A stretch of 64,000 nucleotides of DNA. Source: Saprospiraceae bacterium. Lineage in GTDB: Bacteria; Bacteroidota; Bacteroidia; Chitinophagales; Saprospiraceae. Below, in pieces: positions 1 through 64,000 of this stretch. Position numbers and translations under genes: made by a program. How positions within the stretch are numbered: position 1 is the first letter of the stretch; every line of letters starts with the position of its first letter. The stretch is from the NCBI GenBank assembly GCA_026982695.1, contig JALSGS010000034.1, positions 310,001 through 374,000 of the forward strand, in the 5' to 3' direction. The notes beneath the pieces are model-generated. The model saw nothing but the letters and a program-made list of their open reading frames with translations. It searched no databases and had not been told where the DNA came from.

Positions 1-1904
1 CATCCTAAAGAAATCCGCTGAGTGTATAGTTGTGGAAGTAATGTGCCTACATAGGTGTCGGGTATCCACACGGTATCTGTAGGGCAACTGAGTGGCAGGG
101 GAAGTTCGGCGCATTGCCGGGGTTGACATTGGGTGGGACATTCAGAAATGGGCAGAAAAACTTGTGCGCGTATGGTATGAGGTACTTCAGGCTCGCTACA
201 GTTGCTGACAGGGCATGGGTCATAAGGCAGCATCACTACTTCGGGAGGCTGAGGACAATGCCAGAGAGCGCCCCACAATAGTTCATGTACCAGAGTTGTG
301 GAGCCCATGACATACTCTTGATACCCCAATAAGAGGGAAGTGGAGTCTAGCCAGGCGAGGCTGTCGGGTAGGTGGCCGTTGAGCATGTAGGTGTTGGTAT
401 CGTGTGGCTGTAGTCCCTCAGGAAACTCTAGGGCTATCCATAGGAAGGTAGCTGAGTCTGCTGCAGAAAGGTATTCTTCAATAGCGAGGTGAAAAATTAG
501 ATTGGTATCGGATAGCCCAATACTTTCTGCACTGAGTGAGACGGAAGGCATATCGATTTCGGGAATAGATAGCTCTTGGGTGTATAAGTAAGGATTACCG
601 CAGCTATCGGTATATGATACTGCTATTTTCCAGCGCGGTGTGGTGCGGGTACATCCTTGATTTTCCGTGCAAAGTAGATAATCCCATCTCAATTCGGGGG
701 CAGCTCCTGGGGGTAAGACTATGTTGTCGAAGCTGATACCCACTCCTGAGGCTGTGTTGAGGTCGATGTCGTTTGTAGTAGGACAATTAGCGCTGGCAGG
801 TGATAGCCAAGTGGGGGAAAAGTCAATAGACGTTCCACTCATCCAGGCGGCTAATGAGCTTTGTACGATAGACAGTGGTGCCTCTGGCTCACTATCTATG
901 AGCACGGACAACTCATAGGCAACGTTGTTTCCCACATTTTGGAGGTGAAGTGTAATGGGGAACGTACCGCAATAACAGCTAAGTGTATCTATACTCCATT
1001 GCAAATGCAATTGAGGTGAGGTATTGGGTTGTGGCAGGACTTCGATTACCGCTGTTGCTTCGTGTACTTGGCATGTTGTGTTTTGGCATCCCCAGCTCGT
1101 GCGCAATTGAGCAATGCTCGTGACGGGTTGATCGCCCGAGCAAGATGCAGCGTGGATATATTCTACAATGACGAGCTCTTCGCCTTGTTCGAACAATGTG
1201 TCGCTATCACCTATGGCTGTAAAATCATCGCCATCGAGTAGCAGTTGAAACAGTCCACTTGTGTTGGATAATACTTCCCCTTGAGGTGAGGTAATAGATA
1301 AAGCAGTAGTTGTATAATTATCTGTAAAGATAAATTTCGTTAGGGCACCAGGGCGGGTATTGCGCACGCGAATTTCTCGCACGAGTGTTTCGCCTATCTG
1401 TATGGAACTGATCGTCGGGTTTACCTGGGTGATGAACAGAGAAGGCGCATACGCATTAAATGGCGAGCTGGTAGCAGAAGTGATGCCGCCTTCGTAATTG
1501 AGTGTTGCCAGGACTACAAACAGCTCACCTGAGTTGATGCAATCATATAGCGCACAGCTTGCCGCTAGCTGTAGTACTACGACGGCTGTGTCATTAGGAG
1601 CTATATTGGGCAAAGCAAAAAGAGGCTGAGTGGGATCATTTAAGTTGGCTTCCATCGCCCCACTAATGCTCCCTACTTGATAGACAATGCCACAGTCATT
1701 GCCCAAAGTGGTGGTGAAATGCAGGGAGAGCAGATTACTTGTGAGATAGGTACTGGTAGTATTAGCGATGTGCACTTCCAGGGTGTCGGCATCGCAGGAG
1801 CTCAGCTCGTCAGGGGGAATAATGAGCACATTTTGGGCAAATGCAAGGGGGGCACAAAACCACAATACCATACACAACAGCCACGTGGGCAGACGCACAT
1901 TCAT
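1..1904 (-). CDS. Secreted protein of unknown function, 5' part only
   Basis: An uninterrupted frame of 634 codons starts with ATG at 1904 and leaves the window at the left edge without a stop, so the C-terminus is unseen. The first residues, MNVRLPTWLLCMVLWFCAPL followed by AFAQ, form a clear signal peptide with cleavage after AFAQ. The mature part is rich in Thr, Ser, Asp and Cys with short beta-strand-like stretches, like the repeated Ig-type domains of large Bacteroidota surface proteins, but I recognise no named family. Late in the visible part it becomes Cys/Pro rich (CPTQCQPRQC). A T9SS sorting domain would be expected beyond the edge; that is inference. There is no Shine-Dalgarno sequence. 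The gene lies downstream of kdsD on the same strand, 130 bases away, and the gap contains a palindrome. Confidence 0.85.
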   Translation of the reverse strand, partial: MNVRLPTWLLCMVLWFCAPLAFAQNVLIIPPDELSSCDADTLEVHIANTTSTYLTSNLLSLHFTTTLGNDCGIVYQVGSISGAMEANLNDPTQPLFALPNIAPNDTAVVVLQLAASCALYDCINSGELFVVLATLNYEGGITSATSSPFNAYAPSLFITQVNPTISSIQIGETLVREIRVRNTRPGALTKFIFTDNYTTTALSITSPQGEVLSNTSGLFQLLLDGDDFTAIGDSDTLFEQGEELVIVEYIHAASCSGDQPVTSIAQLRTSWGCQNTTCQVHEATAVIEVLPQPNTSPQLHLQWSIDTLSCYCGTFPITLHLQNVGNNVAYELSVLIDSEPEAPLSIVQSSLAAWMSGTSIDFSPTWLSPASANCPTTNDIDLNTASGVGISFDNIVLPPGAAPELRWDYLLCTENQGCTRTTPRWKIAVSYTDSCGNPYLYTQELSIPEIDMPSVSLSAESIGLSDTNLIFHLAIEEYLSAADSATFLWIALEFPEGLQPHDTNTYMLNGHLPDSLAWLDSTSLLLGYQEYVMGSTTLVHELLWGALWHCPQPPEVVMLPYDPCPVSNCSEPEVPHTIRAQVFLPISECPTQCQPRQCAELPLPLSCPTDTVWIPDTYVGTLLPQLYTQRISLG

Positions 1905-1934
1905 AAAGTAGGTTTGGGCAGTTTAATTTGGTTG

Positions 1935-1951
1935 AATTGCCAGAGGCAATT
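1935..1951. promoter_or_regulatory. Inverted repeat in the leader of the secreted protein gene
   Basis: AATTGCC and GGCAATT are separated by AGA, giving a 17-base palindrome 31 bases upstream of the ATG at 1904. No run of T follows it on either strand, so an operator or leader hairpin is more likely than a terminator. No exact TAnnTTTG box is seen in this gap. Confidence 0.35.
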
Positions 1952-2034
1952 TAGTAAAATGGGTGATTAGCCTTGAATATGAGTGTATAAAAGGTTTAAA
2001 GAATGTATTAATGGAGTCACTTGTTTGGTGTAGC

Positions 2035-3006
2035 TTAGATAAGCCCTTCGCGAATCAGGTCGTGTAGGTGTACTACCCCCAGGTATTTGTTGCCTTCAGC
2101 TACGAGCAGCTGAGTGATGCTGTGTTGCCGCATAAGGTTGAGGGCACGTACAGCTAGTTCATCAGGTGCAACGGTTTGGGGTTGGTGGGTCATCACTTGG
2201 CCTGCAGTGAGACCATTAAGGGTGTCGAATCGCTGGAGCATGCGCCTTAAGTCGCCATCTGTGATGATTCCACGCAGGTGTTGTTGCGCGTCGAGCACGG
2301 CGGTGCATCCCAGCCGGCGAGAAGAGATTTCGACAATAGTATCTCGCAAAGGTGTGTCTAAATAAACCACGGGGCGTTCGTTGTGCGGGTATAAGTCGCT
2401 TACACGCAAATAGAGTTGTTTGCCCAATGTGCCACCCGGATGAAACTGAGCGAAGTCTTTTGGCGTAAATCCACGTAGTGCCAGAAGGGCTGTAGCTAAG
2501 GCATCGCCCAATACCACTTGTGCGGTAGTGCTGGTGGTGGGGGCTAAGTTGTTGGGGTCAGCTTCTTGTGTGACAGGAGTGAACAAGATGTAGTCGGCCT
2601 GTCGAGCCAGCCAAGAGTCTCGGTTGGCCACCATAGCTACTAAGGTTTGCCCCATGTGCTTGAGTAGAGGTACGAGCACCTTGATCTCTGGCGTATGGCC
2701 GCTTTTGGAAATGCAAATGATGACATCTTCGGGGCGGATCATGCCCAGATCTCCGTGAATGGCGTCAGCTGCGTGCATGAATAAGGCAGGAGTGCCTGTA
2801 GAGTTGAGCGTGGCTACAATCTTTTGTGCGATGAGGGCACTTTTACCTATACCAGTGATCACTACGCGGCCTTTGGCGCGATAGATCAGCTGAACTACTT
2901 GGCAAAAATCCTGATCGATTGAGGCACGTAGGCTTGCTATAGCTTCGGCTTCTATAGCAATCGTTTTCAATGCGGTTTCAGTGATTAACTCATTGGTTTG
3001 CTGCAC
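2035..3006 (-). CDS. kdsD: D-arabinose-5-phosphate isomerase (KdsD/GutQ family)
   Basis: 323 residues. This cytoplasmic enzyme interconverts D-ribulose 5-phosphate and D-arabinose 5-phosphate, the first step of Kdo synthesis for lipopolysaccharide. An N-terminal SIS domain (about residues 30-180) carries VVITGIGKSALIAQK and the phosphate-binding ICISKSGHTPEI; two CBS domains follow (about 205-265 and 270-323), with GIITDGDLRR in the first and GVVHLHDLIR in the second. The length matches the usual 320-330 residues of the family. The gene stands alone next to a structured RNA on the opposite strand; no TAnnTTTG box is visible upstream on its strand. GutQ-type and KdsD-type enzymes cannot be told apart by sequence alone, but the housekeeping role is likely here. 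Confidence 0.93.
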   Translation of the reverse strand: MQQTNELITETALKTIAIEAEAIASLRASIDQDFCQVVQLIYRAKGRVVITGIGKSALIAQKIVATLNSTGTPALFMHAADAIHGDLGMIRPEDVIICISKSGHTPEIKVLVPLLKHMGQTLVAMVANRDSWLARQADYILFTPVTQEADPNNLAPTTSTTAQVVLGDALATALLALRGFTPKDFAQFHPGGTLGKQLYLRVSDLYPHNERPVVYLDTPLRDTIVEISSRRLGCTAVLDAQQHLRGIITDGDLRRMLQRFDTLNGLTAGQVMTHQPQTVAPDELAVRALNLMRQHSITQLLVAEGNKYLGVVHLHDLIREGLI

Positions 3007-3013
3007 TTTTTGT

Positions 3014-3021
3014 TATCTTTG
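3014..3021 (+). promoter_or_regulatory. Bacteroidota -7 promoter box TATCTTTG
   Basis: Exact match to TAnnTTTG, with TTGG 17 bases upstream (2993-2996) as a possible -33 element. The predicted start is near 3028, eight bases past the start codon of the divergent kdsD. It could drive the structured RNA at 3082-3296 as a longer precursor, or read on towards recQ. Confidence 0.5.
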
Positions 3022-3081
3022 GCGGCTTTTTAGGAAAAAAGTGGCTTTTTGACACTAAGATGTGAAGTACCGTGAACGATT

Positions 3082-3296
3082 GACTGCCTCATACCGTTTG
3101 TAGGTGTTGGCACATGAAAAAGAGCATACTTAGGGTTTTTGAAGGCCGTAGCTAGTGTAGTTCTGATAGCAAAAGCTGCGAGCAAAAATGGGATATTTTC
3201 GTCCAAAAACCATTAAATTGAGAACTCAAAGGGACAAGCTAAGCGCTTACCTTCCAAAGATTTTTACGTCTGCGTGCCAAGGCGCAGTCTTTTTTT
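3082..3296 (+). ncRNA. Rod-shaped structured small RNA, 6S RNA (SsrS) candidate
   Basis: No gene fits here, but six complementary pairs are strictly nested: GACTGC 3082-3087 with GCAGTC 3284-3289; TTGGCAC 3107-3113 with GTGCCAA 3274-3280; GAAGG 3141-3145 with CCTTC 3250-3254; TAGCT 3149-3153 with AGCTA 3237-3241; AGTTCT 3159-3164 with AGAACT 3221-3226; AATGG 3187-3191 with CCATT 3210-3214. This leaves a closing stem, a large unpaired bubble (3114-3140 opposite 3255-3273) and a long apical arm, which is the layout of 6S RNA, the RNA polymerase decoy. T7 follows at 3290-3296, and CTGCG/CGCAG (3270-3287) can form the terminator hairpin instead. The 5' end is uncertain: TTTG at 3048-3051 lies at a fitting distance, but the -7 box there (TACCGTGA, 3068) is poor. 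The identity as 6S is inference. Confidence 0.6.
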
Positions 3297-3404
3297 GTGA
3301 AAAACGAAAAGCGCCCAAAAACCATAACTAGTGACAAGAGAAAGGCTAAAATTTTTCATTTAGCTTGAGCCGATTGTTTGAGAGTGGAAAATGCAAATTT
3401 TTAA

Positions 3405-5624
3405 ATGACCAAACCCATGATTGCAACGAGAGATCATTTGCACGAGGCGCTGCAGCAGTACTTCGGGTTTGACGAATTCAAGGGAGAGCAAGAAGCGATC
3501 ATCAAGAGTGTGCTAGAAGGAGTACACACGTTCGTCATCATGCCTACAGGTGGAGGCAAATCGCTGTGTTATCAGCTGCCAGCATTAATGATGGAAGGTA
3601 CGGCCATTGTGATTTCGCCACTTATTGCACTGATGAAAAATCAGGTGGATGTTTTGCGTGGCTACAGTACGGAAAACGAGGTGGCTCACTTTCTCAATTC
3701 GTCGTTGAGCCGTACTCAGATGAAGCGGGTCAAGCAAGATATTATGAGTGGTAAGACTAAATTACTGTATATCGCTCCAGAAACGCTGACTAAGGACGAG
3801 AACCTCCAGTTTTTCCAGCACGTAAATATATCCTTTGTTGCTGTAGATGAGGCTCATTGCATTTCGGAATGGGGACACGATTTTCGCCCTGAATATCGCC
3901 GGATTCGCACCATGATTGATGCTATTGGCAAGGATATTCCCATTATTGCACTTACTGCTACAGCTACCCCTAAGGTGCAAGCCGATATTGTGAAAAATTT
4001 GGAGATGGATCCGGTGCGCACCTTTATCTCTTCTTTCAATCGAGATAATCTCTACTACGAAGTACGTCCCAAAGGAAAAAAAGACGCCACGATAAAGAAC
4101 ATCGTCCAACTGATCAAAAAGATTCATGCTACTCAGGGGCGTTCGGGCATTATATATGTACAGGCGCGTAAATCGACAGAGGAGATAGCCAAGGCACTTG
4201 ACGTCAATGGTATTAAAGCAGCGCCTTATCATGCAGGGCTTGACCCCAAGACGCGTGCCCAGACGCAGGATGCCTTCCTCATGGAAGAAATTGATGTGAT
4301 TGTAGCTACTATAGCTTTTGGTATGGGCATTGACAAGCCCGATGTGCGCTTTGTGATTCACTATGACATTCCTAAAAGTATAGAAAACTACTACCAAGAG
4401 ACGGGACGTGCTGGGCGTGATGGCTTGCCTGCTACCTGTGTGGCCTATTATGCTTACAAGGACATCCTTAAGCTGGAAAAATTCTTGCGCGATAAACCCG
4501 TGGCCGAACGCGAGATGAGCGCACAGCTCATGCAAGAAATCATGGCCTATGCAGAAACTACGGGTTGTCGTCGCAAATTTCTCTTACATTATTTTGGCGA
4601 ACAGTTCGACGAGCAGCACTGCAATGACATGTGCGACAATTGCCGCCACCCCAAGGAAAAAGTTGATGTGACGCAGCAGATGCAAATGGCGCTCCAAGCT
4701 GTGGTAGAGTTGGAAGAAAACTACAAAATAAAAACACTGGTAGACTTCCTCGTGGGCAAAGAGACCAAAGAGATGAAGGACTATCGCTTTACAGAGCGCC
4801 CGCTATTTGGAGCAGGAAAAGAAAAAGACGAAAACTTCTGGAGCTCGGTATTGCGTCATGCGCTGCTCAACGACTTGTTGCACAAAGACATTGAATCGTA
4901 TGGCTTGCTCAAGCTCACACGACAGGGGCATCAGTTCATAAAGCAACCTTGGCCCATACACATCCCGCTCAACATCAACTATGATGAGGTAAGCCTTGAA
5001 GATGACGAGCCCGTAGGCCGCACTGCGGTGTTGGATCAGACCTTGCTCAACATTCTCAAGGACTTGCGCAAGCGTGAAGCGCAAAAGCACGATGTACCAC
5101 CGTATGTCATCTTTCAGGAGCCCTCACTTGAAGAGATGGCTACGCTTTATCCGCTAACTGTAGAAGATATGTCGCATATCAGTGGGGTGAGTAAGGGTAA
5201 GGCTTTGCGCTATGGTCGTCCTTTTTTGCAGGCTATTGCCAAATATGTGGAAGAACACGATATCGAGCGCCCTACCGACTTTGTGGTCAAGCAAGTGGCT
5301 AACAAGTCAAAGGTCAAGGTCAATATCATTCAGGCAATAGATCGCAAGATCCCCCTTCCCGATATAGCTGCCGATAATGATCTGACGATGGATGAGCTGT
5401 TGGAGGAAATGTATGCGATTGTCAGCTCGGGTACCAAGCTCAACATTGACTACTACATTGATGAAGTGATGGATGAATACACAGCTGAAGATATCTACGA
5501 CTACTTCTTGGAAGCGGAAAGTGATTCGCTGGAAGAGGCTTGGGCAGCGCTCAAAGAGGATGATATTACAGCTGAGGAAATCCAACTTGTGCGCATCAAG
5601 TTTCTTTCTGAGCTGGCTAATTGA
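3405..5624 (+). CDS. recQ: ATP-dependent DNA helicase RecQ
   Basis: 739 residues, within the range of Bacteroidota RecQ proteins. It unwinds DNA 3' to 5' in recombination and repair. Visible in order: helicase motif I MPTGGGKSLCYQLPAL (about residues 46-61), DEAH box VDEAHCISEWGHD, motif III TATAT, motif VI YYQETGRAGRDG, the four-cysteine zinc site (CRRKFLLHYFG, then CNDMCDNC), a winged-helix RQC domain, an HRDC domain (about 530-610), and a C-terminal helix-turn-helix extension (about 640-739) as in RecQ proteins of this phylum. ATG at 3405 and ATG at 3414 are both possible starts. No exact TAnnTTTG box lies between the upstream RNA terminator and the start. A strong terminator follows the gene. 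Confidence 0.96.
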   Translation: MTKPMIATRDHLHEALQQYFGFDEFKGEQEAIIKSVLEGVHTFVIMPTGGGKSLCYQLPALMMEGTAIVISPLIALMKNQVDVLRGYSTENEVAHFLNSSLSRTQMKRVKQDIMSGKTKLLYIAPETLTKDENLQFFQHVNISFVAVDEAHCISEWGHDFRPEYRRIRTMIDAIGKDIPIIALTATATPKVQADIVKNLEMDPVRTFISSFNRDNLYYEVRPKGKKDATIKNIVQLIKKIHATQGRSGIIYVQARKSTEEIAKALDVNGIKAAPYHAGLDPKTRAQTQDAFLMEEIDVIVATIAFGMGIDKPDVRFVIHYDIPKSIENYYQETGRAGRDGLPATCVAYYAYKDILKLEKFLRDKPVAEREMSAQLMQEIMAYAETTGCRRKFLLHYFGEQFDEQHCNDMCDNCRHPKEKVDVTQQMQMALQAVVELEENYKIKTLVDFLVGKETKEMKDYRFTERPLFGAGKEKDENFWSSVLRHALLNDLLHKDIESYGLLKLTRQGHQFIKQPWPIHIPLNINYDEVSLEDDEPVGRTAVLDQTLLNILKDLRKREAQKHDVPPYVIFQEPSLEEMATLYPLTVEDMSHISGVSKGKALRYGRPFLQAIAKYVEEHDIERPTDFVVKQVANKSKVKVNIIQAIDRKIPLPDIAADNDLTMDELLEEMYAIVSSGTKLNIDYYIDEVMDEYTAEDIYDYFLEAESDSLEEAWAALKEDDITAEEIQLVRIKFLSELAN

Positions 5625-5654
5625 TGCCGGTTTCAGATAGCGTGCTGTGAGTCG

Positions 5655-5693
5655 AGCCCCGATGATCCGAGAACGTCATCGGGGCTTGTTTTT
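5655..5693 (+). terminator. Rho-independent terminator of recQ
   Basis: AGCCCCGATGA (5655-5665) pairs perfectly with TCATCGGGGCT (5676-5686) around a 10-base loop, followed by TGTTTTT. It separates recQ from the next promoter. Confidence 0.9.
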
Positions 5694-5721
5694 GGCTGCT
5701 CGTACAACGGTATTGATTCCC

Positions 5722-5729
5722 TATCTTTG
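5722..5729 (+). promoter_or_regulatory. -7 promoter box TATCTTTG for the acyltransferase pair
   Basis: Exact TAnnTTTG match placed just after the recQ terminator. The predicted start near 5736 gives an 11-base leader before the ATG at 5747. No good -33 box is seen at the usual distance. Confidence 0.7.
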
Positions 5730-5746
5730 AGTACAATTCACTCCTT

Positions 5747-7348
5747 ATGGAGCCTTCTTCTTCACATCTCATGCCAGATCGCTCCAATACTGCCTCTATG
5801 CTATCGGGTAGTCGACAGGTACAGATGCACCTTAGCTCTTTTGATCGTCGACGTATACCTAAATCGGGGCCTTATTTAGTAGTGGCCAATCGCTTGTGGG
5901 CGGGCATAGACGAATCCTTGCTATGGGATGTATTTGGCCAGTCAGCAAAGTATGTACGTGTGCTCGTACCCAATGTGGATTACTTGCCGGAGTCGTTGAA
6001 GAAGTATGCTTTGACGTTGCCCTTATTGTCGCATTTGCTGAAAGGGAAAAAGTCACTAAAAAAGGCGCTCCATAAGGTACGCCATGTAATATCAGAAGAG
6101 GGAGTTTTGCTCTTGTCTCTACCTTTTGGCAGTAGCCGATTGGGTGCTGAGCCCTTATTATGGCAGCGGCGTAAGCCACTTTTTCGCTTTTTGTCCAAGT
6201 TGAGTGTACCTATTGTGCCCGTGCGTTTGGCATGGATACATCGAAGGGGGTGGTGCCCTTCATCTGTACTGGATGCTCCAGTAAAGGTGATAATACGCAT
6301 AGGTACCCCTATTGAACCTGAACAGCTACAGCGTCTTGGCAATACGCGCATGTTTCGAAGGTATTTGCATGCACGCATTTTTGCGTTGGGCACGGGTATA
6401 GAAGTGAAGCCTTTGTTGCAGTTGCCTGCTTTGGGGCAACGATCTGATAAGGCCCAACCTGTGGCAGCAGCTGAGCCACCTGAAGCTATCGCAAAAGAGA
6501 TTACATCACTTTCCTTTGGTCATTTGTTGGTAGCACAAGGCAAATACGAAGTATGGATAGCTGAGGCACGCGAAATTCCCCATGCCTTACGCGAGATTGG
6601 CCGACTGCGTGAACTGACCTTTCGAGCTGTAGGTGAAGGTACGGGTAAAGCGCGTGATCTGGATGAATACGATTTGTACTACTTGCAGCTCATTATATGG
6701 GATCGCCAGGCCAGGCGCATTGTAGGTGGCTACCGTATGGGGCCGGGCGATCGCATTTTTGCTGACCATGGACCGAGTGGCTTTTATATCAGCAGCTTGT
6801 TTAAGGTAAAGCCCGGTTTTTGGCCCATTATGAGACAGGCTGTAGAGCTAGGGCGTTCTTACATCATACCGCAGTACCAACGCCAACCTTTGCCACTCTT
6901 TTTGTTGTGGAAGGGTATTTTGCACTATCTGCTGCGTTATCCGCAGTATCGATATCTATATGGCCCGGTTAGTATCAGCAAATATTTTAGCCATATATCG
7001 CGCAGTCTGATTGTAGCTTATATCCGCAAGTATTTTTACGATGAGTCATTGGCTCAATATCTGGTGCCTCGCAAACCCTTTCGTCCACAAATAGGGGAAA
7101 TAGACTTGGCGTCATTGATAGGGCAGCTGGGGCCAGAAATTCGCTCGCTTGATCGCCTTATAGAAGAGATTGAGCCAGAGCACATCCGATTGCCAGTACT
7201 TATCAGGCAGTATGTCAAACTCAATGCGCGATTCATCAGCTTTAATGTCGATCCGCATTTTTCCAATGTACTCGATGGCTTTATATTGCTCGACTTGCAA
7301 GATGTGCCTTATGCGATGATAGAAGCCCTGAAAAAAGAAACAAAATGA
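5747..7348 (+). CDS. OlsF/GlsB-like aminolipid N-acyltransferase fused to a degenerate acyltransferase domain
   Basis: 533 residues in two parts. Residues about 25-235 resemble the PlsC/hemolysin-type acyltransferase fold, but the catalytic histidine of the NHxxxxxD block is arginine (VANRLWAGIDE) and the usual FPEG/FPAG block reads SLPFGSSR, so the acid is missing as well. Residues about 260-470 are an intact GNAT-type N-acyltransferase with the family signature FRAVGEGTGKARDLDEYD and IVGGYRMGPGD, as in OlsB, GlsB and the C-terminal half of OlsF. These enzymes N-acylate ornithine or glycine with a hydroxy fatty acid to make membrane aminolipids. The next gene overlaps by four bases (ATGA) and is an intact PlsC, probably supplying the O-acylation step. 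The substrate amino acid cannot be told from sequence. Confidence 0.8.
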   Translation: MEPSSSHLMPDRSNTASMLSGSRQVQMHLSSFDRRRIPKSGPYLVVANRLWAGIDESLLWDVFGQSAKYVRVLVPNVDYLPESLKKYALTLPLLSHLLKGKKSLKKALHKVRHVISEEGVLLLSLPFGSSRLGAEPLLWQRRKPLFRFLSKLSVPIVPVRLAWIHRRGWCPSSVLDAPVKVIIRIGTPIEPEQLQRLGNTRMFRRYLHARIFALGTGIEVKPLLQLPALGQRSDKAQPVAAAEPPEAIAKEITSLSFGHLLVAQGKYEVWIAEAREIPHALREIGRLRELTFRAVGEGTGKARDLDEYDLYYLQLIIWDRQARRIVGGYRMGPGDRIFADHGPSGFYISSLFKVKPGFWPIMRQAVELGRSYIIPQYQRQPLPLFLLWKGILHYLLRYPQYRYLYGPVSISKYFSHISRSLIVAYIRKYFYDESLAQYLVPRKPFRPQIGEIDLASLIGQLGPEIRSLDRLIEEIEPEHIRLPVLIRQYVKLNARFISFNVDPHFSNVLDGFILLDLQDVPYAMIEALKKETK

Positions 7349-8154
7349 AGAAGACGCATGTATTGTCACCTCCATTGCCCCAGAAGGCACCTCCTTTGCC
7401 TTTCAGCACAATAGTGGCTGTGGGGCGTGCCTTTTTTATGGTAGGCTGTACCTTGTGGCATCTGGTTCCCTTGTTGATACAGAGTGCGGTGTGGGGGCAT
7501 GATATGAACCGCTCTTTGCGTGTACGTAAGCGCTGGGCCCCTCATGTGCTGGGTGGTTTGGGAGTGCGTATATGGCGCACGAGCCCATTGCCTCAACACG
7601 AGGGCCCTGCCCTATATGTGGGTAACCATCGATCATATTTGGATCCCATAGTAGTGTTACGCGATGTAGAAGCGCTGCCGGTAGCTAAGGCTGAAGTAGC
7701 TTCGTGGCCACTAATCGGTTTTGCTGCCAAAGCTACGGGTATCATGTACGTCAAGCGACAGAGCAAGCGAAGTCGTCTTTCTACATTAATGGCTATTCGA
7801 CAAACACTTATCAATGGCCATTCGGTGTTGCTTTACCCAGAAGGCACTACCCATCTCCAGGCCCGTACCATCTCTTTTAGAAAAGGTGGCTTTCGGGTAG
7901 CTGCTGAGCTAGGCATTCCCGTGATCCCCATAGCAATCGACTATCCCGACTCGAGCAATGCTTGGGTAGGCGATGATGCGTTTATTCCTCACTTTTTACG
8001 TGTGTTTGGCAAGAAATTCATGGATGTGTATATCAGTTATGGACCACCGTTGTACGACGACGATCCTGAGCACTTGATACGTCGTACGCGAGAATGGATC
8101 GATGAGCAGTTGGCAAGGTGGCCACGCCTCGATCTCGCTCGGCCGCTCAAGTGA
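7345..8154 (+). CDS. PlsC-family lysolipid O-acyltransferase
   Basis: 269 residues. It carries the full set of acyltransferase blocks: VGNHRSYLDP (HX4D), GIMYVKRQSKRSR, LLYPEGTTH and VIPIAIDYP. A hydrophobic stretch near residues 25-48 suggests membrane association. Its start overlaps the stop of the upstream OlsF/GlsB-like gene, so the two are very likely translated together. By analogy with the GlsB-GlsA pair of Bacteroides it may add the second, ester-linked acyl chain to the lyso-aminolipid; a general 1-acylglycerol-3-phosphate acyltransferase is the alternative. Confidence 0.85.
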   Translation: MKKTHVLSPPLPQKAPPLPFSTIVAVGRAFFMVGCTLWHLVPLLIQSAVWGHDMNRSLRVRKRWAPHVLGGLGVRIWRTSPLPQHEGPALYVGNHRSYLDPIVVLRDVEALPVAKAEVASWPLIGFAAKATGIMYVKRQSKRSRLSTLMAIRQTLINGHSVLLYPEGTTHLQARTISFRKGGFRVAAELGIPVIPIAIDYPDSSNAWVGDDAFIPHFLRVFGKKFMDVYISYGPPLYDDDPEHLIRRTREWIDEQLARWPRLDLARPLK

Positions 8155-8231
8155 GCACAATTATAGTGAGGATGGAAAGCCATTCAGGAAGGGCAGGGGC
8201 TTGCTTCTTATTATTTGCCAAATAGAGGTTT

Positions 8232-9599
8232 ATGGATCGGAGAAAGTTTCTCACAACTACAGCCCTAGGCGGGACAAGCATGGTGTTGCAATCCAAAGGA
8301 TATGGTGCTCCGAGTGTACATGCGCGACCACCTGCCAGCAGGTTGCGGCTTGCCGTCATTGGTACGGGCTTGCGTGGACAAAGCCATATGAAGATGGCTT
8401 TGCAGCGCGACGACTGCGATGTGGTTGCCATATGCGACATTGACCCGCAGATGTTGCATAGCGCTCAGCAACTCATTGCTGAGGCTGCTCGCCCTGCTGC
8501 ACGCACTTACACTGGTAGTGAGCAAGCGTGGCGAGAGCTGCTCGTTCAACAAGACGTCGATGCCGTAATCGTAGCTACGCCTTGGCGCTGGCATTCTGTC
8601 ATGTGTATTGAGGCGATGAAAGCGGGTAAGTACGTGGGCACGGAGGTGGGTGGTGCCTTTTCAATCGATGAATGTTGGGAACTGGTGCGCACCCATGAGA
8701 CCACGGGAACCCATTTGTACTTTCTGGAGAATGTCTGTTTTCGGCGCGATGTGATGGCTGTACTTCAGATGGTGCGCCAGGGCGTATTTGGCGAGCTAGT
8801 CCATCTGGAGTGTGGCTATCAACACGACTTGCGGGAAGTCAAGTTTAACGATGGCCGACAGCCCTATGGCGGAGGCGTGGAGTTTGGCCAACAGGGCTTT
8901 AGCGAAGCCCGTTGGCGCACTATACATTCTGTACATCGAAATGGCGACTTGTACCCTACCCATGGCATTGGACCTGTAGCACAGTACGTGCGCATTAATA
9001 GAGGCAATCGTTTCGTACGACTCAGTGCCATGGCTTCCAAGGCCAAAGGACTACATGAGTATATCGTACGCCATCCAAAAGGTGGAGCAGAGCACCCTAA
9101 TGCCGCTATTGCTTTCAAACTGGGCGATGTAATCACCACAAGTATATATACCAATGAGGGTGAGACCATCGTGATGCGTCACGATACCAATCTGCCCAGA
9201 CCGTATTCTCTGGGCTTTCGCGTACAAGGTACAAAGGGCTTGTGGATGGATGTAAACCAATCTATCTATATTGAAGGACAAAGCCCATCACACCGATGGG
9301 AGCCGGCTGCCCCCTGGCTAAAGCGTTACGATCATCCATTGTGGCAGCGCTATGAAACACGTGCTACAGGCGCTGGCCATGGCGGCATGGATTTTTTCCT
9401 CTTGCACAGCTTTGTGGAACATGCCAAGCGCAATGAGGCACCGCCTTTCGATGTATATGATGCTGCTACATGGATGGCTATCACTCCATTGTCAGAACAG
9501 AGCATTGCGCAAGGCGGTCAGCCTGTCGTGTTTCCCGATTTCACTACCGGCCAGTGGATGTGGCGCACACCTACTTTTGCGCTGGGCGATACGTATTAA
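8232..9599 (+). CDS. Tat-exported Gfo/Idh/MocA-type glycosidase of family GH109
   Basis: 455 residues. The N-terminus DRRKFLTTTALGG is a twin-arginine signal, so the folded, cofactor-loaded protein should be exported. A Rossmann fold begins with AVIGTGLRGQSHMKMAL and CDVVAICDID; the GH109 hallmarks follow: TPWRWH, YFLENVCFRRDVMAVL, HLECGYQHDLR, VHRNGDLYPTHG, SLGFRVQGTKGLWM and GAGHGGMDFF. Known GH109 members are NAD-dependent alpha-N-acetylgalactosaminidases; other members act on other sugars, so the substrate is open. No exact -7 box is seen in the 77-base gap upstream; the region has TATTATTTG, one base too long. The gene stands alone between the lipid genes and a nucleotidyltransferase. 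Confidence 0.9.
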   Translation: MDRRKFLTTTALGGTSMVLQSKGYGAPSVHARPPASRLRLAVIGTGLRGQSHMKMALQRDDCDVVAICDIDPQMLHSAQQLIAEAARPAARTYTGSEQAWRELLVQQDVDAVIVATPWRWHSVMCIEAMKAGKYVGTEVGGAFSIDECWELVRTHETTGTHLYFLENVCFRRDVMAVLQMVRQGVFGELVHLECGYQHDLREVKFNDGRQPYGGGVEFGQQGFSEARWRTIHSVHRNGDLYPTHGIGPVAQYVRINRGNRFVRLSAMASKAKGLHEYIVRHPKGGAEHPNAAIAFKLGDVITTSIYTNEGETIVMRHDTNLPRPYSLGFRVQGTKGLWMDVNQSIYIEGQSPSHRWEPAAPWLKRYDHPLWQRYETRATGAGHGGMDFFLLHSFVEHAKRNEAPPFDVYDAATWMAITPLSEQSIAQGGQPVVFPDFTTGQWMWRTPTFALGDTY

Positions 9600-9611
9600 G
9601 CAGCTTCGCAC

Positions 9612-9619
9612 TATTTTTG
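9612..9619 (+). promoter_or_regulatory. -7 promoter box TATTTTTG
   Basis: Exact TAnnTTTG match 50 bases upstream of the nucleotidyltransferase ATG; predicted start near 9626. No clear -33 box. Confidence 0.55.
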
Positions 9620-9669
9620 CTCCTTTGTGCGACACACCTACTTGACAATTTTTTAATGAAAAGGGAACT

Positions 9670-10572
9670 ATGAAACCAACCTTGCTCATTTTAGCTGCTG
9701 GTATGGGAAGCCGCTACGGAGGCCTCAAACAAATCGATGCAGTAGGGCCCAAGGGCGAAGCGATTATCGACTATTCCATTTACGATGCCATTCGGGCTGG
9801 CTTTGGAAAAGTCGTATTCGTCATTAGAGAAGAGCTCGAGACAGCTTTTCGCGAACGTTTTGATCACAAACTCGATGGCAAAGTCCAAGTGGCTTATGCC
9901 TATCAAGCTGTCAATACGCCAATTGATGGTATAGATCACTTGCCGCAGCGCCAAAAGCCATGGGGTACAGCACATGCCGTACTGGTGGCCGAGCCCGTAA
10001 TCGATGCTCCCTTTGCCGTAATTAATGCCGATGATTACTATGGGATTTCGGCTTTTGCCAAAATGGCCGATTTCCTTTCGCAACAAGCTGCTCCTGACCA
10101 TTATGCTATGGTGGGATATATATTGTCAAAAACGATATCCGATCATGGGGCTGTGTCGCGTGGTGTGGCACAAATGGATAGCCAGCATTATTTGACTGAA
10201 GTGGTAGAGCGCCACAAAGTACGTCGCGAAGCAGATGGCCGAATTTACTTTACTGATGAGCAAGGACAGGACGTACCCGTGGCTGATGATGCTTTGGTGT
10301 CGATGAATTATTGGGGTTTTCACCCTGCTATTTTCGAAGCATTGCGCGAGCAGTTTGTCGAGTTTGCACGCACCAATGCCGACAATCCCAAAGCCGAGTT
10401 CTATATCCCATTAGTGGCCAACAGGTTGGTCAAAGAGGGTAAAGCCCGAATTGCTGTGCTGCCCAGCGACGATCAGTGGTATGGCGTCACCTATCGCGAA
10501 GATAAGCCTGCCGTGGAAGCTGCTTTTCGGCAACTCACCCAACAAGGCAAATACCCCTCACCTTTATGGTGA
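9670..10572 (+). CDS. Sugar-phosphate nucleotidyltransferase family protein
   Basis: 300 residues. The N-terminus LILAAGMGSRYGGLKQIDAV is the nucleotide-binding loop of the NDP-sugar pyrophosphorylase superfamily, with PWGTAHAVLVAEP (about residues 96-108) and the metal-site block INADDYYG (about 118-125) as further signatures. The protein lacks the left-handed beta-helix of GlmU-type enzymes. Bacteroidota commonly carry this stand-alone form, often close to sugar-metabolism genes. The sugar and nucleotide are unknown. It ends only 9 bases from the convergent hisF, with no terminator between them. Confidence 0.82.
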   Translation: MKPTLLILAAGMGSRYGGLKQIDAVGPKGEAIIDYSIYDAIRAGFGKVVFVIREELETAFRERFDHKLDGKVQVAYAYQAVNTPIDGIDHLPQRQKPWGTAHAVLVAEPVIDAPFAVINADDYYGISAFAKMADFLSQQAAPDHYAMVGYILSKTISDHGAVSRGVAQMDSQHYLTEVVERHKVRREADGRIYFTDEQGQDVPVADDALVSMNYWGFHPAIFEALREQFVEFARTNADNPKAEFYIPLVANRLVKEGKARIAVLPSDDQWYGVTYREDKPAVEAAFRQLTQQGKYPSPLW

Positions 10573-10581
10573 GGGAGTTAT

Positions 10582-11352
10582 TTAGCTTTTATGGGTAGGC
10601 CAACGCACGGGAATACCTCGCTCGTGGAGGTATTGCTTTAGCTCGCCAATGGCAATTTCTCCGAAGTGAAATATGCTTGCTGCAAGAGCAGCGTCGGCCT
10701 TTCCTGTGGTAAATGCTTCGAGAAAGTGTGCTTTACTACCGGCTCCGCCGGAGGCAATGATGGGTATGGGCAAATGTGTGGATAAACGGGCTGTAATATC
10801 TAGTGCAAACCCCTGCTTGGTGCCGTCGTGGTCCATTGAGGTGAATAAGATCTCGCCGGCTCCTCGGGCAGCAGCTTCTTGAGCCCACTCCAAAAGCCGC
10901 CGTTGTGTGCGCAGCCGACCACCATTGAGATATACCCACCAATCGCCCGCTTCATAACGCGCGTCAATAGCGACTACTACAAATTGGCTACCAAACTGCC
11001 GGGCCAATTGATCGATTAACTGGGGATGGCGTACGGCAGCTGAATTGACCGAAATTTTGTCAGCACCCGCTTCTAGCAAGGTATAGGCATCGGAAAGTGT
11101 GTGTATTCCACCCCCGATAGTGAATGGGATGGTCAGATGCTGGGCGATTGATCTAGCCAGTTGGGCTAAGGTCTTGCGTTTTTCATGTGTAGCTGTAATA
11201 TCGAGAAAGACCAGCTCATCGGCGCCTTCTTTGCTATACTGGGCTCCTAATGCCACTGGATCACCTGCATCGCGCAAGTTGGCAAAGTGGACCCCTTTGA
11301 CGGTGCGACCGTCTTTTATATCAAGACAAGGAATAATTCGTTTGGCTAACAT
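10582..11352 (-). CDS. hisF: Imidazole glycerol phosphate synthase, cyclase subunit HisF
   Basis: 256 residues, the standard length for a TIM-barrel HisF. It joins with HisH to turn PRFAR and ammonia into imidazole glycerol phosphate and AICAR in histidine synthesis. The catalytic aspartates sit in [15 protein letters not shown] (about residue 11) and VVVAIDAR (about 130); the phosphate-binding segments FTIGGGI and [10 protein letters not shown] are present. It follows hisA with an 8-base gap. The other his genes are not in this window, so the pathway is split on the chromosome or continues elsewhere. Confidence 0.97.
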
Positions 11353-11360
11353 AGGCAGTG

Positions 11361-12110
11361 TTATGAGTCTTCGTCGGTGGTAGGTGGATGTGCTTCTTGC
11401 CAGGACCGCAGCATCTTGGGCGTTAATAGCCCTTCATAGATGGCCTTGCCAATGATGGCACCCGAGCACCCCAATTGCTGGAGCTGGTCCAAATCGTCGA
11501 GGTGGCTAATGCCGCCGCTAGCAACGAGTTGCATATTCGGAAAGGCCGAAAGCATGCGTTCGTACAGCTCAAAAGAAGGCCCTTGTAGCATGCCGTCGTG
11601 TGCGATATCCGTACTAACTACGTAGCGTACACCAGCCTCGAGAAAACGCGCTAGGAATGGCTGCCAGTCCAGAGCACTGTGTTCTTCCCATCCACTTACA
11701 GCTACTCGCTCTTGGCGTAGGTCACAGCCTAGAATAATGCGTTGGGCACCGTATTGGTCCAGCCAGCTGAGGAAGCGTTCCGGTTGTTTAATGGCTACCG
11801 TCCCACCTGTGATTTGTGCCGCCCCGCACTCGAAAGCAATGTGTACATCCTCATCTCTTTTTATTCCGCCACCAAAATCGATGTGCAGCGAAGTGTGCGT
11901 GGCCAAGCGCTCCAATACACGCCAATTGACGATCTGGCCTGCGCGGGCACCGTCGAGGTCGACTAGGTGCAGATAGCGCAAGCCCGAATCTTCAAAGGCA
12001 CGAGCTACTTCCAGAGGGTCTTCGTTGTATACCTTTTGCGTGCGGTAGTCGCCACGGGTAAGGCGCACGCATTTGCCTTCGATGAGATCTATAGCAGGTA
12101 TGAGCCGCAT
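11361..12110 (-). CDS. hisA: ProFAR isomerase HisA
   Basis: 249 residues when started at the ATG at 12110, so that the protein begins [20 protein letters not shown] as in other HisA proteins; a longer in-frame start at 12143 adds eleven residues of no recognisable character. It is the isomerase of histidine synthesis that opens the ribose ring of ProFAR, and its product is the HisF substrate. Catalytic acid AIDLIEG (D8), the second acid in ILGCDLRQ, and STDIAHDGM are visible. hisA is the first gene of the hisA-hisF pair and is divergent from the gamma-carbonic-anhydrase-like gene, with GGCAC/GTGCC (12180-12195) as a small inverted repeat in the shared control region. Confidence 0.96.
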
Positions 12111-12208
12111 ATTGCCGTAGTACTTTTCCCTAATGTGCTGCAATTATCCGACCTTATAGCACAAGTAGTCAAATTTGTAGGCACATTTTAGTGCCATAAT
12201 TTATGCCC

Positions 12209-12216
12209 TATCTTTG
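12209..12216 (+). promoter_or_regulatory. -7 promoter box TATCTTTG that decides the start of the next gene
   Basis: Exact TAnnTTTG match. It lies inside the longest reading frame (ATG at 12203), so translation must begin downstream, at 12239. The predicted transcript start is near 12223. TTTT at 12186-12189 sits at the usual -33 distance. Confidence 0.75.
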
Positions 12217-12238
12217 GCATTCAAATCTTCATACACCA

Positions 12239-12760
12239 ATGGCGTTGATCAAGAGTGTTCGAGGCAAAACCCCCCAATTTGGTCACAATTGCTTTTTGGC
12301 CGAAAATGCCACTATCGTAGGGGATGTGATTATGGGTGATGAATGCAGCGTGTGGTTTCAGGCGGTAGTGCGTGGCGACGTACACTGGATTCGCATTGGT
12401 AATAGAGTTAACATTCAGGATGGCGCTGTGATTCACGGCACGTATCAGCGCGCGCCCACTACAATTGGCAATGACGTAAGCATAGGGCATCGCGCCATTG
12501 TACATGGCTGCACCCTGCACGATCGTGTACTGGTGGGTATGGGAGCTATCGTAATGGACGGTGCCGTAGTGGAAGAGCACGTGCTCATTGCTGCAGGAGC
12601 TGTCGTGTTGGAAGGCATGCACTTGGAGCGCGGCCATATTTATGCTGGGATGCCGGCACGTAAGATCAAGCCATTGCCAGAACACACTTTCAAGGATACG
12701 ATTGAACGCATTGCGCGTAACTACTTGATGTATGCCGGTTGGTTTGAGGCGGATAGGTAG
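12239..12760 (+). CDS. Gamma-carbonic-anhydrase-like hexapeptide-repeat protein
   Basis: 173 residues from the ATG at 12239, chosen because the promoter overlaps the upstream ATG and because the protein then begins like its relatives YrdA and PaaY. It is a left-handed beta-helix built of hexapeptide repeats (for example ATIVGDVIMGDECSVWFQAV), with RGDVHWIRIGNRVNIQDGAV and IGHRAIVHGC supplying histidines positioned like the metal ligands of gamma carbonic anhydrases. Trimer formation and zinc or iron binding are expected from the family; actual carbonic anhydrase activity is uncertain. Confidence 0.9.
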   Translation: MALIKSVRGKTPQFGHNCFLAENATIVGDVIMGDECSVWFQAVVRGDVHWIRIGNRVNIQDGAVIHGTYQRAPTTIGNDVSIGHRAIVHGCTLHDRVLVGMGAIVMDGAVVEEHVLIAAGAVVLEGMHLERGHIYAGMPARKIKPLPEHTFKDTIERIARNYLMYAGWFEADR

Positions 12761-12819
12761 GGCATAAGAGGTGATAGGTATTTCTCCCATCAGCTGTTGG
12801 CACAGCCAAGGAAAAGCCT

Positions 12820-12827
12820 TACCTTTG
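12820..12827 (+). promoter_or_regulatory. -7 promoter box TACCTTTG of the SRP RNA gene
   Basis: Exact TAnnTTTG match; TTGG at 12797-12800 lies exactly 19 bases upstream. The predicted start at 12834 coincides with the first base pairs of the SRP RNA terminal helix. Confidence 0.85.
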
Positions 12828-12832
12828 CTTCC

Positions 12833-12935
12833 GGCGAGCGTCATACGACCAGCTCCCCCCGAACCTCCCCAGGCCGGAAACGGAGCAAGGATAAGGGGGT
12901 TGAGCGGTGCGATGTGATGGCTCGCCTTCTTTTTT
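12833..12935 (+). ncRNA. ffs: Signal recognition particle RNA, small bacterial type
   Basis: The apical domain is unmistakable: CAGGCCGGAAACGGAGCAAG (12870-12889) has a GAAA (GNRA) tetraloop on a CCG/CGG stem, flanked by the asymmetric and symmetric internal loops bound by the Ffh M domain. CCCCC near 12855-12860 pairs with GGGGG at 12894-12899, and the ends GGCGAGC (12833-12839) and GCTCGCC (12920-12926) pair perfectly. A run TTCTTTTTTT follows as terminator. About 95-100 nucleotides, so an Alu-less 4.5S-type RNA. It guides inner-membrane and secretory proteins to the translocon together with Ffh and FtsY. It overlaps the spurious N-terminal extension of the next reading frame. Confidence 0.93.
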
Positions 12936-12961
12936 GGCCCAAGCCAATAGCAAGTGTACAC

Positions 12962-13921
12962 ATGGCTGACAAAAAAGTACTCTTTCTCAATGCTTCCCAT
13001 TCAGTACTCGCAGAGCGATTGCAAGCTTTGGGTTTTGAATGTATCCACGATTACGAATCGCCCAAGGAAGTATTGGCCACACAAATTGACCAATATACGG
13101 GTATTGTGCTGCGTAGTCGCATTACTCTAGATGCGCCCTTTTTGGCAAAAGCCAAAAACTTGCGCTTCATCGCTAGAGAAGGTGTAGGGCTCGAGCACAT
13201 CGATACACAATGGGCGGAAGCTCATGGCATTCATGTGTTCACTTCGCCTGAGGGCAGCCGCGATACGGTCGGAGAACATGCACTGGGCTTGTTGTTGGCC
13301 TTGATGAACAACCTGGCTCGAGCTGATCGGCAAGTACGGCAGGGACAGTGGATTAGGGAAGGCAATCGAGGAGTAGAGATCAAAGGGAAGACAGTGGGCA
13401 TTTTGGGTTATGGGAATATGGGGCGTGCTTTTTCCCAACGATTACTTGGATTCGAGTGCCGCGTAATTGCTTATGACAAGTATAATACGCTGTACGGCGA
13501 TTATTTCGCTCAGCAGGTCCAGCTTGATACATTGTTTGCCCAGACCGACATTTTGAGCATCCACATTCCCTATACCGCTGCCAACCATCACTTTGTCGAT
13601 GATGCCTTCTTGTCGCGCTTTCGCAAACCCATATTTATAGTGAACACAGCTCGTGGTGGGGTGCTCGATACAGCTGCCTTGGTGCGACATTTACAGTCGG
13701 GCCACGTAAAAGGAGCAGCATTGGACGTGTTGGAGTACGAAGAAATGTCGTTTGAAAAACTGGACTTGAACCATCCCCCTGAGCCTCTGGCCTGGCTCAT
13801 GCAAGCTGATAATGTCGTACTATCGCCCCATATTGCTGGATGGTCATTCGAATCGAAAGAAGGACACGCTCGGGTGCTAGCTGAAAAAATAGAATTGGCA
13901 GTCCAACAAGGGTTTTTTTAA
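12962..13921 (+). CDS. NAD-dependent 2-hydroxyacid dehydrogenase, SerA-like
   Basis: 319 residues from the ATG at 12962 (MADKKVLFLN). The open frame runs back to 12797, but that part is the SRP RNA gene, which settles the start. Catalytic-domain halves flank a Rossmann fold with VGILGYGNMGRAF (GxGxxG), then VNTARGGVLD (substrate arginine) and LSPHIAGW (catalytic histidine). REGVGLEHIDT and DTVGEHALGLLLAL resemble phosphoglycerate dehydrogenases. There is no ACT regulatory domain, so this is the short form. D-3-phosphoglycerate is a plausible substrate, but other 2-hydroxyacids are possible. Confidence 0.88.
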   Translation: MADKKVLFLNASHSVLAERLQALGFECIHDYESPKEVLATQIDQYTGIVLRSRITLDAPFLAKAKNLRFIAREGVGLEHIDTQWAEAHGIHVFTSPEGSRDTVGEHALGLLLALMNNLARADRQVRQGQWIREGNRGVEIKGKTVGILGYGNMGRAFSQRLLGFECRVIAYDKYNTLYGDYFAQQVQLDTLFAQTDILSIHIPYTAANHHFVDDAFLSRFRKPIFIVNTARGGVLDTAALVRHLQSGHVKGAALDVLEYEEMSFEKLDLNHPPEPLAWLMQADNVVLSPHIAGWSFESKEGHARVLAEKIELAVQQGFF

Positions 13922-14038
13922 CACCACCTCTGACAGTATCCCGACATATTTCCTCTATTCAATTGGGTGTAAAATATGCGTGTATTTACTTATATTTAGT
14001 CTGCGTGTTTGTAGTCCTAACGGGCTTTTCCTGCCCTG

Positions 14039-14056
14039 TTTTGGCTGCAGCCAAAA
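14039..14056. promoter_or_regulatory. Perfect 18-base palindrome upstream of the CotH-type gene
   Basis: TTTTGGCTGCAGCCAAAA reads the same on both strands and ends 34 bases before the ATG at 14091. It may be an operator, or a hairpin with a TGCA loop ending the upstream dehydrogenase transcript. A weak -7 box, TATATTTA, lies at 13991-13998. Confidence 0.4.
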
Positions 14057-14090
14057 ACAATGCAGTTATTCACAATTACTAACCCCAGTT

Positions 14091-15449
14091 ATGCGAGCGA
14101 TTTTCTTCTGTTTATGGTTTAGCTTGTATTGGGGATCCGTCTCGGCTCAGGTACTCATCAATGAGGTGTGCGCAGCCAACTTTAGTTTGTTGCTCGATAA
14201 CTATGGCGAATATGAAGACTGGATTGAACTGTACAATGCAGGTACCCAAGCGGTCAATTTGGAAGGCTATCACCTCAGCGACAAGATGGATCAGCCCGAA
14301 AAATGGACATTCCCCGAAGGGGTACTCCTTCCGCCTCAGTCGCATTTGTTGGTCTTTGCCTCCGATCGGGATGTAGTATCAGGCGGCTTTATGCATGCTG
14401 GGTTTAAATTGACTCAAACCAAACAGGAAATAGTGAGCTTGCGTGCCCCTGACGGTACATTGCTCGACCTGTTTGAGTTCCCTACACCTAACCAGATGAA
14501 TCATTCGTGGGGGCGTGCGACAGATGCTGCAGCTCAATGGCACATTTTCCCAGTGCCTACACCCGGTGGTCCGAATGGTGGGCAACACTTTGCAGCCTAT
14601 GAGGCCAAGCCCACTATGAGCCATCAGGCGGGCTTTTACGAGGGCCCATTATTGGTTTACCTTGAAGCACCCCCCGGAGCAATTATCCGCTATACGCTTG
14701 ACGGCACTGAGCCTCAATCCAATAGCCCTGTATATACTTATCCACTCATGCTCACCGAAACCACCGTGGTCAAGGCTCGAGCATTTCCCACCGCAGACGA
14801 CCTACTGCCCAGCTTTGTCCAGGTCAATACGTTCTTTCTCGATGAGAGCTTTAGCGTACCCGTTATTTCCATCGCAGGAGATGCCATTGACGAGTTAATG
14901 GCGGGCAATCTTGACCTCATGCCCATCGGCTCATTCGAGCTTTTTGGCGAAAGCCAGCAACTCATTGATCGGGCCTATGGGGAGTTTAACAAGCATGGCA
15001 ACGACTCTTGGGCATATGCCCAGCGCGGTATTGACTACATCACGCGTGATCAGCTAGGCTATACCAGTTCGATTGCCCATCAAGTGTTTCCCTCTAAAGC
15101 GCGCGACCGCTTTCAACGGTTCATACTCAAAGCAGCTGCCAACGACAACTATCCCTTTAGCAATGGAGGTGCGCACATTCGCGATGCTTATGTACATACG
15201 CTTTCGCAAAAAGCTGGCTTGCATCTCGACGAACGCACTTATCAACCCTGTGTCCTCTTCGTCAATGGAGCATATTGGGGGGTGTATGAAATACGTGAAA
15301 AAGTAGACGATCCCGACTTTACACGCCATTACTACGATCAAGGCCGGAAATGGATCGATTTAAACGTGGGGCAATACTTGGGTAGAATACGGCAGCTGGG
15401 ACGACTGGTACGATCTGTACGACTTCATCTTGAGCCAAGATATGAGTGA
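14091..15449 (+). pseudogene. CotH-type surface protein, 5' part of a frameshifted gene
   Basis: The start is at 14091, where MRAIFFCLWFSLYWGSVSAQ forms a signal peptide; the frame is open upstream to 13980 but that part looks non-coding. Mature part: a lamin-tail domain (VLINEVCAANFSLLLDNYG, DWIELYNAG, about residues 20-130), a chitobiase-type beta-sandwich (ATIRYTLDGTEP-like block GAIIRYTLDGTEPQSNSPVY, about 180-245), then the CotH kinase-like domain (SFSVPVISIAGD, FPSKARDRFQRFILKAAAND, GAYWGVYEIREKVDDPDFTR). The frame breaks at about 15356-15366: after WIDL the homologous continuation KTWGNTWVEYGSWDDWYDLY is found in another frame. The tail of this frame up to the stop at 15449 is nonsense. 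A loss of two A residues from a run of A explains the break. Real mutation or assembly error cannot be separated here. Confidence 0.8.
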
Positions 15450-16833
15450 TGCAGCCAACTATGCCTTTGTCGCCCAGCGGCTCGAACTAGAAAGCTTGAT
15501 CGATTATATCATCATCAATGTCCACACGGTATGTAAAGACTGGCTCAACTGGAATACTGCTTGGTGGCGAGGGCGAAAGCCTACTGGACTAATGAAGCGC
15601 TGGCGCTATACCTTGTGGGACATGGATGCCACCTTTGGCCACTACATCAACTACACCAATATCCCAGACATCTCTCCTCAAGCCGACCCTTGCGACATCG
15701 AGCAGTACAGTGACTTGAGCGATCCCGAAGGGCATATCGATATACTTCTGGCACTTTTTCAAAACGATCACTTCCGAGATCTGTACATCAACCGATATGC
15801 CGACTTAAACAACAGCTGGCTCTCTTGCGATAGCATGCTGGGGTTGCTCGACCAAATGGTGGATCGTATCAGCCCTGAAATGCCGCGGCACATTCAGCGA
15901 TGGGGTGGAAACATGGAAGCGTGGCAAGCCAATGTGCAGGCAATGCGCGATTTTATACTTGCGCGCTGCGATTTTATCGATGGCGGCTTGATCAGTTGTT
16001 ACGACTTGCAAGGCCCATGGTCCCTCACCGTGCATGTTTGGCCCGAAGGCTCGCCTAATGCCGTGCGTATCAATACTATAGTGCCTAGTCATTGGCCCTA
16101 TACAGGCGATTACTTTGGTGGCGTACTCTTACATTGTACTGCATTGCCAGCAGCGGGATGGCAATTCAGCCATTGGGAAACAAGCAATATTACCCTCTCG
16201 CCCGATGCCCAATCCGATTCTATCAGCCTGAGCATGAATGGAGGCGCTGCCACACTTACTGCTGTGTTCGAGCCTGCTATCCCTTGTGCGCCCCCCGACA
16301 TGCTGCACGTGATTCCTTTTGCGTCGGGTGCGCAGGTGCAATGGCATGGCTGGAGTAGTGCAATCAGTTATGAGTTGCGCTGGCGCCCATATGATACAGC
16401 TGATTGGCAAGTAGTCTCTGTACTGGATGATAGCCTGGCGTTGTACGGACTTGAGCCCTGTACGGACTATGAGCTGGGTGTACGGGCTATTTGTGGATTT
16501 GACTTGAGTTCTTATGCGTATACTACTTTCACTACCGAATGTACCACCGCACAAACTGAGCCGATTGTATTATCCGATTGTTCGATATGGCCTAACCCCT
16601 TTGCTCACAAGGCTAATGTGCGCTTTTCACTACAGCGCTCTACACCACTCCACATGGAGCTGTGGTCGCCTTCCGGCAAAAGAGTGTGGCAGTGGCGAGC
16701 AGCGTTTATGGGTATAGGTACTCATGAAGTAACCTTACAATTGGATAAGTCTGTGCCCGAGGGCTTGTACTTGCTCGTAGTGCGCACCAACCATGATCTG
16801 TGGACGCAAAAATGCATTGTTATTAAGTGGTAA
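15364..16833 (+). pseudogene. CotH-type surface protein, 3' part with T9SS type A sorting domain
   Basis: This frame opens at 15364, after an in-frame TAA at 15361, and continues the CotH domain without a gap in sense (LYDFILSQDMSDAANYAFVA, IDYIIINVHTVCKDWLNWN, WDMDATFGHYINY). It is followed by an INTIVPSHWPYTGDYFGG-type repeat region (about 16040-16270), a fibronectin type III-like domain with two cysteines (about 16290-16540) and a C-terminal sorting domain starting with SIWPNPFAHKANVRFS and ending in a beta-rich tail (PEGLYLLVV). Without the 5' part it has no signal peptide, so it cannot be exported alone; the TTG at 15430 and ATG at 15442 are not credible starts. If the frameshift is an assembly error, one secreted protein of about 910 residues spans 14091-16833. 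Confidence 0.8.
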
Positions 16834-16868
16834 GGCGTTTTTCTCCACGTGGGGCGTGGTCAATGCCG

Positions 16869-16876
16869 TATTTTTG
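16869..16876 (+). promoter_or_regulatory. -7 promoter box TATTTTTG of the Bcp gene
   Basis: Exact TAnnTTTG match 41 bases upstream of the ATG at 16918; predicted start near 16883. Confidence 0.6.
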
Positions 16877-16917
16877 AGCCGAGGTATTGGCTTTTCAATT
16901 GGCAAAAATGAACTGAC

Positions 16918-17385
16918 ATGACTCATCTCAAAGAAGGCGATTCGGCACCGGATTTCCAAGGCATTGATCAAGACGGCAACCCTATTTCGCTATCTGATTT
17001 CAAAGGCAAAAAGCTCGTTTTGTACTTCTACCCCAAAGATAACACCCCAGGTTGTACTGCCGAAGCTTGCAATTTGCGCGATCATTATATGGAGTTGACA
17101 TCTCGAGGCTATGAAGTAGTAGGCGTAAGCCCTGATAGTCCTCGTCGGCATCAGAACTTCATCAACAAGTATGGTCTGCCATTTCGCCTCATTGCCGATG
17201 AAGATCATCGCATTGCCCAAGCCTATGGCGTGTGGGGTGAAAAGAAGATGTACGGGCGTACGTACCAAGGCATTTACCGCACCACTTTTGTCATTGATGA
17301 AAATGGCACAATCGTAGCGGTATTCCCCAAAGTGGACGTCAAGCATCATGCCGAGCAGATACTTGGGGCTTTAGGTGAAGCATAG
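16918..17385 (+). CDS. bcp: Thioredoxin-dependent peroxiredoxin, Bcp/PrxQ type
   Basis: 155 residues, the usual length. A cytoplasmic thiol peroxidase that reduces hydrogen peroxide and organic hydroperoxides with electrons from thioredoxin. The active site YPKDNTPGCTAEACNLRD holds the peroxidatic cysteine (about residue 44) and, five residues on, the resolving cysteine typical of the Bcp group. VVGVSPDSPRRHQNF and YGRTYQGIYRTTFVID fit the family. It has its own promoter and is convergent with the DUF3127 gene. Confidence 0.95.
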   Translation: MTHLKEGDSAPDFQGIDQDGNPISLSDFKGKKLVLYFYPKDNTPGCTAEACNLRDHYMELTSRGYEVVGVSPDSPRRHQNFINKYGLPFRLIADEDHRIAQAYGVWGEKKMYGRTYQGIYRTTFVIDENGTIVAVFPKVDVKHHAEQILGALGEA

Positions 17386-17421
17386 GATAAAGTTAGCCCC
17401 TGACCCTTGGCAGAAACACCA

Positions 17422-17793
17422 TTAGAAGGGCAAATCTCCAAAGTCCGTCATATTGGCTGGCTCATCAGCGGCGGAGGGGAAATGTTCATCGGTGGGCGGA
17501 GGCTCATCAGTGGGAGCCGTGTGTGGTGTAGCAGGTTCGATGCGCCATGCATTGAGGTTAGTGAAGTACTTTCCGTTCCATTCGCGCCCCCGTAAGTCAA
17601 AGTGAACTTTGATCATGTCGCCCTCTTCGTACTTGTCAATAAGGGCACATCGATCTTGAGTGAGTTGAAATTTGACGTACTGAGGATATTGCCCGCTCTC
17701 TATCAATAGCACAAATTCGCGTGCTTGAAAAGTTTGGGTCTTCACTTCTGTATCGAATTTCTTGTGCAGCTTGCCAGTAACTTCGAACGACAT
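17422..17793 (-). CDS. DUF3127 protein with an SSB-like C-terminal tip
   Basis: 123 residues from the ATG at 17793 (MSFEVTGKLHKKFDT); the frame is open to 17826, but the promoter places the transcript start there. Residues 1-85 form a compact beta-rich domain (QTFQAREFVLLIE, YPQYVKFQL, GDMIKVHFDLRGREW, YFTNLNAWRIE) of the Bacteroidota family DUF3127, which looks like an OB fold. A Pro/Thr/Glu-rich linker follows, and the protein ends MTDFGDLPF, very close to the acidic tip of single-stranded DNA-binding protein SSB that docks repair proteins. A role in DNA or RNA binding is inference. gyrB is divergent from it across a 244-base gap. Confidence 0.85.
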   Translation of the reverse strand: MSFEVTGKLHKKFDTEVKTQTFQAREFVLLIESGQYPQYVKFQLTQDRCALIDKYEEGDMIKVHFDLRGREWNGKYFTNLNAWRIEPATPHTAPTDEPPPTDEHFPSAADEPANMTDFGDLPF

Positions 17794-17831
17794 GGAACAA
17801 TGTTTAAGTGGACATATGGAAAGCAATATAG

Positions 17832-17839
17832 CAAAGGTA
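17832..17839 (-). promoter_or_regulatory. -7 promoter box TACCTTTG of the DUF3127 gene
   Basis: CAAAGGTA on the plus strand, an exact box on the minus strand. Predicted start near 17825, 32 bases upstream of the chosen ATG at 17793 and inside the longer open frame. Confidence 0.7.
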
Positions 17840-17887
17840 GCAAAATTCTACCCTTGGCAGAGGTGTGTGGTGAGGACTTGCCCCTAA

Positions 17888-20005
<2,118 letters not shown>

Positions 20006-20028
20006 TGGCTACAGGTGTGCAGCTTTTG

Positions 20029-20373
20029 CTACCACAGCAGTTCTTCGTCTGCATCCTCGTCGAGTGGCGGCGATTGATAGCGCTGTCGGGTGGCCAGTCG
20101 TTCCTTTTGCCGCTCTAGTACAAGACGGGCCAATGCGATATTGGCTGGTTGTGGTTGGTCGAGCGAAAGTGCTTGGGCAATTTTCTCTTCTGCAATGTCG
20201 TTGCGGTATAGCAAGCTAAAGAGGTATTCGGGATTGTGAGTGGCTAGATAGGCAATCCGATCGGCCAACAGTTGTAATAGTTGAGCTTCGGCAAAAGGAG
20301 CTTCGCACTCTAATTCGAAACTGCATGCTACCAGCGCGCTGAGCGCATCTGATGTATGTTCTTGGTCACTCAT
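20029..20373 (-). CDS. Small conserved-type protein of unknown function, coupled to the GT-C-like gene
   Basis: 114 residues from the ATG at 20373, which overlaps the stop of the upstream membrane protein gene by eight bases; longer in-frame starts would lie inside that gene. The protein is mostly helical (AEAQLLQLLADRIAYLATHN, then YLFSLLYRNDIAEEKIAQAL) and ends in an acidic tail (DEDADEELLW). I do not recognise a named domain. The overlap argues that it is real and co-translated with the membrane protein, but a role in the glycan pathway is guesswork. Confidence 0.7.
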   Translation of the reverse strand: MSDQEHTSDALSALVACSFELECEAPFAEAQLLQLLADRIAYLATHNPEYLFSLLYRNDIAEEKIAQALSLDQPQPANIALARLVLERQKERLATRQRYQSPPLDEDADEELLW

Positions 20374-22036
20374 GAGATCGAATATCGTCAGGCCAATCAA
20401 AGATACGCCACTTTGGTCCATCCGAATAGATCCACACAGCTTGTAGAGGCTTTTTCTTCCATTCGAGCTGGTAGCTGCGTCCTTTTTTGCGAAAGCGATA
20501 CCATTCATTCTCGTAATTGGCCGCGCCGATACCGTTGTGCCACCACCAGTTGCCCCATTGGTTGAGTGTCACGGTGAGCGTGTCTGCCTGTGCTCTGACG
20601 GTCACTCCTTCGTCGGGGTGGTTCATGTTGAACATGGCCACCTGGTGTATTTGTCCCGATACCTTTTTGCTGCCCAAGGCTTCGACAGCTGCACGTACCA
20701 TAATGCTTTTCTTCGAATAGTCTTTAAACACGAAGATACCGTTGTAGTTGTCGGGACAGGCCAAGACAAAAACATGGGGAGATTGGTGCCAGCGGAAGTC
20801 CGCAATCAGACTGGCATATACAGCTTGAGCCTCTTGCCAGTGGCGAATGGTGGGGGCTAATAGCCAAAGCGAAAGCAATAAGTAGAGCGAACTACTTATT
20901 TGAGCAAAACGGTGCCCAAGCCACGCCATAGCTGAAAAAAGCGCCATGACAAAGAAAGCAGAAGCGAAATAGCCATATCGATCGTTTTCCACTTGTAGCA
21001 TCCAAGCGTGATACAGATTGGCCACAGGTGCTAAAGCAGCAAAAAAGGCCCACAGTGTCAGGCCTGATAGTTGCCAAATAGGGTGCCATTTGCGAAAGCG
21101 CCATAGAAAGTAGATAAGTATGGCCAGGCCGATCGCGGTGGCAGGCCACAACCACTCGCCTTGATGCCACAGCTGCCAAAAGACCTCTTTGTAATGCCAC
21201 TGCCAATGTCGTGAGTATGCCAAGTACTTGCCCAAATAGCGAAAGAGATTGCCAAAAATAAGTGTCCAGTCAGTGCGTAGGTGCACGTCGGCACCGTAGT
21301 GCCCTACCCATTGGCCTAGTGTGAGCCGGTTGAGCCACAGCCAGCTAGCCACAATCAGCAGGTGCACACCACTCACAAGGATTAGCCACTGCTTCCAAGG
21401 CCATTTTTTTGCCAGTGCTAAGCCCGACGAAAAGATCAGTGCGATGAGTGGAAAGCTCAGCGATAGCTCGAGTGTGAAGAGAGATGCTGCAAACAACAGA
21501 TGGCTCAATAAAAGCCATCTCATATGTTGCCTTTCGGCAAACACCAATAATGCACGCAAAGATAAGAGTAAGAGGCAGGTAGTGAGTAGATAGTGCATAC
21601 ATGCTTTCCACACTACGGCTTCTGTCTGATAGGGGTTTAATAAAAAGGCCAGTGCTACTACTGCGGTCAGCCAACGAGGTGCAGTCTGCGCGGTGAAAAG
21701 TCGCCACAATTGGGCCCATACGGTTGCTACTAAATAGGCATTGGTGGCATGGAGCAGCACAAACCATATGTACCAGATAGTGCCGTTGAGGCCTGCCAAT
21801 TGGTAAATACCGTAAAAAAAGGCGTGGAACAGCTGATGGTGCCCTTCGTAACCAAAGCTGTGCCACACATCAGCCCAGCTGCCTGCGTCGAAACGGTTCT
21901 TCCATCCTAAAAAGTCGGCATAGAAACCAGCATCACGTGTGGGGTAGTAACACAACAGTGCGGCTATGGCCAAGAGCACCCAATAGATCAATGTGTTTTT
22001 TCTCTTGAGCCAAAGCCTCTGATATATTGCAGCCAT
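20366..22036 (-). CDS. Multi-pass membrane protein, GT-C glycosyltransferase-like
   Basis: 556 residues from the ATG at 22036, which lies 49 bases inside the upstream glycosyltransferase gene; starts further up would overlap more. About ten to eleven hydrophobic helices occupy residues 15-410, followed by a C-terminal soluble region of about 140 residues rich in Trp and Tyr. The first extracytoplasmic loop begins YPTRDAGFYADFLGWKNRF, with acidic residues where GT-C enzymes have their catalytic site, and FLLNPYQTEAVVWKACMHYL resembles the TMTC/PMT-like group that uses lipid-linked sugars. With the GT2 gene upstream it may transfer a polyprenyl-phosphate sugar outside the cytoplasm. Acceptor and sugar are unknown. 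Confidence 0.78.
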   Translation of the reverse strand: MAAIYQRLWLKRKNTLIYWVLLAIAALLCYYPTRDAGFYADFLGWKNRFDAGSWADVWHSFGYEGHHQLFHAFFYGIYQLAGLNGTIWYIWFVLLHATNAYLVATVWAQLWRLFTAQTAPRWLTAVVALAFLLNPYQTEAVVWKACMHYLLTTCLLLLSLRALLVFAERQHMRWLLLSHLLFAASLFTLELSLSFPLIALIFSSGLALAKKWPWKQWLILVSGVHLLIVASWLWLNRLTLGQWVGHYGADVHLRTDWTLIFGNLFRYLGKYLAYSRHWQWHYKEVFWQLWHQGEWLWPATAIGLAILIYFLWRFRKWHPIWQLSGLTLWAFFAALAPVANLYHAWMLQVENDRYGYFASAFFVMALFSAMAWLGHRFAQISSSLYLLLSLWLLAPTIRHWQEAQAVYASLIADFRWHQSPHVFVLACPDNYNGIFVFKDYSKKSIMVRAAVEALGSKKVSGQIHQVAMFNMNHPDEGVTVRAQADTLTVTLNQWGNWWWHNGIGAANYENEWYRFRKKGRSYQLEWKKKPLQAVWIYSDGPKWRIFDWPDDIRSHE

Positions 22037-22737
22037 AGGTCGAGAAAGTTGTAGAGCTCTTGAGTAAGCATGCGCATGTTGAGTGGTGTGAAGTGTAGGT
22101 CGGTTCGCAAGCTTACTTCCTGCCATTCGATGCGTAAGTCGGAGAGATGATGGGCCAAAAGCAAGAATTCCAGGTCGAATAAATATCGATTTGTTGTTGT
22201 CTGCAAAAAGATAGCTCTACCCTTCTGATTAAAAGCCTTGAGCCCCGTTTGTGTGTCGCTATGCGGTAATCTGAATAGCAGGCGAATGCCCAAACGCAAT
22301 CCCCTTGACACCCACTTGCGCAAGAAAGGTACTTGGTTGTAGTGAGCTTTCCCTTTGACGCCAGCAATTATGTCAGGAGCCTGAGGCTGAATGAGCGTAC
22401 GCGCCATAGTTGCCATGCTGGCAAGCTCGAATGGGAAGTCAATATCGGTATACATGTAAAAATCGGATTTGCAGTGGTATACGCCGTAGCGTATGGCTGC
22501 GCCTTTACCGTAATTGTGACTGAAGAAATAATATCGGATTTGGGGCCAGTGCTTGGCCAAATACTTGAATTGATCTGGATGGGTAGTGGCTGAAGGTCCA
22601 TCTACGATGATTACAGGTATGAGCGCATATTGGGGTAAGGCTGTCTCTAAGGCTCTCACTTTCTCGTCAAATAAGAGATGCCATCCAGAAGGCGGATGAT
22701 AGCAAGGTACTATGAGTGCGAGCGTCGGTTTTGCCAT
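21988..22737 (-). CDS. Family 2 glycosyltransferase, dolichol/polyprenyl-phosphate sugar synthase type
   Basis: 249 residues. GT-A fold: LALIVPCYHPPSGW at the N-terminus, VIIVDGPSATTHPDQF, SHNYGKGAAIRYGVYHCKSD, and the metal-binding DxD block YMYTDIDFPFE (about residues 95-105); TQTGLKAFNQKGRAIF and YLFDLEFLLLAHH are typical of DPM1-like enzymes that make polyprenyl-phosphate sugars. No membrane helix. First gene of a three-gene operon whose second member overlaps it by 49 bases. A near-match to the -7 box, CATATTTG, lies at 22742-22749. Confidence 0.88.
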   Translation of the reverse strand: MAKPTLALIVPCYHPPSGWHLLFDEKVRALETALPQYALIPVIIVDGPSATTHPDQFKYLAKHWPQIRYYFFSHNYGKGAAIRYGVYHCKSDFYMYTDIDFPFELASMATMARTLIQPQAPDIIAGVKGKAHYNQVPFLRKWVSRGLRLGIRLLFRLPHSDTQTGLKAFNQKGRAIFLQTTTNRYLFDLEFLLLAHHLSDLRIEWQEVSLRTDLHFTPLNMRMLTQELYNFLDLWLQYIRGFGSREKTH

Positions 22738-22844
22738 TGCGCAAATATGCTATGTTCTTTTTCTACATTATTGTAAAAATATTTTTGTCCGTTTAGCTCT
22801 TTCTACTAAAGGCCATGGCGGATATAGTAGTGTGGCGTTTGTCC

Positions 22845-22852
22845 TACCTTTG
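22845..22852 (+). promoter_or_regulatory. -7 promoter box TACCTTTG of the transaldolase gene
   Basis: Exact TAnnTTTG match; predicted start near 22859, 31 bases upstream of the ATG at 22890. A second exact box (TATTTTTG, 22780-22787) in AT-rich sequence could be an upstream promoter. Confidence 0.7.
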
Positions 22853-22889
22853 TGCTCATCATTTTGCATGTTAAAAATCCACATGTGGT

Positions 22890-23549
22890 ATGAAAATTTT
22901 CATTGATACAGCTAATATTGAACAGATCCGGCAGGTTCATGAGCTTGGTATTCTGGATGGGGTTACCACTAATCCTTCTTTGATGGCTAAAGAAGGTATC
23001 AAAGGCGAAGCAGCTATTGGGGCACATTATAAGGCCATTTGCGAGTTGGTTGATGGCGATGTGAGTGCTGAAGTAATCAGTACAGATTTTGAGGGTATGA
23101 TTCGCGAGGGGCAGGAGTTGGCCCATATAGCGGACAATATTGTGGTGAAAGTGCCAATGACTCCCGATGGGGTAAAAGCCCTGAGTTGGTTTCGCGCCCA
23201 GGGCATTCGTACTAACTGCACTTTGGTGTTTTCGGCTGCTCAGGCATTGTTGGCAGCTAAGGCTGGAGCTACCTATGTATCGCCATTTATCGGGCGGATC
23301 GATGACATCAACTGGGAAGGTATGGATCTGATACGTCAGATTGCGGAACTGTATGCAGTACAAGGGTTCGAAACGGAGATTTTGGCAGCTTCCATTCGCA
23401 GCTCGAAACACATTGCACAAGCTGCACTGGCAGGTGCTGATGTGGTGACTTGCCCGTTAGCGACCATCCTGGGCCTGTTCAAGCATCCGCTCACAGACAT
23501 TGGCTTAGAGAAGTTCTTGGCTGATCATCACAAGGCCCAGCAGAGCTGA
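22890..23549 (+). CDS. tal: Transaldolase, small Fsa/TalC type
   Basis: 219 residues, the short single-domain TIM barrel form. The start [15 protein letters not shown] and [14 protein letters not shown] are diagnostic; the Schiff-base lysine is in [13 protein letters not shown] (about residue 88), and [20 protein letters not shown] and [11 protein letters not shown] follow. The family splits into true transaldolases of the pentose phosphate pathway and fructose-6-phosphate aldolases; the length and motif KVPMTPDG fit transaldolase, which is the likelier role in a bacterium with no other pentose phosphate gene in view. It is convergent with the TPR gene (14-base gap). Confidence 0.93.
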
Positions 23550-23563
23550 TTGTCTTTTGTGCT

Positions 23564-25366
23564 TCAGATGCTGTCGCCTCGCAGTTGTCGATATCGCTTG
23601 CGCGCCTCTACAGCCAAGATGCTGCTGGGATAATCGAGGAAGAGCTTTTCATATAGCTCCATGGCCTTGTCTGGTTGGTTGAGTACCTGGTCGTAGAGTT
23701 GTGCCAGCTCGTAAAGTGCATTGTCGGCTCTGATTTCCTCAGGATGTTGTTCGATGATTTGCCGATACATGCTGATGGCCTGGTCGTGTTGACGCAATTT
23801 GGTGTAGAGATGTGCTTTGGCATAGAGTACGTCGTCTTGGAGCGAATGATCGGGGAATTTTTGGAGCAGGGTGTCGAGTTTGGCGAAAGCCTCATCGAAG
23901 CGATTCTGAAAGGTGAGTAGCTCTGCTTGTGCATAGAGTTGTAGCGATTCTGCCGTAGTGTCTAGCCCGAGGTTGTCCATGATGAATACAGAGAGGTCGA
24001 TGGCATCGTTGGCAATTAGTTTCGAGGTAGAGGCTTTAAGTACTTTGCATTGGGCCTGTGCCCACTCAAAGTCGCCGATATAGTAGGAGAGCTTAGCATT
24101 GCGCAGGCGAGCTTCATGGCCTAGGCGATCTTCTTTGAATGCTTTATCCACTTGGCTATACAGCAGTGTGGCTTCCCACACATCGCCAGTCGTGAGGTAC
24201 AAGTCGCCTAAGCGCAGTTTGGCTTCGCCTAATAGTTGGGGTTTTAGCCCGGGCAATTGTACGACTTGTTTTAAGATTTCTATGGCTTTGGGCAGGTTGT
24301 GCAAGTAGTTGGCTTGCAACTCGCTAAGCTCCATCATGATTTCTGCAGTAGCGGTATTTCGGCCAAACTCATCGAGAAAGGAAATATAGGCGGCTTCTAA
24401 TGTGAGCAGGTCGTCCTCATTCCACTGATAACCACTGACCAACTGCTCTCTGCGGGCCCTGAGGGCTTCGCGTTTGGCATCTACGTAGAAGGTAGAGGCA
24501 GGGCCTTTTTCATTTACGATGTACTCGAAAGCGGCGATGGCGGCATCCCAGGCGCCATCGAGTGCAGCAATACGGCCTAAGCGGTACACGCGACCTCCAT
24601 TGCCATCGAGTCGCTTGTCGAGTGCTTTGGCTTGGCGCAGTGCATTGAGATAGTCGCCTTTTTGAATAAATAGCCAACTGAGTAATTCGACGAAGTGAAT
24701 AGCATCCTTGTCTTGTTGGATGCGCTGATAGAGTTGTCTTTGTAAGATAGACAGGTCTTCGTCATCTTTGAGATAGCGCTGTAGCAGCGATTGAATGTTA
24801 TTGAGGCGTGCGGGATTCATCGAAAGGCTGTTCAAATAGTGCGTGATCATCATTTCTACATTGCCCATGCGCCGGTACAACTCGGCCAAGTTGTAAGAAA
24901 ACACGTAGGGCTTTTTAAGCAATTCACTTCCGCGTTCATAGGCCTTGATGGCGTAGTCGTATTTGCGCAGCGAAGTAAAGGCACTGGCTATGCGCGTAAT
25001 GCCAAATTGGTCGGCAGGCATTTTGCGCAATGCTTCGGCATAGTACCTTTCAGCTTCTTCCAACTGGTATTGCTGTTCTTTTAAGTAGCCCAGTGTAACA
25101 TATAATTTGACGCGCTCGGGATGGCGCTTCAGCTCCTTACGGATGGCCTTTTCGGCCGTATCGTACTGGCCAATGGCCATGAGGGCTTGTACATGTCGGT
25201 CGAAGTAAAATTCTTGACGAGGGTTGGCTTCGTAGAGTTTTTTATAGAGCGAAGCTGCTTTTTCGTACTCGCCATTGAGATAGTATTGTTGAGCAAGTTG
25301 GGCTTCTTGCCCTTGTGCCGTTAGGCCTATAACCAATGCAGCGACGATTGCAATAAACTTCATCAT
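23564..25366 (-). CDS. Exported tetratricopeptide-repeat protein
   Basis: 600 residues from ATG-ATG at 25366/25363; the frame runs further up but the promoter at 25397-25404 excludes it. MMKFIAIVAALVIGLTAQGQ is a signal peptide, so the protein acts in the periplasm or at the outer membrane. TPR units are visible throughout: AQQYYLNGEYEKAASLYKKL (from about residue 25), YDTAEKAIRKELKRHPERVK, LEEAERYYAEALRKMP, RKYDYAIKAYERGSELL, then a looser middle part and again DHSLQDDVLYAKAHLYTKLR and PDKAMELYEKLFLDYPSSIL. It may be a scaffold for the cell envelope; the T9SS surface unit lies directly upstream, on the same strand, but a separate promoter drives this gene. Confidence 0.85.
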   Translation of the reverse strand: MMKFIAIVAALVIGLTAQGQEAQLAQQYYLNGEYEKAASLYKKLYEANPRQEFYFDRHVQALMAIGQYDTAEKAIRKELKRHPERVKLYVTLGYLKEQQYQLEEAERYYAEALRKMPADQFGITRIASAFTSLRKYDYAIKAYERGSELLKKPYVFSYNLAELYRRMGNVEMMITHYLNSLSMNPARLNNIQSLLQRYLKDDEDLSILQRQLYQRIQQDKDAIHFVELLSWLFIQKGDYLNALRQAKALDKRLDGNGGRVYRLGRIAALDGAWDAAIAAFEYIVNEKGPASTFYVDAKREALRARREQLVSGYQWNEDDLLTLEAAYISFLDEFGRNTATAEIMMELSELQANYLHNLPKAIEILKQVVQLPGLKPQLLGEAKLRLGDLYLTTGDVWEATLLYSQVDKAFKEDRLGHEARLRNAKLSYYIGDFEWAQAQCKVLKASTSKLIANDAIDLSVFIMDNLGLDTTAESLQLYAQAELLTFQNRFDEAFAKLDTLLQKFPDHSLQDDVLYAKAHLYTKLRQHDQAISMYRQIIEQHPEEIRADNALYELAQLYDQVLNQPDKAMELYEKLFLDYPSSILAVEARKRYRQLRGDSI

Positions 25367-25396
25367 GCAGCTAAGATTGTACGTAGGGTAGAATGG

Positions 25397-25404
25397 CAAA
25401 GGTA
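25397..25404 (-). promoter_or_regulatory. -7 promoter box TACCTTTG of the TPR gene
   Basis: Plus strand CAAAGGTA. Predicted start near 25390, 24 bases before the ATG at 25366. TTGG on the minus strand (25422-25425) lies 17 bases upstream as a possible -33 box. Confidence 0.7.
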
Positions 25405-25547
25405 TTTCGATAGGTTTTGAGCCAACTACAGATTCGAAACGCTCCACTTGTGCGAAAGTTGCTCCAATTTTTACACAGAAAACAATTGGATCCGACACAT
25501 CATCAGTATCAGATCCAAAATGAAGAGTCGCGATACAGAGGCAGATT

Positions 25548-28500
25548 TTATCGGATTAGGGTTACATTGCCCTTTTTGAAAAACATGCCGCCATTGTAAC
25601 ACTGAGCTTTTACGTAATAGCCATAGGTGTCGGGGGGTAGTTGTTGACCTTGGAAGGTGCCATCCCATCCTTCGTTGGGATTGGTGGTTTCAAATAGCTT
25701 TTGTCCCCATCTGTTGTACACTTGGAAGCTAAGCGATTCGATGTTATAGCCGCGCACATAAAGCACGTCATTATAGCCATCGCCATTTGGCGTAAAGGCC
25801 GTAGGAATGAAGATAACGGGCTCGTCGCAGTCGGGGTTGAGCACGACCACCTGTACCGTATCATTGGCCATACATCCTACGGCGTTGTTTACTTCTACTA
25901 CGTACTGAGTCGTTTGTGATGGCGTAGCAATGGGGTTGTACACATCGTTTCGGTTTAGTGTTTCTGTGGGATACCAGTAGTAATTCCAGAGGGGATTGAA
26001 GGTGGCTTCGAGCTGGCTATTGGGGTCGCGACCCAACAGTAGTGTGTCTGGCGTAGCGGTAGCTTCTAATTCCAGCTCGAGGTTGAAGTAATATACCTGA
26101 GTAGAGGCTGTGTCCGCACATCCGTAGCTGTTCCATGCGGCTACTGTGTAAATGGTGTTGCTGTCGGGTTGAATAGTAGGGTTCGGTACGTCAGAGGGAT
26201 AGAGGGTGCCGTCGTCGGGCCACCATTGATATTGCAGTTGTTCGTCAGGTGTGAGGTTGATAGCCATGAGTTGCATAGGGCCAGCTTCAGCACAGAAGTT
26301 GATTTCAGCAGGCAATTCAATTTCTACGGGATGGCTGCGCACATCGAGCCAAGCGGTATCCTGGCACCCCAGGTCATCCGTAGCTATTACAGCAAAGATA
26401 TGGTCGTCCGTAGGCGTCACGGTGAGTTGTGGCTGATCGCCTAAACGCACTTCCCAGTTGGGTAGCTCATACCAAGCAAAATCTACAGGTACAGCTGTTT
26501 GAGCACTCAGCACAATGGGAGTCCAATCGCACAGTACAGTATCGGGTTGCGCACTTAGCTCAATGGGCGGGTTTACTTGAACCCATACTTGACGCACTGC
26601 TTGGCATGTGTCGGTGCCATAAGCCGAAGTAATAGTGACGCTATATAGCTGCGAGCTATTCAATGTGGCTACTGGATTGTGCGACAGTGAGTCATTGAGC
26701 CCTGTGGTTGGCGACCACTGATAGTGAATGGCTGCATTGCCATTGGGATTGAGTGGCGTGGGGATACCAGGACAGACGCGCACGAACGTGTCCACTACAG
26801 CATCGAATTCGTAAGTCAATAGGCTAATGGTGTCGGTGAGGCTACAGCCAAATTGGTTCACCACGTGAAGCGCAATCCATGTTTGGCCGGTGTCGGGTGC
26901 TAGTAGGAGATAAGGGCTGTCGGTGGGTCCAATGATTGTACCTACCCCCCATGCGCTCCATTCGTATTGCAAGGTATCACCGCTATCCATGTTTTGCGTC
27001 TCGATCAAGTATTCAGGTACAGGGCAAGATGCCAGCTCTGTGGGGTATTCCAAGTCGAGAATGCCGTTTACTACGTGCACTGAGTCTACTTTTTGACAAC
27101 CGTGCACATCTGTAGCTTCTACGTAATACCATGCGGCTTCGTTAGGGAGCGCTTCTATGAGAGCGGTAGTACCTATGGTGTCTCCCACTGTCGTCCAAAT
27201 GTAGGTTACGGGTAAGTTAGCTGTAGCTTGCAGTAATACGGGGCCCTTGCACGAGATCGTGTCGGGGCCTGCATCTACGACAATTTCTGGCCAGATGGAT
27301 ACACGTACTGAGTCGATGCTTTTGCAGCCAAATTGATTGTCGGTAGAGAGAATAAACCATGCGGTACCTGGCTGTGCTTGAGCGATGATTTGTGGTTGTT
27401 CAGGATCACTCAAAATTTGACCTGTACCCGTTGCGATCCACGAGTAGCTAAGTTGGTCGCCAGGGTCGAGATTAGTGGCACTGATAGAAAAGGTATCCTC
27501 CATACAGGCTTCAAAGTCTGGCGTGAGTGCAAGTTCTATAATGCCATTGGTGACCAGCACCGAGTCGGTTGCGCTGCAACCGTGCACATCAGTGGCTTCG
27601 AGGTAATACCATGCCTGCTCAGCTGGCAGTACTTCTATAGAAGATGTCTGACCAATGAGGTCTCCTTGCGCGTCGTACCACGCGTATTGTACAGCTAAGT
27701 TGGACAAGGCCATCAGTGTGACAGGCCCATCACATGCGATCTGATGGGGGCCAGCATCTACCGATATGGCTTCATATGTTTGTATCGCTACAGTGTCGAG
27801 CCCAATACATCCATATTGGTTTTCTGCCATTACGACAAACCACGACATGCCTGGCAAGGCTTGAATACTTACCTGTGGCAAATTTGGGTCAGAGAGGATA
27901 AGCCCTTGGCCTAACGCCGTCCATTGATAATTGAGCTGATCGCCACTGTCCAAATTGCTTACTGACAGGACAAGCGAGTCTACTACACATGTAGCTATAT
28001 CTTCGCTGGCTTCAATATCTACGATGCCGTTGATGACATGTACCGTGTCAAAAGCTGTACAGCCGAATGCATCAGACACTTGTACGATGTAATCTTCTTC
28101 CTCTGATGGGAGTACACTTACAAAGGGTGCATTGCTCAATAGCGTGCCATCGGCATCGTACCATTGGTACTGGATAGCTTGTATGCCTACTGCATTGAGC
28201 AATACAGGTCCATCACATGCAATGCGGTCGGGGCCTGCATCTACTTGAACTTGTTGAGGTACAAAAACGGTAACTGTGCGTTCTAGTACGCAGGTGTCAG
28301 CACTTACATTGGTAATGGCTACTGTGTAGGTAGTCGTTTGGGTAGGCCAAGCCAATGGATTAGGTGCATGGGGGTCACTGAGGTTGTAATTGGGCGTCCA
28401 TTCATATTGGTAGGAAGGATTGGCTTGGGGGTAGAGTTGGGCTGTGTCGCCCAAGCAAAGGGTGATTTGCTCTACGAGATTTACTTCGGTAAAATCGATT

Positions 28501-31500
28501 ACAAGCGTGTCGATGTAGGTATTGCTACAGCCAACAGCAGTGGTGATAGTTAGCGAGGCTACCAGCGGTCCCTCTTCTGTCACGACAATTACTGGATTAG
28601 GTATAGAGGCAGTCATGCCATTGCTAAAAGTCCATTCCCAAGATTGCGTATTTTGAAATGAGTTGAAGGATTCGTCGTAGAACGAAATCTCAATAGCATC
28701 TTCTTCACATTTGGTGTAATCGTAGGAAAAACTGGCTTGTACATTGGGCTCTACTAAAGTGACGGTATCCACTTCGGGGGTAACACAGCTTACTTCGTGT
28801 GCAATGTTTAGTGTGACAACATAGCTGTCGATGTCGGGATAGGTGAAGGTGGGTGCACTCTGGGTAGAAGTGTCAGTATTGGTGCCAGGCACCCCAAAGT
28901 CCCACACATAATCGAATGCAGCTGTGCTCTGATTGTCAAAGCTAACGGTCAGCCCATCACATTGAATGGTGTAGTCGAAGGCCAACGATATATCGGCGTC
29001 AACTACTACTGCCTCTATGGGTGAGAGTTGGCTACAGCCAAACTGATTCGTCACCAACACAGCCAGGAAATGTGTACCTGGGGGTGCTGTAAGCAGCGGG
29101 GCAGCAGCTGTCGAATCGCTCACCAAGGAGGCGGGGTACCACATGTAGCTGAGTTGGTCATTGGGATCTAGGTTGGCTACTGATAATTCGATGAGCTCAT
29201 TCGTACATCCCTTTACTGTATCAGGCACTATTACATCTACTGGCCCTCCACTGATGGTGGCTGTCTGAGACTCAGTACAGCCATAGTTATCTGTGGCAGT
29301 GACGACGTATTGATTTATTCCCGAAACAGGTACGGTAATCGTGGCTACTTGGCTTACTACTTGTCCGTTGTCGTCAACCCATTCCCATGAGGCGATGGGC
29401 ACTTGTGCAGTAGCCTGGAGAGTAGCTTGGGCATCGCAAGTGGTGAGCGAGGGCACTTCCAGTTCAATAGGTGGTGCGACTACCACCGTAACCTGGTAGG
29501 TACGCGTACAGGTATCGGTGCCAAAAGCTGATACTTGGGCTATGTAAGTGGTCGTCTGTGTAGGGCTAGCTATAGGATTCCATGAATAAGGATCACTTAA
29601 GCCATCGGCGGGAGTCCAATGAAATTGATAGAGACTATCAGAAGGATCGGCATTGAGCACTACAGAATCACCTGGGCAGATCAGCAGGCTATCGGGCAGG
29701 GATACGTCAAGTAAAACTATTTCTATGGGTTTAGTGATGGTATCACTACAGCCTTTTTCTGTGGTGATGATAAGTGTTGCGTTAAAACTGGCGTTTTGCG
29801 CAAAACTTAAGGTAGGCATAGCCACTGTGCTGGTGCCGAAGGGGCCAAAGTCCCAGTATGTGGTGGCAGTATTGTGGAGCGTGTTTACAGAAGTATTGAC
29901 AAAAGTTACCTCGATGGCTTGTTCGGTACAGTTCGTATAGATCACTTCAAAATCGGCTTGCAAAATGGTAAGGGGAAAGGGGATGGTATCGATTCGGCTG
30001 TCGGGGCAAAATGCTGTTGGTGCAGTCGAAATGGTGACAAACTTATCGCCGAAATCGGCAAAATGGACCGCGACCGTATCGCCACTAAGACTGTCGGGAG
30101 TGGCATCGGGACCGAAATGCCATACTACTCCTTCAGAAGTGTACAGGCTTTGGTTGATAAAGGAGGCGTTTAGCCCATCGCATGCGATGTCGTACTCGTA
30201 TTGAAGTACGGGCAAAGGAGTCACTTCAACCCAGAGGCTATCTTGGCTGCTACACAAACTGTCAGGTGCCCAAAGTGTGAGATAGAAGATTTGAGACGAG
30301 TCGGGTGAAACAATGGGATTGGGCAATAGCGTGTCGAAGCCTGTATTGACTGACCAGAAATACGTAAAGTCTGGTTGGTACATGGGGTTAAGAGCTATAG
30401 AATCACCTTTACAGATGCGTAGCGAGTCCGCTAAGGCATCAAGAGGATCATTGATGCCTGTTTGAAAGGGATGCGTGATGCTTTCTTGGCAATTGTTGAA
30501 GCTCGTAGCTGTAAGACGAATGACACCCGAAGTATCGGAAGGCACGATGAAATCTGGATGTTGTGTGTAGGCAGTGAGGATGGTATCGCCAAAAATCACT
30601 TCCCAATACCACCCTACAACAGGCGACATCGTATCGTATGACAGATCTTGCAAGCGAAGCACAGAGGAGTCGGCACAGTCGAACACATCAAATGTGAAGT
30701 CGGGAAAAAGCGAGTTGTCCTGTACGTAGATGGGCTTAATGATGGAATCGGCGCATTGGCTACCAGGAGCTGCGATGAGCATCACTTGATACCAGCCTGT
30801 ATCGGGATAGGTGTGTGTCGGGTTGTCGGCCATATAAGAGATGGCGGTATTGGGGTACTCAGGATACCAAAGAAAGTCGGTTTGTACGTTGACGTTGCTA
30901 GTATTTTGAAATGCTACAGACAGCGTATCACAGATGGCGTGGGGCACTTCGAAGTCGGCAAATATTTCGCCGCATACTCCAACATTGTACTGGAAATCGC
31001 GGCGGATGGTAGAAAGGAGTTGGCCATTGCGATACTCTTCTACACATACACCCACCACAAAAGTACCTTGTTGGGTGGGAAAGCCCGTCAGCATACCTGT
31101 TTGTGGGTCTATGGTGAGCGGATCATCGGGATTACCCAGCATGTCATTGACGCTGAAACCTGGTGCCCATATTACAGAGTCGTAGGGTGGAGGTCCGGGC
31201 GGAATGGGTTGTGGATCGTCGAGGGATCCACCTGTGAGTGGTGTACAGAGACGATAGACAAGAGAGTCTCCATCAGGATCCATGGCATAGTGCTGATATT
31301 CAATCGGCTTGTTGATACAGATAAAGATTGGAGGTATTTGGGTGAACACGGGCGTACTGTTGCAAAGGCTCATGGCCTCTTCACTGAGCTGTACGGAGTA
31401 AGTGGCACCTGTTTCTAAGGGGTTGAGAATATTTGTAATGGTCTCATTGCGGCAGCAGCGCTGATATACCAAAATATATCCCCCTGGAGCCGGAAATAGT

Positions 31501-31874
31501 GTAGTAGTGGTTTTGTATATGGCTCGCTCTACACATACGTATTCGGGTACGAAAAGGCAAGGATCACTAAAAACGGCATCGAGCTGTTCGATAAAGGGGT
31601 TATAAATCTTCAACTCCTTTACCAAGCCAGTATTGGGGTTATAGATGGCTACGTGTGCAGGGTTATCAAAAGGGGCGCTGCCTGTATTGCAGTCTCTATA
31701 GACAGTAAGTGTGATTTCATACTGATTGCCTCCTAAACATTTATACCCCAACTCTGCCCCTACGATATGTGTAGCTATTGCATGAGGCAGGCTTAGAAAC
31801 ATAACAACCAGCGTATGTGCGATTGCAAGTTGGATGAAAAACCTGTTGTTCATGGGGTTTTGGGTTGCTTTCAT
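25548..31874 (-). CDS. Giant secreted adhesin-like protein with PKD/Ig repeats and T9SS type B sorting domain
   Basis: 2,108 residues; ATG at 31853 is an alternative start that gives a tidier signal peptide (MNNRFFIQLAIAHTLVVMFL). The mature N-terminus THIVGAELGYKCLGGNQYEI is typical of Bacteroidota giant surface proteins. Then follow PKD-like domains (THTYPDTGWYQVML), many Ig-like units with the pattern YxW...GC, three near-identical 161-residue repeats (26795-28243) and a C-terminal gliding-motility-type domain (FIPTAFTPNGDGYNDVLYVR, VYNRWGQKLFETTNPNEGWD, PPDTYGYYV). That type B domain directs export by T9SS and usually needs a cognate PorP/SprF protein, which is encoded two genes upstream in the same operon. 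Adhesion or gliding is the expected role, as for SprB. Confidence 0.9.
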   Translation of the reverse strand: MKATQNPMNNRFFIQLAIAHTLVVMFLSLPHAIATHIVGAELGYKCLGGNQYEITLTVYRDCNTGSAPFDNPAHVAIYNPNTGLVKELKIYNPFIEQLDAVFSDPCLFVPEYVCVERAIYKTTTTLFPAPGGYILVYQRCCRNETITNILNPLETGATYSVQLSEEAMSLCNSTPVFTQIPPIFICINKPIEYQHYAMDPDGDSLVYRLCTPLTGGSLDDPQPIPPGPPPYDSVIWAPGFSVNDMLGNPDDPLTIDPQTGMLTGFPTQQGTFVVGVCVEEYRNGQLLSTIRRDFQYNVGVCGEIFADFEVPHAICDTLSVAFQNTSNVNVQTDFLWYPEYPNTAISYMADNPTHTYPDTGWYQVMLIAAPGSQCADSIIKPIYVQDNSLFPDFTFDVFDCADSSVLRLQDLSYDTMSPVVGWYWEVIFGDTILTAYTQHPDFIVPSDTSGVIRLTATSFNNCQESITHPFQTGINDPLDALADSLRICKGDSIALNPMYQPDFTYFWSVNTGFDTLLPNPIVSPDSSQIFYLTLWAPDSLCSSQDSLWVEVTPLPVLQYEYDIACDGLNASFINQSLYTSEGVVWHFGPDATPDSLSGDTVAVHFADFGDKFVTISTAPTAFCPDSRIDTIPFPLTILQADFEVIYTNCTEQAIEVTFVNTSVNTLHNTATTYWDFGPFGTSTVAMPTLSFAQNASFNATLIITTEKGCSDTITKPIEIVLLDVSLPDSLLICPGDSVVLNADPSDSLYQFHWTPADGLSDPYSWNPIASPTQTTTYIAQVSAFGTDTCTRTYQVTVVVAPPIELEVPSLTTCDAQATLQATAQVPIASWEWVDDNGQVVSQVATITVPVSGINQYVVTATDNYGCTESQTATISGGPVDVIVPDTVKGCTNELIELSVANLDPNDQLSYMWYPASLVSDSTAAAPLLTAPPGTHFLAVLVTNQFGCSQLSPIEAVVVDADISLAFDYTIQCDGLTVSFDNQSTAAFDYVWDFGVPGTNTDTSTQSAPTFTYPDIDSYVVTLNIAHEVSCVTPEVDTVTLVEPNVQASFSYDYTKCEEDAIEISFYDESFNSFQNTQSWEWTFSNGMTASIPNPVIVVTEEGPLVASLTITTAVGCSNTYIDTLVIDFTEVNLVEQITLCLGDTAQLYPQANPSYQYEWTPNYNLSDPHAPNPLAWPTQTTTYTVAITNVSADTCVLERTVTVFVPQQVQVDAGPDRIACDGPVLLNAVGIQAIQYQWYDADGTLLSNAPFVSVLPSEEEDYIVQVSDAFGCTAFDTVHVINGIVDIEASEDIATCVVDSLVLSVSNLDSGDQLNYQWTALGQGLILSDPNLPQVSIQALPGMSWFVVMAENQYGCIGLDTVAIQTYEAISVDAGPHQIACDGPVTLMALSNLAVQYAWYDAQGDLIGQTSSIEVLPAEQAWYYLEATDVHGCSATDSVLVTNGIIELALTPDFEACMEDTFSISATNLDPGDQLSYSWIATGTGQILSDPEQPQIIAQAQPGTAWFILSTDNQFGCKSIDSVRVSIWPEIVVDAGPDTISCKGPVLLQATANLPVTYIWTTVGDTIGTTALIEALPNEAAWYYVEATDVHGCQKVDSVHVVNGILDLEYPTELASCPVPEYLIETQNMDSGDTLQYEWSAWGVGTIIGPTDSPYLLLAPDTGQTWIALHVVNQFGCSLTDTISLLTYEFDAVVDTFVRVCPGIPTPLNPNGNAAIHYQWSPTTGLNDSLSHNPVATLNSSQLYSVTITSAYGTDTCQAVRQVWVQVNPPIELSAQPDTVLCDWTPIVLSAQTAVPVDFAWYELPNWEVRLGDQPQLTVTPTDDHIFAVIATDDLGCQDTAWLDVRSHPVEIELPAEINFCAEAGPMQLMAINLTPDEQLQYQWWPDDGTLYPSDVPNPTIQPDSNTIYTVAAWNSYGCADTASTQVYYFNLELELEATATPDTLLLGRDPNSQLEATFNPLWNYYWYPTETLNRNDVYNPIATPSQTTQYVVEVNNAVGCMANDTVQVVVLNPDCDEPVIFIPTAFTPNGDGYNDVLYVRGYNIESLSFQVYNRWGQKLFETTNPNEGWDGTFQGQQLPPDTYGYYVKAQCYNGGMFFKKGNVTLIR
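26795..28243 (-). repeat. Three tandem 483-base coding repeats
   Basis: The block encoding VDAGPDxIACDGPV recurs at exactly 483-base steps: the plus-strand core GGCC(T/A)GCAT lies at 28232, 27749 and 27266. Each 161-residue unit carries YYLEATDVHGC-like and NLDPGDQLxYxW-like segments, i.e. two Ig-like folds. More diverged copies lie on both sides. Exact spacing points to recent duplication or ongoing recombination. Confidence 0.85.
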
Positions 31875-31932
31875 GGCGATTCAAAGTTGTACTATCATCA
31901 GATCTGGTTTTAATAAGGTCCTAATGAGCTGT

Positions 31933-34401
31933 TCATTTTTCCAGTTTAGCCTCTCCGTTTTTGAATGGCCCCAGCTTGACGCCGATGATCTCGACACGCC
32001 GCTCCAAAGAGGCAGCTACACTATACACTGATTCGCGTTCGTCTCGAGCACTGTCACTAATGTATTGGGGTGCTAGGCGTTCGCCGTAAGCTACTTGTGT
32101 AAGCTTGAATTGGCCTGATTTCATATAGGGGATAAATGCTCCATTCTTGTAAGTCTTAAAGTGGTTTTCCAGTACTGCTACGCGGCGTTTGGCCAAGATC
32201 TCATTGTATTGATCATCACCCAGAGGGCTAGCGTACCCCTTGATAATGAGCTCGACGGCTAGCCCACTCTTGAGGGCTTCCAGCACCAGTTCGGAGAAGA
32301 GCATGAGGTTTTCGTACCCATTGGCTACTTCTCGGTCGAAGAAGACTTCGATGCGTTCAGCAGCTACTAAACGATCTTGGCCTTTGAGCACTTTGGTGTA
32401 TTCATCGATGAATAGAGGCTTGCGCCTAAAGTACTTTACGTAAAGCTCTCTATAAGTCTTGTCGGTACGTCGGCTATGGGATCCTGGATCCGGCTGGTCG
32501 TTGTCGAAATACAGAATAATTGGTGGAAAATCTTCGATGCGCTTTTGCCGCAGCTGGACTTCCTGGTACAACACATATGGATTACCCAAAGCAGGTAGGT
32601 CTAGGGTGAGGGTGTCATTCAAGTAGCCAATCTTGGAAGCAATGAGCACATAGCGCTGCCCTCGAGGGATTTGAGCATGTGCCTGCTCCTCGGATTGATC
32701 GGAGGCGAAATAGGCTACATCATAGCCTTCATGATCTACAACGCGAAATTCCACGTGCGTTAACGGTTGGTTCGTTTCTTCATCTAAGGCCCGTACATAC
32801 AGGTCGAGGTGGTCGGGCTGTAGCAAGTAGTTCCGTGCTATTTCACGTCGGGCTTGCAATTTGGGTTGGGTCAGGTCAATTGTATCTGTGTGGGTGTAGT
32901 AACCATCTTTTTCAAACTGAACGATGTAGGTGCGCCCTTTCTCGAGGGGCAAGGTCGCTAGGCTATCGGCTTGTATAGTGGTTATGTGTAGCGGTACGCT
33001 GTCGGTAAGGGCAAAGAGCTTTACCTGTACTTTTTCAAGGCCATATCCAGTTTTGTCGTCGCGCAGGTGTGCGAGGAGTTGGAGGATGCGCCACTGCATT
33101 TGATAGATGTCGAAACAGCATACCTTTTGCGCTTGATCAAGTATCATGGAGCCGGGGCGGTTGGAGGCGAACCAACCACTCCCCCCTTCATTTGAAAGCC
33201 AAAACCAGGCCTCGTCATAGGTGCTATTTAGTGGGGGGGGCATATGTTGTGGGGTGTGCCATAGGCCTGTGCTATCGATAGAGACGGCGTAGATGTCGAG
33301 TCCGCCTAGGCTGAGCTGGCCGTTGGTGCTAAAGTAAAGTGTTTGAGTAGGCGTGTGGAAAAATGGCGTGAGCTCATTGCCGGCTGTGTTGATTGCTTGT
33401 AACGGATGTGGCATGCCTGGCATGCCGTTGGTGTCGAGTTCGGCATACCAAATATCGAATTCACCTTTGCCTCCAGGCCGGTCGGATGCGAAGAAAAGTA
33501 CTTCTTTTTGCCATGCCTGTACGTATCCGATAGATGGTTCTGTAGTGGTGAACCCTGGAAGGTTGATCGTATCAGGTAGCGGTTGGGGCATGGCGTTGAG
33601 GCTGTCGGTATGGAGGCGCCAAAGGCTACAACGTATTTTGGCTTCGCCTACATAGTCGCATAGGGTGAAAAAGAGATATTTGCCGAAAGGCGAAAAGGCT
33701 GTATGGGCAGTATGGCGATTGGGCTGGTTCCAGCTCACTTTGTAAGGTGCCTGGTCGGGCTGGTCAGATGTCCATTGATACACCTGTATGAGTGGGCGTT
33801 TGGGAAAGTGGCTGTCTTGTGTCCAGAGTTCTCGGAAGGAAGAAAAGTACAAATTGCCTTGGGGGCCTGTGACAGGGGCGAAATCGGATTTGGGGTCGTT
33901 TACGGGTTGTGGTAACGGTAAGATTGCCATGCCTTCCTCTACTTCCCACATGCGTTCGGTGGCCCATTGGCATTGAGTTTTTCCTGCTTCAGCACGTTGT
34001 TTGAGGTGGGGGTCTATGTGAGGGAAGCGTACCAAGAAAGTATCATATAGGGCTATGGCCTGTTCAAAGCGGCCCAGTTGTTGATTGACCGATGCTTGGT
34101 ATAGCCAGGCTAAAGGGTATTGCCCAGCGGTATCTATTTGGGTGATGGATTGGTATAGGCTATCGGCTAAATTGAATGCCTGATAATGACGTGCTGCTTC
34201 TGCCAATTGAAATTGGATATCGAGGTTGTGGGGTTCGATTTGCAGGGCTGTTTGATAATACGTTACGGCTGCATGGTAGTTGCCACCAGCAAATGCCTTT
34301 TCTGCAGCGTCAAGCCATGCACTGAGGCGCTGTGCGGACAGTGCAGAGGTGATGAGTAGCAGGGTCAGGGTACATAAGGTGATATGTTTCACAGGCCTCA
34401 T
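31933..34401 (-). CDS. PorE-like envelope protein: TPR, PD40/WD40 repeats, carboxypeptidase-regulatory-like and OmpA-like domains
   Basis: 822 residues. Signal peptide MRPVKHITLCTLTLLLITSA ends at ALSAQ. Domains: TPR (about residues 25-140), a PD40 beta-propeller (about 170-440, with blades such as FSPFGKYLFFTLCD, VLFFASDRPGGKGEFDIWYA and LYFSTNGQLSLGGLDIYAV), carboxypeptidase-regulatory-like beta-sandwiches (about 455-620) and an OmpA C-like peptidoglycan-binding region (IKGYASPLGDDQYNEILAKR, about 730-815). This order matches PorE and related T9SS outer-membrane-associated proteins. It sits between the PorP-like gene (25-base gap) and the giant secreted protein (58-base gap), so it probably anchors or assists their complex at the cell wall. 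A C8 tract (33233-33240, minus strand) lies in the propeller region. Confidence 0.85.
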   Translation of the reverse strand: MRPVKHITLCTLTLLLITSALSAQRLSAWLDAAEKAFAGGNYHAAVTYYQTALQIEPHNLDIQFQLAEAARHYQAFNLADSLYQSITQIDTAGQYPLAWLYQASVNQQLGRFEQAIALYDTFLVRFPHIDPHLKQRAEAGKTQCQWATERMWEVEEGMAILPLPQPVNDPKSDFAPVTGPQGNLYFSSFRELWTQDSHFPKRPLIQVYQWTSDQPDQAPYKVSWNQPNRHTAHTAFSPFGKYLFFTLCDYVGEAKIRCSLWRLHTDSLNAMPQPLPDTINLPGFTTTEPSIGYVQAWQKEVLFFASDRPGGKGEFDIWYAELDTNGMPGMPHPLQAINTAGNELTPFFHTPTQTLYFSTNGQLSLGGLDIYAVSIDSTGLWHTPQHMPPPLNSTYDEAWFWLSNEGGSGWFASNRPGSMILDQAQKVCCFDIYQMQWRILQLLAHLRDDKTGYGLEKVQVKLFALTDSVPLHITTIQADSLATLPLEKGRTYIVQFEKDGYYTHTDTIDLTQPKLQARREIARNYLLQPDHLDLYVRALDEETNQPLTHVEFRVVDHEGYDVAYFASDQSEEQAHAQIPRGQRYVLIASKIGYLNDTLTLDLPALGNPYVLYQEVQLRQKRIEDFPPIILYFDNDQPDPGSHSRRTDKTYRELYVKYFRRKPLFIDEYTKVLKGQDRLVAAERIEVFFDREVANGYENLMLFSELVLEALKSGLAVELIIKGYASPLGDDQYNEILAKRRVAVLENHFKTYKNGAFIPYMKSGQFKLTQVAYGERLAPQYISDSARDERESVYSVAASLERRVEIIGVKLGPFKNGEAKLEK

Positions 34402-34426
34402 CCTTGGGTAGATATTAGTAGAGGGG

Positions 34427-35491
34427 TTAAAGAATGGGACATATTTTAAATTGGCCTATGGGCTTAACGAAAAAGATCTGGTGCCGTAGGCTAAGTTCGG
34501 GACCTCCATTCCGGTTGGTCGCTACAGAAAATTCAGACACGTTGATATCCCAGCTGAGGCCCACTTGCCAGTAGCCAGATTGTACCTGAAGGTAGGGAAT
34601 GAGTGCATCGCCCAAGGCATTGAAGCGGTATAGGGCACCTATGCTAAGGACTATCTCTTTGCTCAGGGTTTGGCGCAGCCATAGTCGTAGGCCTGTACCT
34701 GCTAGTGCTTCAAAATAGCGCCCCTGTATTTGGGCAGTGCCACGCAGGCTCATATCTACTTTTTCGCTCAGGCGTATAGTGGGTAGAAAATAGAGACTAT
34801 AGCGCCGCATCAAGCGGCTCTGGGTGTCATTTATGTAAAAGTTTTGCAAGGGCGTGAGTAGATGAAATATGCCGATACCTACATCTGCTTTGGTGCGGCT
34901 GTCGGGTAGCTGGGCATGCCAGTTGAAGCCGATGGAAAAGTCGGGAAATCGCAGCGCATATCTGTCTAACTGTTCGTTGGTGGGTAGTGCAGGGTTAAAG
35001 ATTTCGCCATCGTATTGACTATCGAAGGTGAGGTTGGCCATGTTGAGCCGGCGTTGGCCGAGTGCAGCCTGTATGCCTGTAGAAAAAAAGTTTTGAGCGT
35101 TGACTTGCCACGTATAACTCCCTGAAAGTGCTAAATAGGCAGTGCTAAATTGAGCGTCGCCGGCTTGGTCAAAGTAAAAGTTTAACCCACCACTGAAAAA
35201 GCCATTGGGCTTGCGTGGATCCCAGAATTTGCGCTCCACACTGAGGGTGACTGTCTGATAGTCTACCAACGCAGTGTACCATTGACTGCGCACCAAAAGG
35301 TGCAAGCGTACATCTTCGGGACCTACGCCCGTAAGGGCAGGATTGAGTTGCAAGGGGCTTTGTTCATATTGAGAAAAGTGCACATCCTGGGCATGGAGTG
35401 CCCACGCGGATATGAATAGTAGTGCCACATACGCCAATGTGCGTGTCACGGTGCGGTGACATTTTTTTACTTGGAGTAGTTGTACGTTCAT
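34427..35491 (-). CDS. PorP/SprF-family type IX secretion outer membrane protein
   Basis: 354 residues. Signal peptide VALLFISAWALHAQ, then the family start DVHFSQYEQSPLQLNPALTG; many amphipathic strands ending in aromatic residues (GGLNFYFDQAGDAQFSTAYL, GFNWHAQLPDSRTK) indicate an outer membrane beta-barrel. PorP/SprF proteins hold their partner type B sorting-domain proteins at the cell surface. It is the first gene of a three-gene unit with a PorE-like protein and the giant adhesin-like protein. The leader contains a hairpin with a buried Shine-Dalgarno sequence (see 35510-35538). This operon-specific copy is probably a SprF-like accessory protein and not the core PorP of the secretion machine. 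Confidence 0.9.
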   Translation of the reverse strand: MNVQLLQVKKCHRTVTRTLAYVALLFISAWALHAQDVHFSQYEQSPLQLNPALTGVGPEDVRLHLLVRSQWYTALVDYQTVTLSVERKFWDPRKPNGFFSGGLNFYFDQAGDAQFSTAYLALSGSYTWQVNAQNFFSTGIQAALGQRRLNMANLTFDSQYDGEIFNPALPTNEQLDRYALRFPDFSIGFNWHAQLPDSRTKADVGIGIFHLLTPLQNFYINDTQSRLMRRYSLYFLPTIRLSEKVDMSLRGTAQIQGRYFEALAGTGLRLWLRQTLSKEIVLSIGALYRFNALGDALIPYLQVQSGYWQVGLSWDINVSEFSVATNRNGGPELSLRHQIFFVKPIGQFKICPIL

Positions 35492-35504
35492 GGGTTTAGG
35501 TTTA

Positions 35505-35538
35505 TTACATATACTCCTCCTAACAAGTTGGAGGTATA
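35505..35538 (-). promoter_or_regulatory. Leader hairpin with masked Shine-Dalgarno and start-stop codons
   Basis: On the minus strand, CCTCC (35534-35530) pairs with GGAGG (35520-35516) and the flanking TATA segments pair too, around a 9-base loop. The 3' arm is AGGAGGAG (35521-35514), a strong Shine-Dalgarno in a phylum that seldom uses one, followed after three bases by ATG TAA TAA (35510-35502). The porP-like ATG comes 11 bases after that. A regulatory leader is possible, but chance cannot be excluded. Confidence 0.4.
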
Positions 35539-35577
35539 CGTGGATTAGCCCTCGGTGCCGCTAATTAGGTGCTTTCG

Positions 35578-35585
35578 CAAAGGTA
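35578..35585 (-). promoter_or_regulatory. -7 promoter box TACCTTTG of the PorP-like operon
   Basis: Plus strand CAAAGGTA. Predicted start near 35571, giving an 80-base leader that contains the hairpin at 35505-35538. Confidence 0.75.
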
Positions 35586-35906
35586 GCGTGTGCTCCCCTC
35601 TCCCGCTGTAGGATTAGGCTGGCAGCTTTGTCGTAGTACTTACCCACTTTCACTGACAAAACCACATGTACCCTTTGGTGAAAATACATGATCTTCGCTT
35701 CCCAAAGAAACTGCCAATGGCAAGCTACAGCTTGCATATGAGTTTTAGTAGAGCCAAGTTAAAGCAAAAAATGGACAAATGGCAATTGCAATTGCTTCAA
35801 CAAGAGTTATGTACGAGAATTTTCACTTATAGTGACAAAAATTGCTCTTTATCATACGTGTGTGCTAAAAATTTCGGCCAATAAAGGATATGTAGATGAG
35901 AGCGAC
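35586..35906. other. Gene-free stretch with several palindromes
   Basis: No credible gene lies here; a 72-codon plus-strand frame (35666-35884) has no promoter and no family likeness. It contains GCAAGCT-AC-AGCTTGC (35720-35735), GCAATTGCAATTGC (35782-35795, a full palindrome) and TCACT-TAT-AGTGA (35823-35835). These may be regulator sites for the PorP-like operon or part of an RNA; no T-run terminator follows any of them. Confidence 0.5.
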
Positions 35907-36929
35907 TCAGCCGGCGTTGTGTGGTTTGTCACGTAGGTATTGCAAAAATGCAGCAGCCAGTTCGGCAACGGTTTGCTGCCAGGGGCGGTATAGGTTAGGC
36001 GCTAACTGCAGCGACTTACGCGCATCGTAGTGGTAGCAGCGTGCTAATTGGTGCATGCGCTTGCGCGTAAGGATGTGGTTTTTTTTGCCAAGCCGACTGC
36101 GCAGCCAGCTCACCCCACTGACTAATGGGTGAGCCCATAGGGGAAGTGCATAGCGCGGTGACGGCACTTGCAGTGCTGAGGCAATTGCCTGGAGGAGTGC
36201 TTGCCAGCTGAGATTAACCGCATTGAGGATATAGCGCTGACCTGAGGGGGCTGAGCTAGCGGCCTGGACCATGAAGTGGGCCACATCGCGTACATCGACA
36301 AAGCCCGCTGACCCTTGAGGGTAAAAAGGGAGTCCTCGATATATCATTGGAAATAGTTGAGCTGGCCCGCGATCCCAAAAGCCTGGGCCTAACAAGTAGG
36401 TAGGTAGCACTGCTATGGCTTCGAGCCCTTCTGCCATTCCGCGCCAAAGCTCCATCTCTGCCAAGTGTTTGCTTTCAGCATAAGATGAGTTGTGAGGGTG
36501 TGACTCCCAATCTGCTGTTTCATCTATAGGCTGTGAGGAATGGCGATTCAGGGCAGCAACTGAGCTTACGTGCACGATACGCCGTACACCACTATAGAGT
36601 GCTGCATTGACTACGTTGGCTGTCCCTTCTACATTTGTTTGGTAGATCTGTTGTGCTGAGGCTCCTGTGCTGTGCGTCAGGCCTGCACAGTGAAACACAA
36701 TAGCTACATTCGTCATTGCCTCTTCAAGGCTGTACACGTCGAGCAAATCGCCCTCTCGCCACTCGATCAGGGGAGCCAAGTCATGCAGGTGATCAGTGGT
36801 GCTGGTCGCACGACGCAACGCACGGATGTGAAAGTGGCTCTGCGTGGCGAGCAAGCGCAGCAGCGTAGAGCCCATCAGGCCTGTAGCACCTGTGACGAGC
36901 ACAGTGGTCGACTCCCTACGTGGACTCAT
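35907..36929 (-). CDS. NAD-dependent epimerase/dehydratase-like SDR protein
   Basis: 340 residues, extended short-chain dehydrogenase fold. Cofactor loop VLVTGATGLMGSTLLRLL (GxxGxxG), then FHCAGLTHSTG, NVEGTANVVNAAL, HVSSVAALN and the catalytic YAESKHLAE (YxxxK). It is closest in style to dihydroflavonol-reductase or sterol-dehydrogenase-like SDRs of the phylum; the substrate is unknown. Its start overlaps the end of anmK by 14 bases, so it is the last gene of the cytochrome c-anmK-SDR unit. Confidence 0.88.
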   Translation of the reverse strand: MSPRRESTTVLVTGATGLMGSTLLRLLATQSHFHIRALRRATSTTDHLHDLAPLIEWREGDLLDVYSLEEAMTNVAIVFHCAGLTHSTGASAQQIYQTNVEGTANVVNAALYSGVRRIVHVSSVAALNRHSSQPIDETADWESHPHNSSYAESKHLAEMELWRGMAEGLEAIAVLPTYLLGPGFWDRGPAQLFPMIYRGLPFYPQGSAGFVDVRDVAHFMVQAASSAPSGQRYILNAVNLSWQALLQAIASALQVPSPRYALPLWAHPLVSGVSWLRSRLGKKNHILTRKRMHQLARCYHYDARKSLQLAPNLYRPWQQTVAELAAAFLQYLRDKPHNAG

Positions 36930-38031
36930 GGGGCAGTAGTTTTTGGGGAAATGGCTCGTACAAGGCGCCTCCTACCGTATCGTATGGAGCACCAGTAGCG
37001 GTAGCTAGTGTGTTGGGCCATCCGAACCACCTGAGGGCACCCATAAAGGCCATAAGCGCTGCTTCTTTGTATTGTATGATATGGGTATGGGGTACTACAC
37101 CTTCAATGTAGCGTGGAAGCAGTGCCTCAATGCGTGTGAGTAGAAAGGTATTGAGTGCCCCACCACCAGTGATGAGCATGCGCTGTGCATGGGGGGCGTA
37201 AAGTCGGACTGCATCGGCTACTTGTTGGGCAATGTGTTCTACGGCAGTGCGCAGCAGGTCAGTGATATGGCCTTCATGTTGCATGAGCAGGGGGAGTTGT
37301 TCGCTTTGTACCCATGCATTTGACAAGGATCGCGGCCAAGACTTCTCAAACCAAGACAGCTGGGCTAATTGCTTCAGCAATTCAGATAGCACTGTACCTG
37401 AGGCCGCAAGCTGGCCATTTTCGTCCCATTCGCGACCGGCTTCTCGAGCCAGTGCATCGAGTATTTGGTTACAACCTGTCAAATCGCCTGCGATAAACGT
37501 GTTATCAGCCTGGCGTACAGATAGGTTGGCAATTCCCCCTAAGTTGAGATAGCAGTCGTATCCAGGAAAGAGCCATCGATCAGCTAGTGGTGCTAAAGGA
37601 GCGCCTTGTCCTCCTGTGGCCACATCTACGCTTCTAAAGTCACAGGCTACGGGTAGGTGGGCAGCTATGGCCAGGGAAGCACCGTCACCAATTTGAGCGG
37701 TAGCGTGGTGTTCTGGCATGTGGAAGACTGTGTGGCCGTGGGAAGCGATGAGTTGTACATTCAGCTCATAGCTGTCGAGAAAAGTCCGTGCTTGTTGCCC
37801 CATCCAGCTGCCCAGTTCGACGTGAAGCAGCCACAAGCCTTTTCCTGAAGCCTTGGGTGCTGTAGCTAAGCGATGCCGCAAGTCGGTGGGGAAAGGGGCC
37901 GTATGGGCTTGAAGCATCTGCCATTCGCTGAGCTGTTGTTGGACAAAGTGAAAGGTGCATGCTGCCAGATCTAGCCCGTCGAGCGAGCTACCAGACATGA
38001 GGCCCAACACACTTATTGTTTTTCGATCCAT
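36916..38031 (-). CDS. anmK: Anhydro-N-acetylmuramic acid kinase
   Basis: 371 residues, full length. It phosphorylates and opens 1,6-anhydro-N-acetylmuramic acid to MurNAc-6-phosphate during recycling of cell wall fragments. Signatures: GLMSGSSLDGLDLAACTF at the N-terminus, DFRSVDVATGGQGAPLAPLA with the catalytic aspartate, NLGGIANLS, GDLTGCNQILDALAREAG and LITGGGALNTFLL. It follows the cytochrome c gene by 16 bases and overlaps the SDR gene, so the three are probably one transcript. No murQ or other recycling gene is adjacent. Confidence 0.96.
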   Translation of the reverse strand: MDRKTISVLGLMSGSSLDGLDLAACTFHFVQQQLSEWQMLQAHTAPFPTDLRHRLATAPKASGKGLWLLHVELGSWMGQQARTFLDSYELNVQLIASHGHTVFHMPEHHATAQIGDGASLAIAAHLPVACDFRSVDVATGGQGAPLAPLADRWLFPGYDCYLNLGGIANLSVRQADNTFIAGDLTGCNQILDALAREAGREWDENGQLAASGTVLSELLKQLAQLSWFEKSWPRSLSNAWVQSEQLPLLMQHEGHITDLLRTAVEHIAQQVADAVRLYAPHAQRMLITGGGALNTFLLTRIEALLPRYIEGVVPHTHIIQYKEAALMAFMGALRWFGWPNTLATATGAPYDTVGGALYEPFPQKLLPHEST

Positions 38032-38047
38032 ATTGAGGTGTAGCTCG

Positions 38048-38395
38048 TCAGTTGCTTTGAGATAGCTGCATGGTGTAGTGCGCCACAGCTTCGATCTCCT
38101 CTTCCGATAGTATCCCTTTGAATGGGGTCATCATATTGCGCCCATCGCGTATGAGGGCAATACGAGCTTCCAGTGGAAGTTGCGACTGCTGGAGGTTGGC
38201 TGCGCCGCTCATGCCCATGTCACCTATAGCACCATGACAGGCGATGCAGTATTTTTTGTAAATGGCTTCGCCATTAGGCGTACTGCTTGAGGCTACAGAA
38301 TTGCTTGCTGGGGGCTCGGCATTTTGCCCGCAGCTGGCTATAAAGAGGTAGTAAACCAACAACAGGATGCTAACTGTAGATACTTTCGTGTGCAT
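38048..38395 (-). CDS. Mono-heme cytochrome c lipoprotein
   Basis: 115 residues from the ATG at 38395; the longer frame is excluded by the promoter inside it. MHTKVSTVSILLLVYYLFIA is followed by the lipobox cysteine (FIASCGQ), so the protein is probably anchored to a membrane by lipid. A class I cytochrome c domain follows a Ser/Pro linker: YKKYCIACHG (CxxCH heme site, about residue 55) and the distal methionine probably in RDGRNMMTPFKGILS. The C-terminal helix is EEIEAVAHYTMQLSQ. It should carry electrons in the periplasmic respiratory chain. First gene of the unit with anmK. Confidence 0.88.
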   Translation of the reverse strand: MHTKVSTVSILLLVYYLFIASCGQNAEPPASNSVASSSTPNGEAIYKKYCIACHGAIGDMGMSGAANLQQSQLPLEARIALIRDGRNMMTPFKGILSEEEIEAVAHYTMQLSQSN

Positions 38396-38426
38396 AGCAT
38401 TCCACTTTCGAGTTAGAGCCTTTAGG

Positions 38427-38434
38427 CAAAGGTA
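38427..38434 (-). promoter_or_regulatory. -7 promoter box TACCTTTG of the cytochrome c-anmK unit
   Basis: Plus strand CAAAGGTA. Predicted start near 38420, 25 bases before the ATG at 38395; it lies inside the longer open frame and so settles the start. Confidence 0.72.
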
Positions 38435-38551
38435 CACATTGTATTGACCCCTTCGCGATGAAAAGTGAGCGGGCCAACGCGTAGATGGCATGTGGCGCGG
38501 CGAGACATTTAGGGTAGGGTCCACAAAATAGGTGTTTAGGCATTTAAGTGC

Positions 38552-39784
38552 TTAGTCGACTACTTTTAGTCGGCGGGCCACAAATATGGCCATGATACTC
38601 ATAGCAATGGCTACAAAACCTGCATACTCATAGTGTGCTAACATGCCGTTGGGTGCTTCTGACACCAGTGCTCCTGCAGTAAGCGATGCCAGTGCTAGCC
38701 CTAGCTGATTGAATGAAGTACGCATGCTCATAAAGCTACCTCGATGTTCGGAACGTACGACGGCCGTGACCAGGGTGGTAGCAGGCACATTGCGCCCGCT
38801 ACCTACTACAAAATAGGAAGAAGTAGCTATCAAGGCTAGCCACATGGGTACTGGTGGTAGGTGGGTGATCGTCCATATAGATATGACGGCCAATAAGCTG
38901 GCTGTAGTAAAGATAGGCACGTTGCCATAGCGATCAGCTAAGTAGCCAAACAAGGGCAGGCAAATTACTGTAAGGCTACCTCCTATGAGGTAGATATAGG
39001 TGAGGTCGAAATTGCTAAAGCCCACATTCAATTGCATGTAAGGGGCAATGAACGGAATGATGGTAAAATGGCCCAACATCAAGATGATCGTGAATAGCAG
39101 CGCGCGCACTTGATTGCGATCGCTAAAAAGGCGGTGTAGGGTTGCGGCAGGGCTAGGTCGGGTAATTTGTGCACTTATGTGTCGCCGCATATTGGGTACC
39201 CACTGCCAAATGGCGATTTGCAACAATATGGCAATTATAGACACGGCAAAAAAGGGCATGCGCCAACTGAATTGAGCAGCTAGGTACAACCCTAGAGGTA
39301 CGCCAATGACCGAGGCGCCCGAGAAAGCCATCATCACCATGCCGGTAGCACGTGCTCTTCGCTCAAAAGGGATGGCATCACCTATGATGGCTAATACCAC
39401 AGCACCGATCAACCCACCAAATGCACCGGCCATTGCACGTGCTATCAAAAGCAAGGGAAAAGAAGGCGCAAGCGCACAAGCAATGGTGCCTAGTGTACAA
39501 CCTAAATAGGCGACGCTTAATACGTGCTTTCGATCAAAGCGATCGACAAAAAGTGCTGCTATGAAGCTGGCAACAAAAGCCGCTGTAGCATACGCACTGA
39601 CTAACAAAGAGAACTGGCCAGGAGTAATGTGAAAAATACCCATTAATTGTGCACCTAGTGGCATGATAATCATGTAGTCCACAATATGAGTAAACTGCAC
39701 TAAGGTGAGTGTCAGTAGCATGAGCCGTTCGCGTTGCTTAGCAAGCAACGGCTTGGAAGAGGAACGCGTTGTGGTTGGCTTCAA
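38552..39784 (-). CDS. Major facilitator superfamily transporter, DHA1-like
   Basis: 410 residues with twelve predicted membrane helices starting near residue 20. The loop between helices 2 and 3 carries DRFDRKHVLSVAYLG, the MFS motif A; GLIGAVVLAIIGDAIPFERR in the helix 5 region and LFGYLADRYGNVPIF in the second half are further family features. Similar proteins are annotated as arabinose- or drug-efflux permeases, but the substrate cannot be told. Single gene with its own promoter. Confidence 0.88.
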   Translation of the reverse strand: MKPTTTRSSSKPLLAKQRERLMLLTLTLVQFTHIVDYMIIMPLGAQLMGIFHITPGQFSLLVSAYATAAFVASFIAALFVDRFDRKHVLSVAYLGCTLGTIACALAPSFPLLLIARAMAGAFGGLIGAVVLAIIGDAIPFERRARATGMVMMAFSGASVIGVPLGLYLAAQFSWRMPFFAVSIIAILLQIAIWQWVPNMRRHISAQITRPSPAATLHRLFSDRNQVRALLFTIILMLGHFTIIPFIAPYMQLNVGFSNFDLTYIYLIGGSLTVICLPLFGYLADRYGNVPIFTTASLLAVISIWTITHLPPVPMWLALIATSSYFVVGSGRNVPATTLVTAVVRSEHRGSFMSMRTSFNQLGLALASLTAGALVSEAPNGMLAHYEYAGFVAIAMSIMAIFVARRLKVVD

Positions 39785-39839
39785 TACAATGGGTTTAAAT
39801 GTGTAAATGGCTTGCCTCTGTACTTGGCTTTTAGCAGCC

Positions 39840-39847
39840 CAAAGTTA
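39840..39847 (-). promoter_or_regulatory. -7 promoter box TAACTTTG of the MFS gene
   Basis: Plus strand CAAAGTTA. Predicted start near 39833, about 49 bases upstream of the ATG at 39784. Confidence 0.6.
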
Positions 39848-40198
39848 GGTGAGTATGGGAGGAAAGTACGAAGGGGTTCAGAGTGGATCTGTGTATAGTG
39901 GAGGTGGAGCATGTGCTTTTTTGCCGCATTGGGAATGCATATACTTGCATTGGATGTAGCTGTGCATTTGTGGAATGAGCTGATACCCAATGTGAAACTT
40001 TGCGTTGGTGCCGTTAGCTAACTAATGAAAAAAGCCACACAGCCCAACCACATAATGTAGTGTGATGAAGTTTGCGGAGTGGGTAAGCCTGATGGCAAAT
40101 ATTATTTGCGTGATGCATGTGCTTTGATCAGCAACTGTCTTTTACCTATAAGTGCTCGTAGCGCAAGTTATCAATTGCAATATCAAAATCGGCATGTT
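39848..40198. other. Divergent control region, gene-free
   Basis: No gene is supported. It contains AATGCA-TATACT-TGCATT (39934-39951), the palindrome GTTAGCTAAC (40013-40022), GCAAAT-ATT-ATTTGC (40095-40109) and a 7-of-8 match to the -7 box, AAACTTTG (39995-40002), that could serve the VCBS gene with a long leader. Confidence 0.45.
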
Positions 40199-43100
40199 AT
40201 GAAGGGGGACGTGCTGCGTAGATGGCTCTTGTGGCTCACAGTGATGGAAATGGGTTGTAGTGAAGCGCCACTGTTCGAGTTAATGAATCCGGAACATACT
40301 GCAATTCATTTCAGCAATCGCATTGTACCAAACGACTCGTTCAACATTCTCACTTACGAATATGTGTATAATGGGGGGGGAGTAGCTATAGGTGATTTTA
40401 ACCGAGATGGCCTGCCCGATCTCTACTTCACGGGCAATATGGTGCCCAACCGACTCTATCTCAACAAAGGCAATTTCCAGTTTGAAGATGTGACCCAGCA
40501 GGCTGGCGTAGCAGCAGCTGATCGGTGGTGTTCGGGGGTGGCTGTAGTAGATATTAACACCGATGGATGGCCCGATATTTACGTATGTGCTACCACCTAC
40601 AAGCCTGCTTCTCGCCGCCGAAATTTGTTATTTATCAATCAAGGGGTGCAAGATGGCGTGCCTGTTTTTGTCGAAAAGGCTGCCGAGTTTGGCTTGGACG
40701 ACACGAGCTATACTACCCAAGCTGCTTTTTTCGACTACGATAACGATGGCGACTTGGATTGTTATTTGCTGGTCAATCAGATGGATGCGCACGTATTGCC
40801 CAACCAGTATCGCCGCAAAGTGACTGATGGTAGTTCTGTGCGCAACGACAAGCTGTTGCGCAACGACTTTGACACTACCCTTGGCCATGGCGTATTTACC
40901 GACGTGACGTTACAAGCCGGCATCACTATCGAGGGCTTTGGCTTGGGAGTATCGGTAGCCGACTTCGACGCCGACGGCTGGCAAGATATATATGTGACCA
41001 ACGACTATCTCACCAACGATTTGCTATGGCACAACCTCGGTACAGACTCTATGGGCCGCCATCGAGGTTTTGAAGATGTGGCAGCTATGTGGCTCAAGCA
41101 TACTTGTTATTCGGCCATGGGGCACGATGTATGCGACTTCAACGCCGATGGGCGCCCTGATATCGTAGCTGTAGACATGTTGCCTGAAGACAATCTAAGG
41201 CGAAAAACCATGCTAGTACCTAACAACTACACCAATTATTTGGACAATGAACGCTTTGGCTACCAATACCAGTTTGTGCGCAACGTCTTGCAACTGCATG
41301 CCGGTATCCGTCCCGATGTACACCAACCGATTTTTAGCGACGTGGCATTTATGGCTGGTATTGCTGCTACGGATTGGAGTTGGTCGCCGTTGGCTGCCGA
41401 TTTCGATCTGGATGGCGATGCCGACTTGCTCATTACTAATGGCTTTCCACACGACGTGACAGATCGCGATTTTATCGATTTCAATGCCGACAAAGGAGCC
41501 TTTCTCACTTTATCCGAGTTGCTCGAGCGGATCCCGTCAGTGAAGATCACCAACTATGCATTTCGCAATGAGCTCAATGGGCGTTCAGATGTACCCTATT
41601 TCAGCAATGTCAGTGCCGAGTGGGGCTTTACGCAGCCCTCTTTTTCCAATGGCGCTGCTTGGGCCGATCTGGATGCTGATGGCGACTTGGACTACGTCGT
41701 CAACAATATCAACGACAGTGCTTTTGTCTATCGCAATACCACCATTGAACACACCGCTGAACAGACAAACTGGATCCGTATTCGCCTACAGGGACCTGAG
41801 CGGAATCCTGATGGTTTTGGCGCAGTAGTTACTGCCTTTTGTGGTACACAAGTATGGCATGAGCGCTTGCATCCTTGCCGAGGCTATTTGTCTTCTGTAG
41901 CACCTGTAGTGCATTTGGGCTTGGGTGCCTGTACAACGCTGGATAGCCTTGTGGTGTGGTGGCCACCTACGGATGGCACTGCTACTGGGCGCCGTCGGGT
42001 GTTGTATGGCCTTTCGGCAAACCAGGAGCTGAAGCTGTCTTATGCGCATGCACAAACTTGGCTCTCTCCCACCGGCCACACTGCTAGCCCTTTGTTTTGC
42101 GAAAGCGCTACTACACTAAACTTCCAGTGGCAGCACCAAGAGAAAGACTACATCGATTTCAACGTGCAGCGCCTGTTGTTGCACAAGCTGTCGCAATATG
42201 GCCCAGGATTAGCAGTGGGTGATGTCAATGGCGATGGCTTGTTTGACCTTTACGCCACTGGCTCGCACTTTTACAAGGGCATGTGCTTTGTACAGCAGCC
42301 AACGGGCATTTTCCAACAAGTAGATTTGCTTCCAGGGCCTGATGGACCGGCTAAGCGCGAAGAAGAATTGGGGGCACTTTTCTTCGATGCTGACGGCGAT
42401 GGCGATAACGACTTGTACGTGGTCAGTGGGGGATATGAGTTTCCGATCGAGGATTCTTGTTATCGAGACCGACTCTTCTTCAACGAAAAAGGGCACTTTG
42501 TCTTGCGTCCAGCGGCTTTGCCATCTTTTCACAGCAGTGGTTCATGTGTGCGTGCAGCCGACTTTGATCTCGATGGCGATCTGGATCTCTTTGTAGGGGG
42601 ACGCGTCTGGCCACAGATGTACCCTCTGCCTGTGAGTAGTTTTCTTCTGCGCAATGACGGCACGGGGCATTTTGCCATTGCCAATGCAGTAGCGCCACAG
42701 CTCGATAGCTTGGGCATGGTATGCGATGCTTTGTGGACTGACTTCAACCGAGATGGTTGGCCCGATCTGGTGGTGGCAGGAGAATTTATGCCTTTGACCT
42801 TTTTTCAAAATGAAAAGGGACAGTTGCGCCGCCTGACTCATACCGGTATCGAAGCACATGTAGGATGGTGGAATAGCTTGGCTGCCTGCGACTTGGACTT
42901 GGATGGCGATATGGACTATGTGGCTGGCAACTTGGGTACTAACACTTTACTGAAAGCCTCGCCCCAGCGACCTATAGCTATCTATGCGGCAGACTTCAGT
43001 CGTCAAGCTGCTAAAGAGGATCCACTATTGGGTTGGGCACAGACGCGCTATAGTCTCGATGCTATTCCTTCGGCTTGGTTTCCCGACGAGCACGGACGGC

Positions 43101-43852
43101 TGCGCGCTTATCCCTATTTTGGGCGTATCGATATGGAAAAGCAAGTGATCCTCGTCAAGCGCCTCTACTTACGCCATAGCGACTATGGGCGAGCGACTAT
43201 GGATGAGCTACTAAGTAAGCTACCGGCCAAGGACCCCTTGGTACTACAAGCTACCTTTATGCAGTCGGCATGGGTGGAAAACTTAGGCGATGGCCGCTTC
43301 GCCCTACATGCTTTACCACTACAGGCACAAGTGGCACCCGTATATGGCATTTTGGCACGCGATTTTACTGCAGATGGCTGGCCCGATATTTTGCTCGTGG
43401 GTAACGACTATGGCACAGAAGTAGGTATGGGCCGATATGATGCGCTCAACGGTCTGTTATTAGTAGGCAATGGTGATGGCCATTTTCAACCCCTTGATAT
43501 GGCACACAGCGGTATTGTGGTAGCGGGCGATGCAAAAAGCCTGGTCACCTTCCCTTTGGCAGATGGCACTACTGTGGTGGTAGCAGGCCAAAACAGAGGA
43601 GCATTGCGGGCCTTTCGGCAAAAAAAAGACATGGCTGGGCAGTGGATCCCCATCGATGATCATAGCTGGGCGTTTTTGATGGTATGGCCCAACGGACGTC
43701 CACAATACGTGGAAGTGCCTTGGGGGCAAGGCTTTCTCTCGCAGTCAGCGCATATGTTGTACGTGCCTGAGTCTGTACAAGCAGTTTATCCATTACGTGG
43801 TGGCCAGCCCGAGCACGAGCCTTTGAACACACTGATCGAGGAAAAGGAGTAG
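40199..43852 (+). CDS. Large VCBS/FG-GAP repeat protein with ASPIC/UnbV domain
   Basis: 1,217 residues from the ATG at 40199; the frame opens at a GTG at 40079 without a leader peptide. The start KGDVLRRWLLWLTVMEMGCS looks like a lipoprotein signal with a cysteine near residue 20, although the lipobox is unusual. At least thirteen calcium-binding loops of the FG-GAP type follow, such as DFNRDGLPDLYF, DINTDGWPDIYV, DYDNDGDLDCYL, DADGDGDNDLYV and DFTADGWPDILL, arranged as two beta-propellers with an ASPIC/UnbV domain between them (WIRIRLQGPERNPDGFGAVV). Such CRTAC1-like proteins are common in Bacteroidota, often beside SusCD glycan-uptake genes, which are absent here. Function is unknown. A G8 tract (40373-40380) lies early in the frame. 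Confidence 0.88.
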   Translation: MKGDVLRRWLLWLTVMEMGCSEAPLFELMNPEHTAIHFSNRIVPNDSFNILTYEYVYNGGGVAIGDFNRDGLPDLYFTGNMVPNRLYLNKGNFQFEDVTQQAGVAAADRWCSGVAVVDINTDGWPDIYVCATTYKPASRRRNLLFINQGVQDGVPVFVEKAAEFGLDDTSYTTQAAFFDYDNDGDLDCYLLVNQMDAHVLPNQYRRKVTDGSSVRNDKLLRNDFDTTLGHGVFTDVTLQAGITIEGFGLGVSVADFDADGWQDIYVTNDYLTNDLLWHNLGTDSMGRHRGFEDVAAMWLKHTCYSAMGHDVCDFNADGRPDIVAVDMLPEDNLRRKTMLVPNNYTNYLDNERFGYQYQFVRNVLQLHAGIRPDVHQPIFSDVAFMAGIAATDWSWSPLAADFDLDGDADLLITNGFPHDVTDRDFIDFNADKGAFLTLSELLERIPSVKITNYAFRNELNGRSDVPYFSNVSAEWGFTQPSFSNGAAWADLDADGDLDYVVNNINDSAFVYRNTTIEHTAEQTNWIRIRLQGPERNPDGFGAVVTAFCGTQVWHERLHPCRGYLSSVAPVVHLGLGACTTLDSLVVWWPPTDGTATGRRRVLYGLSANQELKLSYAHAQTWLSPTGHTASPLFCESATTLNFQWQHQEKDYIDFNVQRLLLHKLSQYGPGLAVGDVNGDGLFDLYATGSHFYKGMCFVQQPTGIFQQVDLLPGPDGPAKREEELGALFFDADGDGDNDLYVVSGGYEFPIEDSCYRDRLFFNEKGHFVLRPAALPSFHSSGSCVRAADFDLDGDLDLFVGGRVWPQMYPLPVSSFLLRNDGTGHFAIANAVAPQLDSLGMVCDALWTDFNRDGWPDLVVAGEFMPLTFFQNEKGQLRRLTHTGIEAHVGWWNSLAACDLDLDGDMDYVAGNLGTNTLLKASPQRPIAIYAADFSRQAAKEDPLLGWAQTRYSLDAIPSAWFPDEHGRLRAYPYFGRIDMEKQVILVKRLYLRHSDYGRATMDELLSKLPAKDPLVLQATFMQSAWVENLGDGRFALHALPLQAQVAPVYGILARDFTADGWPDILLVGNDYGTEVGMGRYDALNGLLLVGNGDGHFQPLDMAHSGIVVAGDAKSLVTFPLADGTTVVVAGQNRGALRAFRQKKDMAGQWIPIDDHSWAFLMVWPNGRPQYVEVPWGQGFLSQSAHMLYVPESVQAVYPLRGGQPEHEPLNTLIEEKE

Positions 43853-43855
43853 GCT

Positions 43856-46800
43856 ATGGCGTACCTTGCCAGCTCAAACCTTTGTGCTATGGCATCGGAT
43901 GCTCCCACATATCGCATCAAGGTGATTTCAGCAGGTGCGGGCTCGGGCAAGACCTACCGCCTCACGCAAGAGCTGGTAAGCGCGATACGTGCTGGTGTGC
44001 GCCCTGAGGGAGTTATTGCCACTACTTTCACCCAAAAAGCGGCTGGCGAGTTGCAGGAGCGCGTGCGGCAAAAGTTGCTCGAAGAAGGACTAGTAGCTGC
44101 TGCCCACGATTTGTCGCATGCCCTTATCGGCACGGTGCACAGCCTAGGCGTGCGCTTGTTGCGTCGCTTTGCTTATGAGGTGGGCGTGTCCCCACAAGTG
44201 GACATTATTGCAGAGGAAGATCACCAATTGTTGTTCAATCAGGCACTAGCCGCCATACTATTGCCTCAACGCGTCGAAGCTATCGAAGCGCATCACAGGC
44301 GTTTGGGGTTAGGTAGCCTGACTGGCAGTGGCAGCGATTGGCGCCATAGCGTACGTACAATTACAGAAGCTGCGCGAGCCAATCGCATGGGGGCAGAAGT
44401 GTTGGAGCAAAGCAAACAACAAACAATCGAGTCGTTGTTAGCTTTGTTTCCGGCACCTATGAGCCAAGAAGCTGCTGCACAATGGGAAGCCAGCTTGGCT
44501 AATACTATTGCACAAACATGTGCTGCCTTGCGCCATTCAGAAGATGAGACCGTCAAGACGCGCAAATATATCGAGCAGCTCGAGCAAGTGATACGTCGGC
44601 TCGCACGGGGCGAAGAGCTTGAATGGCAAGTATATGCCCAACTGTTACGTGCCCAGGTGAGTAAAAAAAGTCAGGAGGTGGTAGTACCACTTGTGGCACA
44701 GCTCGAACAGCACGAGCGTCATCCACAGCTCAGACACGACCTCGCTCAGTACATTGCACATCTATACGACTTGGCCCAAGACGCCATAGCGGAGTATCAG
44801 CGTTACAAGAAACAGCGTGGCCTTATCGATTATACTGATATGGAGGTGCTGGTAGATCGCTTGCTCGACATGCCGCAGGTACAAGCTGTACTGGCAGCGC
44901 AGCTCGACTTGCTCATCGTAGACGAGTTTCAGGATACCAGTCCCATCCAGCTCAACATCTTTTACAAGCTGTCGAAGTTAGCTAAGCAATCCGTGTGGGT
45001 GGGGGATCCTAAGCAGAGCATCTATGGCTTTCGCGGAGCCGATCCCGCGCTTATGGAGGCCGTTTTACACATGGTGGGTGGGGTGCGCTCCGAGCACGTT
45101 TTGCGCCATTCGTGGCGGGCTCGCGAGCAATTGGTATGGCTGACCAACGCCTTGTTTAGCAAGGCATTTGGAATGGATCGACTGGGATCAAAAACTGGCT
45201 TGCCGGTCGAGCAAATAGCTTTGATACCGCGTCGGCGCCGTGAAGGAGATGAGCGATGGAATATCCCCCCTGAGGCTGAACAGATGGAAACAGCTTTGTG
45301 GCAATGGCACCTAGAGCCCGAGCAAGGGCGCCCGACCCATGCGTGGTTTGCCGAAGCAGTGGCACAGGTGCTGCGCAGTCGGCTTGAAGAGGGGATTGTC
45401 ATCTTGCCGAAAGGCGCCCAACACCATCGGCGGGCGCTACCGGGCGATGTGGCTATATTGTGCCGAACCAACCAGCGTTGCCGCCAAGTAGCCGATGCCC
45501 TTCATCGCGCGGGCCTCGAAGCAGCCATAGCGCGTACGGGCCTACTCGATACAGCCGAGGCCCGATTGGTGATCGCTTGCCTTCATGTGTTGGTGCATCC
45601 TGATGATGCACGCGCCATTGCAGAGATTCTGGTGCTCACAGGTGCTCATTCCCTGGAAACACTCATCGAGGCACGCCTCAGGTGGAAAGAATCGGGGCGT
45701 ACAGACCGTTGGGGGGCGCACTACGACATTATCCGCCAGTTGGATGAACTGCGTGCACACATTGCCGAGCTGGACAGTGCTGAAGTCTTGACATACCTTT
45801 TTGACCAGCTCGATTTGAGGCGTGTCGTTTTGGGATGGGGCAAGGCCGAGCAGCGATTGGCCAATCTCGAACAACTCATGGCTATGGCCGTGGAATACGA
45901 GACGCGCTGCAATCGACTACATGCAGCAGCTTCTTTAGGTGGTTTTCTGTTGTGGCTAGCTCAAAAGCAGCAACGCCAGGAAGATTGGCAGGCTGCCATT
46001 GCATCACCTCGGGCCGTTAATGTGCTGACTTATCATGCTGCTAAAGGGCTGGAATGGCCTATCGTCGTTTGCATGGACCTGGACCAACCTTTGCGTGCTT
46101 CGCTTTGGGGCTTGACAATAGTAGGTGGACAAGATCAATTGGATGTAGCAGATATTTTGGTGGGGCGCTGGCTGCGCTATTGGGTGCAGCCCTATGGCAA
46201 GATGTGGCGTCATACGCCTTTGGGCCAGCGTGTACTGAAGCAAGAAGTATATAGAAATGCGGTGCAACGAGCGCTAACCGAAGAAGCCCGTCTGTTGTAT
46301 GTGGGCATAACCCGTGCACGCGATTATTTAGTATGGCCTACGCGCAACAGGCCCAATACGACAGCATGGCTTAATCGCGTATATCTGGGCCCCGAACATG
46401 AAACTGCTACTCTACTCGATCCCCAAGATCACAAGACACCTTGGCAGTGGGAAGGGCACACTGTTTTCAAAGAGACACTTGTGCGCCAGCTGCCAGCTAC
46501 TTTTGACTCGTTGCCTCCGATACAATCGGATCCATTGCAGTGGATTGAGCAGCCTATAGGGCGAAAGTCGTGGCCATCGGCCCACGTACAACCTACTGAA
46601 GTGGATAAAACAGCGTGGAAGCCGGATGTGATTCGTTATGCCAACTACTTAGAAGCAGCAAAAGAACAGGATGTCAGGGCTATAGTAGCTTTTTTACGTG
46701 CTGACGAGCCACACCGCAATAGAGCCCAACGAGAGGCCATGGTACAAGCTTTATTGGATCGCTTTAGAGCAGTGCAGCTCGATACCATGCAAGTAGTGCA

Positions 46801-47131
46801 TCGAGCAGATCGCATGTGGGCGACACTGGGATGGAAGATAGAAACTTTGTCTTGGCACCCTTTGTGGCCTTTGCGAGGGACTGTGCGCAGTCAGAGCAAT
46901 GGGCACATAGCTCGCCTATTTGAGTCTACTTTAGACTTACTCGCTCATGATGCGCATCGGTGCTTTGTATTGCAACACGTTGATTTACACACGCATTCAG
47001 CAGAGGCTGTGTGGCGGGCTGTAGGCGGGTGGGCTATACTGACGAGGCAAGTGTTACAGGTGCATTTTCCGAGCCATACACTCGAAATATACCTGCACAG
47101 CCCTGTGGCAGGTGTGTTGCTCCGTCTTTAG
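43856..47131 (+). CDS. UvrD/Rep-family helicase, AddA/RexA-like, with degenerate nuclease end
   Basis: 1,091 residues; ATG at 43856 is three bases after the previous stop, and ATG at 43889 is an alternative start. SF1A helicase motifs: ISAGAGSGKTYRLTQEL (Walker A), TTFTQKAAGELQERV, LLIVDEFQDTSPIQL (DExx box), VWVGDPKQSIYGFRGADPAL, VLTYHAAKGLEWPIVVCMDL and LLYVGITRARDYLVWP. This layout and length fit the AddA subunit of the AddAB recombination exonuclease. The C-terminus has the outline of the AddA nuclease domain (LFESTLDLL...VLQHVDLHT), but the DYK of the usual catalytic block is replaced by QHV, so it is probably nuclease-dead. No addB-like gene is adjacent. Confidence 0.88.
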   Translation: MAYLASSNLCAMASDAPTYRIKVISAGAGSGKTYRLTQELVSAIRAGVRPEGVIATTFTQKAAGELQERVRQKLLEEGLVAAAHDLSHALIGTVHSLGVRLLRRFAYEVGVSPQVDIIAEEDHQLLFNQALAAILLPQRVEAIEAHHRRLGLGSLTGSGSDWRHSVRTITEAARANRMGAEVLEQSKQQTIESLLALFPAPMSQEAAAQWEASLANTIAQTCAALRHSEDETVKTRKYIEQLEQVIRRLARGEELEWQVYAQLLRAQVSKKSQEVVVPLVAQLEQHERHPQLRHDLAQYIAHLYDLAQDAIAEYQRYKKQRGLIDYTDMEVLVDRLLDMPQVQAVLAAQLDLLIVDEFQDTSPIQLNIFYKLSKLAKQSVWVGDPKQSIYGFRGADPALMEAVLHMVGGVRSEHVLRHSWRAREQLVWLTNALFSKAFGMDRLGSKTGLPVEQIALIPRRRREGDERWNIPPEAEQMETALWQWHLEPEQGRPTHAWFAEAVAQVLRSRLEEGIVILPKGAQHHRRALPGDVAILCRTNQRCRQVADALHRAGLEAAIARTGLLDTAEARLVIACLHVLVHPDDARAIAEILVLTGAHSLETLIEARLRWKESGRTDRWGAHYDIIRQLDELRAHIAELDSAEVLTYLFDQLDLRRVVLGWGKAEQRLANLEQLMAMAVEYETRCNRLHAAASLGGFLLWLAQKQQRQEDWQAAIASPRAVNVLTYHAAKGLEWPIVVCMDLDQPLRASLWGLTIVGGQDQLDVADILVGRWLRYWVQPYGKMWRHTPLGQRVLKQEVYRNAVQRALTEEARLLYVGITRARDYLVWPTRNRPNTTAWLNRVYLGPEHETATLLDPQDHKTPWQWEGHTVFKETLVRQLPATFDSLPPIQSDPLQWIEQPIGRKSWPSAHVQPTEVDKTAWKPDVIRYANYLEAAKEQDVRAIVAFLRADEPHRNRAQREAMVQALLDRFRAVQLDTMQVVHRADRMWATLGWKIETLSWHPLWPLRGTVRSQSNGHIARLFESTLDLLAHDAHRCFVLQHVDLHTHSAEAVWRAVGGWAILTRQVLQVHFPSHTLEIYLHSPVAGVLLRL

Positions 47132-47165
47132 GAATGTGTGTGTAAGTAGGTATGTGTACCAGATG

Positions 47166-47870
47166 TCATTGTGTGGTTCCTGTCAGCCAGCTGTGCCAAT
47201 GGGCAGGAGGATCGGGTGGTTGGGCATGTCGTGCCAAGATATCTATGAATTGATCTCGGGGGATGGCACGGGCACCAAGGGAGGCCAAGTGAGGGGTTTC
47301 TTGCTGACAGTCAATAAGCACAAATCCTTTTTGCTGCAGGGCCTTTACCAAGCTAATGAAGCCAAACTTGGAGGCGTTGGACACGTGCGAAAACATGCTT
47401 TCACCAAAAAATATGCGGCCAAGTGCTACGCCATATAATCCGCCTACTAGCTGTTCGTTTTGCCATACTTCTACAGAGTGCGCATAACCTGCGCGGTGTA
47501 ATGCTCCATATGCGCGTTGCATCTGGGGCGTAATCCAAGTACCCTCTTGGCCAGCACGGCGGGTGTGTGCACAAGCGCGTATTACTTCATCGAAAGCATT
47601 GTCATAACTTACTGAAAATTTGCGCTGGTTGAAATAAGGGCGCATGCTTTTGTGCACCCTCAGCTCAGAGGGAAATAGTACAAATCGGGGGTCGGGCGAC
47701 CACCAGGCAATCGGTTCGCCTTTGCTATACCATGGGAAGATACCTATGCGATAGGCATGCAGAAGCCGTGGTAGGTTTAGGTCGCCTCCTAGTGCCACCA
47801 GCCCTTGGGGAGGTGCTTTTCGCGGATCGGGAAATGCCGTACTTTCTTTACTAAGCCAAAATATGGGCAT
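47166..47870 (-). CDS. aat: Leucyl/phenylalanyl-tRNA--protein transferase
   Basis: 234 residues, the usual length. It adds Leu or Phe from charged tRNA to proteins with N-terminal Arg or Lys, creating primary N-degrons. Diagnostic blocks: GIFPWYSKGEPIAWWSPDPR, FVLFPSELRVHKSM, TWITPQMQRAYGALHRAGYA, HSVEVWQNEQLVGGLYGVAL, FFGESMFSHVSNASKFGFIS and FVLIDCQQETPHLASLGAR. It lies 83 bases downstream of clpS on the same strand; ClpS recognises exactly the residues Aat adds. Clustering of the two points to a working leucine/N-degron pathway. Confidence 0.97.
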   Translation of the reverse strand: MPIFWLSKESTAFPDPRKAPPQGLVALGGDLNLPRLLHAYRIGIFPWYSKGEPIAWWSPDPRFVLFPSELRVHKSMRPYFNQRKFSVSYDNAFDEVIRACAHTRRAGQEGTWITPQMQRAYGALHRAGYAHSVEVWQNEQLVGGLYGVALGRIFFGESMFSHVSNASKFGFISLVKALQQKGFVLIDCQQETPHLASLGARAIPRDQFIDILARHAQPPDPPAHWHSWLTGTTQ

Positions 47871-47953
47871 GAATGGAGAAAGTTGTTCGACGTACAGAGA
47901 TCAGCTGCCATTCGATGACGTGCTATGTAGCCGTTTGCAGCCAAGGAGAAGAA

Positions 47954-48292
47954 TCAGGATTCAATAACGGCCGATAGTCCGCGATCTATAAGTGCATCTT
48001 TTAGCGGATGAAGCTCGTCGAAGCTACCTGTTTTCACAGTTGCTTTCCCCTTGAAATGAATGATGATAGCCAACTGCTCAGCCTGTTCGAAACTGTGACC
48101 CAATATTTCTATAAAGCATTGAATGACCCAGTCAAAAGTGTTGACATCATCGTTGTACACCACGAGGTGGACTTCTTTTTCCACTTCGCCTTCAGCATCG
48201 TCCACGACGAGCTCCTCCTCTTCGGGTTGGCTTTGGCCAAGCAATGTATGCAAGTGAAGCGAATTGATATTTAACTCACTTTCGTACGGCAT
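47954..48292 (-). CDS. clpS: Clp protease adaptor ClpS
   Basis: 112 residues from the ATG at 48292 (MPYESELNINS). The adaptor binds N-terminal Leu, Phe, Tyr or Trp and hands the substrate to the ClpAP-type protease. The core fold begins VHLVVYNDDVNTFDWVI, with the conserved Asn-Asp-Asp that grips the substrate amino group, and IIIHFKGKATVKTG contains the conserved pocket histidine. Where E. coli ClpS has the gatekeeper Met40 this protein has Phe, which could alter selectivity. The N-terminal extension is strongly acidic (QPEEEELVVDDAEGEVEKE). aat follows on the same strand. Confidence 0.94.
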   Translation of the reverse strand: MPYESELNINSLHLHTLLGQSQPEEEELVVDDAEGEVEKEVHLVVYNDDVNTFDWVIQCFIEILGHSFEQAEQLAIIIHFKGKATVKTGSFDELHPLKDALIDRGLSAVIES

Positions 48293-48422
48293 TTTATGAT
48301 TGCACGTTTTGTAAATATGCCTAAAGCGCATGAATTGAAGGGGATTGTCACGTTGCAATGAGGTATGGTGCTCAGCAAGTACGCTACATCCCCCCACTGT
48401 GGTTATTCAAAACAAGTGATGG

Positions 48423-48890
48423 TCAGATTGCTGCCAGTACAGTTTTGATAGCTTCAAAGTTGGGCAGGTCGCCTGCATTGTCCAACACTTCGGCATATCG
48501 AATGGTTCCCTGTCCGTCGATTACAAAAGCTGCGCGTTTGGCTACTCCCTTTAAGCCTAATACAAATTCTTTGTACAGGGCACCGTAGGCTTGTGCTGCT
48601 TCTTTGTTGAAATCGGACAGAAGTGGAAAGTTGAGTTTTTGATCTTCTTTGAAGCGTGCCAAGCAAAATGGAGAATCCACGGATGCTGCCAGTACTTGTG
48701 CGTTGAGGTTTTCGTAGGTAGCTATATCGTCGCGGATGGTGCACAGCTCAGTAGTGCATACGCTAGTAAAGGCAAAGGGAAAAAAGAGTAGTACGACAGG
48801 TTGTCCTTTGTAATTGTCGAGTGATACCATGTTTTTTTCGGTATCGGGTAACGTGAAGCCAGGAGCTTTGTCTCCAACTTTGAGTGCCAT
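48423..48890 (-). CDS. Peroxiredoxin of the AhpC/TSA superfamily, AhpE-like
   Basis: 155 residues from the ATG at 48890; the frame is open upstream to 48938, but the promoter box lies there. MALKVGDKAPGFTLPDTEKN is the family start, and LLFFPFAFTSVCTTELCTIR holds the peroxidatic cysteine, here within VCTTELC, so a second cysteine four residues on is available for resolving. The conserved arginine is probably in KRAAFVIDGQG. It differs from the Bcp-type enzyme at 16918 by the longer PFAFTSVC block. Role: detoxifying peroxides in the cytoplasm. It has its own promoter and is followed, 130 bases on, by clpS. Confidence 0.92.
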   Translation of the reverse strand: MALKVGDKAPGFTLPDTEKNMVSLDNYKGQPVVLLFFPFAFTSVCTTELCTIRDDIATYENLNAQVLAASVDSPFCLARFKEDQKLNFPLLSDFNKEAAQAYGALYKEFVLGLKGVAKRAAFVIDGQGTIRYAEVLDNAGDLPNFEAIKTVLAAI

Positions 48891-48925
48891 ATAATTATAT
48901 TTTTTGGATGTGATGGAGTGTGTGA

Positions 48926-48933
48926 CAAAGATA
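48926..48933 (-). promoter_or_regulatory. -7 promoter box TATCTTTG of the peroxiredoxin gene
   Basis: Plus strand CAAAGATA. Predicted start near 48919, 29 bases before the chosen ATG at 48890. Confidence 0.72.
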
Positions 48934-49010
48934 ATCAAATCTAATGCGATGAGGATAAAGTGTATAAAGGCATGGTATGTATCGGGGCGACACAGTACTA
49001 TATCTTTTTG

Positions 49011-49020
49011 TTGTTTTGCG
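49011..49020 (+). promoter_or_regulatory. Possible -7 box TATCTTTTTG of the DMT exporter gene
   Basis: Differs from TAnnTTTG by two extra T residues. It lies 20 bases upstream of the ATG at 49041, in the expected place. Confidence 0.4.
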
Positions 49021-49040
49021 CTCAGTATTAAAGCGCGCGT

Positions 49041-49931
49041 ATGAGTCCTGAACGCAGAGCATATTTAGAATTGCACGTGGCGGTATTGCTGTTCGGCTTT
49101 ACCGCCATTTTGGGCGATCTGATCGGCCTTTCAGCACTTACATTGGTATGGTGGCGCGTGGCACTTACTACTTTCAGTTTGCTTTTTATCGTTCGGGTGA
49201 GGAAGTTATGGGCATCATTGCCCGTGCGGTTGTGGCGCAATTATGCGGGTATTGGCGTATTGGTAGCCCTACATTGGTTGACGTTTTATGGTGCGATCAA
49301 GTTGGCCAATGCCTCTATTGCTTTGGTGTGTATGGCCACCACTTCTTTTTTTACAGCTTTGCTCGAACCAGCCATTTTGCGACAGCGTGTCAAAGGGTTT
49401 GAAATTTTTTTGGGCTTGCTGATCATACCTGGCATGACGTTGATCGTGCAACACACAGATTGGGACATGCAGTGGGGCATTGTCGTGGGGTTGTGTTCGG
49501 CCTTTTTAGCTGCGTTGTTTAGCACGCTCAACAAAAAGCTCATTGTGCACGCCTCTTCCCTTGACATTACCTTTATCGAGTTGGGTACTTCGTGGGTTTT
49601 TCTGTCTTTGCTGTTGCCAACCTATGTATGGCTTGTGCCTGAGGCTCCCTTTTGGCCTACGCTACGCGATTGGGTATATCTGTTGGTGCTGTCGTTGTTG
49701 TGCACTACACTGGCGTATGTGTTGGCCTTGCGTGCACTCAATTATTTGTCGGCTTTTGCGGCCAATCTTACCGTCAATTTGGAGCCTGTTTATGGCATTG
49801 CACTGGCGTGGTTGGTGCTTCGAGAGTATGAGGAGTTGGATAGTGGTTTTTACTGGGGGGTAGTGATCATTTTGCTGGCGGTGTTGAGTTATCCTTTTTT
49901 ACGCAAGCGCTATGAGAAGGTGATGGGATAG
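49041..49931 (+). CDS. EamA-family (drug/metabolite) transporter
   Basis: 296 residues with ten predicted membrane helices in two EamA repeats (about residues 8-135 and 150-285). LHVAVLLFGFTAILGDLIGL opens the first repeat and WWRVALTTFSLLFIVRVRKL follows; the second repeat has GLCSAFLAALFSTLNKKLIV and LEPVYGIALAWLVLREYEEL, a typical DMT end. The substrate is unknown; amino acid or metabolite export is common for the family. It is convergent with the O-antigen-ligase-like gene (15-base gap). Confidence 0.9.
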   Translation: MSPERRAYLELHVAVLLFGFTAILGDLIGLSALTLVWWRVALTTFSLLFIVRVRKLWASLPVRLWRNYAGIGVLVALHWLTFYGAIKLANASIALVCMATTSFFTALLEPAILRQRVKGFEIFLGLLIIPGMTLIVQHTDWDMQWGIVVGLCSAFLAALFSTLNKKLIVHASSLDITFIELGTSWVFLSLLLPTYVWLVPEAPFWPTLRDWVYLLVLSLLCTTLAYVLALRALNYLSAFAANLTVNLEPVYGIALAWLVLREYEELDSGFYWGVVIILLAVLSYPFLRKRYEKVMG

Positions 49932-49946
49932 GTGTTTCACAGAGTT

Positions 49947-51407
49947 CTATGCTTTGCTTGCCGTGTGTTGTTGGGATCTGTTGTCGAGATCTGCGTTGAC
50001 TAATAGTGCCAATGAGAGGAAGAAAAACGGTCCAACTTTGTCCGTTTCGATGAGGTCATTAATGAGCAGCAACGTACAAATGACCAATAGGCTGAGCAAG
50101 GCGATGAGCACAAGGTGTCGTGCTTCTTCGTTTTCGGTTTCATGGTAGATTGCTTCACCGCGTAGCAAGGCGTAGAAGAGGAGCGAAAGGAAGATGAGCA
50201 GGCCCGGTATGCCCTGCTCAATGGCGGTCATGAGGTAGTAGCTGTGGACGCCCGAGCTGTCTTTGTTGTCGCTTACATAGGTGCGAAAACTGGTGACGGT
50301 ATAGGGCCAATAGTGTTCGAAAAAGTTGCCAGGGCCAAAACCCACCAGTGGGCGATCGAGGACCATATGCACGCCTGCCACCCAACGATAGACGCGCTCC
50401 ATGGTGCTGATGTCCTGTCCTTTGAAGGTGGCTTCGAGCAGGTTGTCGAAGTCGTAGTGGGTAATGGTGCGTTCATAGTCAGGTGCTAGGTCGAGGTATT
50501 TGTTTTGGTGTGCCAGCCACGTCAAAGTGCCAATGGTGAGGCTCACGGCTACAGTTAGCGTAAGGCGCATTAGCCGCATGCGGATAATGAGGTAGCCTAT
50601 TGCTGCGACCAAGATGGCGCCATAGGCGGCACGCGTATAGGAAAGTTGTACGGCTGCTAAAGCCAGCAAGGTCATCAGCGTCAGCAGCCACCATTTTGGC
50701 GAAAGGTGCTTGTACCACTTTCGCCCATACCACAGAAAGGGCAAAAAAACTGATGCAAGGCAGGCATACGCTACGTGGTTGCGGTAGAAGGGACGCACTA
50801 CCTTGTTGATGTCTTTGAACGAAAAGCCGTATTGTGCATGGCGTACTTCGACGTAGAGGATCGTTAAGGCTAGTGGAATGCCTACCACCCAGATGAGCCA
50901 CCGCATGTGGCGCGTTTGTCGTAATAGACTACCTGCTAGAAAGTAGAAGGGGATGACATACCACAATTTGGCTAAAAAAAACTTGACGGCAAAGAGCTTG
51001 TTTTGGGCGGTTAATGCTGTCAGTAAAATCCATCCCAGGTGGGCCAGTAGCAAGATGGTAAGTGGATGCACCAGCCGCTCCATGCGCCACTGTGCCGGCG
51101 GTCGCTGCAGTGCCCATAAGACGGCCGATGCCGTCACGAGCCACATGAGTGGTTCAGAAGGCATGTCGGTGTTGAAACCACCTGGCAAACCCATCTCTGT
51201 AGAGAGGGGAATGGTGGCCCACATCAGATAAAAAACAGTGCGCAAGTCGGCAAGCGTCCACCACACGAGCAGTAGTCCAAAAGGTACGGCCAAAAATAGC
51301 GGCTGTTGCTGCCATGCGGCCAATGCCAGCGCACCAAACCACACTGTAGCTGTACCCCATAGTATGGAGCGCATTTGGCTGGGCGTTATGGACGAAGTGG
51401 CTGTCAC
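49947..51407 (-). CDS. O-antigen ligase/polymerase-like membrane protein
   Basis: 486 residues with about eleven to twelve membrane helices. The long periplasmic loop with RWVAGVHMVLDRPLVGFGPG and FRTYVSDNKDSSGVHSYYLM is the Wzy_C/WaaL signature: a glycine-rich GxGPG segment followed, about 40 residues on, by the HSxYL histidine. The protein either polymerises or attaches a lipid-linked glycan at the outer face of the inner membrane. It follows the chain-length gene by 19 bases, so both form one operon for a surface polysaccharide; no glycosyltransferase genes are next to it. Confidence 0.86.
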   Translation of the reverse strand: MTATSSITPSQMRSILWGTATVWFGALALAAWQQQPLFLAVPFGLLLVWWTLADLRTVFYLMWATIPLSTEMGLPGGFNTDMPSEPLMWLVTASAVLWALQRPPAQWRMERLVHPLTILLLAHLGWILLTALTAQNKLFAVKFFLAKLWYVIPFYFLAGSLLRQTRHMRWLIWVVGIPLALTILYVEVRHAQYGFSFKDINKVVRPFYRNHVAYACLASVFLPFLWYGRKWYKHLSPKWWLLTLMTLLALAAVQLSYTRAAYGAILVAAIGYLIIRMRLMRLTLTVAVSLTIGTLTWLAHQNKYLDLAPDYERTITHYDFDNLLEATFKGQDISTMERVYRWVAGVHMVLDRPLVGFGPGNFFEHYWPYTVTSFRTYVSDNKDSSGVHSYYLMTAIEQGIPGLLIFLSLLFYALLRGEAIYHETENEEARHLVLIALLSLLVICTLLLINDLIETDKVGPFFFLSLALLVNADLDNRSQQHTASKA

Positions 51408-51426
51408 GTAGTTTTCCTTTGGCAGG

Positions 51427-52527
51427 TCAGTCTTGCCAGATTTGGCGCCAGTCTAGCTGGCGATAGTGCTCGAATACCAACACGCTTAACACGACAAACA
51501 GTAGCGAAGCAAGGGTAGCTGCCACTACTGTAAGGGTGCGCAGTGGCCGCGATTTGACTACAGCTGGCTCAGCTGGCTCGAGTAGGTGAAGCGCAGGTAC
51601 TTGGGCCTGATAAGCCGCTTCGATTTGTTTGAGCCGCTCGCGATCTTCGGCCAGCTTGCTGTTGATTTGTCGGTACTGCTGTTCGAGTGCTTCCACTCGT
51701 GCCAAGCCTGCGTTAAAGCGATCGATGAGCGAACGGGTATTTTTTAGCTCTTCTTCCATGGCACGTACCCGTGCTTGCAAGAATAGGAGTGTGTCGCGTG
51801 GTACGTGAGGGCTCTGTTGTAGCACCTGTAGGCGCGTTTTGTTCAGCGTTAGGTTCGCTTCGGTGCGCACAGCAAGGCTAGCCAAGATCTCTCCCTGTGA
51901 ACGCGTGCTGAAGATGCCGAATTGCTGCCGCAGTTGCTGGAGTGAATCGGCCAAGAGCTGGAGCGTGGCTTCCTTTTCGGCAATGCTCTGCCTGTAGGTG
52001 CGGAGCAGCTGGCTTTGGCTGTTTTTGATGAGCCGCAAGGCGATGGCATTGATCTTCTCGCGTGCCGCATTGGCCATTTGGGCAGCCAGCTCTTTGTCCG
52101 TGTCCTCGACACTGATTTCCAGGGCTCCTTCTTTTGTCTTTTTCACTTTGTAATGATCAGAAAGCGTCTCGACCACATAATAAGGAGCGAGCGGATCATT
52201 GCGATCGATTTCGTAGTGCTCGTACAGGTTGAAGGAATCGATGAGAAACTGCATCAGCTCGCCTGACTGGGCAATGGATATGAGGCGGTCTACGTCATCT
52301 TTTGTGCCATAATACTTGATGTTGGTATTGGAGGTGGCACCAAAAGCTTCGGGCTTTTGTAAGTCGGTGCTGGCAGCATAAAAAGTAGTGTGTGACTTGT
52401 AGTACACAGGAGCAAGGCATACGGCAACAATAGTCACCACTGCAGTGGCAAATGGCACGCCAAGGATGAATCTTCGCTGCTGGTAAAGTGTACGTAACAC
52501 TTCCAACAGACTGTAACTGTGCTCCAT
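51427..52527 (-). CDS. Wzz-type polysaccharide chain-length regulator
   Basis: 366 residues from the ATG at 52527 (MEHSYSLLEVLRTLYQQRRF). Two membrane helices at the ends (about residues 21-41, GVPFATAVVTIVAVCLAPVY, and 325-345, TLTVVAATLASLLFVVLSVL) bracket a large periplasmic region with a long coiled coil (about 150-300; LLADSLQQLRQQFG, RVRAMEEELKNTRSLIDRF, YRQINSKLAEDRERLKQIEA). The proline-rich segment before helix 2 (LLEPAEPAVVKSRPLRTLTV) is typical of the Wzz/GNVR family. No kinase domain is attached, so this is the O-antigen-type form. It leads the operon with the ligase/polymerase gene. Confidence 0.88.
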   Translation of the reverse strand: MEHSYSLLEVLRTLYQQRRFILGVPFATAVVTIVAVCLAPVYYKSHTTFYAASTDLQKPEAFGATSNTNIKYYGTKDDVDRLISIAQSGELMQFLIDSFNLYEHYEIDRNDPLAPYYVVETLSDHYKVKKTKEGALEISVEDTDKELAAQMANAAREKINAIALRLIKNSQSQLLRTYRQSIAEKEATLQLLADSLQQLRQQFGIFSTRSQGEILASLAVRTEANLTLNKTRLQVLQQSPHVPRDTLLFLQARVRAMEEELKNTRSLIDRFNAGLARVEALEQQYRQINSKLAEDRERLKQIEAAYQAQVPALHLLEPAEPAVVKSRPLRTLTVVAATLASLLFVVLSVLVFEHYRQLDWRQIWQD

Positions 52528-52569
52528 AAGTTTAAAAAATTGGCTTGACAATCAAAGGCTCGCAAAGGG

Positions 52570-52595
52570 TTGCCGCATTTGCGTGTACGCGGCAA
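52570..52595. promoter_or_regulatory. Inverted repeat at the transcript start of the wzz-like operon
   Basis: TTGCCGC (52570-52576) and GCGGCAA (52589-52595) are perfect arms 12 bases apart. One arm runs into the -7 box and the other covers the first transcribed bases, a classic operator position; a 5' hairpin in the RNA is the alternative. Confidence 0.5.
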
Positions 52596-52600
52596 AAGTA
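52593..52600 (-). promoter_or_regulatory. -7 promoter box TACTTTTG of the wzz-like operon
   Basis: Plus strand CAAAAGTA. Predicted start near 52586, about 59 bases before the ATG at 52527. The remaining gap to 52829 holds only weak matches for the divergent gene, such as AATATTTG at 52715-52722. Confidence 0.65.
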
Positions 52601-52829
52601 GAAAAACCCCAAAGAAGAAAAGAGAAGTACTACATGCCTTTTGTTTGTCGTGACCGTGTAGTTTGAAGTTCGAATTTGTCAGCTGTTGGCAAACAGAGCG
52701 CTCTTAGGGTCAAGAATATTTGCCTTAGCTTTTATTTGGCTTGCCATTGAACAAGTCAAGCTACCATAGGCTGATATGTGCAGCTTTCAGCACTGCTCAT
52801 GATTGTCCTTTTACTTTTAATTATATCTT

Positions 52830-54500
52830 ATGACTCGGGTATTATTCGTATTTTTTTTCATCGAGACTTTACTTGCTTTCCCATTATGGGCTCAACGTAC
52901 GGTAGGTGTATTGAGCTACGATCCCGATCTCAGTTTTCCAGGTTACAACTTGCTCTACCCACTCAATCAGCCCAATGTATACTTGTTGGACAATTGTGGG
53001 CGTATCGTGCACGTGTGGGAAGATGAGGCAGATTTTCGCCCTGGCGTGACGGCCTATTTATTACCCGATGGAAAGTTGGTGAAGACCAAGCGGCCTTCAT
53101 TTTTTGCTGCCGACCCTATTTGGGCAGGTGGAGGTGGCGCTACAGTCGAAATTAGAGACTGGGACAACAACCTATTGTGGAGCTTTACGCAAAATGACTC
53201 CCTGCGCCGCTTGCATCACGATGTACAAGTACTCCCAAATGGAAATATTTTGATGATTTCTTGGGAGCTGAAAACTCAGGACGAAGCAATTGCAGCAGGA
53301 AGAGATCCCGCCCTTTTAAACGAAGAGGTCTTGTGGCCCGATTACATACTCGAAGTGGATCCACTTACCGACTCGATTGTTTGGGAGTGGCATGCATGGG
53401 ACCACCTCATACAAGATTATGATAGTACAAAGGCCAACTATGGCGTAGTTGAAGATCATCCCGAGCTGATCGATGTCAATTGGGATACAAATGATGGTAA
53501 AGCCGACTGGATGCACGTCAATTTTATTGACTACAATGAGGAGTACGACCAAATCATGATCAGTGTGCCCACTTTCAACGAGTTTTGGGTGATTGATCAT
53601 TCTACAACGAAAGCAGAAGCGGCAGGGCATACAGGAGGCCTTGCAGGACGAGGTGGCGATTTGCTATATCGTTGGGGCAATCCAGCGACTTATCGTCGTG
53701 GTACGGCTACTGATCAAAAACTCTTTTTTCAGCACGACACACATTGGATCGACGATTTCATCGATCCGGATGCACCTCTGTATGGCAAAGTGGCTCTGTT
53801 CAACAATCGCGCAGGAGCCAATTTTTCTACGGCCCATGTACTTTCTCTACCTTTTGATCCTGTGAGTTGGACTTATCCCATGGAGGGGCTTACGTGGGGC
53901 CCGTCATCTTTTGACGTCACTTTGATGTATCCTGATGATTCCACGCGCATGTACTCCAATATTGTGTCAAGTGTACAAGTGTTGCCCAATGGCAACTTTT
54001 TGGTATGTGTGGGGCGTTGGGGGTATTCCTTTGAAATCACCCCTCAGCAGCAGATCGTTTGGGAATATGTAACGCCTTTAGCTAATGGGCAGCCTGTGAA
54101 CCAAGGCGATAGCTTGCACATCAATCAAAATTTGACCTTCAATATAAAGCGATATCCGGCTGACTATGCAGCTTTTCAGGGGAAAGACCTCTCACCTAAG
54201 GGATATATCGAGCTCAATCCTGACACTACCTTCTGTGATCAGTTGTTGCCGACTACAGAATTGGGCGTGTTTACAGCTCTAAAGCTTTACCCCAATCCCA
54301 CGACCGACTTGCTGGTGTTGGAATGGTTGGATGAGGCATCGTCTGGCATTGTCGCTATATACGATATATTGGGGCGTGAGATGCTGCGTTGGCACAGCCG
54401 TGAAGGCCGCCGCAAGTACGTTGACGTGTCTGGATGGCTGTCTGGTGTGTATTTGGTGAAAGTTGATGGATATGTAGCACATAAGGTGCTCGTATATTGA
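52830..54500 (+). CDS. Secreted arylsulfotransferase (ASST) family protein with T9SS type A sorting domain
   Basis: 556 residues. Signal peptide RVLFVFFFIETLLAFPLWAQ. The body is a beta-propeller of the bacterial ASST family: NVYLLDNCGRIVHVWEDEAD, LLPDGKLVKTKRPSFFA, LHHDVQVLPNGNILMISWEL, DYILEVDPLTDSIVWEWHAW, MHVNFIDYNEEYDQIMISVP, FFQHDTHWIDDF and VQVLPNGNFLVCVGRWGYSF. Several histidines in these blocks are candidates for the sulfate-accepting residue of PAPS-independent sulfotransferases. The C-terminal 80 residues (LKLYPNPTTDLLVLEWLDEA) are a type A sorting domain, so the enzyme should be shown at the cell surface or released, unlike the periplasmic enterobacterial enzyme. Donor and acceptor are unknown. 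It stands divergent from the polysaccharide operon. Confidence 0.88.
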   Translation: MTRVLFVFFFIETLLAFPLWAQRTVGVLSYDPDLSFPGYNLLYPLNQPNVYLLDNCGRIVHVWEDEADFRPGVTAYLLPDGKLVKTKRPSFFAADPIWAGGGGATVEIRDWDNNLLWSFTQNDSLRRLHHDVQVLPNGNILMISWELKTQDEAIAAGRDPALLNEEVLWPDYILEVDPLTDSIVWEWHAWDHLIQDYDSTKANYGVVEDHPELIDVNWDTNDGKADWMHVNFIDYNEEYDQIMISVPTFNEFWVIDHSTTKAEAAGHTGGLAGRGGDLLYRWGNPATYRRGTATDQKLFFQHDTHWIDDFIDPDAPLYGKVALFNNRAGANFSTAHVLSLPFDPVSWTYPMEGLTWGPSSFDVTLMYPDDSTRMYSNIVSSVQVLPNGNFLVCVGRWGYSFEITPQQQIVWEYVTPLANGQPVNQGDSLHINQNLTFNIKRYPADYAAFQGKDLSPKGYIELNPDTTFCDQLLPTTELGVFTALKLYPNPTTDLLVLEWLDEASSGIVAIYDILGREMLRWHSREGRRKYVDVSGWLSGVYLVKVDGYVAHKVLVY

Positions 54501-54533
54501 TGATGCCTTGGTTGCCAGCAAAAAGAAATGCAC

Positions 54534-54563
54534 AGCCGCAATGGGTTTCTTTCCGTTGCGGCT
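54534..54563. terminator. Shared hairpin between convergent genes
   Basis: AGCCGCAA (54534-54541) pairs with TTGCGGCT (54556-54563) around a 14-base loop. On the minus strand it is followed, after a short spacer, by a T-rich stretch (54524-54530 in plus AAAAAGAAA form), so it best serves the BatD-like gene; it may also stop the sulfotransferase transcript. Confidence 0.55.
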
Positions 54564-54571
54564 ATTTGGCA

Positions 54572-55207
54572 TTAGATGCGATACACTTTGCGCTTTTTTC
54601 GTGGTGGACGATGCTTGGGCGCGGGTGTTGAGTCGTACTGTGGGCTTTCCTTGGGGGGCATCAACTGCTGGAAAAACTCATCTAACTCTTTAAAAGGATT
54701 AGTGGGCAGATGGAAGCCATCCAATCTATCTGTCCATGGATTATTGTAGGATCGAGGAGTCTGCCGAATGCCATCGGGGTTGGGCTTGACCCATACTTCG
54801 ATAGGCTCAGTTTCGAATACTTGGCCGTCTTGGCAGCGCACGCTAGCTGGTCCTATATAGAAAATACCTTCACTACGCGGCATCAATCCGTAGCTCCACA
54901 CTTGTTGTTGCCGCATTTGGCCATTGACTATCTGTATGGATGTAGCTAAATGCGGACCATATGCTATGTCGAAATCTGTAAAGGGAGGTGGTACGAATTC
55001 CCCACAATTGGCATTGCCGTTCCATATGAATTGCACTTCGAACGGATTGTCCATCAATACCGTGTCGGGGTTTAGCTCCACTCGAAAAGCAGGTTGTTGG
55101 CCCTCTTGTGCATGTGCGTAGCCCATGCCAAATATCAGTGTGGCAACTACTATAAATGTGCTTTTTGCTACACTAAAAGCAAAAACGGCATTTTCTTTTG
55201 GCCACAT
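54572..55207 (-). CDS. Truncated BatD-like exported protein
   Basis: 211 residues. Signal peptide FIVVATLIFGMGYAHAQ after a longer n-region. Residues about 40-150 match the first Ig-like domain of BatD: VELNPDTVLMDNPFEVQFIW, CGEFVPPPFTDFDIAYGPHL, SYGLMPRSEGIFYIGPASVR and ETEPIEVWVK. A full BatD has several such domains and a membrane helix in 550-600 residues; here only a Pro- and Lys-rich tail follows (PKHRPPRKKRKVYRI). No batA/B/C/E gene is nearby. It is last in a run of genes with rpsU, rhomboid and the SDH-type protease. Either a specialised single-domain relative or an eroded gene; the frame is intact. Confidence 0.75.
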   Translation of the reverse strand: MWPKENAVFAFSVAKSTFIVVATLIFGMGYAHAQEGQQPAFRVELNPDTVLMDNPFEVQFIWNGNANCGEFVPPPFTDFDIAYGPHLATSIQIVNGQMRQQQVWSYGLMPRSEGIFYIGPASVRCQDGQVFETEPIEVWVKPNPDGIRQTPRSYNNPWTDRLDGFHLPTNPFKELDEFFQQLMPPKESPQYDSTPAPKHRPPRKKRKVYRI

Positions 55208-55287
55208 AATGCAAAGTTTTTGCTACTCGGCATCTAAAAGCGGTGCAGATTAGGGGCTTTGTGTGATTAGCGGAGTAGCCCATGGAA

Positions 55288-56103
55288 TTAAATAGGCAGT
55301 GGGCGATCTTGTCCGTGTTGTACGTATTCCACACTGCGGCTAGTTTGCACCGGTTGGCGATACATGCTCATCAAGTCGTACACCAGCTCCGGCACTTGAT
55401 CGTTTACGTTGAGCCCCATGGATTTAGCAAAATTACAAGTAATGGGGAAATCGTGTGTCCAATTTCCTTCTGTAAGCTTTTGTGCCAGCTCAGCAGCGCG
55501 TTCTTTGCTTTGGGTGCGCTGTAGCAGTTCTGTCAGTGTAGCCTGTAACTGGTTGATGGCTTTTTCGGCGATGTCGGCTTTGACGATCATCTGATCGCCT
55601 ATCTTATTGATGTCTTTTTGTTGCAACAGTTTGACGAGTGAAGGGCCAGGCAGCTCGCCCAGTTGGGGGTCTACAGGGCCCAATACGGCGTTGGGACTCA
55701 TGATGATCTCATCAGCTGCTAATGCGATAAGCGTACCGCCGCTCATGGCGTAATGGGGCACGATGACGCGTACCTTGCCCTTTCGGCGATTAATGGCTCT
55801 GGCTATCTGGGTAGCTGCCAGTACCAACCCGCCAGGGGTGTGCAAGATTAGGTCAATATCCTTTTCTGGTGGTGTGGTATCGAGCACGCGCAAGATCTCT
55901 TCACTGTCCTCCATGTTGATGAACTTCATGATGGGAAAGCCTAGAAAACTCATCTGTTCCTGCCGATGGATCAGCAGGATTACACGTGAATTGCGCTCCT
56001 TTTCAATTTGTGCCAACAAGCGCATGCGTCCTGCTTCCAGCATCTTACGCGAGATTACGGGCTGCAGCATCATGATGAGAAAGATGATCCAAAGTGGGTC
56101 CAT
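55288..56103 (-). CDS. SDH-type serine protease of the ClpP/SppA superfamily
   Basis: 271 residues with one N-terminal membrane helix (LWIIFLIMMLQPVI). It belongs to the PF01972-type family (SDH_sah): SRVILLIHRQEQMSFLGFPI, DLILHTPGGLVLAATQIARA and VIVPHYAMSGGTLIALAADE, where the serine of YAMSGGT is the likely nucleophile, then IIMSPNAVLGPVDPQLG. The crotonase-like fold is shared with SppA and ClpP. The active site would face the cytoplasm if only the N-terminus is anchored. The gene is 21 bases after the rhomboid gene, on the same strand, which suggests joint action on membrane proteins; this is inference. Confidence 0.88.
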   Translation of the reverse strand: MDPLWIIFLIMMLQPVISRKMLEAGRMRLLAQIEKERNSRVILLIHRQEQMSFLGFPIMKFINMEDSEEILRVLDTTPPEKDIDLILHTPGGLVLAATQIARAINRRKGKVRVIVPHYAMSGGTLIALAADEIIMSPNAVLGPVDPQLGELPGPSLVKLLQQKDINKIGDQMIVKADIAEKAINQLQATLTELLQRTQSKERAAELAQKLTEGNWTHDFPITCNFAKSMGLNVNDQVPELVYDLMSMYRQPVQTSRSVEYVQHGQDRPLPI

Positions 56104-56124
56104 TGATTCGTTGTTATTTCGTTT

Positions 56125-56847
56125 TTACCACGAATGATAGTTGCGATAGCGATAGTAAGCAGGGTAGCGGCGCTCTTCGTGCACAGGAGGGCGTGCAAAG
56201 AGGCGAAACAGCAATACACCTGCCACAAAGCCGCCTATATGCGCCCAAAAAGCAATACCTGCACCGTTGGTAGGCATTAGCAAGCTGACCGTACCGCTGA
56301 AAAACTGGCCCACAAACCACAGGCCGAGATAGAAAAAGGCCGAAACCTCGAAAAAGTAGGGCATGAAGAAAATAGGCACCATGAAAATGATGGTAGAATG
56401 GGGGAAAAGAAACATATAAGCTCCCATGACTCCGGAAATAGCCCCCGAGGCACCCAAAGCAGGTATCGTACTATCCATATTAAGTGCGTAGTGGGTATAG
56501 CTGGCGGCTACGCCACATAGCAGGTAAAAGATGAGATAACCGCCTTTTCCCATGCGGTCTTCCACGTTGTCGCCAAAAATATACAGCGTCCACATGTTGC
56601 CAATGAAGTGGCCCCAGCCTCCGTGTAAAAACATATTGGTAAAGAAAGGATAGTATTCCCACCACACTAATGGCCGGTTGGGATGGCTAAACTCGGCAGG
56701 CACCAAGCCCCAAGTGCGCACAAAAGATTCGATCCCTTCCGGACCCAACGACAGTTCGTGGAGAAAGACGAACAGATTGATAACAATCAGGGTCCAATTG
56801 ATAAGCGGAAAGGATCGGGAAGGTATGGTATCTTGTATGGGAAACAT
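56125..56847 (-). CDS. Rhomboid-family intramembrane serine protease
   Basis: 240 residues with six membrane helices. The catalytic dyad is visible: serine in LGASGAISGVMGAYMFLFP (GxSG) and histidine in FWAHIGGFVAGVLLF. The HxxGxxHxxxN region HGGWGHFIGNMWTLYIFGDN supplies the oxyanion-hole residues, and the N-terminus PSRSFPLINWTLIVINLFVF is the usual first helix. It cleaves membrane proteins within or beside their membrane helix; the substrates are unknown. It is followed by the SDH-type protease and preceded, 43 bases away, by rpsU. Confidence 0.94.
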   Translation of the reverse strand: MFPIQDTIPSRSFPLINWTLIVINLFVFLHELSLGPEGIESFVRTWGLVPAEFSHPNRPLVWWEYYPFFTNMFLHGGWGHFIGNMWTLYIFGDNVEDRMGKGGYLIFYLLCGVAASYTHYALNMDSTIPALGASGAISGVMGAYMFLFPHSTIIFMVPIFFMPYFFEVSAFFYLGLWFVGQFFSGTVSLLMPTNGAGIAFWAHIGGFVAGVLLFRLFARPPVHEERRYPAYYRYRNYHSW

Positions 56848-56890
56848 ATTGCGTTCTTCACATCAGAGAATGAAAATGGGCGTAAATAGC

Positions 56891-57082
56891 TTATTGTTCT
56901 TTTGCGCGCATCTTTTCTCGGTAAATCGCTTTGAGTATTTCGTTGCGCCGGCGAACGGATGGCTTGACGTATTCGCGCCGGCGGCGAATTTCTTGCATGA
57001 TTCGTGCTTTTTGAAAACGACGTTTGAAGCGCTTGAGTGCTTGGTCGATGCTTTCATTGCTTTTTACCTCTACTTCGATCAT
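56891..57082 (-). CDS. rpsU: 30S ribosomal protein S21
   Basis: 63 residues, the full length of the small basic protein that binds near the 3' end of 16S rRNA and helps start translation. MIEVEVKSNESIDQALKRFK and RRREYVKPSVRRRNEILKAI are the family signature. A 7-of-8 match to the -7 box (TAAAATTG on the minus strand, 57112-57119) lies about 30 bases upstream. Rhomboid and SDH protease genes follow in the same direction. Confidence 0.95.
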   Translation of the reverse strand: MIEVEVKSNESIDQALKRFKRRFQKARIMQEIRRRREYVKPSVRRRNEILKAIYREKMRAKEQ

Positions 57083-57164
57083 AGGCCATTTTTTTTTACA
57101 ATTGACAAAAACAATTTTACTGCCCTTTCAGGCAAAAGAAACAGTCCTATTGTGTGAAATTGTC

Positions 57165-57389
57165 TTACGTTTTTTGGTGCTGCTGGGTTCTTCGGGTAGG
57201 GTACCAAAACCCTACAAAGAAAACAATTATCATCAAAAGCATAGAAAGTGCACTATCGTTTAGTGGGTTGTGAAAGCCCATCATTGCATAGGCTATGGCA
57301 ATCACTCCTGCTGCGAGCGCTGTGGCACATATGGCTGATTGGACAATGCCGTATAGGGGATCATGATGCGATTCAGTGAAGTGCTCCAT
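57165..57389 (-). CDS. Small two-helix membrane protein of unknown function
   Basis: 74 residues with two hydrophobic helices (about residues 14-36, VQSAICATALAAGVIAIAYA, and 48-63, LSMLLMIIVFFVGFWYP) and a short basic tail. I recognise no family. It starts 7 bases after the patatin stop, so it is probably translated from the same message. No promoter of its own is seen. Confidence 0.65.
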   Translation of the reverse strand: MEHFTESHHDPLYGIVQSAICATALAAGVIAIAYAMMGFHNPLNDSALSMLLMIIVFFVGFWYPTRRTQQHQKT

Positions 57390-57396
57390 AGATTGA

Positions 57397-58323
57397 TCAA
57401 TTTATTGAATGTCCGTCTTTGGAGGCCACATCTTGCGTGCCAGTGGTAGTGAGTGTGTCAAAGTGACGCACTTCTTCGCGCTGAGGTTGAGCCCATCGGC
57501 AAGGCGGTTTACTCATATCACGTCTGGCACCACCGTGATGTTTGACATCCTCATAGCACCGTAGTACTTTTTCTATTTGGCTAATGGTGTATTGATAACC
57601 GATTTGATAGATTTCCTCAATCTTGCTCGTTTCAAATGTGCTGTATTTGTAAAGCGATTTCATGAGTAACAGTACGTCGCACCAGTTAAACTTGGCTGCA
57701 GAGGCTGCGATGAGCACTAAGTCATTGACTCTGTGCAACAACCGGAGTGAGTTGCTAATATGTGCGCGACTCATCATCTTGACGGGCGAGACATAGCTGC
57801 CAATGACAAATTGACACTCGGCAAGTAGTGGCTCTACTGGAAAATTGTTCATGACCCCCCCGTCTACATACCAATGCCCATCAATTTCTACAGGAGTAAA
57901 GATAGGCGGAAAAGCGGCTGAGGCAAGTAAGGGCTTGATTAACGGACCATGATGGAAAAGGACACAGCGTGCTTGTTCAATGTCCGTGGCAGATATGTAT
58001 AGCTTTTTGTTGAGTTCGGAAAAATTATCCAGGGGAAAGAGTTCCTCAAACATTTCGCGGTAAAGCTCAGCATCTAGTAAGCCGGGCTTACTGCGCGAAA
58101 AGTGCTGCCAGCGGAAAATTCTGCTATTGGCTTTGAAGAAGTCGAGCATTTCTTGAGGAGCCATGCCCTTGGCATATAGAGCGCCCACTATGGCACCTGC
58201 ACTAGCTCCTGTAATCACTTGAGGCTCGATACCAGCTTCTTCTAGTGCTTGCAAGGCACCAATGTGGGCCATACCCCGCACGCCTCCGCCGGACAGGGCA
58301 ATGCCAATTTTGAAGGTGTTCAT
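57397..58323 (-). CDS. Patatin-like phospholipase
   Basis: 308 residues. All patatin signatures are present: oxyanion loop ALSGGGVRGMAHIGALQALE (about residues 10-29), nucleophile elbow ITGASAGAIVGALYAKG (GxSxG, serine about 41) and the acid of the Ser-Asp dyad in YVDGGVMNNFPVEPLL (DGG). It has no signal peptide or membrane helix, so it is the cytoplasmic RssA/YchK-like type that may hydrolyse membrane lipids. The last 60 residues are polar and His/Arg rich. A 61-residue small protein lies upstream (38-base gap) and a two-helix membrane protein directly downstream. Confidence 0.92.
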   Translation of the reverse strand: MNTFKIGIALSGGGVRGMAHIGALQALEEAGIEPQVITGASAGAIVGALYAKGMAPQEMLDFFKANSRIFRWQHFSRSKPGLLDAELYREMFEELFPLDNFSELNKKLYISATDIEQARCVLFHHGPLIKPLLASAAFPPIFTPVEIDGHWYVDGGVMNNFPVEPLLAECQFVIGSYVSPVKMMSRAHISNSLRLLHRVNDLVLIAASAAKFNWCDVLLLMKSLYKYSTFETSKIEEIYQIGYQYTISQIEKVLRCYEDVKHHGGARRDMSKPPCRWAQPQREEVRHFDTLTTTGTQDVASKDGHSIN

Positions 58324-58361
58324 ATGCTGTGTTTTGGGGTGTAATGAGTAAAAATTTTAGA

Positions 58362-58547
58362 TCAGTCAGCACCAATTTGGAAACAACGTTCACCTAAGAT
58401 TTCGGGGTTAATTACTTCATACCATCCCATGTCGAGCCGTTTTTCAAAGAAACGACGCGGTAGCTCGACGATGTATCCTTCAGGTAAAATTTTCAACTTT
58501 ACTTTTTGAGGATGTAACTGGAGGATTTTGACTTTTTTTACTTTCAT
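58362..58547 (-). CDS. Small basic protein of unknown function
   Basis: 61 residues. It starts KVKKVKILQLHPQKVKLKIL, contains PEGYIVELPRRFFEKRLDMG and ends with a short acidic tail. I recognise no domain, but the composition is coding-like, it lies alone in its strand space, and it is 38 bases upstream of the patatin gene in the same direction. TACTTTTTTG (58622-58631 region, minus strand) is a stretched form of the -7 box. Confidence 0.55.
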   Translation of the reverse strand: MKVKKVKILQLHPQKVKLKILPEGYIVELPRRFFEKRLDMGWYEVINPEILGERCFQIGAD

Positions 58548-58692
58548 TTCAGCAAGGTTTTTTTGAATGAATACACGCTCTTGTCTATTAATTAAAAAAC
58601 ACGTAGAGCTCGGAGTTTACAAAAAAGTATGCAAAAAGCCTAAAAAAAATGCGTGCATTATACGTGCAGTGTGCTGATATTCAGTCTCATGA

Positions 58693-60615
58693 TCACGGGG
58701 CCATTTCTCTTTGACCCAAAAGAGCTTCGATTTCTTTGCGGTTGAGCACTTCCTGATCCAATAGCTTCTGGGCCATGGCTTCCAGTAGTTCATATTTGTC
58801 CGATAGCAATGCCTTGACTTCTCGATAGGCAGTGTCGATAATATGCTGTATTTCTTCGTCGATGCGTTCTTCCAGTTTTTCTGAGCGTCGCGTGCGGTTT
58901 CCTTCCTGTCCGAGAAAGTCGGGAGTTTGCGTAGTGAGGTTGAGATTGGGCAAGCGGGGGCTCATGCCGTATACGACGACCATGTCATGGGCCAGTCGGT
59001 AGACGCGCGCCAGGTCATTGCTGGCTCCAGTGCTGATTTCGCCAAAGGCGAGTTCTTCAGCGGCGCGACCGCCCAACAGTCCTTTGATTTTGCCCAATAG
59101 TTCTTGGCGTGTCAGCAAATATCGATCTTCCAAGGGCAGTTGCATGGTATAGCCCAGCGCGCCCATACCTCGGGGTACGATGCTGACTTTTTGTACTTCC
59201 TCTGCACCCGGAGTGAAGTAACCCACGATAGCATGGCCACTTTCGTGGTAGGCTACGATGCGTCGTTCGTGTTCGTTGATCAATTTATTTTTCTTCTCCA
59301 AACCAGCAATCACGCGCTCAATGGCTTCTTCGAGGTCACTCATGTGCACTTTTTCATGGCCGTTGCGCACGGCCAGTAATGCGGCCTCGTTACACACATT
59401 GGCAATTTCGGCTCCGGCAAAACCAGGTGTTTGGGCAGCCAATTGGTGCAGATCCACGTCGTCGGCTAACAAGAGCTTGCGTGTATGGACACGGAAAATA
59501 GCCTCACGGCCGCGCAAGTCGGGGCGATCCACTAAGATTTGCCTGTCGAAGCGGCCTGGGCGTAGCAAAGCGGGGTCGAGCACTTCAGGGCGATTGGTAG
59601 CTCCAATGATGAGTACGCCACTGCTCGAGTCGAACCCATCCATTTCTACGAGTAGCTGGTTGAGCGTGTTTTCGCGTTCGTCGTAGCCGCCGCCTGCTAC
59701 TACTCCTGCTGTTCGCTTTTTGCCAATGGCATCGATCTCGTCGATAAATACGATGCACGGGGCATGTGCTTTTGCTTGTTGAAATAAGTCGCGCACACGG
59801 GCTGCACCTACCCCTACGAACATTTCCATAAAATCAGAACCGCTGAGGTGGAAAAAGGGCACACCGGCTTCACCGGCGATGGCACGAGCCAGCAAGGTCT
59901 TTCCTGTACCAGGTGGGCCTACTAATAGGACGCCCTTGGGGAGTTTACCACCCAGTCGCGTGTATTTCTTGGGGTTTTTGAGAAAGTCGACCAATTCTTT
60001 GACTTCCTCAACAGCTTCATCAATGCCGGCTACATCTTGAAAGGTGACTTGCTTGTCGGGGGCTTCGGCATAGATGCGAGCGCGATTTTTGCCAAATTGC
60101 ATGGCGGCCGATGGCCCTCCCATCGTGCCCAGTCTGCGGATGAGTAGTGCCCACAGACCTATGAAAAAGAGAATGGGTAAGATCCAATTGAGCAGAAAGT
60201 CGCGCAGAAAGTTGTCTTGCATCTCACCACTGTAATCGACAGCGGCTGCTTCCAGTAGGGGCAATAGTTCGGGGTCATCGACTTGCGGCAGTCGATTGAC
60301 GTAGAATTGTCGTTGAATTTGGCGCTCAATGGCTTCGATGCGTAGCCTCCACGGTGCTATAGGGCCTGTACTGATGCGAGTGTCGAGGGTGTCTTTCTGC
60401 GTAGCTGTCGAGTCTTGGTAAAGGCCGATGATTTTGTTGGGCAGGATAACTACCTTAGCAACCTTACCAGCGCGCACTTTTTCCTTGAACTCCTTGTATG
60501 AGAGCTGTTGTGAGGCAGCATATCGATTGTCCAGGTACAACCACTGTATGCTAAGTATAAGCGCAAAAATGATGAGGTAATACCACAGAGTCCAGCTGCG
60601 TTGTTGTTTATTCAT
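58693..60615 (-). CDS. ftsH: ATP-dependent zinc metalloprotease FtsH
   Basis: 640 residues from the ATG at 60615 ([20 protein letters not shown]); the open frame extends to 60876, but that part is not FtsH-like. Order: membrane helix 1 (about residues 11-29), periplasmic domain, helix 2 (about 130-150, [20 protein letters not shown]), AAA domain with [18 protein letters not shown] (Walker A), [14 protein letters not shown] (Walker B) and [15 protein letters not shown], and the protease domain with the zinc site [13 protein letters not shown]. It degrades unassembled membrane proteins and short-lived regulators. Two 7-of-8 -7 boxes lie upstream (60711-60718 and 60734-60741, minus strand). Confidence 0.96.
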
Positions 60616-60865
60616 TGGTGATCCAATTGTGGTTGAAAAAACGGCGCAGGCGACTATTGCTTTTTTCGCAATTGCGTTGGTTGGCCTTATGGTGGTTTTA
60701 TTGGGTATGCCTAAAGTACACGCAATTAGTGAAGCAAAGGTTTTAAGTGGTGTTTCAAAAAATTGTCGTTTGTAACTGCGAGCCCTCAAGAGGCAATCGC
60801 GGGCTTTGTGTAGTCGAAATAGCGAGGCATGATCAAAGCATACCTCGCTGCTAGAAAATAGGTGA

Positions 60866-61894
60866 TTAAAGGCCAAATCTGCGCTGTAAGGCGCTGCACA
60901 ACTTGGCTCGTACTTCTCTGAGGGCTTTGTCCACCTCAGCTTTGTTGGTCCGTTTTACTTGAGCAATTTCCTCGGCAGTAAGCCCTTCCTGTACGGCTAG
61001 GTCAAAGATGGTACGCTGAAAGGGCGGTAGTTGGGTCAGTACGGCCATAATCACTTCATTGGCTTCTTCTCGAGAGAGCTCATCGTCGAGTTTTTCGAGC
61101 AACTCGCTGGCTTCTTCTTCGTCAAATACGTCTTCCAGGTGATAGTAGCGGTCGCTATGTAGATGAGCCAGCATGTCTTGTTGCTCGTCGTGGAATTGGC
61201 GCTGAATTTTTTGTAGTTGTGTGGCGTCAAGCGTATCCAAATCTTCTTTTTGGGGCACTTGCTGCTCGTGAAGCTCTTGATCGAGGAGCTCATCGGCTAA
61301 TTGAAATGCCCATAGGTCAAATTGCTCGCTGCTGCTGGGTGCTTGCTCAATTTGTTCGTATATCTGGTGATGTAGTTTTTCTTCGAGTTGCGGCAAAGAC
61401 ACGGTGCCTTTTTCGATGTGGTGACTAGCTTCAGCCATGTGTAGCCGGCGTTCCATGTATTCGCTGATATTGGGGATAGTTTTGCGCAGCAAGTCGTTGA
61501 ATGCCTGCTGATCTCCTTCCGTTTTGTACATGCGCAGGAAGCCGGTAGCACTTCGTGCGAAATCTTTTTGGCGATTTTTTCGCTTGTACAGGTAGTCTTT
61601 TCGTTCTTTTTCCAGTGCGTGTTTCAGGGCTTTTTGGAATTTTTTGAAGGTGGCCTGGAGTGCTTTGGTAGCATCTTTGTCTTTTTCGCTGGCATATACA
61701 GTACCGGACTTGAGGTCTATAGAGTAAGCCACTCGTATCCAAATATTGCCACTTGGGTTGATAAATACTTCAAGAGTGGGCTTTTTGCTGTATTTTTTGA
61801 AAAACTTTTCAATTTTTTTAGTGTGTTGATGCACCAGCTTTTCTACTTGTGCTTTTTTTACCTCTGCGGCATGGATGTGCAGTTGTACTTCCAT
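60866..61894 (-). CDS. HPF/RaiA-like ribosome-binding domain fused to sigma-factor-like helices
   Basis: 342 residues. Residues 1-108 look like the S30AE fold of hibernation factors: VQLHIHAAEVKKAQVEKLVH, PTLEVFINPSGNIWIRVAYS, VYASEKDKDATKALQATFKK. Residues about 130-210 are helical and recall sigma region 2 (RKTIPNISEYMERRLHMAEA, QFDLWAFQLADELLDQELHE). A long acidic linker follows, and residues 283-338 match sigma region 4 with its helix-turn-helix: LTQLPPFQRTIFDLAVQEGL, TAEEIAQVKRTNKAEVDKAL. The 63434-64000 gene is a paralogue of the C-terminal part. It might link ribosome state to transcription; that is inference. A terminator and a near-consensus -7 box lie just upstream, so it has its own transcript. 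Confidence 0.8.
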   Translation of the reverse strand: MEVQLHIHAAEVKKAQVEKLVHQHTKKIEKFFKKYSKKPTLEVFINPSGNIWIRVAYSIDLKSGTVYASEKDKDATKALQATFKKFQKALKHALEKERKDYLYKRKNRQKDFARSATGFLRMYKTEGDQQAFNDLLRKTIPNISEYMERRLHMAEASHHIEKGTVSLPQLEEKLHHQIYEQIEQAPSSSEQFDLWAFQLADELLDQELHEQQVPQKEDLDTLDATQLQKIQRQFHDEQQDMLAHLHSDRYYHLEDVFDEEEASELLEKLDDELSREEANEVIMAVLTQLPPFQRTIFDLAVQEGLTAEEIAQVKRTNKAEVDKALREVRAKLCSALQRRFGL

Positions 61895-61934
61895 GTGAAT
61901 GCGTTTTAGTAGTTGAATAAAAAGTTTGGTTGTC

Positions 61935-61942
61935 CAAAGATG
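61935..61942 (-). promoter_or_regulatory. Probable -7 box CATCTTTG of the HPF-sigma fusion gene
   Basis: Seven of eight bases match TAnnTTTG (plus strand CAAAGATG). Predicted start near 61928, 34 bases before the ATG at 61894, and just after the terminator of the YfdX gene. Confidence 0.5.
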
Positions 61943-61952
61943 TTTTTGGTAG

Positions 61953-61983
61953 AAAAAAGCACCGGCATCTCCAGCCGTGCTTT
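61953..61983 (-). terminator. Rho-independent terminator downstream of the YfdX gene
   Basis: On the minus strand AAAGCAC-GGC and GCC-GGTGCTTT pair around a 7-base loop with small bulges, followed by further T residues. It isolates the YfdX gene from the HPF-sigma fusion gene. Confidence 0.75.
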
Positions 61984-62049
61984 CGATGCCAGGCTATATT
62001 CATCCAATTGCTGTGTGCGCTGAAGGGGGTGAGCGGTGTGTGCGATGTG

Positions 62050-62988
62050 TTATTGATTATGGATGATCCGGTCTTTGAACTTGCGTAGGGTGTTCAGCAA
62101 GGTGTCCATGGGCTGGATGACGTCTTGCCCTTCGTTGATGCCACGGCGGATTTCCTTGATGGCTTTGGCCAAGGTAACAAATTCCTTATCGCGGCGACCA
62201 TACCCCATCTCTTCGGCCAAGATCAACTGATATTGTGCATTTTCGAGCAAGGTCAGAATAGTGGCCTTTTGCTCTTTGTGGGTGAGCAAGCTTTGTGCTT
62301 GCTGGAGTAAGACTTCAGCCCTTAAAATGGGCAGTGGTACGATGATTTCCTTGACTACTAGTGCTTTAAGTGCTTCGCCAATGGTGAGAGCAGCCATTTC
62401 AAAATTGTCTTTGTCCAAAAAAGAGACGGCCAGCCGCATGGCATCTGGATAAGCACCTAATGGTATTTTGGTGATGGTAATCACCGCTTCACTGGCCATG
62501 CCTTCTAACAATTGGCGTGCTGCCTGGTACTGATCTTCCTTGATGGCTTCTTTTACGGCTTTTTTCAGTTTTTTGACCCCCTCCAAATCGGTAATGAGTT
62601 CCACTTGGCGCGCATCGACACTAATGGGCACTTCTACTAATTCGGGATCTCGCGCCAAGAGCACTTCTAGCTTGCCTATTGCGCTTTCCAGTTGCTTGAG
62701 GGCTTCTTCTTTGTCCTGATTAGCAATGGCTTCCAGTGCTTGTCGTGTTTGGGCAATAGCACTTATGGCTTCTTCGACCAGTTCGTGTTCTTGGATGGCC
62801 AGCTCTTTACGGCTTAGTTCAGCTACGCGGTTTTGCAGCGTGTCGCGCGACATGCCCAGGGAGTCAGGCAAAGCCATGCGTACTTGTTCAATATCTGTGC
62901 TTTCTGCGTGATTGGTTGTTTTGCCACAGCTAGCTATGCCAAAAGCCAATGAGATCATCAGAATCCCAAGGGTAGTTGTGCGATTCAT
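62050..62988 (-). CDS. YfdX-family lipoprotein
   Basis: 312 residues from the ATG at 62988; ATG at 63015 adds nine residues. MNRTTTLGILMISLAFGIAS is followed by the lipobox cysteine (GIASCGK), so the protein is lipid-anchored outside the cytoplasm. The body is almost all helical: EEAISAIAQTRQALEAIANQ, DKEEALKQLESAIGKLEVLL, then KLKKAVKEAIKEDQYQAARQ and ALTIGEALKALVVKEIIVPL, the helical-hairpin pattern of the YfdX family, whose E. coli member is under EvgA acid-stress control. Exact function is unknown. It lies between two genes for sigma-region-4-like proteins and has a terminator after it. Confidence 0.78.
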   Translation of the reverse strand: MNRTTTLGILMISLAFGIASCGKTTNHAESTDIEQVRMALPDSLGMSRDTLQNRVAELSRKELAIQEHELVEEAISAIAQTRQALEAIANQDKEEALKQLESAIGKLEVLLARDPELVEVPISVDARQVELITDLEGVKKLKKAVKEAIKEDQYQAARQLLEGMASEAVITITKIPLGAYPDAMRLAVSFLDKDNFEMAALTIGEALKALVVKEIIVPLPILRAEVLLQQAQSLLTHKEQKATILTLLENAQYQLILAEEMGYGRRDKEFVTLAKAIKEIRRGINEGQDVIQPMDTLLNTLRKFKDRIIHNQ

Positions 62989-63121
62989 GACTTTTACTGT
63001 TTTATTCCATTTCATGGCTCGATATTTTTTGTTTTAGGCTATTGATGACACACACCATGTCCTTCCCCTTCAGCTGTCTTTTAACCGAAAGGCAAAGAGG
63101 TGTCTACATGGCAGGGTGTGA

Positions 63122-63421
63122 TTAGCTGTTGCCAGCTAATAGCTGGGAAGGTGCAGGTTGATAGTGTACTTCGCTTATTTCGGCTGCAAAGCCTTTCTGA
63201 CCCGATAGTGCCTCAAGTAAAAAGAGGTGTGCGTGTACGCTAGTGGTGTCGTCACCTACCACGAAGTAGCCTAGGCATTCCACGTGATCAGGCGCTAATT
63301 TCTTTTTGCTATGCAACTCAAGCCATCCATCAGCTCGAGCGATCCATTCGGTGGCGAAGCCTTGCTTTCGGGCTTCTTTAATAGCTTGAGTCAAAGAGCG
63401 AAATCGGGTCAGTGGCTTCAT
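63122..63421 (-). CDS. Small alpha/beta protein of unknown function
   Basis: 99 residues. FRSLTQAIKEARKQGFATEW, then LHSKKKLAPDHVECLGYFVV and LFLLEALSGQKGFAAEISEV. The layout recalls the short Bacteroidota proteins of about 95-100 residues often labelled 'phosphoribosylpyrophosphate synthetase' without support; the likeness is by pattern only. It starts 12 bases after the stop of the partial sigma-like gene and is probably on the same transcript. Confidence 0.65.
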   Translation of the reverse strand: MKPLTRFRSLTQAIKEARKQGFATEWIARADGWLELHSKKKLAPDHVECLGYFVVGDDTTSVHAHLFLLEALSGQKGFAAEISEVHYQPAPSQLLAGNS

Positions 63422-63433
63422 GTGCCAAGACTT

Positions 63434-64000
63434 TTAGCTCACCTTTTCAGGTAGGATACGCCAATGTAACAAAGCTTGCTTGATGCGTTGGCGCACAGCG
63501 TGGATGGTTTGTTCCACTTCTGTGGCATTCATGTTTTTGATGTAGGCAACTTCTTCAGTAGTAAGTCCTTGTAGTATATGCAGGTCAAAGATGGATCGTT
63601 GTTGCATGGGTAGGCGTGTCAGTGCCATCTTGATGCGTTTGCGCACTTTTCGATCGATGGGGATATTGTCGGCACTGGCTTCTTCTTCGATCTTTTTGAG
63701 CAGGGCTTCTTCGTCTGCATCGATCAATTCGATGTCTTCGGTGGTGTATTCATCAAGGTGGTAAGAGATGTCGTCGAGTTCTTCTATGAGTACCAAGTCG
63801 CCATCGGCATCCACAGAGAAGTGCTCTTCCATTTCTTTCATTTCACGGGCAGTCCACTCTTCGATACTTACCGCACGTGCATTTTTTTCTTTTTCTGCTT
63901 CGCGCAACTGCTCGTCGAGCACTTCTTCAGCGATTTTGTATATCCAAACTTTGAAATTTTGTTGGTGTTCGAGTGCGTCCTGGTCATATCGTTCCCAAGC
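63434..64000 (-). CDS. Sigma-region-4-like protein, 3' part (paralogue of 60866-61894)
   Basis: 188 codons are visible; the frame is open to the right edge, so the start and any N-terminal HPF-like domain are outside the window (the first in-frame GTG, 63922, is not credible as a start). NFKVWIYKIAEEVLDEQLRE matches FDLWAFQLADELLDQELHE of the neighbour, an acidic linker follows, and TRLPMQQRSIFDLHILQGLT with TEEVAYIKNMNATEVEQTIH is the region-4-like helix-turn-helix. The order and spacing of blocks are the same as in the full-length paralogue 1.5 kb away. Whether it is a true sigma factor is doubtful, as no clear region 2 promoter-melting motif is seen. Confidence 0.75.
   Translation of the reverse strand, partial: AWERYDQDALEHQQNFKVWIYKIAEEVLDEQLREAEKEKNARAVSIEEWTAREMKEMEEHFSVDADGDLVLIEELDDISYHLDEYTTEDIELIDADEEALLKKIEEEASADNIPIDRKVRKRIKMALTRLPMQQRSIFDLHILQGLTTEEVAYIKNMNATEVEQTIHAVRQRIKQALLHWRILPEKVS

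Follow-up and report, generated by a model that had tools for sequence, protein, structure and literature searches.

The window analysed here, i.e., the whole stretch of 64,000 nucleotides from a Saprospiraceae bacterium (contig JALSGS010000034.1, positions 310,001 to 374,000), carried at its right end five minus-strand genes in the order paralogue, 99-aa protein, yfdX, fusion and ftsH. The fusion joined an S30AE (HPF/RaiA) domain to a sigma-factor-like module. The features recognized were:

63434–64000, minus strand: C-terminal 188 aa of a paralogue of the fusion (full length 370 aa), continuing past the window end as L002:1465-2577:-
63122–63421, minus strand: 99-aa protein between paralogue and yfdX, with no Pfam match better than chance; a genome of the same genus has a relative in the equivalent position
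62050–63015, minus strand: YfdX-family protein (PF10938, E 2.2e-28), the sole YfdX match in the genome
60866–61894, minus strand: S30AE–sigma fusion protein, 342 aa (ORF, domain profiles, AlphaFold, structure alignment)
61586–61888, minus strand: S30AE (HPF/RaiA) domain of the fusion, residues 3–103 (Z 13.9 to 4hei_A and 8rd8_D; PDB profile search; hhalign)
61250–61540, minus strand: sigma2-like part, about residues 119–215, with an acidic 2.3/2.4 stretch, net −5 here (SigW alignment from residue 114; charge test)
61076–61249, minus strand: acidic linker, about residues 216–273, the least conserved part, 55% identical to the same-genus orthologue (family alignments)
60878–61075, minus strand: sigma4-like part with a helix-turn-helix, about residues 274–339 (PF08281, 30.2 bits, residues 281–332; SigW alignment)
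58693–60615, minus strand: ftsH, likely start 60615, directly downstream of the fusion and one of two in the genome (family match, genome count)

A YfdX family match was found in one of 14 control genomes. The same-genus genome had both fusion copies, with yfdX between them. Downstream of ftsH there were a patatin-like phospholipase and two proteases, one of the rhomboid type and one a ClpP-like SDH protease (57397–58323 and 55288–56847, minus strand); both proteases recurred near other fused genes.

The fusion ORF was intact, with an ATG at 61894, a stop at 60866 and 342 codons for amino acids. Its same-genus orthologue had equal length and start, and was 75% identical. In the AlphaFold model (mean pLDDT 90.0, pTM 0.78), the chain began with a beta-alpha-beta-beta-beta-alpha domain and continued through sigma2 and a linker to sigma4. 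The paralogue, modeled in its same-genus version (mean pLDDT 86.6, pTM 0.75), had the same domain order, and its VIA-align picture was similar. HPF, sigma and PhyR folds were among the best VIA-align matches listed for the fusion model. A whole-length family profile matched HPFs as well as ECF sigma factors, the latter with a best value of 1e-9. The initial annotation had placed a ribosome hibernation fold and sigma-like regions in one chain. The two folds stood, with the N-terminal S30AE fold and the C-terminal sigma4 helix-turn-helix both present in the AlphaFold/VIA-align analysis; the layout was amended to S30AE, sigma2, acidic linker and sigma4, the last three forming a whole ECF-type module.

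The identity of the N-terminal half as S30AE was weak by single sequence and firm once relatives were included. On its own, the fusion scored 15.5 bits with PF02482 and 16.0 bits with TIGR00741, below the curated cut-offs of 23.7 and 40.9, respectively. Among 18 N-terminal halves of the family, PF02482 matched 16 and TIGR00741 matched 10 at E ≤ 0.1. A profile of these 18 halves against all PDB sequences gave 24 matches at E ≤ 10, of which 21 were HPF/YfiA-type chains, including HI0257, labeled there as “hypothetical protein”. Aligned by hhalign to ten canonical HPFs, the N-halves reached E 5.5e-8 and 94.8% probability, a figure that stands without a control alignment. In VIA-align, residues 3–103 superposed on Vibrio cholerae HPF (Z 13.9, rmsd 1.7, 91 residues) and on ribosome-bound RaiA (8rd8; Z 13.9, rmsd 1.8, 97 residues). 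Model, VIA-align and profiles thus agreed with the fold first assigned to the N-terminal 108 residues; its extent was corrected, the domain ending near residue 103. The N-half belongs to a divergent S30AE subfamily, in which much of the canonical HPF signature is missing and many members have an ERKDYxYKRK motif. The S30AE fold and the basic C-terminal helix of that domain suggest that the fusion may bind ribosomes.

The region-2-like helical part recognized initially proved to be a sigma2 fold. Together with sigma4 (residues 114–339) it aligned to anti-sigma-bound SigW (5wuq_B) with Z 13.8 and rmsd 3.2 over 153 residues, the best among the sigma rows. The C-terminal sigma region 4 with its helix-turn-helix was likewise borne out by a Sigma70_r4_2 score of 30.2 bits, above the cut-off of 25.7. 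PhyR structures gave Z values of 8 to 10.4, with 9cb6 on top (10.4), below SigW and middling for a helical fold. Against the TIGR02937 cut-off of 42.9 bits, the window fusion had 26.0 bits, the C-terminal 188 aa of the paralogue 42.0, and seven further relatives at most 37.9, so that none of the nine family proteins scanned reached it. Between sigma2 and sigma4 the family had an insert tens of residues long, which was acidic in most rows. The motif DxDGDL..EELDDISY, exact or as a variant, lay there in the majority of rows of the alignment found by profile. It was missing from the window copy and its same-genus orthologue and, by eye, also from the G806 and G811 fusions. From its letters alone, the DGDGDL motif was considered as a possible EF-hand.

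The residues with which ECF sigma factors contact promoters were largely lost. Charges and contacts were counted on 15 fused and 78 unfused rows, with seven duplicates removed and G806 and G811 left out; an earlier charge test had used 100 family rows, duplicates still included. The comparison set of 19 ECFs was small and selected for matching the window protein, and a 20th row (L028), seemingly a wrong ORF, was dropped from it. Over the 21 alignment columns after the conserved Trp, the mean net charge of sigma2.3–2.4 was +3.21 in these 19 ECFs, −2.27 in the 15 fused and −3.03 in the 78 unfused relatives. The region 2.3 Asn was present in 16/19 ECFs, the position being Glu, Gln or Arg in 14/15 fused rows. 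A recognition-helix Lys/Arg was found in 89% of the ECFs and in 0% of the 15 fused rows, 73% of which were acidic there. Of the ECF-conserved positions, the fused proteins (again without G806 and G811) kept a fraction of 0.44 in sigma4.1, 0.28 in sigma4.2, 0.17 in sigma2.3–2.4, and 0.28 in sigma2.1–2.2, where the alignment is uncertain at such divergence. The promoter recognition proposed in the initial annotation was therefore weakened, the basic and Asn residues of 2.3/2.4 and 4.2 found in the 19 ECFs being mostly lost or acidic across the family. With the promoter-contact positions largely lost and sigma4.1 best kept, a sigma mimic is likelier than a working sigma factor, and the sigma-like half, as judged from its residues, looks more like the former.

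We weighed against this a working alternative sigma factor held by ribosomes, which would be silent when bound through its S30AE half and, on release, would direct RNA polymerase to stress promoters. The complete sigma2–sigma4 fold and the Sigma70_r4_2 score above cut-off agree with such a factor, as does the paralogue, whose score almost reached the TIGR02937 cut-off. Further, the sigma4 recognition-helix stretch of the window copy had a net charge of +4, so that it may still contact DNA. However, the positions which are basic or Asn in the ECFs were mostly replaced in 2.3/2.4, often by Glu/Asp, the TIGR02937 cut-off was missed by all nine proteins, and sigma2 and sigma4 were separated by the insert, acidic in most rows. 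We consider a true sigma factor quite unlikely.

The paralogue was 30% identical to the window fusion and had the same layout. Its S30AE part scored 23.4 bits against the Pfam cut-off of 23.7, and 23.8 bits with its neighbors in the frame, a narrow pass. The two copies differed in what they conserved relative to their same-genus orthologues. In the window copy, identity was 82% in the S30AE half, 100% in the stretch after S30AE, 81% in sigma4 and 55% in the linker; in the paralogue, the acidic stretch was 82% identical and the S30AE half only 59%. From this one genome pair, the paralogues seem to divide the work, the window copy keeping S30AE after losing the acidic motif, and the other keeping the motif with a looser S30AE.

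A search for the domain pair beyond the window, as suggested in the initial annotation, showed that fused genes recur in Bacteroidota, with 17 full-length genes in 13 genomes. A family profile run over 396 genomes of the host order found 14 of them in 10 genomes (two each in G000, G001, G040 and G061, one each in G055, G259, G305, G218, G292 and G087). The others were in L079 (Saprospirales MAG) and in G811 and G806 (Flavobacteriales MAGs); L077, L078, L080 and L081, having contigs of equal length, were taken as G001, G218, G061 and G040, and counted once. A probable further fused gene in G1093, cut by a contig end, is outside the 17. The G806 fusion (331 aa) shared 55% identity with that of G811 and 27% with the window copy’s same-genus orthologue, and both genomes had the order yfdX – yfdX – fusion – dnaJ. 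In a phylum survey of 395 genomes, nine had a match over sigma2 and sigma4, fused in two; 19 of the 28 matching genomes matched in sigma4 only, and these look like ordinary sigma factors. The fusion is thus rare across the phylum. A plasmid origin was rejected, as no match with E ≤ 1e-3 turned up in 72,556 plasmid records.

In a tree of the sigma part (15 fused and 34 stand-alone rows; seven duplicates, G806 and G811 left out), the 15 fused rows needed 2 changes, against a mean of 13.6 for shuffled labels, and 0/500 shuffles were as low. The fused rows are compatible with one origin, in a tree made by a quick method and with many open forks. An accident or a dead gene, whether from a fold likeness arising by chance, an assembly error or read-through across two genes, would agree with single-sequence S30AE scores under the curated cut-offs. 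It is contradicted by the 17 full-length genes in 13 genomes, by saturated synonymous change to the same-genus orthologue (pS 0.78) vs a dN of 0.16, and by models of high confidence in which each half has independent matches, which makes it highly improbable.

The genes around the fusions pointed toward stress protection. Near 13 fused loci (161 kb) we detected an SDH-type protease at nine, DnaJ at seven, rhomboid at six, FtsH and Trx at five each, Hsp20 at four, and ClpB and YfdX at two each; since the probes were drawn from fused loci, each count includes the probe’s own locus, without which the numbers out of 12 were 8 (SDH protease), 6 (DnaJ), 5 (rhomboid), 4 (FtsH), 4 (Trx), 3 (Hsp20), 1 (ClpB) and 1 (YfdX). 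The YfdX, FtsH, rhomboid, SDH protease and patatin probes came from L075, those for ClpB, KefB-like and MBL from L068, and those for Hsp20, DnaJ, Trx and CbpM-like from L070. The probes were identified through Pfam; all were chosen after the neighborhoods had been inspected, and G806 and G811 were left out of the counts. Twenty control stretches (260 kb), from hand-picked places in three genomes (G000, G055, G305), gave ClpB once, patatin twice, MBL once, histidine kinase three times and response regulator twice, and zero matches for the other probes. The fused loci are not independent, with three from one genus, four from another and two from a third; counted by genus, FtsH, ClpB, Hsp20, DnaJ or Trx lay near a fused gene in 5/6. 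Three fused loci, of two kinds, had no match to any of these five probes: that of G292, and in G040 and G061 that of the second copy. Its place among heat- and stress-protection genes indicates that the fusion may signal stopped protein synthesis to the transcription machinery.

The two halves were also found as separate genes. A same-strand cassette yfdX – sigma-like – hdeD – S30AE was present in G272, G393 and G805. In L153 the sigma-like, hdeD and S30AE genes were consecutive, with yfdX elsewhere on the same contig, and in G121 the sigma-like gene lay on a different contig from yfdX – hdeD – S30AE. The small S30AE proteins stopped at an ERKDYxYKRKR-type motif, where the fused chains continue into sigma2. 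This S30AE type was matched in 5 of 38 sigma-like-bearing genomes unselected for it, in two of the five as fusions, showing that the S30AE/sigma-like pair is not obligatory; with 33/38 genomes having none, the sigma-like half seems often to work alone.

The small S30AE subfamily (about 110 aa) included L059:2049-2381:+, L058:5217-5561:-, L061:6116-6445:-, L208:1962-2324:-, L209, L210, L246 and L247. Several of its genes were beside hdeD, yfdX, lon or a KefB-like antiporter, as stress-island HPFs distinct from canonical HPF. Further small S30AE genes were located after lon (G803), adjoining hdeD (G1033) and near a KefB-like antiporter (G1142).

Stand-alone sigma-like relatives were sought by a contig scan for EELDD[IQ]SY, using an 8-relative alignment subset, as the 20-relative alignment was too divergent. 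The scan found 95 loci, of which 80 were kept, and 75/80 had an ORF lacking the S30AE half; relatives without the motif, including the window copy, are undetectable in this way, and the 80 loci have the motif by construction. The stand-alone proteins were mostly about 220–270 aa long and from Bacteroidota, plus one Chlorobiota MAG and two Desulfobulbaceae MAGs.

Many members of this wide family with the acidic DGDGDL..EELDDISY motif were in Flavobacteriaceae (L082–L156, e.g., L082:9947-10717:+), and the six stand-alone proteins scanned were all below the TIGR02937 cut-off. Near the 75 stand-alone loci we found histidine kinases (32), CRP-type response regulators (32), Usp (27), YtxH (16), BON (12) and Hsp20 (12). 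Directly after the stand-alone sigma-like gene, 22 loci encoded a protein of 131–141 aa (L143:10760-11185:+, L111:10766-11161:+), with a relative in 29/75. Two of these proteins were scanned with Pfam and one with NCBIfam, all without a match; the family is a candidate partner. Two other neighbor families were without Pfam match: one of about 122 aa (L080:11053-11421:+, L101:11404-11778:+), at 4/13 fused and 12/75 stand-alone loci, and one of about 163 aa (L113:9341-9832:+), at 15/75 stand-alone loci and no fused locus.

With respect to canonical HPF, the window genome encoded a separate one, adjoining a tyrosine recombinase gene read as xerC. Of 18 genomes carrying S30AE genes of the divergent type, whether fused, split or small, 15 had an S30AE match that exceeded the Pfam cut-off, and among the fused genomes checked 9/12 had a canonical HPF. 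In the family f5, three genomes with the fusion (G040, G061, G087) had no canonical HPF detectable by a Pfam search that also missed their own fused S30AE halves, and thus detects only less divergent S30AE, and G074, without the fusion, had one. These four MAGs, 82–98% complete, two of the three fused ones being from one genus, give a hint that the fusion might be able to stand in for HPF. A simple replacement of HPF was rejected as a general explanation, given the matches in 15/18 genomes, and would apply at most to f5.

The fusion could be chiefly a hibernation factor, with an S30AE half that silences ribosomes and a sigma-derived half re-used structurally, for dimerizing ribosomes, like the C-terminal domain of long HPF, or for tethering RNA polymerase to sleeping ribosomes, leaving promoter choice unaffected. 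The initial annotation had offered a related second idea, a hibernation factor that took up a sigma-like part for dimerization; its hibernation half is kept in play by the three genomes with the fusion and no detectable canonical HPF. The pattern in f5 would fit this, as would the loss of DNA-contact residues and the conservation within the window copy, where S30AE and the stretch following it exceeded the 75% overall identity to the orthologue, as did sigma4. On the other hand, canonical HPF coexists with the fusion in most genomes checked, so that replacement is not general. Also, the much commoner stand-alone sigma-like relatives, often near two-component and universal-stress genes, suggest a regulatory role for this half. 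We regard a chiefly hibernating function as rather unlikely, though less so than a true sigma factor.

Our preferred reading, with a probability of roughly 40%, is that the fusion is a conserved stress protein, a ribosome-docking sigma mimic that ties the state of ribosomes to stress transcription. It builds on the observed folds, recurrence, gene setting and residue loss; docking, the partner and the direction of signaling are its predicted parts. When translation stops, as in heat or starvation, the S30AE half would dock on idle ribosomes, in their mRNA/tRNA channel. This would alter the binding of the sigma-like half to its partner, either an anti-sigma factor or core RNA polymerase, much as PhyR titrates NepR. 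The state of ribosomes would thereby reach the transcription of the surrounding proteostasis genes, i.e., ftsH and yfdX here, and hsp20, dnaJ, clpB and trx elsewhere. That the protein senses idle ribosomes and alters transcription, as first put forward in the initial annotation, is a reasonable hypothesis, strengthened by the split pairs in one cassette and by the chaperone and protease neighbors. More tentatively, such a ribosome-gated switch might operate in Bacteroidota, and perhaps in Chlorobiota via separate genes, with the disabled sigma half controlling the access of anti-sigma factor or RNA polymerase, and the loss of translation leading to transcription of chaperone/protease islands.

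Translation status is known to reach transcription mainly via (p)ppGpp, attenuation and the turnover of heat-shock sigma factors. A protein that combines a hibernation fold with a sigma fold would link the two directly. With it, stress islands of the yfdX/hdeD/ftsH type would also gain a candidate regulator. Beyond the fusion there is a wider sigma-like family with DGDGDL..EELDDISY, whose genes often adjoin those for universal-stress, BON, YtxH and two-component proteins.

The initial annotation knew of no described system with this layout, and the open-access literature did not contradict it: within open-access text, searched with queries of which some were imperfectly worded, no description of an S30AE–sigma layout was found. 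In the general stress response of alphaproteobacteria (PhyR/NepR/EcfG), the sigma-like domain of PhyR titrates NepR. The fusion resembles PhyR in having a sigma2–sigma4-like fold outside a canonical sigma factor and joined to a sensor domain (Z 10.4 to 9cb6). However, PhyR has a receiver domain and is alphaproteobacterial, whereas the fusion is from Bacteroidota and has S30AE in the sensor position, with no Response_reg among its Pfam matches listed at E ≤ 10. On inspection, no NepR-like gene was noticed beside the fusions. With ECF sigma factors it shares the whole sigma2–linker–sigma4 fold (Z 13.8 to SigW), and differs in the largely lost promoter-contact residues, the insert between sigma2 and sigma4, the additional S30AE and the missed TIGR02937 cut-off.

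The N-terminal domain resembles HPF/YfiA/RaiA structures in fold and topology (Z about 8 to 14) and in its basic C-terminal helix. The fusion differs as a divergent subfamily, below curated cut-offs, with a sigma2–sigma4 module appended. Short HPF has nothing after S30AE, unlike the fusion. Long HPF has after S30AE a C-terminal domain, to which PMC9522360 gives a dimerizing role; in the fusion the sigma fold is in that place, and the long-HPF dimerization domain was not among its Pfam matches listed at E ≤ 10. Hibernation genes are known in stress operons, and Balon operons can hold RaiA, Hsp20, HdeD, OsmY and alternative sigma70 genes, according to PMC10901736. This operon content was the nearest published link to an S30AE–sigma fusion in the text covered.

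The transmissible-type heat resistance islands (tLST, or locus of heat resistance) share with the surroundings of fused or split genes yfdX, hdeD, trx, hsp20, an additional ftsH and a KefB-like antiporter, taking the tLST gene content from the portion of PMC8290217 seen, which names no S30AE or sigma gene as part of it. The tLST core dna-hsp20-clpG was not found here, as judged by Hsp20 and ClpB probes, which had no match in the window or in the L075 stretch around the paralogue, and the fusion locus is in Bacteroidota. By a stricter view, the fusion could be a variant within the S30AE proteins. It falls outside each family considered by a defining test (S30AE cut-off, long HPF, ECF sigma, PhyR, tLST), yet it is made of two known folds.
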